Source: a virus. From it: a stretch of 43,901 bases of DNA. This document shows, one piece after another, positions 1 to 43,901 of this stretch; the stretch's first letter is position 1; the number at the start of each line of letters is the position of its first letter. Both the position numbers and the translations under genes were made by a program. The notes beneath the pieces were generated by a model. It was not told the origin of the DNA. It saw only the letters and a list, made by a program, of their open reading frames with translations, and made no database searches. The DNA is taken from the IMG/VR virus record IMGVR_UViG_3300022200_000099, positions 1 through 43,901 of that record, one strand, 5' to 3'.

Positions 1-3000
1 GTTAACTTGGTCTACCGGGGAACCTCCAGATAGTGCGGTGTCTCGCCATCCTTGAGCGCCTGTAGAGGTTCCACTCAAGGTACTAACATCGTAGAACGAC
101 TTTAGGTCACCACGAGTAGACATCATTAAACGGAACACACCAGTGTTTGCGAAAACCGCGCCACAACCACCGTAAGTAGTTCTTCTACCTCCTAAACCAT
201 AGTAATCTAATGCAACGCCGTTGCGCCATTTACCCATAGGACCGTGGCAGTTACTTGCGCCACCCGGAACGGCGGAGAGAGACCACGTCATTGGGTCCAT
301 TCCATTGGCTAGAATGTTAGAAGCGTGAATTCGTGAAGTGTCTGCAATATTCCAAATCTGAATTTGACCTCCCATACACTCTACTTCACTCATCAGTTTT
401 CCGTTAGGAGCGTTAATAGTGGTGCCAGTTTTAGTTCTCATGTAGGCGCGGTAACGTACGCGAGGGTCTCTCTCATCCCCGATAACCGTCATACTACCTG
501 CTTGGTCATTATCTGTATCCGCGCCAAATGTTGAGTTTTGGGTTCCTCGACCAGCCACAGTATACATTGTACCTTGGTTGGTGGCATTATTATCTGTTGT
601 AGCGTAATTATTTCCTGTAACAATAATATTGTCATCAAAATCGGAGTTACCTCCAGACCCGGTTCCACCGCCTTCACCTTCCCCGACGCCATCGATTGGA
701 CCTATTCCACCGGCTTCCGTGGCACCGCCGTCGATTGGCACTGTCCATGGGTTCTCATCGCCACCTCCACCGCCGCCAGGACCTACGTCAGGTGCTGTAT
801 CTTTGAATAACTCACAACCAGTTCCTAGGAGGTTATAGTAAACCCCTGACACGGAAGACGGAGCGCCTTGGAAATGGAAGTTAACTAAATTAACATCGAC
901 CTTACTGTCCTCAACTGCTCGAACACACATACCGCCTGTCATACCATCTCTGTGGAAGTTACTATCTGCGGCGGCATCAGGTGTTTTGATGTAGGGGTTA
1001 GTAATGTTAAAAGTTTCGTTGTTGGCAGCAGTAGGAGATAGGGATACGCGGTCAGAGAAGTAAGTCATTACACCACTGGTGAACGCGTTCGGATAAAACT
1101 TAACATATCCACCAGAAGTAGATTTATCCCACTGGCTATTTTGGTCTCCAATAAAACTATCAGCATATCCTGTCGCAAAGACATCTACTGAATCAAGGAT
1201 ATTGCCTCCGAGACCCTGAACAACTTTTCCTCCCAAACCAAATAATTCGATATTAGAACTCTTGTTTGCAACCAGACAAGCTCTAGTTGAATGAACTTCA
1301 AGTTTTGTATGGTTAGGTTGGCGGGTGTCGGCAACATAAGGAATAAGATGATACCCAGAGATGTCTAGGATATTATCGGTTCCTATGAAAGTTGGAGGCT
1401 TAACTTTAAAGTTGGAGTTGTTCTCTGCTAAGAAAGGAACTCCAAATCGAGCCGACTTAGTCGGACCAGTCAGTTCCACGTTTGAATTATCGGTAGCCAC
1501 TACGCCCGCAGACATCCAACTTCTAAATTGTTGTGCGGTGTCGGTAACAGGGAAATAATTAAAAGTGGTACAGGTAGAGGAGGTTCCTCTGAAAGTTAAG
1601 TTAGAGCCATTAGAAGCGATTGCGACTTTACCTTTACCTGTGTCGTGAGAATCAACGGCGTAACTCACACCAACAAGTTCAGCGTCGGAGTTATTAGTTA
1701 CAACCATTCCAGGCTTGTTATTTGCTCTGTACGGAGTTGCTCCGAAGTGAGTTGCTGGAAGATAACGAACATCATTACCTAAGTCATAAGATGAGCCTTT
1801 AGAACTATCATTTACCCAATCACTTCCGCCCCACTGTCCTACGTATAAGGGAATGTTATTTATTTGTGCGACTTGAACAGAAGATGATTTATCAACCAGA
1901 AGGTTTTGGTTGTTGGAATCTACGTGGAATTGCGCACGGTTTCTAATACGTCTCTCAGGAGTTGTGTTAGCAGGACCCGCACCAAAGTCATTTGTGTAAA
2001 TAGAGCCATTGAAGATTCTACCTCCTGCGGTAACTTGTGAGTAGCCGTCTGCGCGGACAGGGAAGTTTTCGCTTCCTCCACCGTAGGTTAACTGAGAACC
2101 CTCTAAGCTAATACCCCAGCCCGAATTGTGGTTACAGGTAAATTGAGGTAGTGCCGCTTGTGAGCGTCTCAAACGAATACCATCGCCAACGTTCAGATAA
2201 CAATTAAAACGTCCATTAAAATCAATATCCGTTCCTTCACTGTATAGACCATGTTCATTACAATCTGAAATATTGATTGTAGTAGTGAGGGTATCTCCTC
2301 CTGCGCCGGATGCCGTCGCAAGAGTCGTTGCTCCATCAAGAGTAGTGCCTCCTAATGACCGAGAAGGAAGTCCTAGTAACTGAGAGCCCGCGTTAGGAAT
2401 GGCAGATAGCGTTGTTTCGTTCCACGCAATGCCTCCGCGTAAAGTACAGTTTCTTAAATCCATACCACGCTTAGACTTGGTGAACAAATTAATATATTTT
2501 CTTGAGTCTAGGTAGTCCGTAGAATCCCATTCCAAATCAGTGTTTAGTGCATAAAAACCTACACCGTTTTGTAATCTTTCGCTAGGTTGTTTGCCTGTTT
2601 TGGTATAGTTACGGTAAGCCATACAGTGACCAGTTACCTTAACTCTAGAATTAGTAGCTCTAAATCCACCAAGCGCACTTCTCATAGAAGTAACGTTATC
2701 CAAAATAACTTCGGAGTTTTCTATGTCAATACCATACTCCCCTCTGTGAACTTGTCCTGTCGCGCCGTCATAATCATTCTGGTCATTACCAGCATCAACT
2801 AGCACGTCTCTGAGAATAATCGTACCTTGACAATCCTTGAGGGAGATGGAACTGAAATACGCGCCATACCCAACCAAGGTACTTTGTCCTTGAGTATATT
2901 GAAGGGCTCGCTTCTGCACCATGTAATCTTTTGTTGCAGAACCATACCAGGGGGTCGCATCTCCCCAAGCACTCGCGGCAGTACCGGCAATTGCTGTATC

Positions 3001-3750
3001 CGCTCCAGCACCCCAATCATTTCTCCAATCGTAGGGGTGTGGTATTTGGAATCCGCCATATGTGGATACTTTCCAGCTACGGGTGGCATCTCCAGACGCG
3101 ACATACGCAGTAATATTATTTGCTTGTCTGTCCGTGTCTGGTCCTTGCATCGCAAACAAACGACCATTGGCGTACCAAGAACCTGCGTTAGCAAACGATA
3201 GACCGAGCCTCGTTGACGAAACATTCATCATGGTTGCCGAGGCTATGTGAGAATAAGCTCTTTTTACATAGGGACGGTCTCCAAGTGCTGCGTCAGCTGG
3301 ACTTCCTGATACAGACACTGTCTGGAAGGCAGAGGCGTTAACGTCTTGGAAAAAACACTTATTCTTAATTTCTAGTTTTCCTTGTCCTTCGCAGGTTATG
3401 TTGGCGAGGTCCAGGTGCCCTAGCTGTCCGTATGTACAGATTTCAATTAGGACGGGAAATTTAAGCCTTTTAGGAATTCTCTCAACAATATCGTCAATGG
3501 AATCGTAAATGGCTTTGCTTTCGTCATAATTACCGGTTGACGAAAGAGTGAAGGTTACTCCATCAGGATTACCTCCAGGATACCCCATAGCACGGTAAAG
3601 AGTGTCTCCTCTTTGTTCGATAGACCACAACGGAACGTTATCCTGCTCCCAGTTATAGAAAGAGCTAGGGTCGTACTTGGGGACAGTACCCCAATTGAGG
3701 GGGATGATTCCATCGCCGCCTACACTACTTACGTTTTTGAAACTTACCAT
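1..3750 (-). CDS. Large beta-helix tail fibre or adhesin, 3' end outside window
   Basis: The frame is open from an ATG at 3750 to the left edge, 1250 codons without a stop, so the C-terminus is missing. The protein is rich in Gly, Ser, Asn and Thr. It has short recurring rungs such as NNSDAELVG, DNSNVELTG and NKSSNIELFG, which suggests a right-handed parallel beta-helix of the pectate-lyase or tailspike type. Around residues 980-1037 a Gly-rich linker containing GPGGGGGDE and GEGEGGGTGSGG separates the helix from a second region. The start overlaps the upstream stop as TAATG, so translation is probably coupled. It is the most distal gene seen in the tail operon, where receptor-binding proteins usually lie. 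I infer an adhesin or depolymerase-like fibre. No catalytic residues can be assigned by eye. Confidence 0.72.
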   Translation of the reverse strand, partial: MVSFKNVSSVGGDGIIPLNWGTVPKYDPSSFYNWEQDNVPLWSIEQRGDTLYRAMGYPGGNPDGVTFTLSSTGNYDESKAIYDSIDDIVERIPKRLKFPVLIEICTYGQLGHLDLANITCEGQGKLEIKNKCFFQDVNASAFQTVSVSGSPADAALGDRPYVKRAYSHIASATMMNVSSTRLGLSFANAGSWYANGRLFAMQGPDTDRQANNITAYVASGDATRSWKVSTYGGFQIPHPYDWRNDWGAGADTAIAGTAASAWGDATPWYGSATKDYMVQKRALQYTQGQSTLVGYGAYFSSISLKDCQGTIILRDVLVDAGNDQNDYDGATGQVHRGEYGIDIENSEVILDNVTSMRSALGGFRATNSRVKVTGHCMAYRNYTKTGKQPSERLQNGVGFYALNTDLEWDSTDYLDSRKYINLFTKSKRGMDLRNCTLRGGIAWNETTLSAIPNAGSQLLGLPSRSLGGTTLDGATTLATASGAGGDTLTTTINISDCNEHGLYSEGTDIDFNGRFNCYLNVGDGIRLRRSQAALPQFTCNHNSGWGISLEGSQLTYGGGSENFPVRADGYSQVTAGGRIFNGSIYTNDFGAGPANTTPERRIRNRAQFHVDSNNQNLLVDKSSSVQVAQINNIPLYVGQWGGSDWVNDSSKGSSYDLGNDVRYLPATHFGATPYRANNKPGMVVTNNSDAELVGVSYAVDSHDTGKGKVAIASNGSNLTFRGTSSTCTTFNYFPVTDTAQQFRSWMSAGVVATDNSNVELTGPTKSARFGVPFLAENNSNFKVKPPTFIGTDNILDISGYHLIPYVADTRQPNHTKLEVHSTRACLVANKSSNIELFGLGGKVVQGLGGNILDSVDVFATGYADSFIGDQNSQWDKSTSGGYVKFYPNAFTSGVMTYFSDRVSLSPTAANNETFNITNPYIKTPDAAADSNFHRDGMTGGMCVRAVEDSKVDVNLVNFHFQGAPSSVSGVYYNLLGTGCELFKDTAPDVGPGGGGGGDENPWTVPIDGGATEAGGIGPIDGVGEGEGGGTGSGGNSDFDDNIIVTGNNYATTDNNATNQGTMYTVAGRGTQNSTFGADTDNDQAGSMTVIGDERDPRVRYRAYMRTKTGTTINAPNGKLMSEVECMGGQIQIWNIADTSRIHASNILANGMDPMTWSLSAVPGGASNCHGPMGKWRNGVALDYYGLGGRRTTYGGCGAVFANTGVFRLMMSTRGDLKSFYDVSTLSGTSTGAQGWRDTALSGGSPVDQVN

Positions 3751-4340
3751 TAGAATTCAATCGTCCATCTAAAGACTAAAATAAATGCGTCGGTCTTATA
3801 AATCTTTTTGAAGTACCTGTACGCGCATAACATAGAAGCGTCCGTCGCTTCTACGTAAGGGTTTTTGCTATATAACCCAATCTCATTAATATACCCTTCG
3901 GGGGTTTCGTCACCTACATTTAGAGTTTGTTCGTCAAGAACAATTTGCCACATACACTTTGTAGGAGTAATTCGTTTAATGTACCCGTAAGGGATTACGC
4001 CAAAAGGTAGGGAGGTTGTCTTGGCTCCATTAGCAATTAAGTCATGGATACTCATGTCCAAATTTCCCGTCCCATACTGGGCGCGGGAAAAAGAGGCTGC
4101 TACATCAGAACGACTCGAAACTTGGTAGGATGCTTGACCGCCAGACCCACAACGGAAATACACGCATTGAAAATTCTTTACGTCTACGGTAGGTTCGGCG
4201 TCAAACATCTCCGCCAAAGTAGCGCCCATACCACTACAAATAACGTTATCGTCTTTGAAGTGGAGTTCCTTACTTCCGTCCGGATAATGTTTCCAGATTT
4301 CTAAGTGTCCGTGAGGCTCTGATTTTTCGAAGAATTGCAT
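3750..4340 (-). CDS. Small fibre or baseplate-associated protein (minimal version of the next fibre)
   Basis: A 196-residue protein. Its N-terminus (HGHLEIW, then DNVICSGMGATLAEMF, about residues 10-47) matches in pattern the N-terminus of the 1.5-kb-residue protein encoded just upstream (GNIEIF, then NMVVDGFRKTIADVM). Its C-terminus, ending KTDAFILVFRWTIEF, likewise parallels that protein's NTDHITIIWDINY end. I read it as the two end modules without the long insert, so it may dock at the same baseplate site or cap the fibre. The start ATG lies one base after the preceding stop. The order of genes in the tail operon supports a structural role, but the exact function is not known. Confidence 0.7.
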   Translation of the reverse strand: MQFFEKSEPHGHLEIWKHYPDGSKELHFKDDNVICSGMGATLAEMFDAEPTVDVKNFQCVYFRCGSGGQASYQVSSRSDVAASFSRAQYGTGNLDMSIHDLIANGAKTTSLPFGVIPYGYIKRITPTKCMWQIVLDEQTLNVGDETPEGYINEIGLYSKNPYVEATDASMLCAYRYFKKIYKTDAFILVFRWTIEF

Positions 4341-4341
4341 T

Positions 4342-7300
4342 TTAATAATTGATATCCCATATTATAGTAATATGGTCTGTGTTATTGTAATCTATTTTTA
4401 GACCTGGAGGAAATGTTACTTTCTTATTGGTTAGATTAAATACAGGGTTCCGTGAGGGGTCTGCTATTTTATATAGTCCCACACGAGAACCTGGAGAATA
4501 TGAAGCGCCAGTACCGCTAATCTGGTAAGCAGTCCCTAATTTGTTGTAGGTTTTTTTGTAATCCAAGGCGTGTAGTCCTAAGGCTCCTATGCCACCCATG
4601 TAGTAATCTAGGAATCTCCAATCATCCTTATGAAGTTTTAGGATGTAACGTATAGTTTTATGTGCATAGGTTCCTGCGCCGGTTTGGTATGACGATACAA
4701 TAAACCCGGCGCTTGCATCATTAGCATCAGTGGGGGTATAGGGGTGACGGTAAATATACCCATCACTATTCACAACTCCCATTTGGTTAAGGACACCCGA
4801 TACTAATCCTCCACTCGGAGCTAACCCCCAAGACTGTTGAGAGTTTTGTAAGCCGTAGGTTCCTGAGCCAAAGAATAGTCCGGCAGAAGGGAGATAAGCT
4901 CCCATGGCTACAGCCTCCTCTAAAGTCTTCTCACCAGTGATGGACGGGGACATCGGATTGTTAATTGCTCTCAAACCGCTTGCAGGTACTCCAAAACGGT
5001 CTGGACCTTCATTAAATTTAGCCGGGTAATAATTAAAGAAATTAATTCTATTTAAGAATTGTCCTAACTGACCGGGATGACCGGAAGGTTGCGTTGATTG
5101 AAGAGTTGCGTCCGCTGGACTGGGGAACTCAGGGAAGTTAAACGTTGCTCCCGACACATGATAATGGTTGGAAGAAGCATCAGTCCATCTATAAACTTTA
5201 AAATCTTTTAAATCAGTCTTCCTGTCTGGTCCCGCCGCATTAACCGCAAAGCTTGCAGTGATTTTAGTATTAGGTCCAAACGGAGGAGCTACGATTGGAG
5301 AAGATAACAACTGGTTCCAAGTTTTTGCGTCTGCATAATACTCATCTCTTATTTGAGCATCTCTATTGTACAATGTAAAGGAGGTTGTTCTTTGTTCCTT
5401 CCCCGGAAGCCACTCTCTTGAGGTCGGATTGTACTGATACCGTACTCCATTATATTTTGCGGCGATGGACATATCTACAACGGTATTGGAATGCTCAAGA
5501 CAAATTCCCTCTAAGCCTATCGCAAACATATCTCCGCCTTTTAAATTATACTCGCCCAAGGTAAAGTTCTGTGTTAGCCACGGAGCAAATGTTGAAGCTG
5601 CTTCATTCATAATACGCATGACCGGAACAAAAATAGGTCCTGGTGAAGGGTCTCCGGTATTTGCGGATGCTGCTCGGAACATAATTGAGGCGGGATTTGC
5701 CCAAGAAGTCATTGCGGAGGGAGATGTGGTGTTGGTTAGTACATTAGAGCCGTTGTTCTCGTTTCGTAATTTGAACACCGCGCCATCATCGTACTTATCA
5801 TAATGTAAATTACCGTAAGGTTCACTTGTCCATATACTGGCATCCCTAACCCACCTACTTCGTCCGCTATTGGAGACGAGAGAAACATCTTGCAAACTAA
5901 TATCGTGAATAGTATAAATACCGCCAGCCGCATCTATAATATTAATCTGGTATTCGGTATCTCTATCCAAACCGAATAAAGCCATTTTACTAATTAAGTT
6001 AACTGGGCATGAAATAAAACTTTCTGGTGTATCGTCAGTGTTTTCGGAATAGTAATCTCCAGCTTGAATTGGTTCGGGTTGCCATGAACCTGCGGTGAAG
6101 TTATAGTATAACTCTTTCCAGATATCAACGTTCGTCTCAAGACCGGGTCCTTTAAGTGCTAGGTCACTTATCAAAGTAGAACCTGCCTCGGCATTAGGAC
6201 CGTAAACAGCTGCCGTTAATCGATACTTACCTCGACTTCCCAGACCATCCGGGGTTTGGGTAGAGTATTCCCGTAGCTGTCCACCTGTACTAGGTAGCGT
6301 TACAGTATTCGGGTAGGTGTAGGTAGTGAATCGATTTGTATTAGCACCCGAAGGCAGTGGTAGGAAATAAGCTCCGGACGCACTATTTCTGTATGCGGGA
6401 ACTGTACCCGTGACAAAACTATCCCACTCAGCCGTTTCCCAATTAAAGAATGTTGGGTCGTGGTTTCCTGCGGTCGTAGAGCTTAGAACAAAATAAGAAG
6501 GTGCGTTTTGGCTGTTAAAGACCTTCATGGAGAGGGTGTATTCTCCAGCGTTCGCGGCTAGATTATCTGAGGTGACGGAACTGGCGGGAGAAGACCCGGA
6601 TGCCGTGACCCACAAACCCCAATCCAGTGGCGTTGAGCTATCATCGTTGAGTGATTTAGAAAAGAAGGGGTGGGTAGCTCTATGAGCGTTAGTGTTTGTA
6701 CTATATGGGTTTAGATTGGTTGGGGTGTTAGTCGCACTATATTGACCTCCACCGTCTCTCATCCAGGTAGATAGAATATTGTAATTATTAGTTTGGGGCT
6801 TCGTCCTGGCTTTTGCTTTTAAACTATAGTTAAAGTTTGGTAGAGTGCCGGTGTCAGATAGGTAAGTTCCTTTGACGGCTAGTCTATAGGTTTTAGTTGG
6901 TTCCAGACCAACAAAATTTTGTACTAATTGAGTTTTAGCTGGTACATTAATACCATCTATCGAAGCGTCAATATCTGCCCTAGCCGTACCTGCTCCAGCC
7001 AGGGTGTCATATCTAGTTGCACTTAACGTTAGTCCAGAAAAGAGTTTCCCTGACTGTACACGTGCGCCAGTAGAACTAAGGCTCCACTTGGCAATACCAC
7101 TATGGTCGTATACATAGGTTCTCCATCCAGCTAATGGACCAAAAGAAAAGTTTCTTATTAAGTAATAACAGAATCCGTTGGTGCCATCGCTTCGACCTGT
7201 TCCAGCTATACTAATCGTATACGTTTCTTGTTGGGCATCGGCTGGCAAAATAACCTGCACACCTTTCTGATACCATGTATCTTTTGCGTCATAGGAAACA

Positions 7301-8853
7301 TTATAAGTGTTTCCGTTAGGTACCCAAATATCATTTTGAAGAGTAGTGCTTTGTTGCGTAAAGCTATACTCGTATCCATCGGAATCTCTCCTTAACGTAA
7401 CTTGAAGAGTTCCACAATCAGCTGCTGCTGCTTCACCAGATACCATCGTATCAAAAGATAGCATTAGAGTTCGGTTATTGTCGTACTGACCGTTGGCGGC
7501 GGCTAATAGCTCAGGTTCAGTCGCTGTATTGCTCGCGAACGCAAAATGATTTTTATACTCATTTCCAAGATTGAACTTCTGTTCTATTTGGGCAGCGCCG
7601 CTAGAATCTAAATCAATAGAAGATGAATACAGGGCGACACCATCGAGCTGGGTTTCGCTAATTCTTTGTTGGTTTTTGGATAAAGGGAAAACTGCTCCAT
7701 AATGGGAATTGTCCTCCCTATTTCCTGGGTCCTGTGAGTCTCTAGCGAGTGGGTTTAGTTGTCTCCATCCAGGAGTTTTATAAAGACCTGCTTGCGCACA
7801 CCCATCAGCATTTCTAACTTCGGAAGACGGGAACTCTACTAGAATATCGAAATCATTATTTATTAATAGACTTTGGTGTTCCAGGAAGTTAGGGTTCCTT
7901 AGGATTTGGTGCCGTTCATCACACACCTCCAGACGGATAATATTAATATGGGGATTTACATAATTAAAATCCCATGGCGCAAAACTTTCATCTATAAAAC
8001 CTACCGATGGGAAAATATACTCAACAAAATATTCGTTGTTTGATTGGAATACTTGGTCTCTCTCATTTCCGCGCAGACGGCACCTGAATTCATCTACTTC
8101 ATAAAAATTCTTAAGTTTTATTGTGTGATATAAATCTTTATTATCTTTGTCTAGAACAACAAATCTTTCTGTAGAAAAATCATAGTACTCCAAGGGAATA
8201 TCATTCTTTCCACGAGAAATACGAATATCCATAGTGGCATTATGGGCTTTACCATTGGTATAGAAGGTGTATACCCCGCCCATCTTCATCTCAGGAAGTC
8301 TTTGTCTGAGGGTTACTTGTTCTTGTCCAGCGACCAATTCAAATTTAGTAATATCAATCTCTCCCTCCGAGGTGATATCCGTTGTGTGCGTTACCATGCC
8401 CGCTGACATATCGTGCAGAAAATTGACGTTCCACCCCGACATAGAGTTCAGCGTAGGGTTAACGAGTAGGTTGGCGTCTACTTGGTTATCATATTTCCAT
8501 TGGTTAAAGCCAATACTTGAGTAACAGTCCCACATCTCAAATACGGCATTGTCCGTTACGGGAAGCAGTTGGTAGTTCTCGGCAGAGGTCGCCATGCCGC
8601 TATACCAGAATCTGGAGTCTCTTTGAGAGTAACCTTCCTTGGCGCTTCCCAGGGACATGGCTTGGATTTGGTAGCTAGACACTGAGCTAACTCCAGGCTC
8701 CATAGAGGTGGGAGTCGCGCTCGGGTTTGGCATATAGGTCATTACGTCGGCAATAGTTTTCCTGAAACCATCAACGACCATATTAGAGCCTTTGTATAGA
8801 CTCTTATGTTCATCTCCATAACTCTGGAAAATTTCTATATTACCTTTAATCAT
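4342..8853 (-). CDS. Giant tail fibre protein with carbohydrate-binding-like modules
   Basis: About 1503 residues. The N-terminal module (about 1-90) is shared with the neighbouring 196-residue protein. The middle is a chain of beta-rich segments that look like CBM4/9-type jelly rolls: around residues 345-440 there is a TPGWRQL segment followed by DGVALYSSSIDL, and around 585-660 an AKWSLSS segment with TKTYRLAVKG. The C-terminal 300 residues carry Gly- and Tyr-rich text (PSAGLFFGSGTYG) and end in the module also shared with the 196-residue protein. I chose ATG 8853, which overlaps the upstream stop as ATGATTAA; an in-frame TTG at 8859 is the alternative. The likely role is host receptor or surface glycan binding. 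That role is inferred from architecture and position, not from a known homologue. Confidence 0.75.
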   Translation of the reverse strand: MIKGNIEIFQSYGDEHKSLYKGSNMVVDGFRKTIADVMTYMPNPSATPTSMEPGVSSVSSYQIQAMSLGSAKEGYSQRDSRFWYSGMATSAENYQLLPVTDNAVFEMWDCYSSIGFNQWKYDNQVDANLLVNPTLNSMSGWNVNFLHDMSAGMVTHTTDITSEGEIDITKFELVAGQEQVTLRQRLPEMKMGGVYTFYTNGKAHNATMDIRISRGKNDIPLEYYDFSTERFVVLDKDNKDLYHTIKLKNFYEVDEFRCRLRGNERDQVFQSNNEYFVEYIFPSVGFIDESFAPWDFNYVNPHINIIRLEVCDERHQILRNPNFLEHQSLLINNDFDILVEFPSSEVRNADGCAQAGLYKTPGWRQLNPLARDSQDPGNREDNSHYGAVFPLSKNQQRISETQLDGVALYSSSIDLDSSGAAQIEQKFNLGNEYKNHFAFASNTATEPELLAAANGQYDNNRTLMLSFDTMVSGEAAAADCGTLQVTLRRDSDGYEYSFTQQSTTLQNDIWVPNGNTYNVSYDAKDTWYQKGVQVILPADAQQETYTISIAGTGRSDGTNGFCYYLIRNFSFGPLAGWRTYVYDHSGIAKWSLSSTGARVQSGKLFSGLTLSATRYDTLAGAGTARADIDASIDGINVPAKTQLVQNFVGLEPTKTYRLAVKGTYLSDTGTLPNFNYSLKAKARTKPQTNNYNILSTWMRDGGGQYSATNTPTNLNPYSTNTNAHRATHPFFSKSLNDDSSTPLDWGLWVTASGSSPASSVTSDNLAANAGEYTLSMKVFNSQNAPSYFVLSSTTAGNHDPTFFNWETAEWDSFVTGTVPAYRNSASGAYFLPLPSGANTNRFTTYTYPNTVTLPSTGGQLREYSTQTPDGLGSRGKYRLTAAVYGPNAEAGSTLISDLALKGPGLETNVDIWKELYYNFTAGSWQPEPIQAGDYYSENTDDTPESFISCPVNLISKMALFGLDRDTEYQINIIDAAGGIYTIHDISLQDVSLVSNSGRSRWVRDASIWTSEPYGNLHYDKYDDGAVFKLRNENNGSNVLTNTTSPSAMTSWANPASIMFRAASANTGDPSPGPIFVPVMRIMNEAASTFAPWLTQNFTLGEYNLKGGDMFAIGLEGICLEHSNTVVDMSIAAKYNGVRYQYNPTSREWLPGKEQRTTSFTLYNRDAQIRDEYYADAKTWNQLLSSPIVAPPFGPNTKITASFAVNAAGPDRKTDLKDFKVYRWTDASSNHYHVSGATFNFPEFPSPADATLQSTQPSGHPGQLGQFLNRINFFNYYPAKFNEGPDRFGVPASGLRAINNPMSPSITGEKTLEEAVAMGAYLPSAGLFFGSGTYGLQNSQQSWGLAPSGGLVSGVLNQMGVVNSDGYIYRHPYTPTDANDASAGFIVSSYQTGAGTYAHKTIRYILKLHKDDWRFLDYYMGGIGALGLHALDYKKTYNKLGTAYQISGTGASYSPGSRVGLYKIADPSRNPVFNLTNKKVTFPPGLKIDYNNTDHITIIWDINY

Positions 8854-11800
8854 TTTCAATAAATCCGTAAACTCCGTTTGTGGCGGAATGACTTCCTCCC
8901 CAATATTCTAGGTATTCACTACGGCTTCCTCCTGATAGTAGGTAGGTTCCGGACGAATCTCTTGCGTCTCTAGAGGATTTGCTAATATTTAAACCGTCAA
9001 AGAAATCAAAGATGTCCACAAAATCCTTTTTGGAATAATCTTCCGCATAAACATTATAGCGCTTATTTACAATATCTACACCTAAAAGTGTGACTCCATT
9101 AAATTCCCCAGTTCTATCCATCTTTGCTACTTCCACATAATAAACAGTTTGGTTATCATGTACTGGACCAGCAGAAGCGAAGTAGCCACCCAGCGGACCA
9201 TCCTTAGAGAGTGAGTGGTATTTAAGAGGGGTGCGGCTGTTATGAGTGTTGAACTCTAATACGTGTCGCGTAGGCTCAATAGAACTTCCGGGGAAGGTTA
9301 GTCTCTTCCACTGTCTGTCGTTAGAGGTTTCTTTTGAGTTGGACCAGGATTTTGCAACCCAGTCATAGCACCAACTTTTTGCGAACGAATTCCATCCGTT
9401 CCCTACAAAAGGTTTCGGGTCCGTTACAACTCTAACATATAGATTCTCATCAGGATAAGTTTGTGCGCCCGCAATTCTAGCAACTCGGGCATCAATACCT
9501 AATAGATATTCCTCATCCTTGAATAATTTATTTCCTTGTCTACCCGCAGTAATATTCGTAATACCCTGTTCATAATTTTCTATTCTAATATTTTTAATTT
9601 TGTATGGGGTAACACTACCTTTAAGTATAGCTGCTGGGGAAATGATTAACTCATAATTATCATTTTGACTAAATGTGGAGGAAGGCGTAATAACTCCTGT
9701 GAACGTACCAAAATTAGTCTCCGGTCGTACGGTACCGCTGGTCATAATGTTTACGAGGTTAGATGATAAAGTGCTATCTATATCCCTCCACTGACCAACT
9801 GTGTTTGTGGCATATTGTGTCGTTGGTTGTATCCATTGTTTATTTTGGGTTATGTTAAACAGTGCATAACTAAGTCTTTGGTTTGGGGAAACCGACGCAC
9901 AAGACGCATCGACCGAAAGACGGTAAGAATTTGATGGGGTCAGCGGTCTTAGGTTGGCGGGTGTCTGACGCTCCGTCGTATTGACTACCGTCGCAAGGTT
10001 AGGGGTTTGGGCAGTTCCTAGTACCCCCGACATAACGCCAAGAGTTCCGGTTCCAGAAGTTCCTCCTTTACCTACTAGAACCACATAAGGAATTCCGCTA
10101 CCAGCAGGGTCTATGAAATATGAATCTGAGGTGGGGTGGGATAAATGACCTGCTTGGTTAATTACCGGGGTTCTGTTTTCATCTTGAATTTGCCATCCAG
10201 CAATGGCTGACAGAGATTTGCTTCGTAAGGTTTGTAGGTCCTTCGGGGGAAACTTTAATTGTCCATTATAGGCGTAATTCATATTCCCATCTAAAGCGAA
10301 CCTTGCACGTATAGTTTGGAACGGACTATCTGTTCCATGCTGTTGTACCATAGTGATTCCACTAGAAGAAATTGAATCAATATTGTAAGATGGATTAGAT
10401 GGGTTGTTCCATACCGCAAACGCATTAATTCTCGGAGCCACAAAATCTATCCCTGACAGGAGAGTCCTATTAGATTGATAAAGCTCACTTGGACGCTCAA
10501 ACACATCCAAAGTATTCTCGTATGTTCCATAAGCTCCTGCGGCTAATATTCCGTCAGTTAGAGTTGCATTGTTGCCTAAAGTGTTAAGATAAATATTATT
10601 CACCGTGGCGGGAGTAGCAACTACCGCGCTCCAGTCTGGGTTGAGAGAGGAGATAGAACCTCCATAGCTTCCCGGGAAAGATTTAGCCCCTAAGTTATTT
10701 TGTATTTTTCCCTTGATAGAGAAATTATGGTTAAACAGAAGAGGACCGAACACGTGGGCTAGTATATTGAATCCACCTGCGTACCTATCACCATCAACTT
10801 GGGTTTCCTGGTCCACCCAGCATTGAAGCTGTCTTCGGAATTTGTTATTGTAATCCCAGTAAAGTTTCTGTACGCCTGTTCCGAATTTGAAATTCTCAAA
10901 TCCTTGGTCGGTAAATCTATACCATCTAGCATCCTTTCTTCCCCGTCTTATAAAGATGTTGGTCATAGCCCGCAGAATCTGAGAGCCAAAGACATCTCTA
11001 AGCTGATTAAAGCTAGAGGCATTGGGTTCGAAATCAGGGATAGCTCGTGCTGGGAAGAAAGATGATGCGTGGAACTCAAAGAACGGGGTTGCGGAGGTGT
11101 TGTAGTATGAGTATACCGACGATAGACTTCCGCTTGTATCCACGAAACTTTGGGAAGAGAAATTAAATCCTTTGGGTACGAAGCCGGGAAGGTTTAAGCC
11201 TCTTCCTTTGAGAACGGGTTGGAGTGCGCCCCCACTCATCCCGAACCAATCTGTAGCAATTGGCTGGTTGAGCCCCTGTCTATTTTGTGCCCATCCAGTA
11301 AATTTATATTTTAAATCTTTTCTTCTTCCTGCGGTTCTCCTAGCAATAAGCTTTTTAAGACCTAAATCATCCTCTGAGCCGCCGCCACTCCAGAAATATC
11401 CTTGAGGGGAAGTTCCTTTAGTTCCGTGTAGTGTAGCAGAGGGCAAGAACCTGCCATTCTGTGGATTGTAAACGCTGGGGAATACTCCAACTCCACTAAA
11501 TGAGCCTCCTGCGCCCCACGCGCCTGGGAAAGCCGAGGCGGTATAGGTGCTATGGACTTGGTCCATGTCCGACTGGATAGTATTAACTACTTCTATGTCT
11601 TGTATTCCGGACCAAGCTACGCCAGGATTACCTTCGCCATCTTCTCTGGTACCGTAGTAATCGTCCACAATGCTAGACCCAACATAAATCTTATTCAGAG
11701 CGTGGAAAGGAGCGAATTGCCGGAACACATTGACAATGGTAGGAATTCCTTTACGTCCAATCTTCGTCTTCGCTACGTTTGTGAAATCATTAGAAGCGAA

Positions 11801-13723
11801 ATCGATTGACGATGCGAAAAACTTTGAGTGCACTTCAGAAGATTTTGAGTTCCAAAAATCAAACACACTCATGCTATCCAGGTCACCGTTCTTAATTACA
11901 CTTTCGTAGTTAAACGGAAGTTGTAAAGAAGAGGTCATAAACTTGAATGAGTTATTTGCGCCCCACCCAGGCTCGTTAATACCTTCTGCTTCTTTAATAG
12001 AAACAGAACTTAAAATATATTTAGCTACGCTATTCGCAGCGGTGGAAGACACTCCACATCCCGCTTCGTCAAATGTCCGTGCTAGAATAGACGATACGCT
12101 GCGAATGAAGTTGTCTATGTTTGGACCAATCTTGCAGTTCTGGTAAAATCTACTTTCCTCCCAGGGTGGTATTTGGAGGACGGCGTCTCGGTAGTAATAC
12201 CCTGGCTGGGCTCCCCTACTAACTTGCTGTGCCCAATAAGCTGTTTCCTTATAGGGTATTCCGCCAATCTTTAAGTAGTTATACTGATAATTTAGTAATT
12301 CTAAAATTGCGTCTACCGCGAACCGTACGTTATTATCCTGATTTTGTGGGTCGTAATTGGTTACGGTTATAGGAATTCCCGACGCTTCTAGGGATTTAGT
12401 CCATGACGTTCTGAATGCTTTGTATACCTCCGGACTTTTTCCTAGGTCGGTCTCGGTTTTAAGCGTGTAGTATAGAAGGTTTGGAACATAAGATTCCCAC
12501 AACTCTTGTAACCCAGATACAGCCGCGTTTGGAGTGTATACGGAAGACGGGATAACCATATTTACCGCATTCACAAGTGCCTGTCTTGTACCTTTTGCTT
12601 TGTAAAGGTAAATAGCCTGTCTAAGTTGGTCACGCCATTTGTCCGGGTCATCTGAGAAAAATGTCCACCCCAAATATCTTCCTAGGTATTGCAAAAATTC
12701 TTCGGGGCACTGCTCAATATCCAACAAGTATTGAATATCTCTGATAGATGTTTTTACATCATAGAATCCATACGCAAGTGCCTTGAGCATTTTACCCATG
12801 GGACCAGCGTTCTCCATCCTGCTTACATCAAGACCCAGAAGAGACGCGTTAACGATGTCTCTGAAGTATAACGAGTTGGGGTCGTCTTCATTTACCCATA
12901 CACTAACAAGCGTGTCTAGTGCGCTTACAAGCTGTCCTCCGGAGGCATAGAAATTACCTACCTCACCTGGGTCAGGTGCGTATGTGGAAGAGGGGTTGTT
13001 AAACGGAACGGGGACAAACTTTTCACGCACAGAAGCCCATAAAGGGGAGTCTCCTTTGGTGTTCGTGTACATCCACTTAAATAAGTTTCGTACCCCATCA
13101 GAAGTTTTAATTCTCTTTCCGTAGTATAGGTTGTCCATTATAGAGCTATACAGGAAAGAGCTTACGGGAACTGAGTTAGAATCAACTATAGTTCCAGAAG
13201 TGTTCTGGAAATATACCCAGCCAAGTTTATCAATTAGTGTATTGGCTACCCCAGACATCGTAGTGACGTTAGGGTCAACTACGGAACTAAAGCTGCTTCC
13301 AAAAAACTCGGTTACATAATTAAATTGTGTGTGCGGAAGAGCCGATGTTAGAAGGAAGTTAGAAAATTCTTCTTTATTGGAAAAACTTCCAAAGGTTTTT
13401 CCTAAAGGTCTTAAAACATAATTTTCATAGGTAGTAGGGCTTACGTCCGTCAGATTATTGAAAGGTACGAAGTAGGGGACATACGATTCATTACCGCTAA
13501 AAGAAGATACTTGTAGATTGTAAGTTGTCGGCGCTCCAAGCAAGCTTGAAACGTTTCTGGCAAGGTAAAGGATAGACCCAAGTACCCGGTATTGCAAATC
13601 TTCCTCAGAACCAAATAGGTTATACTCAGTTGATTCGTAGTACTCAGGAACAATACGTCTGATTACTTCAATGTAATTAGATTTAAAGTGTTGTTGTCCT
13701 GCACCTTTATCCGACATTGCCAT
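8846..13723 (-). CDS. Giant baseplate protein with P2 gpI-type tail domain
   Basis: 1625 residues, far longer than P2 gpI (about 180). Around residues 320-395 there is a clear phage tail protein I signature: YDVKTSIRDIQYLLDIEQ, CPEEFLQYLGRYLGW, then QAIYLYKAKGTRQALVNAV. In P2 and relatives this domain sits in the baseplate, next to gpJ, and connects fibres to the wedge. Here it is encoded directly after the gpJ/gp6-like gene, as in P2. The remaining C-terminal 1200 residues are Gly/Ser/Asn/Tyr-rich and beta-like, suggesting that fibre or adhesion modules have been fused on. The ATG at 13723 follows the upstream stop by two bases, with GGAG about eleven bases upstream inside the previous gene. 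Confidence 0.82.
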   Translation of the reverse strand: MAMSDKGAGQQHFKSNYIEVIRRIVPEYYESTEYNLFGSEEDLQYRVLGSILYLARNVSSLLGAPTTYNLQVSSFSGNESYVPYFVPFNNLTDVSPTTYENYVLRPLGKTFGSFSNKEEFSNFLLTSALPHTQFNYVTEFFGSSFSSVVDPNVTTMSGVANTLIDKLGWVYFQNTSGTIVDSNSVPVSSFLYSSIMDNLYYGKRIKTSDGVRNLFKWMYTNTKGDSPLWASVREKFVPVPFNNPSSTYAPDPGEVGNFYASGGQLVSALDTLVSVWVNEDDPNSLYFRDIVNASLLGLDVSRMENAGPMGKMLKALAYGFYDVKTSIRDIQYLLDIEQCPEEFLQYLGRYLGWTFFSDDPDKWRDQLRQAIYLYKAKGTRQALVNAVNMVIPSSVYTPNAAVSGLQELWESYVPNLLYYTLKTETDLGKSPEVYKAFRTSWTKSLEASGIPITVTNYDPQNQDNNVRFAVDAILELLNYQYNYLKIGGIPYKETAYWAQQVSRGAQPGYYYRDAVLQIPPWEESRFYQNCKIGPNIDNFIRSVSSILARTFDEAGCGVSSTAANSVAKYILSSVSIKEAEGINEPGWGANNSFKFMTSSLQLPFNYESVIKNGDLDSMSVFDFWNSKSSEVHSKFFASSIDFASNDFTNVAKTKIGRKGIPTIVNVFRQFAPFHALNKIYVGSSIVDDYYGTREDGEGNPGVAWSGIQDIEVVNTIQSDMDQVHSTYTASAFPGAWGAGGSFSGVGVFPSVYNPQNGRFLPSATLHGTKGTSPQGYFWSGGGSEDDLGLKKLIARRTAGRRKDLKYKFTGWAQNRQGLNQPIATDWFGMSGGALQPVLKGRGLNLPGFVPKGFNFSSQSFVDTSGSLSSVYSYYNTSATPFFEFHASSFFPARAIPDFEPNASSFNQLRDVFGSQILRAMTNIFIRRGRKDARWYRFTDQGFENFKFGTGVQKLYWDYNNKFRRQLQCWVDQETQVDGDRYAGGFNILAHVFGPLLFNHNFSIKGKIQNNLGAKSFPGSYGGSISSLNPDWSAVVATPATVNNIYLNTLGNNATLTDGILAAGAYGTYENTLDVFERPSELYQSNRTLLSGIDFVAPRINAFAVWNNPSNPSYNIDSISSSGITMVQQHGTDSPFQTIRARFALDGNMNYAYNGQLKFPPKDLQTLRSKSLSAIAGWQIQDENRTPVINQAGHLSHPTSDSYFIDPAGSGIPYVVLVGKGGTSGTGTLGVMSGVLGTAQTPNLATVVNTTERQTPANLRPLTPSNSYRLSVDASCASVSPNQRLSYALFNITQNKQWIQPTTQYATNTVGQWRDIDSTLSSNLVNIMTSGTVRPETNFGTFTGVITPSSTFSQNDNYELIISPAAILKGSVTPYKIKNIRIENYEQGITNITAGRQGNKLFKDEEYLLGIDARVARIAGAQTYPDENLYVRVVTDPKPFVGNGWNSFAKSWCYDWVAKSWSNSKETSNDRQWKRLTFPGSSIEPTRHVLEFNTHNSRTPLKYHSLSKDGPLGGYFASAGPVHDNQTVYYVEVAKMDRTGEFNGVTLLGVDIVNKRYNVYAEDYSKKDFVDIFDFFDGLNISKSSRDARDSSGTYLLSGGSRSEYLEYWGGSHSATNGVYGFIEND

Positions 13724-13725
13724 GG

Positions 13726-15354
13726 TTATACAAGCTCCGTAGTAAATTCAAAGTTGTTAAGTTGTACAATCTCATTAAAGTTCACGTAAATGTTTTCTGG
13801 GAGATTGTTTACTTGGAAGAATCTAATTTCCGGAACAGTTAACATGAAATTGTTCAGTTCTGCCATGCTTATCTTTTCACCGAAAGATAAGTTATCGACA
13901 TTAAAAAACTCAAGCAATTTATCCGCTGCTTTTTGCTGAATCGAATCAATGAATCTCTTATTAGCTTTATCGATATAAAGAGTTGCTACCAAATCTAACG
14001 TTCTGACTACTCCATCAGAGATGACTATATCATCCGTTAACATCTTATAGTTCTGGAAGTAATCTAACAATTCTTTCTTCATCGCCACAGACGCCCGCTC
14101 TAGCTGATTGTCCGACGCTTTTGACAGTACGAACAAATCGATAACGTTGGCTGCTGCTCCATTAGTTCGTAACGAAGCCATGGCTTTGGCGGTAGTTCCT
14201 CCAGTCCCCACAAAAGAATTAGCAAGAACATTGTAGTCTTCTCCGGTTACTGCTCGGTACTGAGTTCTGAAGAAGTACGGAGCGTATCGTTTTGCGTGAG
14301 CTACCGACTCGGGTGGGTTTCCACCAGAGCCTTTGGTTGTATTTGTTATGGTAGCGTCCACGGGAGTTACGCCAGCATTATAACACCTAATGGTATTATT
14401 TAAGGTTCCTCTTGCAATGTTTCCATTGCCGCCTCCCCCGGTTCTATAGGTAACCACAAAAGACGCGCCAGGAGTTGGTAGTTTTCCTCTGACTCCGTCT
14501 CCGAAGGTTAGTACACATCCAAACCCTCCTGTATAAGTTTTTTCGAATACGGGGGTGCTTCCTCCCGAAGCTAGGAATAGATTACTAATTTCATTGTACA
14601 AAGTACCACCCGATTCAGTGGACGAAACCCCGATACTTCCCTCAATTACGGGACCATCAGTAATCTCAAAAGTTTGACGTGTTTTAACCCCACCTCTAAA
14701 TGTTCCATTTGCGGTCTTAAACGCTCCTTCGACCAAGAATAGACTGCTTGCGACCTGACCATTAAAATCGAAAGTAGTATTTAAAGATAAGTCCTTAGAA
14801 AATAAATCTAGCGTTCCGTCTGTTCGTTGCTTAGTTACAGTATATGTTAGTGGAACATTACTTCGCTGATTAAGCACTTCGATTGTTCTGTCGCCTTGCT
14901 TAACCACAACCGGAAAACTTGGCGTGGTATTATCTGGAAATTTTAGTAGTCCTGTGGCTTTAGATGCGGTAGGACCTTTCATGCGAACCCCAATAAGCTC
15001 CAAAAGCCTTTTTAGATTATCCTCGTTCTTTACAGTATCAATGTACATTTCATTGGCTGTCATATCAGTCCGCAACGCAAGAACCGAAGACATATACGCG
15101 AACATTTCTAGAAGCATCTGACCTAAGTCAGAAGCTGCGAAGTTATTGTAATCCAATGGGTAGACGGATTTTAGGTAATTTTGTAACGCTGTGCGGTACT
15201 CGTCAAACCCATTAATATTATAATCAATAAGGTCGGACTTTCGGTCGTCGGGTACCTGTCCTAACTTTAAAAAATCGGACTCAATGGTCCCATCAAAGCC
15301 TGATATATTATACAGACCTTGAAAATAACGGGAATAGTCAGTGTTAGTTGGCAT
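13726..15354 (-). CDS. Baseplate wedge protein, gpJ / T4 gp6-like
   Basis: 542 residues. The N-terminal third (about 1-125) has the gpJ-like sequence around LYPLDY-type and ASDLGQMLLEMFAYMSSVLA, with TANEMYIDTV and LLELIGVRMKG following; this is typical of the first helical region of gpJ/gp6 proteins. The middle holds TRQTFEITDGPVIEG and FGDGVRGKLPTPGASFVVTY, a hallmark of baseplate J-like proteins, and then the AKRYAPYFFRTQYRAVTGED segment. The protein forms the inner ring of wedges around the hub in contractile tails. It lies between gp25 and the gpI-domain gene, the usual W-J-I order. A GGAGG sequence precedes the ATG by about 14 bases. Confidence 0.92.
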   Translation of the reverse strand: MPTNTDYSRYFQGLYNISGFDGTIESDFLKLGQVPDDRKSDLIDYNINGFDEYRTALQNYLKSVYPLDYNNFAASDLGQMLLEMFAYMSSVLALRTDMTANEMYIDTVKNEDNLKRLLELIGVRMKGPTASKATGLLKFPDNTTPSFPVVVKQGDRTIEVLNQRSNVPLTYTVTKQRTDGTLDLFSKDLSLNTTFDFNGQVASSLFLVEGAFKTANGTFRGGVKTRQTFEITDGPVIEGSIGVSSTESGGTLYNEISNLFLASGGSTPVFEKTYTGGFGCVLTFGDGVRGKLPTPGASFVVTYRTGGGGNGNIARGTLNNTIRCYNAGVTPVDATITNTTKGSGGNPPESVAHAKRYAPYFFRTQYRAVTGEDYNVLANSFVGTGGTTAKAMASLRTNGAAANVIDLFVLSKASDNQLERASVAMKKELLDYFQNYKMLTDDIVISDGVVRTLDLVATLYIDKANKRFIDSIQQKAADKLLEFFNVDNLSFGEKISMAELNNFMLTVPEIRFFQVNNLPENIYVNFNEIVQLNNFEFTTELV

Positions 15355-15356
15355 AA

Positions 15357-15767
15357 TTATATGAGAACCTCCACCAGTTCTCCGTTTAGCAAATCATCTT
15401 TCGATGTAATATAAAGTTCTATTTTTAAAGTATGGTTTTCGTAGTCGGGAGTCAAAGAAATACGCTTAACAATAACTCTCGGTTCATATTTAGCTATAGT
15501 TTCTAGAATCTGACTTCTTAAGGTGTCAATTAGGTCATCAGTAAACTGTTCAAACACGGAAGCTCTCACGTCAGTACCAAAATCTGGTCTCATAACTCTA
15601 GCCCCTCTTCCAGTCATAATTAATTGAATAACGCAATCTCTCAATGACCTTAGATTTTCGTTCTGTGCAACATAACCTCCAATTCCCTGATTCATCATCG
15701 GGAATGCTACACCAAGAATATTCTTCTTGGCGTTAGTTTTTACGTAGGTTAAATCGAAATTAGTCAT
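15357..15767 (-). CDS. Baseplate wedge protein, T4 gp25 / P2 gpW family
   Basis: 136 residues, the usual length for the family. The central region (about residues 41-75: LRDCVIQLIMTGRGARVM, then RPDFGTDVRASVFEQF) is the conserved gp25/W core, including the EPR triad (YEPRVIVKRI, about residues 94-103) found in these proteins. gp25 links the sheath to the baseplate and works with gp6 and gp53 as the wedge core. The start lies three bases after the preceding stop and the stop is two bases before the gpJ-like ATG, so the gene is translated as part of the tail operon. Confidence 0.93.
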   Translation of the reverse strand: MTNFDLTYVKTNAKKNILGVAFPMMNQGIGGYVAQNENLRSLRDCVIQLIMTGRGARVMRPDFGTDVRASVFEQFTDDLIDTLRSQILETIAKYEPRVIVKRISLTPDYENHTLKIELYITSKDDLLNGELVEVLI

Positions 15768-15770
15768 TTG

Positions 15771-18700
15771 TTATGGGCTCGGTATTAAGATATTGTGAAA
15801 GAATCCTTTCTGGCTATCATAATTTATTTTAGCTTCAGAAGTATTTAGAGGTCGAGAATAAATCTTAAAACTACCGATAAATCCATCTAAGCCACTACGT
15901 GGAATCTGTCTTCTTCCGGATACAGTTCCTCCTGTTCCTCCTGATAGGGGAGGGTGGTGCTGACCCACGGGATAATCTCCAAGGCTCCCCAAAGTGATTG
16001 AACTTACGGAATCACCTTTCTGTGTTTGCTGATGGAAGTTATTTGTGTTGCTTCCTAAGAACCCTTGTGGTCTAGAGTTGGTACCAGGAATTCTTGGAAT
16101 GTTATCCGTATACCCACCACCAATAATCCAAGGGGTGAATACGGGGAATGCTACCCGCTCCGGGGTACACCTCTCATCATAAACCGTGTTTCCTAAAAAG
16201 CTCTCGGTCGTGGGGTCATTAAAGCTAATAACATCAGTTTGGTCCTCTAGATTAATTTTTACTGCCGTTGGAAGCACCGTATCATTAGGGGAACCCCCCA
16301 ATACGTCAGTTAATGAAGAGGTAGTAAGTAATTCTCCATCAAAATGGAAATCCACTTTATTTTTAGTATAGTCAAAAGATATATTAATGTGGTGGTATCC
16401 CCCGCTAACGGAATGAATTCCATAACCACTTGAAGTTAGAACCGAACTGGGAATAAACATTCCTACTTGGGTAGTTTCTCCCACAGGAGGCACGACTCCT
16501 GCGGAAGCAGCCCATCTCTCGGCTAAACAAACACTATGTCCCCAAGAAGTCTGTGGGGTGGTTGCATAAGATTGGTTTTGTCCTACAGTAGGCGCAATAC
16601 AAAACTCCAACCCACTTGAATAAAAATCATATGCTCCAAGAGTGTTAGCTTCTGGCGACCCCTGGTCTCTCCAACCCATTATCATACCTATAGTTCTAGC
16701 GAAGTTAGTGCCTCCAGCTTTCGTTTGAGTAGATGCGGTTACGTAATCGGATGCTACAGGACCACTGTTCTCATTAGCAAACACTAACTTGTACCTATGA
16801 GTATCCGTCATGCTTACGTGAATCTTAGGTACGTAAGCCCAGAAATCAATAGAAACTCCTTCCTGGCTGTAGAATAAATTATCTAAAGGTCTCACTCCCT
16901 TGAATGGGATATTTGGTTCAAGTAAATTGTAATTCCTTGTAGTGTTAGGTAGTCTCACATAAGACCCAGAGACGTTAGCCCATAAAGGATTGTGGGTTGC
17001 GCGTTCATCAAATATAGTTCCTGCGAAATAAGCTTGTCCAACGCCTGAGGGGAATACCAAGGATTTGTCCCACCCCACTAATTTTGCGTCGAGACGTGTC
17101 GAACCTTCAGCTGCATTATTTAAAGCGTATACCGTTCCAGACGGTTGGGTGACGGCGTCTGGGTCTAGGAAATTGTAACACACCAATAGACCATCACTCA
17201 CAATGTCATCCGTCAGGGATTTATATAATGGCGTTGTTGCGCTTAAACTTCCCGAAGTTTCTCTGTGCGTCCAGTCCCCCAAACCAATCGGGTCTACTGC
17301 TAAGGATTCCACAGACCGTACTGGTCGGTCGGTAGGAGCCACCACGTACTTGGCTTGGTATGGAGCAATTACGGTGTCCAGGTCCTCAGAAAATAAAGTT
17401 ATATTTTTTTGTACATTCAGAGGAATATCCGACTGTTTTAGGTAGGAGAAATCATTAATAGGGATTCGTGGAATTTGCTGCCACCTTCCAACTTTCGCTA
17501 AAATATTCTCTGGTAATGGAATACTTACTACTTTTTTTGCTTTAGTGTTGTACGGGACCGTCTGACCTCCTTCTAGGGTGAAGAAGGTTACGGTTTTTAA
17601 TTCGTCGGGCAATTCCTCATACTGTAACTTATACTCAAAAGCTTTGCCTCGCGGAGGTTCGTACTGAAAGAATAGACCTTCTCCGAGAGGGTGAGTTCTA
17701 TTGGTTACTAGGAAAGTGTCCCTGCCATAAATCGCAGCAATTGCCAGCTGTCTCTTTCTCTTTTTTATCTTTCCGTCATACACGGATGCTACCGCACCCA
17801 ACTGCGCGGTGTAGGATTGAACAACCGCGTCTGTAGCCCCGTATCCGTTTGCTAGAATCTCGCTGATGTATCCAGAAACCTCAGTCATGTGAGATAGTTT
17901 ATCGTCTTCAAACTGCTGGAGAACGTCATCGAATTCACAAAAATCTTTAACTCTGGGGTTCTCTCCTTGATATGCTTTGTTTAAATCAAAAATAGTGTTT
18001 ACAGTGCTCTCCCCATCCTCTTCCGTAAAAGATAATCCGCGACCTCCTCTATTGGAATCGTATTGAAGATTCCACATACTAGCGGACACTGGGTACGGAA
18101 CTATGTTGGGGACTTTATTGGTTCTAGAGTTATAGTAAAGACCGTCTTGTGATAGCACAAACCTATCTGTAGTAGAGATAGGAGGACCAAAATCTAGGTC
18201 AAACACGGGGTCCAAATCCCCCAAGGTACCCGAAGCCTGTGCTCTAAGGGAGTTTAGAATGCGTTGATTTTCGACAAAAGGAGTAATAATTTTATTCTGA
18301 ATAAGATTCTCGTTGCTTTCTATAGCCGCATCCAGTTTCTCTTTGGCAAATTCAGGTATGGCATCCAAGTCCAGGGCTGAGAAGTTCAGAGCTGGGTTTG
18401 GCAGCTCGCCGTTTGCTCTACGTTCTAAAATAGAGGAAATCAAGTCAATCGTCTCTTGTATCTCCTTAATCTCCACAGAAAGTTTGGACGCTGCTAACTG
18501 TTGCGCGGAAATTTTAGTAGTGGTTATGTCGCTTGTAGGGACTTGATTGGTCGCAAAGTATGAGTTTACTTCTGCGGACATTTCGGAAATATCGTCCGAA
18601 GAAGTTTCGGGAGGAACTGTTCCCGGAACAAATACAGGAGAGTCACTAGGGTTCGTGCTTGAAGTGTTTAGGAGTGATGCTCCGTTAGCAAATGATTTTG

Positions 18701-18938
18701 CGGGAGCGCTCATAGACTCCTGTATGGTCGCGGCTGCGCGACCCTCATTATTACTAACCTGAATTCTACCTGCTACCGGGTTACGAAGTACCGACGTTCC
18801 CGATAATTTTGCTATCTTGCTATTAGCTGCCGCCAAAGAAACATTTTTAGATTCTTTATCTGCAACTAAGGAATTACTTAACCCCGTCAATACCTGTGAA
18901 GGCATTAAGTTAAGAGATTTTTCTGTGAATAACGTCAT
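15771..18938 (-). CDS. Large baseplate-region protein with C-terminal LamG-like domain
   Basis: 1055 residues. Residues 1-240 are Ser/Ala/Asn-rich with a likely helical stretch (about 150-240, containing KEIQETIDLISSILERRANG). Residues about 690-1045 look like a concanavalin A/LamG jelly roll: GVSIDFWAYVPK, HHINISFDYTKNKVDFHFDG and, near the end, GFIGSFKIYSRPLNTSEAK. LamG folds bind sugars or proteins. The gene lies between spike-side genes and gp25, so it probably encodes a baseplate or peripheral tail component. A 13-base AT-rich gap (TAAATATAATAG) precedes the ATG, one of the larger gaps in this operon. I do not recognise a specific named homologue. Confidence 0.75.
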   Translation of the reverse strand: MTLFTEKSLNLMPSQVLTGLSNSLVADKESKNVSLAAANSKIAKLSGTSVLRNPVAGRIQVSNNEGRAAATIQESMSAPAKSFANGASLLNTSSTNPSDSPVFVPGTVPPETSSDDISEMSAEVNSYFATNQVPTSDITTTKISAQQLAASKLSVEIKEIQETIDLISSILERRANGELPNPALNFSALDLDAIPEFAKEKLDAAIESNENLIQNKIITPFVENQRILNSLRAQASGTLGDLDPVFDLDFGPPISTTDRFVLSQDGLYYNSRTNKVPNIVPYPVSASMWNLQYDSNRGGRGLSFTEEDGESTVNTIFDLNKAYQGENPRVKDFCEFDDVLQQFEDDKLSHMTEVSGYISEILANGYGATDAVVQSYTAQLGAVASVYDGKIKKRKRQLAIAAIYGRDTFLVTNRTHPLGEGLFFQYEPPRGKAFEYKLQYEELPDELKTVTFFTLEGGQTVPYNTKAKKVVSIPLPENILAKVGRWQQIPRIPINDFSYLKQSDIPLNVQKNITLFSEDLDTVIAPYQAKYVVAPTDRPVRSVESLAVDPIGLGDWTHRETSGSLSATTPLYKSLTDDIVSDGLLVCYNFLDPDAVTQPSGTVYALNNAAEGSTRLDAKLVGWDKSLVFPSGVGQAYFAGTIFDERATHNPLWANVSGSYVRLPNTTRNYNLLEPNIPFKGVRPLDNLFYSQEGVSIDFWAYVPKIHVSMTDTHRYKLVFANENSGPVASDYVTASTQTKAGGTNFARTIGMIMGWRDQGSPEANTLGAYDFYSSGLEFCIAPTVGQNQSYATTPQTSWGHSVCLAERWAASAGVVPPVGETTQVGMFIPSSVLTSSGYGIHSVSGGYHHINISFDYTKNKVDFHFDGELLTTSSLTDVLGGSPNDTVLPTAVKINLEDQTDVISFNDPTTESFLGNTVYDERCTPERVAFPVFTPWIIGGGYTDNIPRIPGTNSRPQGFLGSNTNNFHQQTQKGDSVSSITLGSLGDYPVGQHHPPLSGGTGGTVSGRRQIPRSGLDGFIGSFKIYSRPLNTSEAKINYDSQKGFFHNILIPSP

Positions 18939-18951
18939 TAGTCTATTATAT

Positions 18952-20085
18952 TTAGGTTATTGTTCCGTTGAGCCAAAATCCCGGCATTTGTCTGGCAGTG
19001 TAAGCTTCTGTTGCGTTTGGTATGGATGATTCAAACTTATATAACCTAACTGTCAGCCACTGTCCTTTATCTACTAGCAACGGTCCTATATCCTTTAAGA
19101 GCCCATTTATCTCTAAATCGGAGGCTGCGCCTCCTGCGAACCTAACGTACTTTCTGATATATCTGGTTGCGGAGGGATTACCTTCGGTGTGCAACATTAT
19201 AGAGTACATGAACTTGGTTGTGGAAATTCCTCCCCAGGGATATGCGCCTCTAAAATCTAAATTCTCTAAATTAAAAGAAGTAAACGAAGAGGTGTTAAAT
19301 GGAGGTTCGTTTAGGGTGGGGGAGGTACTGCGAAAATCTAAAAGGGTTACGTCCTGGTAATCCGAAGAGCCGTCGTCAATCACCTCACCCTTTATCTCAA
19401 TATCGTTAAGACTTACTCGGTGGAAATATTGAGAAGAAGGGGTAAACTCATCAAGTTCAATGCGAATCTTGGCGACAGGCTGAGTTGAGTTATACCAATT
19501 ATCAACCCACTGAAGGTGACGTACGGCGTCAACGGCAGGATTGCCCGGAAACACGGTCTGTAGTATTCCAGATAAATCAGCGTTCAGCAGTCTTATTTTT
19601 AAATCTTCCCATGGCTGTAATACGAATTTATCGTCATAATGTATATCGTTAACATCTTCAAGACCAGCGGTAGGACCCCATTGATTCAGTTTCCACTCTA
19701 CATCATTGCTTGCGGAGAAAGCAAAGAAGTTTTGGGTTAGATTGTTAAGAGGTTGCGTTGCAATATAAGGCTGTACTCTCACATTCCCGAAAAATGCGGG
19801 GTACGGACCTCCCGCAGCAGCAACACTGCTAGGATTTATATTACTATAGGTCCATAAAGGTTCAATACTTAACTTGCTTATAATTTTTGGAGTTGGGGGG
19901 AATGCTCCGTTAGCCTGAGGGTCTCTATTCCTATACACCATTTGGCTACCAGAAACCGTGTCTAACTGGTACGTCTGTCCGAAGTATGTGGACAAATCGT
20001 CCGCATACCTATCAGGAACATCTCTAGTATTCCCCCAAAAGCAAAGAGAGCTTCCGTATATTTCTTTTTCTATGACTGTAACCAT
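18952..20085 (-). CDS. Unknown tail or baseplate protein
   Basis: 377 residues, not recognised. The composition is rich in aromatic residues, Asn, Pro and Ser, with alternating hydrophobic segments that suggest a beta-sandwich structural protein; there is no signal peptide or membrane segment. It lies between the spike gene (two bases upstream) and the LamG-containing gene, inside the tail operon, so a virion role in the baseplate is likely. Nothing in the sequence points to an enzyme. The ATG follows the spike stop codon as TAATCATG. Confidence 0.65.
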   Translation of the reverse strand: MVTVIEKEIYGSSLCFWGNTRDVPDRYADDLSTYFGQTYQLDTVSGSQMVYRNRDPQANGAFPPTPKIISKLSIEPLWTYSNINPSSVAAAGGPYPAFFGNVRVQPYIATQPLNNLTQNFFAFSASNDVEWKLNQWGPTAGLEDVNDIHYDDKFVLQPWEDLKIRLLNADLSGILQTVFPGNPAVDAVRHLQWVDNWYNSTQPVAKIRIELDEFTPSSQYFHRVSLNDIEIKGEVIDDGSSDYQDVTLLDFRSTSPTLNEPPFNTSSFTSFNLENLDFRGAYPWGGISTTKFMYSIMLHTEGNPSATRYIRKYVRFAGGAASDLEINGLLKDIGPLLVDKGQWLTVRLYKFESSIPNATEAYTARQMPGFWLNGTIT

Positions 20086-20087
20086 GA

Positions 20088-21257
20088 TTACGGTGATGGT
20101 GGTGATGTAGCTCCTGGGATTATACCCAGTAATGTCGGGTGCGTATGTAGGTTGAGAGAGGTTTGTGCGACAATCACGTCACCGTTTCCACCTGTGATAT
20201 TGACGGTGGTACCTGTGGTATTGACGTTGGCACCTGTGGTAGTGATAGTAGGACCACTAATATTAATAGAGTCAGGGGTCATAGTAATACTACAGTTACC
20301 GCATTTTAAGGTTATTTCCTGGGCGGCTTCTAATGAGATTTTTCCATTATGTGAAGTGACCCCAATATCCCCTAACCCCAGGTTGTCTATGGAGAAGTCT
20401 TTTTTGCTTTTAGGACTTATAGTATGTTCCATACCTCCAGTCTTAGTGCTTACTTCTACATCTCCCCCTACGCTTGTTATTATGGAATCGTCGCCCACGT
20501 TTCCGTGACCAACACTGGTGATTTTAATCTGATTATTGTTCTCGTCAACGAGGGTAATATTCTCTCCTCCCGTGGGGGCGGGAGCATCGCTCATAATAAG
20601 TCTCTTGTTTCCTCCCGTCTTTAATTTAATCTCATTTATTTTTCGTTCAGAAGTATTTTTATCTGTTAGCGATATACTGTGTCCTTTTGGATGTTTTAGT
20701 ACAAAAGAATCGGGTAGGTCATTATCCCGGTAAACATCGGACTCATTCGGCACTCCATAAGAGAGCATAGGGTCATCAGGAGGAGTCTCCCCATTATCCA
20801 TTACTTCATTTTTAGTAAGCTGTGAGGGGTCCCCTAAAATATAAGGTTGAGTTTTGGTGTCGGGAAGTTCTTTTTGACCGGGAGCATACAAACAGCCGAG
20901 CCAGATATTTTGGGAAGGCGGGTCGTCGGCGGCTACTCTAGCCACAAGAACTGTTGCGCCTATTCCGGGGACAGCGAAAAACCCGTATCCTGCGCCCGCG
21001 ATGGGGGAGACGTAATCACATGTTTGTGCGCCTTCCGGGAATGCGGGAGAGATAACCCGAATTCTACCCGCCCGTTGGTCGTCAAGGGTTTGTACTACTG
21101 TACCTAGCGCAAAAAAGCCGTGCCTTTGGGAAGTTATTGACGTAACTTCCTCTTGTACGGGAGTCTCGTCGCCAAACGGAAGCATACTATCAAGCGTGTT
21201 TCGCGCATAATTAGCTAAACCTCCAGCAGCTTCGATATCAGTTTTCTTAATAGGCAC
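20088..21257 (-). CDS. Baseplate central spike, T4 gp5 / P2 gpV type, without lysozyme
   Basis: 389 residues. Residues about 45-125 form an OB-fold-like domain (GFFALGTVVQTLDDQRAGRI, then GYGFFAVPGIGATVLV and WLGCLY), as in gp5 and gpV. The segment KHPKGHSISLTDKN (about 185-200) marks the start of a long beta-prism spike made of short hydrophobic/polar repeats. The C-terminus carries LHTHP, an HxH pair at residues 371 and 373, as in P2 gpV and phi92 gp138 tips, which hold an iron ion. No lysozyme domain is inserted, unlike T4 gp5. The start is GTG at 21257, overlapping the upstream TAG, with AAGGAG at 21266-21271 placed eight bases before it. That supports GTG over any internal start. Confidence 0.9.
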   Translation of the reverse strand: MPIKKTDIEAAGGLANYARNTLDSMLPFGDETPVQEEVTSITSQRHGFFALGTVVQTLDDQRAGRIRVISPAFPEGAQTCDYVSPIAGAGYGFFAVPGIGATVLVARVAADDPPSQNIWLGCLYAPGQKELPDTKTQPYILGDPSQLTKNEVMDNGETPPDDPMLSYGVPNESDVYRDNDLPDSFVLKHPKGHSISLTDKNTSERKINEIKLKTGGNKRLIMSDAPAPTGGENITLVDENNNQIKITSVGHGNVGDDSIITSVGGDVEVSTKTGGMEHTISPKSKKDFSIDNLGLGDIGVTSHNGKISLEAAQEITLKCGNCSITMTPDSINISGPTITTTGANVNTTGTTVNITGGNGDVIVAQTSLNLHTHPTLLGIIPGATSPPSP

Positions 21258-24200
21258 TATGTTATCTCCTTAAGATTAGTTAGGCTCTCATTAGGAAGTC
21301 TAACCATCTCCAATTCGGTGAGAAACCCTTGCGATGGGTTGAGTCGGTGTTTGAATCCTGTTAATTGATACACCCCACTTAGCCAATGAAGTGACCCGTT
21401 AGCTAATCGAGGGTCATAATACTTAAAACATATTCGTCTACTTAAGTATTCTGACGCGGGGTCATCAATTTCAGGTATACCCAAGGTGGTTAATTTTACG
21501 GTAAATGCCTCTTCTTGCATGGCTACGGAATAGTTGTACGCCACGTCGGTCATCTTCCGTGATTGTTCTACTTTAGATATTCGACTTCTAATAGAATCTA
21601 AATCTATTCGCCGTCGTAATATCCGAACAGGTTTATCCTCTCTCACGATACCATTTGCCGTCACTTTAATTGACGGGACGGTTGTTTCGTTATTTTGTCC
21701 ATTCTCCCCATAAACATCAGGGTAAAGCATATGTAGCATTTTTGGGTTGGACACAATACTGGCTAATTTTCTTAACTCTAGGGCAGTATTTGGACTAACA
21801 AGCTCTATTTCAGTTAATTCATCCTCACCAGTTTTAGGGTCTACTTGGTACGCGGATAATAGTTCGGGTAGCAATTCGAGAAGCTCTACATTAATCTCCA
21901 TATTAGACTGGTCATTTGCTATTTTTTGCAAACGTTGCAACTCACCCCTTTGTTGCTGTTGAGCTTCCACGCTTTGGCTACCGTCAATATTAGCTATTTT
22001 GTCAGCCAATATATTAGAAATGGTATTGGAGATTAATTCATTGGAAAGAGTTTCTCCACCGTCAAAAAGTTGTTTTACGTCATTCCACTGTCTAACGGTG
22101 TAATTACTTTGTGCTAGGTTAACAAGCACACGAGTATCTCCGGTAAATTCTACTTTCGCTACGATAGAATCCGGAGTTCCATAATCCAACCAGCAATAAT
22201 TTGGTCCCGTACCTCTATTAGTTTGGGGGAAAGACAAAATAGGTCTTATTACGCTATCGGAATATTGAGATATAATACTGTCTTCTGGCATTACTAAAAG
22301 AAGACAATTATTTTTTTCCGCCCAAACTTCCTCCCAATCGACATCTTTAAAAATAGCAGAATTCTCTTTCAAGTTCTTTTTGTCAGCGGGAGTAAGAGCA
22401 TTAACCTGTACTTGCACTATCCTCATCTTATCACTCTTTCCTATTAGCAATCTATTAAGGTTGTTTAAAATAGATTGTAGGAACGCGCTGACGTGAGGGT
22501 TCTCGCCGTCGTCGCCCATACTCACATATGCGTTTGAAAATCTATCAATAAATCTACGGAATCTCTCTGCTTCGCTAGGTTTAGGTCTTTCGGGAATAAA
22601 TTTAGTGAGTCCGGAAAAAGTTTGGTCGGCAAACTTGCCAAGCTCTTCCACCGCTTTGCGCTGGTCCTCTAACTGCTTCTGTTTGTTCTCGTCGTAATTC
22701 TGTGTATTCTTAAGAATCCATAATGCAGTTTCGGCGGTAGGTTCTAAATTTACTAGCGGTGGGTTAAACTGTAGTTCTTCCTCTTCTGGGCTAGAGGAGG
22801 CTTGGTAGGGGTCAACCATTGATGAAAAATTAACTGCATAGTTAATCCATTCCTTGAATGGTTTAGCGGATGAAGAGTCAGGAAGCTCACGTGGTTTTCC
22901 AGGAGCCACCTTACTAAGTTCTGCGATGGAGCCGCGTTCCAAATTCACTAGAGGAGCACTAAAAGTGTCAAACGTACCAAGTGGTTTGTCTTGCTCACCC
23001 CATAACACTAAGGTATCGTTCCGGTTATAGCCAAGACGAGTTACTGGATGACTAACGGGAATGGGGTGAAGGTAGCTGTCGCCCTGTCCGGTACTGACCG
23101 CGTCTCTCGCACGTATGGCATCCTCGGTAGTAAATAAAGTTTCTAATTTCTCAAAAGGAAACGAAAATTTAAAAGACTTATCATCGTTAATAGGAGACAT
23201 CGTCTTATAATTTTTATCATTTACCATCCCAGCATTGAGCCAGACACGCCACTTCGGATTCTCATGTTTTTCTTGTGTAGTAAGCGGTCTTATTTTTTTG
23301 TCGTGATACGTGTACGGATTTTCTGAAGAACCATCGCCAGAGAAAGTATAATAATAACCCATCGGCCAAAAGCTTAATCTGTATACTTTTTCTCTGCTAA
23401 CTCCCGAAACTTGAGTGTAGCTGGGTTCGAACTTACTCTGCAACCATTCCGTTTGAATGTTAACCTCTAGATTATTAATATTGGAAGCCAAATTGGTTTC
23501 GTCTTCAAGACCTTTCTCTGGGTCAACATTGGAACCGGTTGTCTGGTTAGGCGATAAAACGCCAGTTACTGGTTCTGGGGTACCTACCGGGTTCATCTCC
23601 CACTTTAAGCCAATTGACTCAAAAACCATCTTGAAAGCCTGATACAAGATTTGGGGGGTTACGGTTCCATCAACACCACGGTCTATGTTTTTAGCAGTGA
23701 TAAGGGGACGGTCTAGCAAATCTTCAAATGCTTTTACCTCTTCTTCAGTTAACCCCTCGGCTGTTACAGATTCGCTCGTGGTACCCTCTAAACCCTCCTC
23801 TTTAATGGAGGCGTTTAAGTCAGCTATAGCATCGCTTTCCCCTAATGCCTTGGCGACCGAATATACGAGACCATCAATACTATCGGTGTAAGAGCCCAAA
23901 TCTACAAGAGGAACACATTCAGGGTAAGTGCTTGTATAGAGAGCAAATATATCGGTTAAAATTTCGGATGGTTTCCTGAGCGATAACTGACCGTCTGTCT
24001 CATCGGATACTTGTACTCTGGCTAAATATGGTCGCCTATTAAAATCAGGGTTTTGTTTAGAGTAAGAAAACAGGTCAACCGCATGAAGCTCAATAACCCT
24101 ATCCTCTTTATCCGACACATAATATTTAATGTCAAAAATTTTAGCCTTGTGAATTCTTGACAGTCCTGCGTCGGCGTCGGTACCATACCCAAACCTCAAA

Positions 24201-24628
24201 TATACGGAAGGGAGTTGAGGTGGGGAGTCATTAGCTAAAAGCCCTTCGTCTTGGTCCCCGGTCGCGCCTTCAACGTCAAGCATTCTCGCTTCCTTTTCGG
24301 CGGCTGTTTTAAACTGCTTAAACGTAGAAGTGGTGGAGGGGAATACTTCGTCGTAAAAGCCCAACAAGAGTACTTCTAGTTCCGAGGTCGGATTTAGTAT
24401 TCGAATACGATAAGAGTGTTGACCTGAACCCTGAGAGAAGTCCGCCTCAAAAGACTCAAGCATACCCCTCAAATTAAATGGGTCGGATAGACCATAAAAA
24501 CCGTTTCTTAACGTGGTATCCGAACTTAGCCTCGACCCGCCTTCGTCTGTGGACAGGAGGTCATCCCGGTTAAGCGACATATAAACTGCCGCAACCTCGT
24601 TAGCGTTGTACGCGGCTGTCTTTGTCAT
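21257..24628 (-). CDS. Very large baseplate hub protein, gp27 / gpD-like
   Basis: 1123 residues; T4 gp27 is 391 and P2 gpD about 390. The N-terminal part (about 48-200) shows a tube-like domain start, GQHSYRIRILNPTSELE, followed by LPSVYLRFGYGTD and DRVIELHAVDLFSYSK. The C-terminus has SGVYQLTGFKHRLNPSQG and FLTELEMVRLP, a typical ending for hub or late-control proteins. The middle is highly charged and includes a likely helical section (QKQLEDQRKAVEELGKFADQ, about residues 655-675). It lies directly before the spike gene, the usual hub-spike pair. The family is inferred from both ends and from context. The extra 700 residues are unexplained. Confidence 0.8.
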   Translation of the reverse strand: MTKTAAYNANEVAAVYMSLNRDDLLSTDEGGSRLSSDTTLRNGFYGLSDPFNLRGMLESFEADFSQGSGQHSYRIRILNPTSELEVLLLGFYDEVFPSTTSTFKQFKTAAEKEARMLDVEGATGDQDEGLLANDSPPQLPSVYLRFGYGTDADAGLSRIHKAKIFDIKYYVSDKEDRVIELHAVDLFSYSKQNPDFNRRPYLARVQVSDETDGQLSLRKPSEILTDIFALYTSTYPECVPLVDLGSYTDSIDGLVYSVAKALGESDAIADLNASIKEEGLEGTTSESVTAEGLTEEEVKAFEDLLDRPLITAKNIDRGVDGTVTPQILYQAFKMVFESIGLKWEMNPVGTPEPVTGVLSPNQTTGSNVDPEKGLEDETNLASNINNLEVNIQTEWLQSKFEPSYTQVSGVSREKVYRLSFWPMGYYYTFSGDGSSENPYTYHDKKIRPLTTQEKHENPKWRVWLNAGMVNDKNYKTMSPINDDKSFKFSFPFEKLETLFTTEDAIRARDAVSTGQGDSYLHPIPVSHPVTRLGYNRNDTLVLWGEQDKPLGTFDTFSAPLVNLERGSIAELSKVAPGKPRELPDSSSAKPFKEWINYAVNFSSMVDPYQASSSPEEEELQFNPPLVNLEPTAETALWILKNTQNYDENKQKQLEDQRKAVEELGKFADQTFSGLTKFIPERPKPSEAERFRRFIDRFSNAYVSMGDDGENPHVSAFLQSILNNLNRLLIGKSDKMRIVQVQVNALTPADKKNLKENSAIFKDVDWEEVWAEKNNCLLLVMPEDSIISQYSDSVIRPILSFPQTNRGTGPNYCWLDYGTPDSIVAKVEFTGDTRVLVNLAQSNYTVRQWNDVKQLFDGGETLSNELISNTISNILADKIANIDGSQSVEAQQQQRGELQRLQKIANDQSNMEINVELLELLPELLSAYQVDPKTGEDELTEIELVSPNTALELRKLASIVSNPKMLHMLYPDVYGENGQNNETTVPSIKVTANGIVREDKPVRILRRRIDLDSIRSRISKVEQSRKMTDVAYNYSVAMQEEAFTVKLTTLGIPEIDDPASEYLSRRICFKYYDPRLANGSLHWLSGVYQLTGFKHRLNPSQGFLTELEMVRLPNESLTNLKEIT

Positions 24629-24629
24629 T

Positions 24630-24929
24630 TTATAGTATTGGGATAATTATTTGGGTACCTGCTTTTAGGTCTTCTTCATAATCATATACGTTGTTTGCTT
24701 CTACGATAACCCACCACAAAAGCTCGTTACCATATGCCGCATAAGCAAGCAAATCAGGACGACCTTCCATATTGTTAGGAACAACCGCAACCTTAGATTG
24801 TCCAGGCTCTTGTATTGAAGTTATAAAACTTCTATACGCTTTTGACATTCCTATATCTGTTATAGTCTTTCCTCTATGAGAAATAACTGTTCCCTGAAAA
24901 ATATTTTGTCTATCTCCGTTTAGTGCCAT
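24630..24929 (-). CDS. gp53 / LysM-like baseplate protein
   Basis: About 99 residues. The pattern GRPDLLAYAAYGNELLWWVI, then ANNVYDYEEDLKAGTQIIIP matches the LysM-like core of T4 gp53 and P2 gpX-type tail proteins. The final IP with preceding Gly is typical. T4 gp53 (196 residues) is longer and completes the wedge; this is the core only. I chose ATG 24929, five bases after the upstream stop codon. An in-frame GTG at 24947 would add six residues and overlap the upstream gene. The stop is followed one base later by the hub ATG. Confidence 0.8.
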   Translation of the reverse strand: MALNGDRQNIFQGTVISHRGKTITDIGMSKAYRSFITSIQEPGQSKVAVVPNNMEGRPDLLAYAAYGNELLWWVIVEANNVYDYEEDLKAGTQIIIPIL

Positions 24930-24933
24930 TAGT

Positions 24934-26028
24934 TTATCTACCCGCACCAGGAGTTATGGGACCTCTAGGAAGGTCTATGGGGACAGGGTCAATATTACCA
25001 AGACGGGCGATATAGTCCCACCCTGGAAGGTCGCCTCCAATCTCGGGATTGCCCCACAAGTTTCCGTTGATATTTCTCATCTCCTCAAGGCTGAGAGATA
25101 CCTTTAGACGCTGCGCGGTTAGTGACTTTGTGTCATATCCCGCATTCTCAATCGGCTGTATTTTATAATCTGTTACAATACAGGGAGTAAAGTTATACAT
25201 GGTGCCCCACTTTAATTCAACAATAGGAGGACCTTTTACAGGCATCTGTTGAGTACCTATAACAGCACTTCTAATGTTGTTTATTACTTTTTGCATTATT
25301 TTATGATGATTAACCCACTGTGGTGTAGTTCTCATCACCCACATTAACGCGAAATTCCAGTAATTTGAGCCTTGGGCGGATTGTTGCTGTGGGTTTTTCC
25401 ACCATACGTTCGGACCCCAAGGACCTTCCGTGGAATGTCCTCGCTCGTAAGCTTTTCTGGTTAAGTCAGAATCCGATTCCGCACCCGCTGTAGAACCAGT
25501 ATCTCTCCCCAAAGTATCTTGTAGATACTTGGTAACAGCTATCGTATCGCTGTAAATATCCCATCGTCCGGTGTTAATAGTGAACATTTCAGTTAAATCT
25601 TGCTGCCCAATCATTGAAGCCATATGAATGAGACTGTAATGAATATCTATCTTTATTTTCCTGGCTTCACTTCCTGTGTAAAGCCTAACGGGTTCATTTC
25701 TTAAAAGTATTTTTTTGCTTGCGTAATTCGCCTTTCTGGATTCCGTTATCATGGGGTTTTCGAAGAACGGAATCCACACTCTTCTTGTTGATGGATAATT
25801 ATACTGAGTCTCCCGCTGTTCAGGGCTGGGGTTCTGCGACCCCACTGGTGCGTAAGTAAACCGAAGTCCAGCTCGTTTTTCAATAGCTTGGTTTAACTGA
25901 AATCTATCTATAGGTCCTAGCTTGGCGTTTATCTCCCCTTTATCTTTAGACGAAGTGTTATACGATTGAGCGAAATCACTCTCGCTCTGTTGCAGTGCTT
26001 TTATAAATTCAGTTTGATTCATACTCAT
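24934..26028 (-). CDS. Probable tail tube initiator / baseplate cap, gp48/gp54-like
   Basis: 364 residues, the same length as T4 gp48. The C-terminal region, VELKWGTMYNFTPCIVTDYK followed by TAQRLKVSLSLEEMRN (about residues 265-325), has the pattern of tube-like domains in baseplate proteins that start the tail tube. It sits between the tape measure and the gp53-like gene. The ATG overlaps the tape measure stop as TAATG. I assign a tube initiator or cap role from the domain pattern, the length and the position; no single motif proves it. It could instead be another hub accessory protein. Confidence 0.6.
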   Translation of the reverse strand: MSMNQTEFIKALQQSESDFAQSYNTSSKDKGEINAKLGPIDRFQLNQAIEKRAGLRFTYAPVGSQNPSPEQRETQYNYPSTRRVWIPFFENPMITESRKANYASKKILLRNEPVRLYTGSEARKIKIDIHYSLIHMASMIGQQDLTEMFTINTGRWDIYSDTIAVTKYLQDTLGRDTGSTAGAESDSDLTRKAYERGHSTEGPWGPNVWWKNPQQQSAQGSNYWNFALMWVMRTTPQWVNHHKIMQKVINNIRSAVIGTQQMPVKGPPIVELKWGTMYNFTPCIVTDYKIQPIENAGYDTKSLTAQRLKVSLSLEEMRNINGNLWGNPEIGGDLPGWDYIARLGNIDPVPIDLPRGPITPGAGR

Positions 26029-27833
26029 TAAGCCATCCTCCCTGCTCTAATTGGTGTGTATCCCGCGTCATCAGATATAATTTTAAGTTGGTCTTCAGTC
26101 AGACTGTTGTTTTCTTTAGTAGACTCTAGAATTTCTCTTAATACAGCGGTATTTTCTCGCAAAGCATTTGTTACGGAACCTCCTCCCCCCATACCGGCAT
26201 CGGACATTCCTAAGTCCATTGATTCGGCTCTTTGCTCCGCTGCTTCGACCATGGGAGTAGTCCCCTCTGCGCCCTTTGCAATTTCATCTGCGCTTTTTCC
26301 AACCAGTCCAAAAGTTAGACCGGAGGCGATAGAACTTCCAGCATTTTTAAGGGACTCTCCAAACCCGGCACTTGGGTCGGCAGTAAAACCCTTGACACCA
26401 TCATAAATCGCCTTACCTACTGTGAGAGGAAGTGCGACTTTAGTAATTAACCCTTTGCCAAATTTAAGAGCATTTTTCAAAGAAAAAAGATTTTTGCCGA
26501 AGGTTTTCATACCCGCCATCTTTCCTGCGGGATTAGTTAGCATTTCCAGTCTTAAGGCTTTGACGCCCATCAAAAGCGGCTTCAATAGACCAAGGGGTCT
26601 AAGAAGAACACCGCCGAGCCATTTAAGAGGGGTCCAGAATGTCCTCAGGAGAATACCGGGACCCAAAAACCCCACTATACCAAACAAAGCGCCGAGGGCG
26701 GGCATAAGGTATTTTCCTAATGTCGGGCTAAACTCCGAAATCTTGTCAAAAATCTTATTAAGTTCTTTGGCGACATTCCCGGTAAGGTCTAGAAGCATGT
26801 TCTGGAAAGGTTCTGTTTTGTTCCAGATAGTCTGTTGTAAGTTTATAGTGGCGCTTTCATTGGCAAGCTGTTGTACGTTCCCTTCTTTCAGTGCATTAAT
26901 ACTTGTGCCTATTTGGGTTTGGAGGTTGAAGTCCTCTCTACTCAAACCAAAAGACCTCTCCATGGCATCGAAGAAGAACTGAGAACCTGCCCCTTGTTTA
27001 CCCGCCTGTAGACCCTGTATCTTACCAAGAATGGTTTCGAATTTACGAGCCATCTCAGCAGTACTTTCTTTGCCAGTGAATTGAACACCTAGCTTGGCAG
27101 CTTTCATATACCCATCACTACCTGCTAAGAACGATTTAACGAATTTAGCGGACGCCTCTTGTAGCTCAGAATTGCCTTGGGACATCATGGCTGCTATTTT
27201 CTGAGCGTTCATTGCTGCTTTCGGACCCAACTCAACGGTTGTGTCTATCATCGCGTCCCTCATACTGTTAATGGCGTTTATGAGACCTGCGATAGAATCC
27301 TTGTTCTTGACGGCAGTTGTAATTAAATCTTGGGCAAGACCAAGGGAGGCTTCTTCAGATACACCCAGTGCCTGGGTATTAGCCCGCATTAACTGAAAAG
27401 AAGTTTTGTTCTGAATACCAAGAACCTTTAATTGAGCGCCGAACTGCAAGGTGTCGTTCGAGAACCTAGTCATTCCCATATCGACGGCGTCACTAAACAC
27501 CTTTACCATTTGCTCTGCGCCTTGCTGACCTCTGAGGAATCGGTCAGTAGCAGCAGACATACCTTTTGCGGTTTCTCCAGTCTGCCCCAAGGCAGTCGCT
27601 AAATCTTGGTTCATCTTCAGCTGATTACCAATCATGGATTTCAGGTTGAACATACCAGCAGTAAGACCTACTAGAGCTAACCCGTTGTCCCTGATAGCGG
27701 CGGTATTTTTCTTGAAATTTTTGTCTCGTCTAGTCTCCGCCTCTTCCCTCTTGGCATCACTTTTATCACTTGCAATCTTCGAAAGCAAGTCTATAATTTT
27801 CTGTTGCCCAGGGTCGATATTTTCTTCAGCCAT
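26028..27833 (-). CDS. Tape measure protein
   Basis: 601 residues, close to T4 gp29 (590), which sets tail length. The first 365 residues are mostly helical and Ala/Gln/Met-rich, with charged heptad-like stretches near the N-terminus (KREEAETRRDKNFKKN, about 29-44). Residues about 368-425 form a hydrophobic block (YLMPALGALFGIVGFLGPG, then LLRPLGLLKPLLMGV) that could insert into the host membrane. Residues about 550-590 are again helical (NALRENTAVLREILESTKEN). By the usual ratio, a T4-sized tail of roughly 90-100 nm is expected; that is an inference. GTAGAGG precedes the ATG. The gene lies upstream of tube-initiator and hub genes, as expected. Confidence 0.82.
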   Translation of the reverse strand: MAEENIDPGQQKIIDLLSKIASDKSDAKREEAETRRDKNFKKNTAAIRDNGLALVGLTAGMFNLKSMIGNQLKMNQDLATALGQTGETAKGMSAATDRFLRGQQGAEQMVKVFSDAVDMGMTRFSNDTLQFGAQLKVLGIQNKTSFQLMRANTQALGVSEEASLGLAQDLITTAVKNKDSIAGLINAINSMRDAMIDTTVELGPKAAMNAQKIAAMMSQGNSELQEASAKFVKSFLAGSDGYMKAAKLGVQFTGKESTAEMARKFETILGKIQGLQAGKQGAGSQFFFDAMERSFGLSREDFNLQTQIGTSINALKEGNVQQLANESATINLQQTIWNKTEPFQNMLLDLTGNVAKELNKIFDKISEFSPTLGKYLMPALGALFGIVGFLGPGILLRTFWTPLKWLGGVLLRPLGLLKPLLMGVKALRLEMLTNPAGKMAGMKTFGKNLFSLKNALKFGKGLITKVALPLTVGKAIYDGVKGFTADPSAGFGESLKNAGSSIASGLTFGLVGKSADEIAKGAEGTTPMVEAAEQRAESMDLGMSDAGMGGGGSVTNALRENTAVLREILESTKENNSLTEDQLKIISDDAGYTPIRAGRMA

Positions 27834-27834
27834 A

Positions 27835-28221
27835 TTAAACCTCTACTTTATGTAGGGCTCGTACCTTACTTACGTTATACGTCCTGACACAGCACGAGGG
27901 ATGACGCTTGGAAGCAGCTTCAATGTCGTTGTACGAAACAGAACCGACAGGTAGTCCACCGAACTCCTTAACAAGTTCCTGACGAATATCCTTAGGAAAA
28001 TCGTTTAGGTTGACCCCGGTAAAATAAGTGCCTCCTTTTTTGGCAACCCATTTTGGAGAAATCATAATAATTAAGGGTTTAGGGTCAGTAGCACCCTTGG
28101 ACCTGTAGTGGAAGGTAAATAAACAGCCTTTAGATACCTTTTTCGGCTGTTTTTCCACCTCCTCCTTCGTCGGAAGCTTCCGGGTTGTACCCAAATATTT
28201 GGTTTTCAAAATTTTTGCCAT
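27835..28221 (-). CDS. Small basic conserved-looking phage protein, unknown
   Basis: About 128 residues from ATG 28221. An upstream in-frame ATG at 28314 would run through the divergent gene and the AT-rich promoter region, so I reject it. The protein is Lys-rich at the N-terminus. Its core reads LFTFHYRSKGATDPKPLIIM, then GTYFTGVNLNDFPKDIRQEL, and a CC pair lies near the C-terminus. It is the first gene of the 28-kb tail operon and ends one base before the tape measure ATG. A tail assembly role is possible from position. I do not know its function. Confidence 0.65.
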   Translation of the reverse strand: MAKILKTKYLGTTRKLPTKEEVEKQPKKVSKGCLFTFHYRSKGATDPKPLIIMISPKWVAKKGGTYFTGVNLNDFPKDIRQELVKEFGGLPVGSVSYNDIEAASKRHPSCCVRTYNVSKVRALHKVEV

Positions 28222-28275
28222 TTTATGCGTCAGAACTGATTCAAGTTTCTCTATATTATATATAAAATATAAATT
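28222..28275. promoter_or_regulatory. AT-rich divergent promoter region
   Basis: 54 bases separate the first gene of the tail operon (leftward) from a small rightward gene. The right half is almost pure A/T. Read to the right it contains TATATAAAATATAAATT directly before ATG 28276; read to the left it contains TATATAATATAGAG about 25 bases before ATG 28221. The rightward TATAAAT resembles the T4 late promoter core TATAAATA. No -35 box is evident. Promoter activity is inferred. Confidence 0.5.
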
Positions 28276-28587
28276 ATGGATGATTCTATACGTCTTAGCG
28301 AATTCATGGAACAAATAAATTACTGTTTATCTTTAAAGTTTAAAGAAACATGGAGATACAGGTTTTCTACACACTTTATTGAAATATTTCAAGAAAAAGT
28401 TTTAAAATCTTTAGAAACACAAAGACCGTTAAAGTTATCTACCCTTGTATCAGCATACACAAAAAAGCATAAATACAGTATCCAGGAAGTAAGAAACTTC
28501 TTTGAATTGGTCAGCATAGAGGATTATTATCCTCTTATATACGAAGACTCTAAGTATTTCGTAATGAAGGAAGAAGTTGATTCTTAA
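28276..28587 (+). CDS. Small unknown protein
   Basis: 103 residues, not recognised. It is rich in aromatic and charged residues, predicted mainly helical from its text (SEFMEQINYCLSLKFKETWR, later KKHKYSIQEVRNFFELVSIE). The second half could be a small winged-helix-like unit, but this is only a guess. Its codons are more AT-rich than those of the tail genes. It lies alone on the plus strand between the leftward tail operon and a convergent nuclease gene. No Shine-Dalgarno sequence is visible; TATAAATT runs straight into the ATG. Confidence 0.62.
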   Translation: MDDSIRLSEFMEQINYCLSLKFKETWRYRFSTHFIEIFQEKVLKSLETQRPLKLSTLVSAYTKKHKYSIQEVRNFFELVSIEDYYPLIYEDSKYFVMKEEVDS

Positions 28588-28603
28588 TACTCAACTGAGT
28601 ATT
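28586..28603. terminator. Possible hairpin between convergent genes
   Basis: AATACTCA and TGAGTATT form an 8-base inverted repeat around AC, starting at the stop codon of the rightward gene. It could end transcription from either side, but there is no T-run after it, so the call is weak. Confidence 0.3.
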
Positions 28604-28615
28604 GAAACCTTACTT

Positions 28616-29419
28616 TCAGACCTTAGTTCCTAAGGGGACCTTTTTCTTCGTTGCTTTTTTAGCCTTAACAGCCTCAGTATACTCAGCTAAGTGAGTAGTC
28701 GGGTTTTGTTTAGGACACATATCTTTGTACCCACACCAGTCACAGTACTGGTTTACCTGTGGGAAGAAGTCATCCTTTTTTTTCTTCCTAATCTCCCAAA
28801 TTTTCTGTGTCAGCTTCTTCATGTACATCAAGACATGAGGCTCAGAAAATTTAACATGAACCAATTTGTCCATGTGGGGGTAGTAGTGGGCTAAAGTTAT
28901 TGAAGCAATAGGGACAGTGTACAGCACCGACACTGCGTAAGCGTATAAGAGCATTTGAGGGTCGTTAAATAACTCCCTTTTGGTAGAGGCTCTTTTGCTT
29001 GTCTTGTAGTCGATTACAAGATAGCTCCCGTCCTGACTCTTTACGATACGGTCAATAATTCCGTTTACAGCGTATCCCTGCTTAAGTTCAACCGCAAAAG
29101 ATTGCTCGGTTGATATTTGTTCACAAGAAGAAAGAGAGTTATTGAATGCAAAGAAGTTGTTAATACACTTCTCAACCTTCATTTCACGCTCTTTGTCGAA
29201 AGTGTAATTTGGACGTAGAGTTTTCGCAATCTCGTTAAGCTCTTCCGCTGACGTGCTGGCGACACCGTCCTCAAAAATCTTGTGAATATAAGAACCAAAT
29301 TGTAAAGCGTCGGTATTGGTAGACTTTTCGGGCAAGTAATCGACGTACTTAAATTTGTACTTCAACTTGCATTCATCGTAAACCTTTATCTTACTCGGAG
29401 ATACTTTGTTTATAAACAT
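28616..29419 (-). CDS. PD-(D/E)XK nuclease, Cas4/RecB-like with Fe-S cysteines
   Basis: 267 residues. Core motifs of the RecB/Cas4 nuclease family are visible: H46 in GSYIHKIFE, D123 in NGIIDRIV, D137 and K139 in YLVIDYKTSK, and the Q155-Y159 pair in QMLLY. Four cysteines fit a 4Fe-4S cluster: C17 near the N-terminus and C226, C229 and C235 in YCDWCGYKDMC. Such enzymes cut single-stranded DNA ends during recombination or repair. It lies divergent from the primase and close to UvsW, so a replication or recombination role is likely. There is no CRISPR array or cas gene nearby. A CACTATTATA element lies 19 bases upstream of the ATG. Confidence 0.87.
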   Translation of the reverse strand: MFINKVSPSKIKVYDECKLKYKFKYVDYLPEKSTNTDALQFGSYIHKIFEDGVASTSAEELNEIAKTLRPNYTFDKEREMKVEKCINNFFAFNNSLSSCEQISTEQSFAVELKQGYAVNGIIDRIVKSQDGSYLVIDYKTSKRASTKRELFNDPQMLLYAYAVSVLYTVPIASITLAHYYPHMDKLVHVKFSEPHVLMYMKKLTQKIWEIRKKKKDDFFPQVNQYCDWCGYKDMCPKQNPTTHLAEYTEAVKAKKATKKKVPLGTKV

Positions 29420-29438
29420 AGTCTTAGCTCTTATTAGT

Positions 29439-29448
29439 TATAATAGTG
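29439..29448 (-). promoter_or_regulatory. Promoter-like element CACTATTATA (leftward)
   Basis: CACTATTATA on the minus strand, 19 bases before the nuclease ATG at 29419. The same word occurs before several other genes in this window, always between divergent genes. Confidence 0.5.
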
Positions 29449-29491
29449 TTTTTTTGCTCGATAATATCGCTATTTTTTGCCGGTCTCGTCT

Positions 29492-29501
29492 GCTATTATA
29501 T
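29492..29501 (+). promoter_or_regulatory. Promoter-like element GCTATTATAT (rightward)
   Basis: GCTATTATAT lies five bases before the primase ATG at 29507. It matches the repeated CTATTATA word of the other divergent gaps. If it is a -10 box, the transcript would have almost no leader. Confidence 0.45.
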
Positions 29502-29506
29502 ACTTG

Positions 29507-30493
29507 ATGTTCGTCCCAGCCAATGTTATTAAGACCTATCTCTCCGAACTCTTCCCGGAGTCCTTGGAGTCAGGAAGGGAGTTGCGTATTAATTCCATTT
29601 TCACGGATGACAACAAGCAAAAACTGTATGTAAATCTTGATTCAGGGCTGTGGACGGACTTCAAATCGGGTGAGAAGGGAAATCTGGTTCATTTAGTGTC
29701 CCATATTGAAAATGTTCCGTATCAGTCAGCCAGACATTTCCTAAAACGCAAAGCCTTTGATGCGGGTGCTGACCTTTTCGACGTATCCACCTTGAATGTA
29801 GACAACAAGGCAGTCGGCGCTACCCGTACGGTTGAGGGTGATAGCGAAGAATGGTTAGAGGTAAACCCCAAATCTGATATCAACTCTCCCAATAATCTCA
29901 AGCGACTCGCCTCCAAGTTCGCTATTGAACGCAAACTAGCTTCTTTTAAGTTTTTTGTGGGACGTACCGGTCGATACTTTCAACGGGTTATTATTCCATA
30001 CTTTACGGAGAAAGGAAATCCTTTTTATTTCCAAGCCAGAACTCTTGTTAACCGAGACCCCAAATACCTAAATCCAAGCAAGGGTCTCTACGGAATCAAG
30101 ACTTCTGAGATTTTGTATCCATACGATAAGACTCAGGAGTATGTTATTGTTACCGAAGGTCCACTAGACGCAATGTCCCTCCGCGCAGCAGGGTTCAATG
30201 CTACCTGTACGCAGGGCTGTAAGATGTCTACAATCCAAGCTAAGGAGCTTAGAGGTAAGAAGGTAATCCTCGCCTATGATAACGATGAAAGTGGACGAGA
30301 GGGCTTCTATGAGGCTCGTAAGAGGATGCTGGCTCAAAGGACCACGAACATCTACTCTTTAGTTCCTCCGAAGGAGCATAAAGACTGGAATGATTTTTGG
30401 GTAGCTTCTGACCGCAAGGATTTCGAGGCTTATGTATACTCGAATATCTTCAGGGCAGATTGGGAGCTAGACGCTACCTCACTATTAACTTAA
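29507..30493 (+). CDS. DNA primase, DnaG-type with TOPRIM domain
   Basis: 328 residues from ATG 29507; a TTG at 29477 is in frame but would put the promoter-like element inside the gene. The TOPRIM domain is clear: VIVTEGPLDAMSLRAAG (about 213-229, catalytic Glu) and VILAYDNDESGREGF (about 252-266, DxD-type metal site). The N-terminal part (about 25-80) follows the CHC2 zinc-finger pattern, LYVNLDSGLWTDFKSGEKGN then LVHLVSH, but without the zinc cysteines. Primases make the RNA primers for lagging-strand synthesis, working with the replicative helicase. Its last 20 bases overlap the convergent gene. It may belong to the group of phage primases that keep the fold but not the metal. Confidence 0.87.
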   Translation: MFVPANVIKTYLSELFPESLESGRELRINSIFTDDNKQKLYVNLDSGLWTDFKSGEKGNLVHLVSHIENVPYQSARHFLKRKAFDAGADLFDVSTLNVDNKAVGATRTVEGDSEEWLEVNPKSDINSPNNLKRLASKFAIERKLASFKFFVGRTGRYFQRVIIPYFTEKGNPFYFQARTLVNRDPKYLNPSKGLYGIKTSEILYPYDKTQEYVIVTEGPLDAMSLRAAGFNATCTQGCKMSTIQAKELRGKKVILAYDNDESGREGFYEARKRMLAQRTTNIYSLVPPKEHKDWNDFWVASDRKDFEAYVYSNIFRADWELDATSLLT

Positions 30494-31475
30494 ATCTAGG
30501 GCTTACGATAGTTTCGTCTGCCACATCATATTGAACAGCGACCTCGTAGACTCCCATGTCCCCTCCAAGTTTCTCATCAGTGTAGAAGGGCGAGATATCA
30601 TTAGTATCCCATACGTAGCTAATAGTTCCTTGGCTATCTAAAGATACCCCTGCGGACTGGAACCCACCTACACCACTTTCCCCAGTTATCTGGACTCGGG
30701 AAGTCAAAACCGGACTTTCGTTTAGTTTGGTGATACTAATTTTTGGGTTGGACAGCAACGAACCTGTCTCCATTAGATTACGAAGATTTTCTTTAATAGG
30801 TTCATTGTCTACCACGATTTCAGTCTGTATTTGAAGCCTCTTCTTGCTTCCCAGTTGCACGTACCGTTGAACTAGCTTGTTGGAGGTAGTGACTTCAAGT
30901 GGTTCGGTAACCGCAAACGTATTAGCGGTATCCATATTGAAGGTGTTTACATAAATCTGGGCTCTAGAACCTTCGGTATGTACCACAGTCCAGATATCAA
31001 TATACCCTCCGGTCGCAGAGGCAGTATTGTTGTACAGAGGGTCCCATGTGGGCGGGGCATCTACCGGCCAATAGGCTCCACTAGGTTGAAGAATAACGCT
31101 GAAATGACCAGTCTTTTCTTTGAAGATTGAGGACGCGCTGTAACGTAAGTCTCCTGCATAGCTGGTTTCTGCCGCACAAGCACTCACATTAGCATCAAAG
31201 CCAATTTTAGCGCCTGAGTCGTTTCTCTTGTAGTTATGAAACACCATGTTGGTGTTTACCGAACTCACTAAACCGTAATTAGCGTCTCCAGGAGTTTGGT
31301 TTACATAGGGAGATGCGGTACCAAAGGCGGTATTAGGGAAAATGTGAACAGAGCATACCTGAAAAGGGTCGCTTAATTCGCCCGCAACATAGTTGAAAAA
31401 TTCCAGTTTAGCTGGAATGATAGGTGAAGGTCGATTGCCCCTTTGAATTACAGTAACGCCGTTGAATGTAGTCAT
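30474..31475 (-). CDS. Unknown beta-rich, probably structural protein
   Basis: 333 residues, not recognised. It is Ser/Thr/Asn/Val-rich with alternating beta-like stretches. The C-terminal third (EKLGGDMGVYEVAVQYDVAD and nearby, about 300-322) looks like an Ig-like or beta-sandwich domain. It is encoded three bases after the end of the frameshift extension of the tail chaperone, with AAGAG just before the ATG, so the two are co-transcribed. This context favours a virion or assembly role. The 3' end overlaps the primase gene by 20 bases on the other strand. Confidence 0.65.
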   Translation of the reverse strand: MTTFNGVTVIQRGNRPSPIIPAKLEFFNYVAGELSDPFQVCSVHIFPNTAFGTASPYVNQTPGDANYGLVSSVNTNMVFHNYKRNDSGAKIGFDANVSACAAETSYAGDLRYSASSIFKEKTGHFSVILQPSGAYWPVDAPPTWDPLYNNTASATGGYIDIWTVVHTEGSRAQIYVNTFNMDTANTFAVTEPLEVTTSNKLVQRYVQLGSKKRLQIQTEIVVDNEPIKENLRNLMETGSLLSNPKISITKLNESPVLTSRVQITGESGVGGFQSAGVSLDSQGTISYVWDTNDISPFYTDEKLGGDMGVYEVAVQYDVADETIVSPRFKLIVR

Positions 31476-31478
31476 CTC

Positions 31479-31661
31479 TTATTTATTTAGGGAGTCATAG
31501 GACTCTTTTTCCCTCTGATTCTCATCAATTAATAGCTTCATAAACTCATCTCTTTCAACAGCTGGCATAAGTAGCACATCTCGGTAACTGAACCTCGCGT
31601 GTTTCACTAAATAATAAGCTTCCGACGCTAGAGCGGAGATTCGCGCTTCTAGCTCACTGAG
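31479..31661 (-). CDS. -1 frameshift extension of tail assembly chaperone (60 residues)
   Basis: After a stop at the left of frame -1 (TGA within the chaperone's final codons), this frame stays open to TAA at 31479-31481 but contains no ATG, GTG or TTG before the coding-like part. It encodes LSELEARISALASEAYY, then HARFSYRDVLLMPAVERDEF and a charged helical end. The ER-containing pattern resembles the C-terminal parts of phage tail assembly chaperones such as the lambda T and P2 E' products. It would be made only as a fusion to the 302 zero-frame residues, giving a 362-residue protein. A slippery heptamer and stem-loop lie exactly at the junction. The extension ends three bases before the next ATG. 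Confidence 0.75.
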   Translation of the reverse strand, partial: LSELEARISALASEAYYLVKHARFSYRDVLLMPAVERDEFMKLLIDENQREKESYDSLNK

Positions 31662-31667
31662 AAAAAA
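31627..31667 (-). promoter_or_regulatory. Programmed -1 ribosomal frameshift signal
   Basis: On the minus strand the zero frame reads TCT TTT TTC, giving the classical heptamer T TTT TTC at 31667-31661. A 7-base spacer (TCAGTGA) follows. Then GCTAGAAGCG (31653-31644) pairs with CGCTCTAGC (31635-31627) around the loop CGAATCTC: nine base pairs with one bulged A. Distance and strength fit a stimulatory stem-loop. The zero-frame stop TAG lies inside the stem. Confidence 0.8.
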
Positions 31668-32566
31668 GAGTCTGTAAACGGAATAAGACTTTCGGTGACC
31701 TCACCACAATTCGCGCACTCGTAGGACATCGCCTTATTCATGCCATAATTATCTTTTGTGAGAGACTCGCGGAAGTATGCAACATCCCGGACAGTGGTAG
31801 CTTCGAAGAACCCTTTAATTACTTTCTTCTCGCTGTACTTCCCTACCGATAAAGCAAAGCGCCATAAATTATCAATTAATTTTCCGGCACTTTCCAGGTA
31901 CTGCTCGTCCTTACAGCGAGGAGTTACGAACTTAACTTCTTGTTGGGAATCTGGTAGGGTTATGGTAAGAGGTTCCTTGTACCCATCTTCTGCGTAAGTA
32001 ACAGGAACATCTGAAATTTTCACAGTCAGTTTGTTAATTGACTGGCATTCCTGGCATTCTGCCTGAATAGTATAATCATCACCGTAAGAAATCTCTCTTA
32101 ATTTAAACAAAATATAATTTTTGTCTTCTAAAGTCATTGAGTCGTAATCTAATCCGCGCACACAATCTTCAATCAAAGCGTTAATCACCTTTACTCCTTG
32201 TGCACTGGTTTTAATGCTACGTAACTTTCTTTCCTGTGCAAAAGTAAAAGGCTTAATCATGATACTTTCGTCACAGTCTACGTAAGCCAATCCTCTTGAA
32301 GGAAGCTTTAAAGCTCTCCAGTCTTGGTTTGTAGATACATTAGAAAGCAGGTCGGCTACCGCATCTGATAGTTTGCCGTCAAAATGTTCTTGAACCTGTG
32401 GCGTTTTCTCCTTCTCATCGGAAATAGGCTTTACAGCGGTTTGAGAGGGACGGCTGGCAACGGGTGCCTCGGGAATGTTTACTCCTTGCTCGGGAGAGGC
32501 ACCATGCTCCTCCATATGTTTTCTAGCAAGCTCAATAAGACTTTTTTCTTTTTCGGGTTTTGACAT
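31649..32566 (-). CDS. Tail/baseplate assembly chaperone, T4 gp26/gp51-like
   Basis: 305 residues in the zero frame. The first 75 residues are charged and probably flexible. The core has LKLPSRGLAY (about 86-95) and SIMIKPFTFAQERKL (about 101-115), the pattern of the T4 baseplate hub assembly family. Two Cys pairs, C171/C174 in ECQECQ and C284/C287 in YECANCGE, could bind zinc. Such proteins help assemble the hub and tape measure and are usually not in the virion. The end carries a strong -1 frameshift signal that would add 60 residues. It is transcribed leftward from the palindromic element at 32588-32606. Unusually, it is separated from the tape measure gene by about 3.8 kb that includes genes on the other strand. 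Confidence 0.75.
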   Translation of the reverse strand: MSKPEKEKSLIELARKHMEEHGASPEQGVNIPEAPVASRPSQTAVKPISDEKEKTPQVQEHFDGKLSDAVADLLSNVSTNQDWRALKLPSRGLAYVDCDESIMIKPFTFAQERKLRSIKTSAQGVKVINALIEDCVRGLDYDSMTLEDKNYILFKLREISYGDDYTIQAECQECQSINKLTVKISDVPVTYAEDGYKEPLTITLPDSQQEVKFVTPRCKDEQYLESAGKLIDNLWRFALSVGKYSEKKVIKGFFEATTVRDVAYFRESLTKDNYGMNKAMSYECANCGEVTESLIPFTDSFFSVS

Positions 32567-32587
32567 GTTTAATTAAAATAGTTTGGT

Positions 32588-32606
32588 ACTATTATACTAT
32601 AATAGT
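32588..32606. promoter_or_regulatory. Perfect 19-base palindrome, probable bidirectional promoter
   Basis: ACTATTATACTATAATAGT reads the same on both strands around C32597. Each half is the ACTATTATA word found before other genes. It sits between the leftward chaperone gene (ATG 32566) and the rightward UvsW gene (ATG 32610, four bases after the palindrome). It could be two back-to-back promoters, or an operator for a dimeric regulator. Confidence 0.55.
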
Positions 32607-32609
32607 GAT

Positions 32610-33959
32610 ATGCTAAAAATTATTGTTGAAAATAATGTTTCTTTTCTAAAAACAAGCAATAAAAAGCTCTTAACAACTTTAAAAAAGAAATATAGCGCAA
32701 AGGTTCCCGGCTATAACTATTCTTCTGCTTATAAAAAGGGCGGTTGGAATGGTGAAAAGCACTTTTTCTCTGATAAAACAGGGAAGTTTGGAACCGGTCT
32801 TTTATCTCATATCGAGGAAGACCTCACTTATTTAGGTATGGACTACGAAATAGAGGATTTGAGGACTGCTACCCACTCTGACGATATCTCTTTACCTAAC
32901 ATAACCCTACGAGATTACCAAGAATCCATGATTAGAAAGGCGTTGGATGCCAAGGGGTGTATTATTAAGGCTCCTACAGGCGCGGGAAAGACCCTTATTC
33001 TTGGCGGGCTACTTAAAGCACTAGAAGGAAAAACAGGTCTCATCTTCTTCACCAAAAAACAGCTACTCAAACAAACATACGACGAGCTTAGGGAGTGGGG
33101 GATTGATGTTGGTCTAGCATTCGGGGACGGAGTAATACTCAAGCCAATGACGTTATGCACCGTTCAGTCCATTGATAAGGTTATTGATAGCCACCTTAAA
33201 CAGTCGGACTTCATTATTTTTGATGAGGTACATGAATTCGCTAAAGGAAAGGTAGCCACCAAGGTCATAAAGTCTTTCCCTAACGCTGCTTACAGGATTG
33301 GTATGACAGCCACAGTACCCCGTGACCCTATGAGTCGTCTAAATCTTATATCAGGACTAGGTGGTGTTATTGAAGAAGTTGATGCCAAAGGTCTCATTGA
33401 CGAAGGATTCCTCACCGAGCCGCTCATCCAAATAATACCTATAAAAGATACGGGCACGGTAGAGGATACCGAACTATCTTACCGGGAGGTGTATGAGAAG
33501 TTCGTCACGGAGAATGATGCCCGCAACGATATTATCGTGGAGTTGGTGAAAAAAATCCAACAAAAACAATCCAGGACTCTTATAATAGTTAAAGACCTTA
33601 AACATGCTGAGATTTTGCATTCACGCATCCCTAACTCCTTTAAATTAGAAGGAAAAGATGACTTGGTTGCTCGAAAAAAGACCATCGACGCCTTTAAAGA
33701 TGACTCCATCTCAGTCCTGATAGGTACTACGATTATGCAAACAGGTATTGATATCCCGGAAATCACACACCTCATTAATGCGCGTGGACTGAAGTCTGAG
33801 ATTGCTACGCTACAGGCTCTCGGACGAGCCTTGCGTATTCACAAATCTAAGAACCGCGTGTTTATTTACGATTTCTTTGACAGAGCGCCTTACTTAGAAA
33901 AACACGCCAAAGAGCGTATTAAATCCTATGAATCCCTAGGAATGGAGATTAAAAAATGA
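32610..33959 (+). CDS. uvsW: DNA helicase, UvsW-like (superfamily 2)
   Basis: 449 residues from ATG 32610; an upstream ATG at 32583 would place the palindrome inside the gene. Helicase motifs: Q-motif region LRDYQESMIRKA, Walker A APTGAGKT (121-128), DEVH box in FIIFDEVHEF (about 202-211), motif III GMTATVPR (about 230-237), and motif VI QALGRALRIH (about 401-410). The N-terminal 100 residues, with YNYSSAYKKGGWNGEKHFF, match the UvsW substrate-grip region. In T4, UvsW remodels branched DNA and removes R-loops, switching from origin- to recombination-dependent replication. The stop overlaps the next ATG. Confidence 0.92.
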   Translation: MLKIIVENNVSFLKTSNKKLLTTLKKKYSAKVPGYNYSSAYKKGGWNGEKHFFSDKTGKFGTGLLSHIEEDLTYLGMDYEIEDLRTATHSDDISLPNITLRDYQESMIRKALDAKGCIIKAPTGAGKTLILGGLLKALEGKTGLIFFTKKQLLKQTYDELREWGIDVGLAFGDGVILKPMTLCTVQSIDKVIDSHLKQSDFIIFDEVHEFAKGKVATKVIKSFPNAAYRIGMTATVPRDPMSRLNLISGLGGVIEEVDAKGLIDEGFLTEPLIQIIPIKDTGTVEDTELSYREVYEKFVTENDARNDIIVELVKKIQQKQSRTLIIVKDLKHAEILHSRIPNSFKLEGKDDLVARKKTIDAFKDDSISVLIGTTIMQTGIDIPEITHLINARGLKSEIATLQALGRALRIHKSKNRVFIYDFFDRAPYLEKHAKERIKSYESLGMEIKK

Positions 33960-34189
33960 AAAATAAAAAAGACGAAGAAAAAAAATTAAATGAGATTACT
34001 CCTCTAATGGTGGAACGTCTGACCATCATGACACAAACGCTCACCCAGATGAAAGAGAGGGGAAAGACTATCAACGAACAAACAATAAAGGAGTTGGATA
34101 ACTTAATATCCGAACTCCTTGTATTGCGGTCGTCGTGTGTAGATAACGTTATTAACTGGACTAAGCAGGGTTATCTTGTGGAGGAGTAG
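33956..34189 (+). CDS. Small helical protein, unknown
   Basis: 77 residues, Lys/Glu/Thr-rich and probably all helical (LTIMTQTLTQMKERGKTINE, then ELDNLISELLVL). The ATG overlaps the uvsW stop as ATGA, so it is translated with the helicase. In T4 a small gene (uvsW.1) also follows uvsW, but I cannot show homology. The 3' end overlaps the convergent head-region gene by 29 bases. Confidence 0.6.
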   Translation: MKNKKDEEKKLNEITPLMVERLTIMTQTLTQMKERGKTINEQTIKELDNLISELLVLRSSCVDNVINWTKQGYLVEE

Positions 34190-35894
34190 GTGCTTCACCT
34201 TCTCCTGCTGCGATATCTTGCTCTTCTTCACCCGCAGGCTCTGCGTCAAAGTTCAAGTCAATTTTCTGAGTAATATCTTCTAAAGAAGCTACTAAGTCTC
34301 TCCACTCACTATTGTTAGCGCCGTCTTCGGTTTGGGCGGCTTGCTCCTCTTCCGCTGCGGCATCAACTTCTTCTTCAGTAGGTTCGGCGGAAGCTTCCTC
34401 TTCGGTTTCTTCTGCAACAGCCTCTACACTTTCTTTACGGAGCTTCTTTAGGTCTTTGGCGTCGATGTCGCCGTCCTTGTCCTTATCAAGCTCGTCTTGG
34501 TCCCCAGGAAGGTCATCCTTTTTGCTGTCCTTATCTTTCTTTTTCTTCTTCTTGTCCTTATCATCATTGGCGTTGCCACCAGAGTTAGACATGGCATCAT
34601 CATCTCCGTAGTATTGAGCTTCACCTAAATTGTGGGTTAAGTAATCAGAAAGCTTCTTCATCTGGAAGTCTTCGTCAATATCAACGATATGGAAGTTAGA
34701 CTCTGTCATAACCTCCGAAAGGGTGTTTGCGATATCTAATACCTGCACCCCTCCTTTACGAGACATGCATGACGCAAACTCCTTTAGGACATCACAAAGA
34801 ATTCCTTCGTCGCAGGATTCGGCAATCATATCCAGTACTTCTGATTGAACTTCGGCTAAACCCTTGAAAGAGGGGACGAAGCGAAGGCTCTGAATATTTA
34901 CGCCATACTTGGAGTTGAGTGCCTCAAGAACCATAGTCTTGAGAGGTTTTTTGAATTCGTAAATCTTGTTAACGAATTCCCGGATATCCTTTTGGGGTAT
35001 GGTGCCGGGGTTACTTACCTGGAAAGTAGCGTCCATGACGTTAGTTAAGTCTACTTTGTTTGATAGTGCTAGGTAAGGAACTGCGGCAACAGCCTCTCTT
35101 AACGTGCTTTTAATGGTCGAGTCATTAGAGTAAATTTTAGATGCTAGAGAAGCGACGTGGTCGTTATTGTGCCACATTTTAGAAAAGGAGTCTTTGGCTT
35201 CTAGTAATTCCTTACGGACCAGTTCCTTATCGCAAACCATTTCGTAAAGAGTTCTCTTAGAGTTCGAGGGAACTACAACAAATTCTTCTTTAAGGTTTTC
35301 AATATCAAGTTTAGGCAAGTCATAGGTATCACCAACTACCTTAGAAAGGCGAAGACCTTCTACCAACTTAGCATTATCGGAGAGAGACTCTACATTTTCC
35401 TCTAAGAACTTCTTAAGAAGTGGGAGCGCTTCATTAAACTTCTTATATGCTTTGGTATCAAAGATATTGTAGGACTCATTGAAACGTTCTAATTTCTTAG
35501 AAAGCTTTTTGCGGCTGTTACCGATTTGGGCTCTCATAGCAAAAGACTCAACGATATTGTCAAAGTTAACTTCAGCGACATCGTAACGGTCTGAGACTAG
35601 TGATTCCATGAACTTATGGACCTCAGCCTCCACCCGGTTATCAATTGCCTCATCGGAGGTAATAGTGTTTACGTCCTCCACAATAAAGTTTTCCAGAGTT
35701 AGGCGACCTTTAATCTCTTTATAATCGCAAGAGATTAGATGGTTGCTTTCGGTGACAAAAGTAACGCTGTTCTTCGAATCATCAATATCAAAAATAACGA
35801 GGTTCTCTCGTAGGCGGCGACCTAAGTAATCACCTGCCTCAGTAATTCGTGCATAATTCTTGTCACGGGAAACAAATAGGTTTTTTAAATTCAT
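34161..35894 (-). CDS. Acidic protein next to portal, with EF-hand loop; possibly prohead-associated
   Basis: 577 residues, not firmly recognised. Residues 1-430 are charged and mostly helical. Residues about 440-577 are low-complexity and disordered: a Lys/Asp block (DKDKKKKKKDKDSKKDD), then long Glu/Ala tracts. Residues 470-481 (DKDKDGDIDAKD) follow the EF-hand calcium loop pattern DxDxDGxIxxxD. Directly after the portal gene, T4 carries gp67 and gp68, which are prohead core proteins, one of them small, acidic and Lys-rich. I therefore infer a core or internal head protein, but similarity beyond position and composition is not shown. A TATATAAAATA sequence precedes the start. Confidence 0.62.
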   Translation of the reverse strand: MNLKNLFVSRDKNYARITEAGDYLGRRLRENLVIFDIDDSKNSVTFVTESNHLISCDYKEIKGRLTLENFIVEDVNTITSDEAIDNRVEAEVHKFMESLVSDRYDVAEVNFDNIVESFAMRAQIGNSRKKLSKKLERFNESYNIFDTKAYKKFNEALPLLKKFLEENVESLSDNAKLVEGLRLSKVVGDTYDLPKLDIENLKEEFVVVPSNSKRTLYEMVCDKELVRKELLEAKDSFSKMWHNNDHVASLASKIYSNDSTIKSTLREAVAAVPYLALSNKVDLTNVMDATFQVSNPGTIPQKDIREFVNKIYEFKKPLKTMVLEALNSKYGVNIQSLRFVPSFKGLAEVQSEVLDMIAESCDEGILCDVLKEFASCMSRKGGVQVLDIANTLSEVMTESNFHIVDIDEDFQMKKLSDYLTHNLGEAQYYGDDDAMSNSGGNANDDKDKKKKKKDKDSKKDDLPGDQDELDKDKDGDIDAKDLKKLRKESVEAVAEETEEEASAEPTEEEVDAAAEEEQAAQTEDGANNSEWRDLVASLEDITQKIDLNFDAEPAGEEEQDIAAGEGEAPTPPQDNPA

Positions 35895-35938
35895 AGTTCT
35901 TATTTTATATAGAGTTCTAAAAGCTACTCTTTTTGGTT
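35895..35938 (-). promoter_or_regulatory. Possible promoter in gap after portal gene
   Basis: The 44-base gap contains CTCTATATAAAATAAG ending seven bases before ATG 35894. TATAAAATA is one base longer than the T4 late core TATAAATA. A weak AGAGT/ACTCT hairpin lies next to it. Confidence 0.35.
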
Positions 35939-37594
35939 TTATTGACCGGCTTCTGGTTGGGGGGCTCCTCCTAGCCCACCGGGACCACCGCCTTGCGGCG
36001 GTTGCTCACCCCCAGGGGGAGGCGGTGCGCCCCCAGGAGGAGCGGCTTGTGCGGCTTGCGATTCTAATTCAGATTTCAGCTGTTCGATTTCCATAGGATT
36101 CATATTGTAGAAGTTTTTATAGATATAATCATCTGAAAATAACATTAAACCTTTCACCGCTTGTACGACTCGGGTTTTCTGTTCCGCAAGCTCCAACTTC
36201 CGTTTTTCGCTCAGGTCGGATGGGGGAGCTAATTTAATTTTAATCGGATTAATCAAAGACTTAGGGAATTTACGCAACTCCAAGTGTCGTTTGATTAGGG
36301 TCTCCAAACATACTTCCGTATCGCGTTGTACGCGCATAACGGCTTTAGCAAACTTAGCGTCAAGCTGAGACAAATTGGCTTTACGCTCTGGGGACTTATC
36401 TTTTTCGACAATAAAGTCCTTAGGAATCTTCATTGAAGCCAATACTTTATCGCGGAAGTAGCGCACGTCGTCAATCTCACCTAAGTTTTGTGCGCCTGGA
36501 AGAGTTTCAATTTTAGTGCCTTGTCCGTTTTTCATAGGAACAAAGAAGTCCTCCTCCGCTGACAATGGGTTGAACCTTTCGTCGGCATTACCGGTCTCAT
36601 TGTTAAAGAACTTCTCTTTCTTGAACTTAGCCTTGATACGTTCCATGAACATCTCAACCTTCGTTTGGGGGAGATTACCAGTATCAATATAGAAAATGCG
36701 ACGCTCGGGCGCTCTGTGCAAACGATAAATGAGCATTGCGTCTTCCATCATTCTTAGCGACTTCCAAGAGCGCACACCAGGAGCGCAGATAGACTTACCG
36801 TAAGGATAATAGTTAGAATCAGACGTGTGCAGTCTGAAATGGACAAGCTGGTTTCTATCCAGTTGGATAGTGTTTCTTTTATCAAGCTTTGCTCCCTGTC
36901 CGTACTGTTGTGCGGCTGCGGTGCTTTGTGGGACTTCCTGAATAAACCCTTTAAGGTATCCATACCTATCCTCTCTCCGGAAAATAAAGACGGGGTTTAG
37001 AATTTTAAGTCGTTGAATACCGGCATCCGGGTTATTCATATCCACGATGTTTTCAACGAAACAATCTCCGTACTTACACATGTTACGAATAATATCCCAG
37101 AGGAACTTATCGAGGTCGGTCTCGTCTACAAATTGGGCTACAGCTTCCTTTACTCTTTCGTCTTCAGTTTCAACCATAAGCATATCACCATCTAAGTGAG
37201 TTTGGGTAGCGTCATCGGCATAAATATCTAACGCAGCACCAATCTCAGGATACTCATCCATCTTTTCATAGTCTTGGTATCTGCGCCGACGTTCGTACTC
37301 AACTTGAGGTAAAGAGGTGGCTCCCTTAACGACATTAACGGAACCTTGGATTGCTCCTCCGTCAGGTTCCCCGTCCGCATTTTTTATAACATCTCCTCGA
37401 TAGGGGTCTTGTGCAGGAGGTCTACCCGGCTTTCTTTTTGTAGTGAAAAAAGATTTAAAAAATGCCGCGAACCGTCCAGACAGGGGGCTTCCCTGGCCGA
37501 ATGTGTTAGAGCCTGGGAATGCTGTATATCCCGCGTTCTCCTCTAGATTCTCATCCAGACGGTCGTCTTTATCGTTGTTGTCGTTTAAATCCAT
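35939..37594 (-). CDS. Portal protein, T4 gp20-like
   Basis: 551 residues (T4 gp20 is 524). Typical gp20 segments are present: PQVEYERRRRYQDYEKMDEY and PEIGAALDIYADDAT (about 95-130), VHFRLHTSDSNYYPYGKS (about 250-270), RLHRAPERRIFYIDTGNLP (about 288-306), KIETLPGAQNLGEIDDVRYF (about 360-380), then FIVEKDKSPERKANLSQ (about 395-410). It forms the 12-part ring through which DNA enters and leaves the head. The last 40 residues are Pro/Gly/Gln-rich and probably disordered. The ATG overlaps the terminase stop by ten bases. Unlike in T4, sheath and tube genes do not separate terminase and portal. Confidence 0.94.
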   Translation of the reverse strand: MDLNDNNDKDDRLDENLEENAGYTAFPGSNTFGQGSPLSGRFAAFFKSFFTTKRKPGRPPAQDPYRGDVIKNADGEPDGGAIQGSVNVVKGATSLPQVEYERRRRYQDYEKMDEYPEIGAALDIYADDATQTHLDGDMLMVETEDERVKEAVAQFVDETDLDKFLWDIIRNMCKYGDCFVENIVDMNNPDAGIQRLKILNPVFIFRREDRYGYLKGFIQEVPQSTAAAQQYGQGAKLDKRNTIQLDRNQLVHFRLHTSDSNYYPYGKSICAPGVRSWKSLRMMEDAMLIYRLHRAPERRIFYIDTGNLPQTKVEMFMERIKAKFKKEKFFNNETGNADERFNPLSAEEDFFVPMKNGQGTKIETLPGAQNLGEIDDVRYFRDKVLASMKIPKDFIVEKDKSPERKANLSQLDAKFAKAVMRVQRDTEVCLETLIKRHLELRKFPKSLINPIKIKLAPPSDLSEKRKLELAEQKTRVVQAVKGLMLFSDDYIYKNFYNMNPMEIEQLKSELESQAAQAAPPGGAPPPPGGEQPPQGGGPGGLGGAPQPEAGQ

Positions 37595-39060
37595 TTTCTA
37601 TATTCGTCAAATTCTTGGTCCTTACTGTATGTACCCCTGGAGAACCCAGCAGAACCCAAATCTTTTGTTCCTGCATCAACCAAATCCCCTTTTACAATCG
37701 GGATAGGGCTTTTTGATACGATATCGCTCATTACGGTAGCACCAATAGCCATGCTCATGACCAAATCATCTGCAAACCCATCTTCTGCTTCAATTTTACC
37801 GGTCTTACTTATTATAAAAGTAGTTAACTCTTTAAAACTTCTCTCCGAATTTACTTTTATTTTTGAAGTTTTTAAATTTTCTTGTAAATTATTTAAAATT
37901 TGGTCTCTATTTTTGTTATTTACTAAGTATCCCATCTCACCTTTCTCATCCGTCCACATATTTTCATACTCGTGAACTTCAAACAATTGTTCGATGAGAG
38001 CTAGTCCGAGACCATTTCTCTCAGGACATATAAAGGCGGTGTTATAACGTAACCCTTCCTGAGCTAAGATTTTAGCAAAATCATTTAGACCGACGCGATT
38101 ACTATAAAACTCTGCTACTTGGGTACCGTTGTAGAGATTGATGATATGAAAAGCTGAGTAATCCCTGTCACGACCAAAGGACGAGTCTGCGGCAATGAGA
38201 TATGTGTGATAAGGTTGGGGTTCTTCCCATACCCGCATCATATTGTAATGCTTTTTGTAGAAGTCTTCTGATATCTGGGATTTAACCTTCTGTAGAGTAC
38301 CACCGTCAATAAAGGTTTCGCCTGTTCCTAGGAACTCACCCTCGTATTCCTGTAGCCACGCACGTTCCCCCACGTTACTCCTAGTGGTCTCAGCCCACTC
38401 CTCTGTGTATTCGGGGTGTTCTCTCCAATGGATGTCAATCGTATGGAAATTATTTTTCCCTAGTTCTGCGTCGTGATATAGCTCGTAATATAGATTTGCC
38501 ATACCATTCACAGTAGAGAGAATGAATGCAGAACCACCAGTAGAGATGGTAGGGTAGATAGCCATCCAGAACTCAGTCATCTTCTCGATGAACGCAGCCT
38601 CATCTACAATAAGAAGAGATACCGATTCACCGCGACCTGCTCCAGCCGGTTGGGATTTAATCTTGCTACCTGTGGAGAGCTTAAGGACGTGTTTGTTCCT
38701 TTCTACCTCTTTAGGCTTTAACCACTGAGGTAAATCGTCATACATATTGACTGCACGGTCCAAAAAGTCTCTAGATTCACGGTCACCAATGGAGACCACC
38801 ATAACGTTCTTATCTTTGTTGAAGATAATGTACCAAAGGGCATATGCCGCACAAATGGTGGTTGCGCCAGCCTGACGAAATTTCCTCATCAGGTTAAATC
38901 TGTGCTGACCGAACTCAGTAATTATTCTTTCTTGGAACCTGTATAAATCGAACTTCACTCGCCCGCGCACGGGATGGGTGATGTATACGTAATTTTTAAT
39001 AAAGTATGCAGCATCCTCACGGCACTTTTTTATTTCAGATTTTAGTTCTTCAGGATTCAT
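37585..39060 (-). CDS. Terminase large subunit, T4 gp17-like
   Basis: 491 residues (T4 gp17 is 610). The ATPase half has a P-loop RKFRQAGATT (59-68), where the usual GK lysine is Ala and K60 may act instead, as in lambda-type deviant loops. Walker B is SLLIVDEAAF (148-157). The nuclease half has the three acidic residues D292 (LIAADSS), E347 (CPERNG) and D431 or D432 (DGFADDL). The enzyme cuts concatemeric DNA and pumps it into the head through the portal. The small subunit is not seen here. A TATATAATA sequence lies upstream, overlapping the element of the divergent glycosyltransferase gene. Confidence 0.94.
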   Translation of the reverse strand: MNPEELKSEIKKCREDAAYFIKNYVYITHPVRGRVKFDLYRFQERIITEFGQHRFNLMRKFRQAGATTICAAYALWYIIFNKDKNVMVVSIGDRESRDFLDRAVNMYDDLPQWLKPKEVERNKHVLKLSTGSKIKSQPAGAGRGESVSLLIVDEAAFIEKMTEFWMAIYPTISTGGSAFILSTVNGMANLYYELYHDAELGKNNFHTIDIHWREHPEYTEEWAETTRSNVGERAWLQEYEGEFLGTGETFIDGGTLQKVKSQISEDFYKKHYNMMRVWEEPQPYHTYLIAADSSFGRDRDYSAFHIINLYNGTQVAEFYSNRVGLNDFAKILAQEGLRYNTAFICPERNGLGLALIEQLFEVHEYENMWTDEKGEMGYLVNNKNRDQILNNLQENLKTSKIKVNSERSFKELTTFIISKTGKIEAEDGFADDLVMSMAIGATVMSDIVSKSPIPIVKGDLVDAGTKDLGSAGFSRGTYSKDQEFDEYRKWI

Positions 39061-39067
39061 AAAATAA

Positions 39068-39077
39068 CACTATTATA
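39068..39077 (+). promoter_or_regulatory. Promoter-like element CACTATTATA (rightward)
   Basis: CACTATTATA ends four bases before ATG 39082. On the other strand the overlapping TATATAATA lies 11 bases or more before the terminase ATG at 39060, so the 21-base gap may serve both genes. Confidence 0.5.
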
Positions 39078-39081
39078 TAGC

Positions 39082-39798
39082 ATGAGGAAAGTTGCATTTA
39101 TCCCTACTCGCGAAGAGCAAGACCGACCTATTAAGACCTTTTTAGAAAAGGCAGGGTGGAAAGTTTATTATATCATAAAAGATTCTATTTTTGACGCATA
39201 TACTTATGCAATAAAAAAATACGACATAATGGCTAAAGATAAAGTTATAATGTGCCATGACGATATTGAAATTTTAACTTCCCCGGAGGTCTTCAACGAA
39301 CTCATCGATAACAACATTACGGATAAAACTGGGTTCCTCGGTATTGCAGGTCCCAAACGGCTTAACAAGACCGCCTGTTGGTGGCACGGTCTAGGTCGCG
39401 AGTACCCTCACCCGAACTCCTTCCTACAGGGGATGGTGTTTCACGGGTCTAGCTTGGACGATTGTTTTCCCACTTACTACGGAGGCTTTGGAGAAGTAGA
39501 AGTGTTAGATGGTTTATTTTTAGTAACAACAGGTGCAACTCTTCATAACATCAACACTAAAATGCCAAAAGACTTTGTTGGTAAGTGGGATTTTTACGAC
39601 ATCTATTACACGTACCAAGCACAAGCTAAGGGACGGAAAAACAAAGTAATCCCTCTACCTATCCTTCATTACTCACAGGGAGACGGTGCCTTGAGCGAGG
39701 AATGGGACACTAACCGTAAAGCGTTTATTCAGAAGTACGGCTCAAAGTTTATTGATATTGAGCTTCCACCCCAAAGTCAACTGCCAAAACCGGTGTAG
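39082..39798 (+). CDS. Glycosyltransferase, StrF-like family 2
   Basis: 238 residues. The pattern fits GT-A fold enzymes of the StrF type: an N-terminal strand (KVAFIPTRE), then DKVIMCHDDIEIL (about 53-65) with the HDD metal or nucleotide-sugar site, FLGIAGPKRL, VEVLDGLFLVTT (about 139-150), WDFYDIYYTYQAQAKG (about 168-183) and a late HYSQGDGAL. Such enzymes move a sugar from a nucleotide donor to a protein, lipid or DNA base. The target here is not known; glycosylated virion proteins, host surface sugars or modified DNA are all possible. The 3' end overlaps the convergent SLOG-like gene by 50 bases. No Shine-Dalgarno sequence is visible. Confidence 0.8.
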   Translation: MRKVAFIPTREEQDRPIKTFLEKAGWKVYYIIKDSIFDAYTYAIKKYDIMAKDKVIMCHDDIEILTSPEVFNELIDNNITDKTGFLGIAGPKRLNKTACWWHGLGREYPHPNSFLQGMVFHGSSLDDCFPTYYGGFGEVEVLDGLFLVTTGATLHNINTKMPKDFVGKWDFYDIYYTYQAQAKGRKNKVIPLPILHYSQGDGALSEEWDTNRKAFIQKYGSKFIDIELPPQSQLPKPV

Positions 39799-40261
39799 GG
39801 TTCCCTTCAAATTTCTTTAGCAGGTCGCCAAAGCTTTCGGTAACTTCGACGTTATTTGAAGCAACCAACACCCAATCAGAATTATCGACAGCTTTCTCAC
39901 TTGCTTTAAACCAGTCATCTGACCATTTTAACGGGTCACATGTACGTTCTGATAAAATAATAACTTTATCCGCTCTGCTACACGCTGCGTCCAGTATACA
40001 CTTCTCATCTTCGTGAAGGGTGGAGAAAAAAGATTTTGACGGAAAAACCAGTCGAAATGGTATTTCGTTCACCATAATGAGAGGTAGGATGTTGATATTG
40101 ACGCCTCTCGTTGGACATATATAAATAACGGACGGTTGGTGGCTTAGAATAGCCCCCATCACTTTTTGAAGCCCATGACCCCTCGCGTTAGAGATATGGG
40201 AGTTATTCATCGGGGGAAAGTAATTTTCTCCTAATAACGCCATTTTAGCATTTTTTTTCAT
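39749..40261 (-). CDS. SLOG / YpsA-like Rossmann protein
   Basis: About 170 residues from ATG 40261; ATGs at 40270 and 40243 are alternatives. The layout resembles small SLOG proteins (YpsA/DUF1273 type): a first strand ending in Gly (MALLGENYF), SVIYICPTRGVNINILPLIM in the middle, PFRLVFPSKSFFSTL, then ADKVIILSER and KAVDNSDWVLVASN. SLOG folds bind nucleotides or nucleotide-derived signals. Unlike classic LOG enzymes, no PGGxGTxxE motif is seen. Here the call rests on the strand order and these short motifs. Its start abuts that of the divergent exported protein, so the two genes share their 5' boundary. Confidence 0.55.
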   Translation of the reverse strand: MKKNAKMALLGENYFPPMNNSHISNARGHGLQKVMGAILSHQPSVIYICPTRGVNINILPLIMVNEIPFRLVFPSKSFFSTLHEDEKCILDAACSRADKVIILSERTCDPLKWSDDWFKASEKAVDNSDWVLVASNNVEVTESFGDLLKKFEGNPTPVLAVDFGVEAQYQ

Positions 40262-40609
40262 ATGATTCATAAACTTCTATTAATTACTTGCCTATTATTA
40301 TCTAGCGTGAAGGGCATTGACAAAGACAAAGTTCGTCACGGAAACGTCGCTAACTTCAAGGAGGGGCAGAAAGTCTATCTCATAGATTCTAAAAAAGTAT
40401 ACCTTCAAATGAAGTCGTATAAGACTATAATTAAAAAGAACATCCAAAAGGGGTCAGCCGAATATAACAAACTGATGCTGGAAGCGACTACCCTATATAA
40501 GGACACACTTGACAAGTCAGGATACTCCCTGATTGTTGAACTCGATGGGGTGGATAAAACCCTCCATAAAACGGAAGACGTAACACAAAAAATAATTAGT
40601 CTTCTATAA
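40262..40609 (+). CDS. Small exported protein with signal peptide, unknown
   Basis: 115 residues. Residues 1-18 look like a signal peptide: positive start (MIHK), hydrophobic core (LLLITCLLLSSV), then a likely cleavage near KG/ID. The C10 is too close to the start for a normal lipobox. The mature part is Lys-rich and helical. It would act in the periplasm or cell envelope of the host; a lysis or superinfection role is conceivable but not shown. It is followed 24 bases later by the Hsp20 gene, probably on the same transcript. Confidence 0.6.
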   Translation: MIHKLLLITCLLLSSVKGIDKDKVRHGNVANFKEGQKVYLIDSKKVYLQMKSYKTIIKKNIQKGSAEYNKLMLEATTLYKDTLDKSGYSLIVELDGVDKTLHKTEDVTQKIISLL

Positions 40610-40616
40610 CCTGCCG

Positions 40617-40625
40617 AAAGGAGGT
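40617..40625 (+). promoter_or_regulatory. Strong ribosome binding site for the Hsp20 gene
   Basis: AAAGGAGGT, with GGAGG nine bases before ATG 40634. It is the best Shine-Dalgarno sequence in this part of the window, where most neighbours have none. Confidence 0.75.
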
Positions 40626-40633
40626 ATAAAATT

Positions 40634-41053
40634 ATGAATCATTACTTTACACATTTTGATAAACTCTTTAGTGAGTTACAATGGGGGTTCGATGAACCTC
40701 AACCAGCGCAAGTAAAGAATACTTGCAAATTGCCAAAATACCCAGTTAGCAACTGCTATCTGTCGGAAGACCAAAACTCACTATTGTTTGAGTTTGCTCT
40801 TGCGGGTTACAAGGAAAAAGAAGTCCAGGTTATCGGGGGTAAGAACTCGTTTACCGTTCGTGCGAAAAAGGAAGAATCCTTGAAAGCCCATGTGCTACTC
40901 CACCATGGAATTAGCGGAAAAGATGTGGATTTTTCGATTAAGGTTGATGAGCAATACGATACGAAAAAGGCTAAAGTGTCATTTGAGAATGGGTTACTTA
41001 GTGTGACGATTCCCAAGGCAAAAGAAGCTGAATCCGTTATGCTATTTGGTTAA
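40634..41053 (+). CDS. Small heat shock protein, Hsp20 family
   Basis: 139 residues, normal for the family. The alpha-crystallin domain runs from about residue 38 to 128: LLFEFALAGYKEKEVQV (about 50-66), a middle sheet with FTVRAKKEES, and the conserved end NGLLSVTIPK (119-128). A short tail, ending SVMLFG, could carry the oligomer contact. Small heat shock proteins hold unfolded proteins. T4-like cyanophages also carry hsp20 genes. The gene has the strongest ribosome site nearby and is closed by a strong terminator, so it is probably highly expressed. No catalytic residues are expected. Confidence 0.9.
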   Translation: MNHYFTHFDKLFSELQWGFDEPQPAQVKNTCKLPKYPVSNCYLSEDQNSLLFEFALAGYKEKEVQVIGGKNSFTVRAKKEESLKAHVLLHHGISGKDVDFSIKVDEQYDTKKAKVSFENGLLSVTIPKAKEAESVMLFG

Positions 41054-41096
41054 TATTTAATTATTTGTTCTTTGGGTTGGTCCCCGTAAAAAGACT

Positions 41097-41131
41097 AAAC
41101 CCAGAAGGTGTTATGCCTTCTGGGTTTTTTT
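41097..41131 (+). terminator. Rho-independent terminator
   Basis: AAACCCAGAAGG (41097-41108) and CCTTCTGGGTTT (41116-41127) form a perfect 12-pair stem with a 7-base loop. A run of seven T follows from 41125 to 41131. It ends the Hsp20 transcript. On the minus strand the stem is followed by TAGTCTTTTT, so it may also stop leftward readthrough from the gene ending at 41148. Confidence 0.92.
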
Positions 41132-41147
41132 ATTGTCTTTGGGTGGG

Positions 41148-41792
41148 TTATACGTCCATCAAACTGAAGTCCATCAAATTCCAAGAACTGGCAATGACTG
41201 GAGGGGACACGCCATCGTTTTGATATTTTAGACCACCATTACATACTCGTGCAATGATTTGCCGTGCTACGTTATTTGATAAGGTTGTATTGGTCTCCCA
41301 GCCTCCAGGAAGTCCGTCAATCTCAAACAGCGCGTTAAGATATAGTCGGTTATCTTGTTGGTTAGTATCGCCTGTTTTGGACCATCGTCTTTCGTACCCG
41401 GCGGACAAAGTATAAATCGCTCCAGCGGTGCCCATTCCAGCAGCAGCAGTTGTGGAGGATAACGTTAGGACATGAGCCTGTCTCGCATCAGCCGCAGTTG
41501 CACACCCACTTGCTCCAGAAACAGAACTGGTAGAGAAGAAATTTAAGGAATCTTCAGCATTACCCATAACGGTAAGTTGCAGTGCGCTTACATTAGAAGT
41601 ACTTGGGAGCCAAGTACCCAGGCTCTGAGGCATACTCACAATCTGGTAAAAAATCGTTAAGTCCTGGGTGTGGGTAAAAGCGGTGCCTGAGCAAGGACCA
41701 CTGGCTTGAAACTGGTTACCACCACCCGCAGCAGAGTACGGTGCCGAGTAACCAGTGAGAGATGTAGGAGCGGGTGCTGGGATAGGTGCCAT
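41148..41792 (-). CDS. Unknown Ala/Ser/Thr-rich protein
   Basis: 214 residues, not recognised. The N-terminus is Pro/Ala/Gly-rich (MAPIPAPAPTSLTGY); the rest is small-residue-rich and beta-like, with four or so cysteines. There is no signal peptide. It stands alone on the minus strand, bounded by the Hsp20 terminator and a divergent gap with TATATAATTATG. The composition resembles phage structural or decoration proteins more than enzymes, but this is a guess. Hydrophobic segments are too short for membrane spans. Confidence 0.6.
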   Translation of the reverse strand: MAPIPAPAPTSLTGYSAPYSAAGGGNQFQASGPCSGTAFTHTQDLTIFYQIVSMPQSLGTWLPSTSNVSALQLTVMGNAEDSLNFFSTSSVSGASGCATAADARQAHVLTLSSTTAAAGMGTAGAIYTLSAGYERRWSKTGDTNQQDNRLYLNALFEIDGLPGGWETNTTLSNNVARQIIARVCNGGLKYQNDGVSPPVIASSWNLMDFSLMDV

Positions 41793-41834
41793 AGTTTAAG
41801 TTTACATAATTATATATGTTACTTACTACTGCCG

Positions 41835-41846
41835 TAGTATATAAAG
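41835..41846 (+). promoter_or_regulatory. AT-rich promoter-like element
   Basis: TAGTATATAAAG ends two bases before ATG 41849. It resembles the TATATA-containing elements placed just before other start codons in this window. Confidence 0.35.
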
Positions 41847-41848
41847 TT

Positions 41849-42352
41849 ATGAAGAAAGTAGGAAAACTAACCGAAGCCCGAATGGTGCTTCCTCCTGAAC
41901 CTAAGGTATACCCTATGGTATCTGATAGACTGTTTGAGGGTAAGGTTAAGCGTAAGAAGAAATTAAAAGAAGTTGAAGTTCCTGACCCAAGGGACTTAGC
42001 TTCTAACAGACCTCCCAAACCATCCCTTTCTACCACTAACTCACCTCGCCGCGCAACTCCAGCGTCGGTTCAAGTTGGGGGTCCTTATGACCTCACAGCC
42101 GAAGCCAATCTACAGGAACTCACTCCTGCTGGCAAACAAGCAGCCGCAGAGCGAGCACGACAACAGGCTGCCAAGAAGCGCGGCGACCACGGCGAGGAAG
42201 GTGCAGCCGAAGCAGCGCGGAAGTACAATATTTCTATACGTAAGTTGCGCCCAAGAACCCCCTCCTCGCCGCCCTCCCCGCCCAGCAGCCCGGGCGCGGC
42301 ACCAAGCCCCAGAAGAGTTCCCGGTAAGAAGTATCGAGAAGACGCAGTATAA
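41849..42352 (+). CDS. Disordered basic Pro/Ala-rich protein, unknown
   Basis: 167 residues from ATG 41849; an ATG at 41816 would add eleven residues and is possible. The protein is Lys/Arg/Pro/Ala-rich and mostly disordered: VKRKKKLKEVEVPDP early, AAAERARQQAAKKR in the middle, TPSSPPSPPSSPGAAPSPRR near the end. The stretch from about 42110 to 42320 is much richer in G and C than the rest of the window. The stop overlaps the next ATG as TAATG, so the two are translated together. A nucleic-acid-binding or internal virion role is possible but not shown. Confidence 0.6.
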   Translation: MKKVGKLTEARMVLPPEPKVYPMVSDRLFEGKVKRKKKLKEVEVPDPRDLASNRPPKPSLSTTNSPRRATPASVQVGGPYDLTAEANLQELTPAGKQAAAERARQQAAKKRGDHGEEGAAEAARKYNISIRKLRPRTPSSPPSPPSSPGAAPSPRRVPGKKYREDAV

Positions 42353-43686
42353 TGCCTCTTAAGTCTGGTTCCTCCGATGAAACAGTTTCTTTTAACATTA
42401 AGAAGCTGAAGGGTGAAGGTCGTCCTCATAAACAAGCTATTGCAATTGCGCTCGACAAAGCCAAGTTAAAGAAGGAAGCTTTTGGAAAAGAGAAGCCAGG
42501 TACCGCTTACGACGGAAGAGGTCCTAAGGTCACGTCCCAACCCGGAGGAGAAGAAGGAGAAGAACTACGCGCTGCATTACCTTATAAGGGAGCGGGGACC
42601 GGATACCATGACCGTGAAGGGTACAAACGGGGAGAGTATGCCGCACCCGGTGATTGGAGTAGTGATGTCCCCACCAAAAAGGGCACGGGGCATAGATTTT
42701 CTGCATCGCAAACCAGAAAGATTATAGCTAGACAGAAAAAACAACAAGCTAAAACCGTTACCGGTAATATATCCGGAATGGGTAGCGCCAGGAACGCGTC
42801 GGTACAGGACCTCGCGAAAAGAGCAGTTGCCCACGGGCGCGGTGAAGAAGAATTTGGCGGGCTTAAAAAAAGTGACCCGCGCTACCACCAAGCCGCAGTC
42901 GCCTCCGCCAAAGCAGGTACTCACAAACCCTCTATCGTAGCCCAAACTGGCAGAAATAACTATGCGGCAATCGGGGGGAGAACTTCTGCCCGCCATCACC
43001 AACTAGCAAATCAACCCGTAAGAGCCACTGTCATCCCTCGGAAATCTATTGAAAGGGCTGCTTCCTCGGCGGAGCGTCATGATGCAGCGGAAAAAAGTGG
43101 CAAGCTAGCTGCAATTCGAAGGAGACTAGCAGCTCAAGGAAAAACCATGAGAGAGCTTAACCTACATAATAGTATGAGTAAGCATGAGGATGAAGGTCGT
43201 CCTCATAAACAAGCTATTGCAATCGCGCTCGACAAAGCACGTAAGACAGAGAGCCGCGTAGGAGCCGTTCCTAGAGGCAAAGTCTCCTCAATGGGTAAAG
43301 AGAGACTAGAGGAGGACCGCGTCATCCAGGGAGCCCCCAAAGGGGCTTTCGGGCTAGACTTCAACAACGCCTGGAAACTGAAAGCTAAAGACAAAGCTTG
43401 GCTCTCCGGGGGCATGGTAAAAAGAAAGAAACAAAAAGACGGACAGCTTCAAGATATGAACATCTACCAACTCGCCAAGATGTGCCAAGAGCCAGAAGGA
43501 GGTCATTTAGACCCACAGAAAATGGACGAAGAAGTTTACGGGCAAGGAAGCCTAGCTGCCGCAGATGCGGCTGGTTGGGATGGAGGAGATACTTCAGTAG
43601 ATGAAGAAAAGACTAAGCCGGTCAAACGTAAGAAGCGTATTCACGGTAAGTTACATCCTCATAAGAGGAAGGTCGGCGGTACGTGA
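42352..43686 (+). CDS. Basic repeat-containing phage protein
   Basis: 444 residues, very basic and Gly/Ser/Ala-rich. The start, MPLKSGSSDETVSFNI, then EGRPHKQAIAIALDKAK (about 21-37), is like the small phage proteins that begin MPLKKG and contain a (K/H)KQAxAIAL motif. The EGRPHKQAIAIALDKAR motif returns at about residue 280, from a DNA segment that is 47/48 identical. The C-terminus ends in a Lys/Arg tail (KRKKRIHGKLHPHKRKVGG). Function is not known; the family occurs near structural genes in phages. It overlaps the previous gene as TAATG and ends convergent with the last gene of the window. Confidence 0.65.
   Translation: MPLKSGSSDETVSFNIKKLKGEGRPHKQAIAIALDKAKLKKEAFGKEKPGTAYDGRGPKVTSQPGGEEGEELRAALPYKGAGTGYHDREGYKRGEYAAPGDWSSDVPTKKGTGHRFSASQTRKIIARQKKQQAKTVTGNISGMGSARNASVQDLAKRAVAHGRGEEEFGGLKKSDPRYHQAAVASAKAGTHKPSIVAQTGRNNYAAIGGRTSARHHQLANQPVRATVIPRKSIERAASSAERHDAAEKSGKLAAIRRRLAAQGKTMRELNLHNSMSKHEDEGRPHKQAIAIALDKARKTESRVGAVPRGKVSSMGKERLEEDRVIQGAPKGAFGLDFNNAWKLKAKDKAWLSGGMVKRKKQKDGQLQDMNIYQLAKMCQEPEGGHLDPQKMDEEVYGQGSLAAADAAGWDGGDTSVDEEKTKPVKRKKRIHGKLHPHKRKVGGT
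42414..42461 (+). repeat. 48-base direct repeat, copy 1
   Basis: Begins TGAAGGTCGTCCTCATAAAC and ends GACAAAGC. It matches the second copy at 43191-43238 at 47 of 48 positions and encodes the EGRPHKQAIAIALDKA motif. Confidence 0.9.
43191..43238 (+). repeat. 48-base direct repeat, copy 2
   Basis: Same segment as 42414-42461 with one T-to-C change (ATTGCG to ATCGCG), which is silent. It lies 777 bases downstream, in the same frame of the same gene. Confidence 0.9.
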
Positions 43687-43711
43687 GGCGGTCACTAGCT
43701 GTCGAGTTCGA

Positions 43712-43901
43712 CTAGCAGTTCCATTTACGCAAAGACTTGTTGATTCTTGAATCAGGGTCGTTTGCGGTTTTCTTAGACGTCAGGCGCTTCTTCATACCGC
43801 TCATACGCGCACAGAATGATTTGCGGCGAGAGGCTGCTTTGCTTCCTTTCTTGAGCTTAGAGGGCTTCGTAGTGACCGCAGTCTTGAGCTTAGAGCCAGG
43901 G
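43712..43901 (-). CDS. Partial conserved phage protein with SFCARM...LRKWNC motif
   Basis: Only the last 62 residues or so are present; the start lies beyond the right edge. The frame is open from 43901 to TAG at 43714-43712. It reads KLKKGSKAASRRKSFCARMS, then GMKKRLTSKK, NDPDSRINKSLRKWNC. The SFCARMSG and terminal (K/R)xWNC patterns are shared by a family of small phage proteins of unknown function. It is basic and repeats SKLK twice. It is convergent with the basic repeat protein. Confidence 0.7.
   Translation of the reverse strand, partial: PGSKLKTAVTTKPSKLKKGSKAASRRKSFCARMSGMKKRLTSKKTANDPDSRINKSLRKWNC

Follow-up and report, generated by a model that had tools for sequence, protein, structure and literature searches.

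The gp26-like gene and the frame behind its stop

The window, by which we mean the whole 43,901-nt stretch of the uncultured, T4-like virus record IMGVR_UViG_3300022200_000099, encodes on its minus strand a zinc-ribbon protein whose reading frame ends with GAC TCT TTT TTC TCA GTG AGC TAG. The following features were recognised at this locus:

31649–32566, minus strand: zero-frame ORF of 305 aa, a zinc-ribbon protein of the gp26 family (matched by PF12322 and phrog_150), which would be the short, G-like product
31661–31667, minus strand: slippery heptamer T TTT TTC in the X XXY YYZ phase, read directly from the sequence and identical in 22/22 relatives of the clade
31479–31661, minus strand: −1 frame ORF coding for a 60-aa module (LSELEARISALASEAYYLVKHARFSYRDVLLMPAVERDEFMKLLIDENQREKESYDSLNK) followed by a stop, recognised by its pN/pS values, profile homology to gp51 and a helical model
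31648–31653, minus strand: 5′ arm of a putative stem, GCTAGA, 7 nt after the heptamer and overlapping the zero-frame stop
31627–31632, minus strand: 3′ arm of the same stem, TCTAGC, conserved in 16/16 distinct sequences

The TAG stop of the gp26-like ORF occupies positions 31651–31649 of the minus strand and lies 16 nt from the heptamer, which sits in the phase of the zero frame. The −1 ORF consists of 60 codons (31661–31482) and a stop codon (31481–31479); joined to the zero frame, it would give a gp51-like (or GT-like) fusion of 362 residues. Heptamers of this kind are rare in the window: in-frame TTTTTTN was found at only 5 of the 12,926 in-frame positions of its 28 long ORFs.

The zero-frame protein is matched by the Pfam family PF12322 (T4_baseplate) with E = 1.5e-18 and 67.7 bits, the family cut-off being 24.5, and by phrog_150, 'baseplate hub', with E = 2.3e-20. 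Its predicted fold has a pLDDT of 84.7 and the best viral structure match of this model is the baseplate hub protein of phage SP-15 (E = 7e-19). By these profile matches, the protein is a member of the T4 gp26/gp51 family. Three proposals of the first-pass annotation are borne out at this level, namely a gp26/gp51-like zinc-ribbon protein as the zero-frame partner, a T TTT TTC three codons ahead of the zero-frame stop (31667–31661, minus strand) and a fusion length of 362 residues. For the proteins of the window virus, the name 'tail assembly chaperone' is one that we infer.

The next minus-strand ORF after the fusion gene, located directly 3′ of it at 30474–31475, codes for 333 aa, has a start that is conserved in the clade and lacks a match in Pfam or PHROGs; no recognised tape measure gene adjoins the locus. 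A 601-aa minus-strand ORF at 26028–27833 looks tape-measure-like by eye and is a candidate only: it has no profile match, tape-measure profiles included, and the tape-measure profile PF25671 had no match anywhere in the window. Two plus-strand ORFs that by eye appear to code for a primase-like protein (29477–30493) and a UvsW-like helicase (32583–33959) lie among the structural genes of the minus strand.

Conservation of the slippery site and the downstream stem

The heptamer and the −1 peptide could be checked in 22 relatives (15 + 7) with sequence identities down to 40%, some of the contigs being near-identical copies. Contigs L019/L137, with a frame break inside the gene, and the truncated contigs L017 and L018 were dropped from the clade counts, and L142 was assigned to the +1 type described below. 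In all 22, T TTT TTC is found exactly 16 nt before the stop of the gp26-like ORF and is followed by a homologous −1 module of 58–62 residues.

The first-pass annotation had also described a stem of nine pairs with one bulge that starts seven bases after the heptamer. The spacing stands, and falls within the 5–9 nt expected for a potential stimulatory structure, but the conserved part is 6 bp long rather than nine pairs. This 6-bp stem (GCTAGA/TCTAGC) is kept in 16/16 distinct sequences, the single exception being one A-C pair in one sequence. Compensatory double changes were seen at pair 8–34 (G-C to A-T in L133) and pair 12–30 (G-C to A-T in L132); these changes are few, just two, and the stem overlaps codons that are conserved for other reasons. 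The minimum-energy fold of the window sequence is a longer, bulged stem of −13.8 kcal/mol with a z-score of only −0.85. Since this energy is unremarkable, it was rejected as evidence for the stem and covariation was used in its place; conservation is what supports the stem. On that basis, the stem is a potential stimulatory structure.

The −1 module and its relation to gp51

Comparison of the 14 modules of equal length gave a pN/pS of 0.35 for the −1 frame, against 1.14 for the zero frame and 1.50 for the +1 frame. By these substitution patterns, purifying selection acts on the module in the −1 frame only. The suggestion that the 60-codon −1 ORF has no usable start also holds: the window module has its first start codon, a GTG, only at codon 19, and this GTG is not kept in the relatives. 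None of the 17 clade sequences has a start codon before module codon 18, there is no conserved start, and coding conservation in the window clade begins upstream of the first possible start codon.

Structure prediction for the module gave a three-helix model with a pLDDT of 81. The 60-aa module alone had no significant match in Pfam, PHROGs or phage sequences, so that its homologues had to be sought with profiles. Foldseek comparison of the zero-frame and module models with solved structures likewise returned nothing significant, and a structural link to the lambda- or HK97-type chaperones could therefore not be shown.

Profiles connect the module to the T4 proteins. T4 gp26 corresponds to PF12322 along its whole length and T4 gp51 to PF12322 plus a C-terminal extension, and of this pair only gp51 has the module. 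Alignment by hhalign of the window-clade module with the C-terminus of gp51 (∼50 residues) gave E = 1.2e-5; the same region was matched with E = 4e-12 by the cyanophage set introduced below and with E = 9.8e-12 by a joint profile. A hidden Markov model of the module recovered gp51 of T4 and six of its relatives with E-values from 2.4e-9 to 1.6e-4, while none of the unrelated decoy ORFs reached E < 0.01; the apparent decoys below this threshold all turned out to be modules, or gp51 itself, read from stop to stop. In addition, 18 of the 23 modules matched phrog_634, 'baseplate hub assembly catalyst'. Because the −1 module and the gp51 C-terminus are homologous, T4 gp26 and gp51 are the counterparts of the short and long products. 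The idea that the T4 family can be tied to the frameshift rule seen in other tails thus holds through this homology, and it extends far beyond the window virus.

Cyanophages and other phages with the −1 layout

The same layout is widespread among cyanophages. All 80 cyanophage-type contigs have the heptamer at the end of the gp26 gene, as T TTT TTC in 79 and as T TTT TTA in one, at a distance of 10 or 7 nt from the stop. Beyond this stop, the −1 frame stays open for at least 120 nt in 76 of the 80, the other four running into contig ends, whereas the +1 frame is open in none. Codon choice near the ends of ORFs in these contigs is extreme: Phe-Phe is written as TTTTTC in 77 of 78 cases within the last four codons, as against 18 of 336 elsewhere.

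Beyond the cyanophages, the layout reaches phages of Vibrio, Aeromonas, Rhizobium and Stenotrophomonas. Among named phages, cyanophages included, it was seen in P-SSM7, ACG-2014g, Moby, phiWae14, the KVP40-like V09, Asswx_1 and a marine Kyanovirus, and with TTTTTTG in RL2RES. In the Ackermannviridae phage GG32 (L031, 2150–2956) a −1 ORF overlaps the end of the gp26 gene and the gap to the next gene is unannotated; the site there reads G ATT TTC, which is not a perfect heptamer, and GG32 was not counted as support. The 595-kb uncultured phage LR756511 carries a gp26-family gene (L023, 4788–5897) in which G GGT TTT TTC precedes the stop by ∼ 70 nt; the −1 frame is open and closes with a similar module, so that a frameshift far upstream of the stop is possible there.

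Cyanophage gp51 was described as a shortened gene that lacks the first ∼ 200 residues of T4 gp51, yet matches its C-terminus, in a study whose text does not contain the word 'frameshift' (Sullivan 2010, PMC3037559). The annotated 31-aa gp51 proteins of P-SSM7 and ACG-2014g (2274–2369 in L025, 2277–2372 in L026) appear to be the distal part of the −1 ORF, and this cyanophage 'gp51' annotation likely needs correction.

A +1 class among relatives of phage SP-15

In the relatives of Bacillus phage SP-15 (contigs L143–L174, L020, which is SP-15 itself, L021 and L022), it is the +1 frame, and never the −1 frame, that stays open beyond the stop of the gp26 gene (29/29 contigs). The module encoded in this +1 frame is homologous to that of the window clade (E = 1.1e-8), and the same +1 arrangement was seen in LIS04 and GXN1. 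The overlap commonly reads TTY TTT CGT CCN, with AAT CCC AGT in one subgroup; the SP-15 clade likely shifts by +1 at TTT C or CCN.

Genes for tail assembly chaperones usually lie between the tube and tape-measure genes. The gp26 gene occupies this interval in LIS04, and in SP-15 it is found between the tube gene and a large (3.6 kb) putative tail protein gene, so that a position upstream of the tape measure applies to LIS04 and probably to SP-15.

How the second frame would be reached

We consider it highly probable, from the sequence features taken together, that a single gene of the window virus yields both a 305-residue gp26-like protein and a 362-residue gp51-like protein by −1 ribosomal slippage on T TTT TTC. 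The majority of ribosomes would read the zero frame and release the shorter protein. A minority would slip back by one base on the heptamer, where the tandem pair of tRNA-Phe would re-pair on TTT TTT, helped by the short stem 7 nt downstream, and would then translate 60 further codons, adding the C-terminal helical module. The two products may act in the manner of lambda G and GT, the shared domain holding or coating the tape measure and the extra module of the long product recruiting subunits of the tube or hub. In T4 and its close kin, the same two forms would come from the paralogous genes 26 and 51. The predicted short and long isoforms with a common N-terminal part fit the architecture of the sequence; the slippage itself, its rate and the G/GT-like action of the products are what we infer.

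An improbable alternative is a small independent gene in the second frame, with ribosomes that terminate at the gp26 stop re-initiating there or close by. It accords with the records of P-SSM7 and ACG-2014g, which annotate a separate 31-aa gp51, and with the ATG that 24 of the 75 modules of cyanophage type have within seven codons; the gp26 stop of Moby, RL2RES and V09 is overlapped by an ATG, so that re-initiation could yield a separate module in these phages. In the window clade, however, no start is possible before codon 18, the first candidate start is not conserved, and coding conservation sets in ahead of it. A separate gene would also leave the invariant heptamer and the extreme preference for TTTTTC without a role, and T4 gp51 carries the module joined to a PF12322 domain.

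Slightly less probable still is slippage of RNA polymerase on the T6 run, with the fusion made from an mRNA into which a base has been inserted. All −1 members do have six T in a row, as this reading would have it, but six is a short run for transcriptional slippage and the stem is kept at the standard ribosomal spacing. The phase of the heptamer does not discriminate between ribosomal and transcriptional slippage, because the Phe-Phe codons also fix the phase. A decayed or mis-sequenced single gene, in which a frameshift mutation or assembly error has split the frame and no fusion is made, is already refuted by conservation and has a negligible chance of being right: the L019/L137 relative indeed carries a frame break at another point of the gene, but the same break at the same heptamer recurs in 22 contigs and many cultured phage genomes, and the second part is under purifying selection.

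With −1 ribosomal slippage as the preferred reading for the window virus, the distribution of the module in the wider group can probably be summarized as three routes to one protein pair: slippage by −1 at T TTT TTC in the majority of T4-like relatives, the marine clade of the window among them, slippage by +1 in the relatives of SP-15, and two paralogous genes in T4 and its close kin, so that the direction of the shift would have been switched while the protein pair was kept.

Comparison with known systems

Frameshifts in tail assembly chaperone genes were reportedly described for lambda G/GT, P2 E/E′ and others by Levin in 1993 and by Xu in 2004, 2013 and 2014. Such frameshifts have been reviewed (PMC5009743): in lambda, both gpG and gpGT associate with the tape measure, the T part serves to recruit the tube protein, and the chaperones are absent from the virion. 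The window gene resembles the lambda and P2 genes in that one tail gene would give a short product and a rarer −1 extension, and in that the slippery site lies near the end of the first frame. In contrast to the lambda- and P2-type chaperones, the domain shared by the two window products is the zinc-ribbon PF12322, without a detectable match among solved structures. In the cyanophage gp26/'gp51' genes, the C-terminal piece sits downstream of T TTT TTC in the −1 frame, as it does in the window virus, although the heptamer is 10 nt from the stop there and 16 nt in the window.

G-T frameshifting has been said to be widely conserved in long-tailed phages 'except T4' (Atkins et al. 2016). T4 gp26 and gp51 have been listed as hub assembly chaperones, gp51 being essential and of unknown function (PMC3004832). 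Both are PF12322 proteins like that of the window, and gp51 has the homologous module; T4 and its relatives make the short and long forms from two genes, without a frameshift, whereas in the window virus a single gene would yield both.

If the fusion is made, the T4 gene pair is an alternative to one frameshifted gene and gp51 is the long chaperone; many annotations of cyanophages and T4-like phages would then need correcting, with 'gp51' being the tail of a gp26 fusion.

Tail assembly chaperone genes of T4-like phages were reportedly identified by Vladimirov, Gautam and Davidson in 2022 (Virology 566:9-15). As far as can be judged from the papers that cite it, their assignment of short and long chaperones is of the same kind as the window pair. 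The PRFect paper (PMC10885494) credits T4-like phages with one gene for the short form and another for the long fusion, and the Adele paper (PMC12846349) mentions poly-T −1 signals in T4-like TAC-N genes, both citing Vladimirov 2022. Since these papers credit that work with T4-like chaperones and poly-T signals, the central idea is already in print; the general idea has largely been published, and the window clade and the breadth presented here may add to it. The −1, +1 and two-gene solutions offer a natural comparison of ways to solve one stoichiometry problem.
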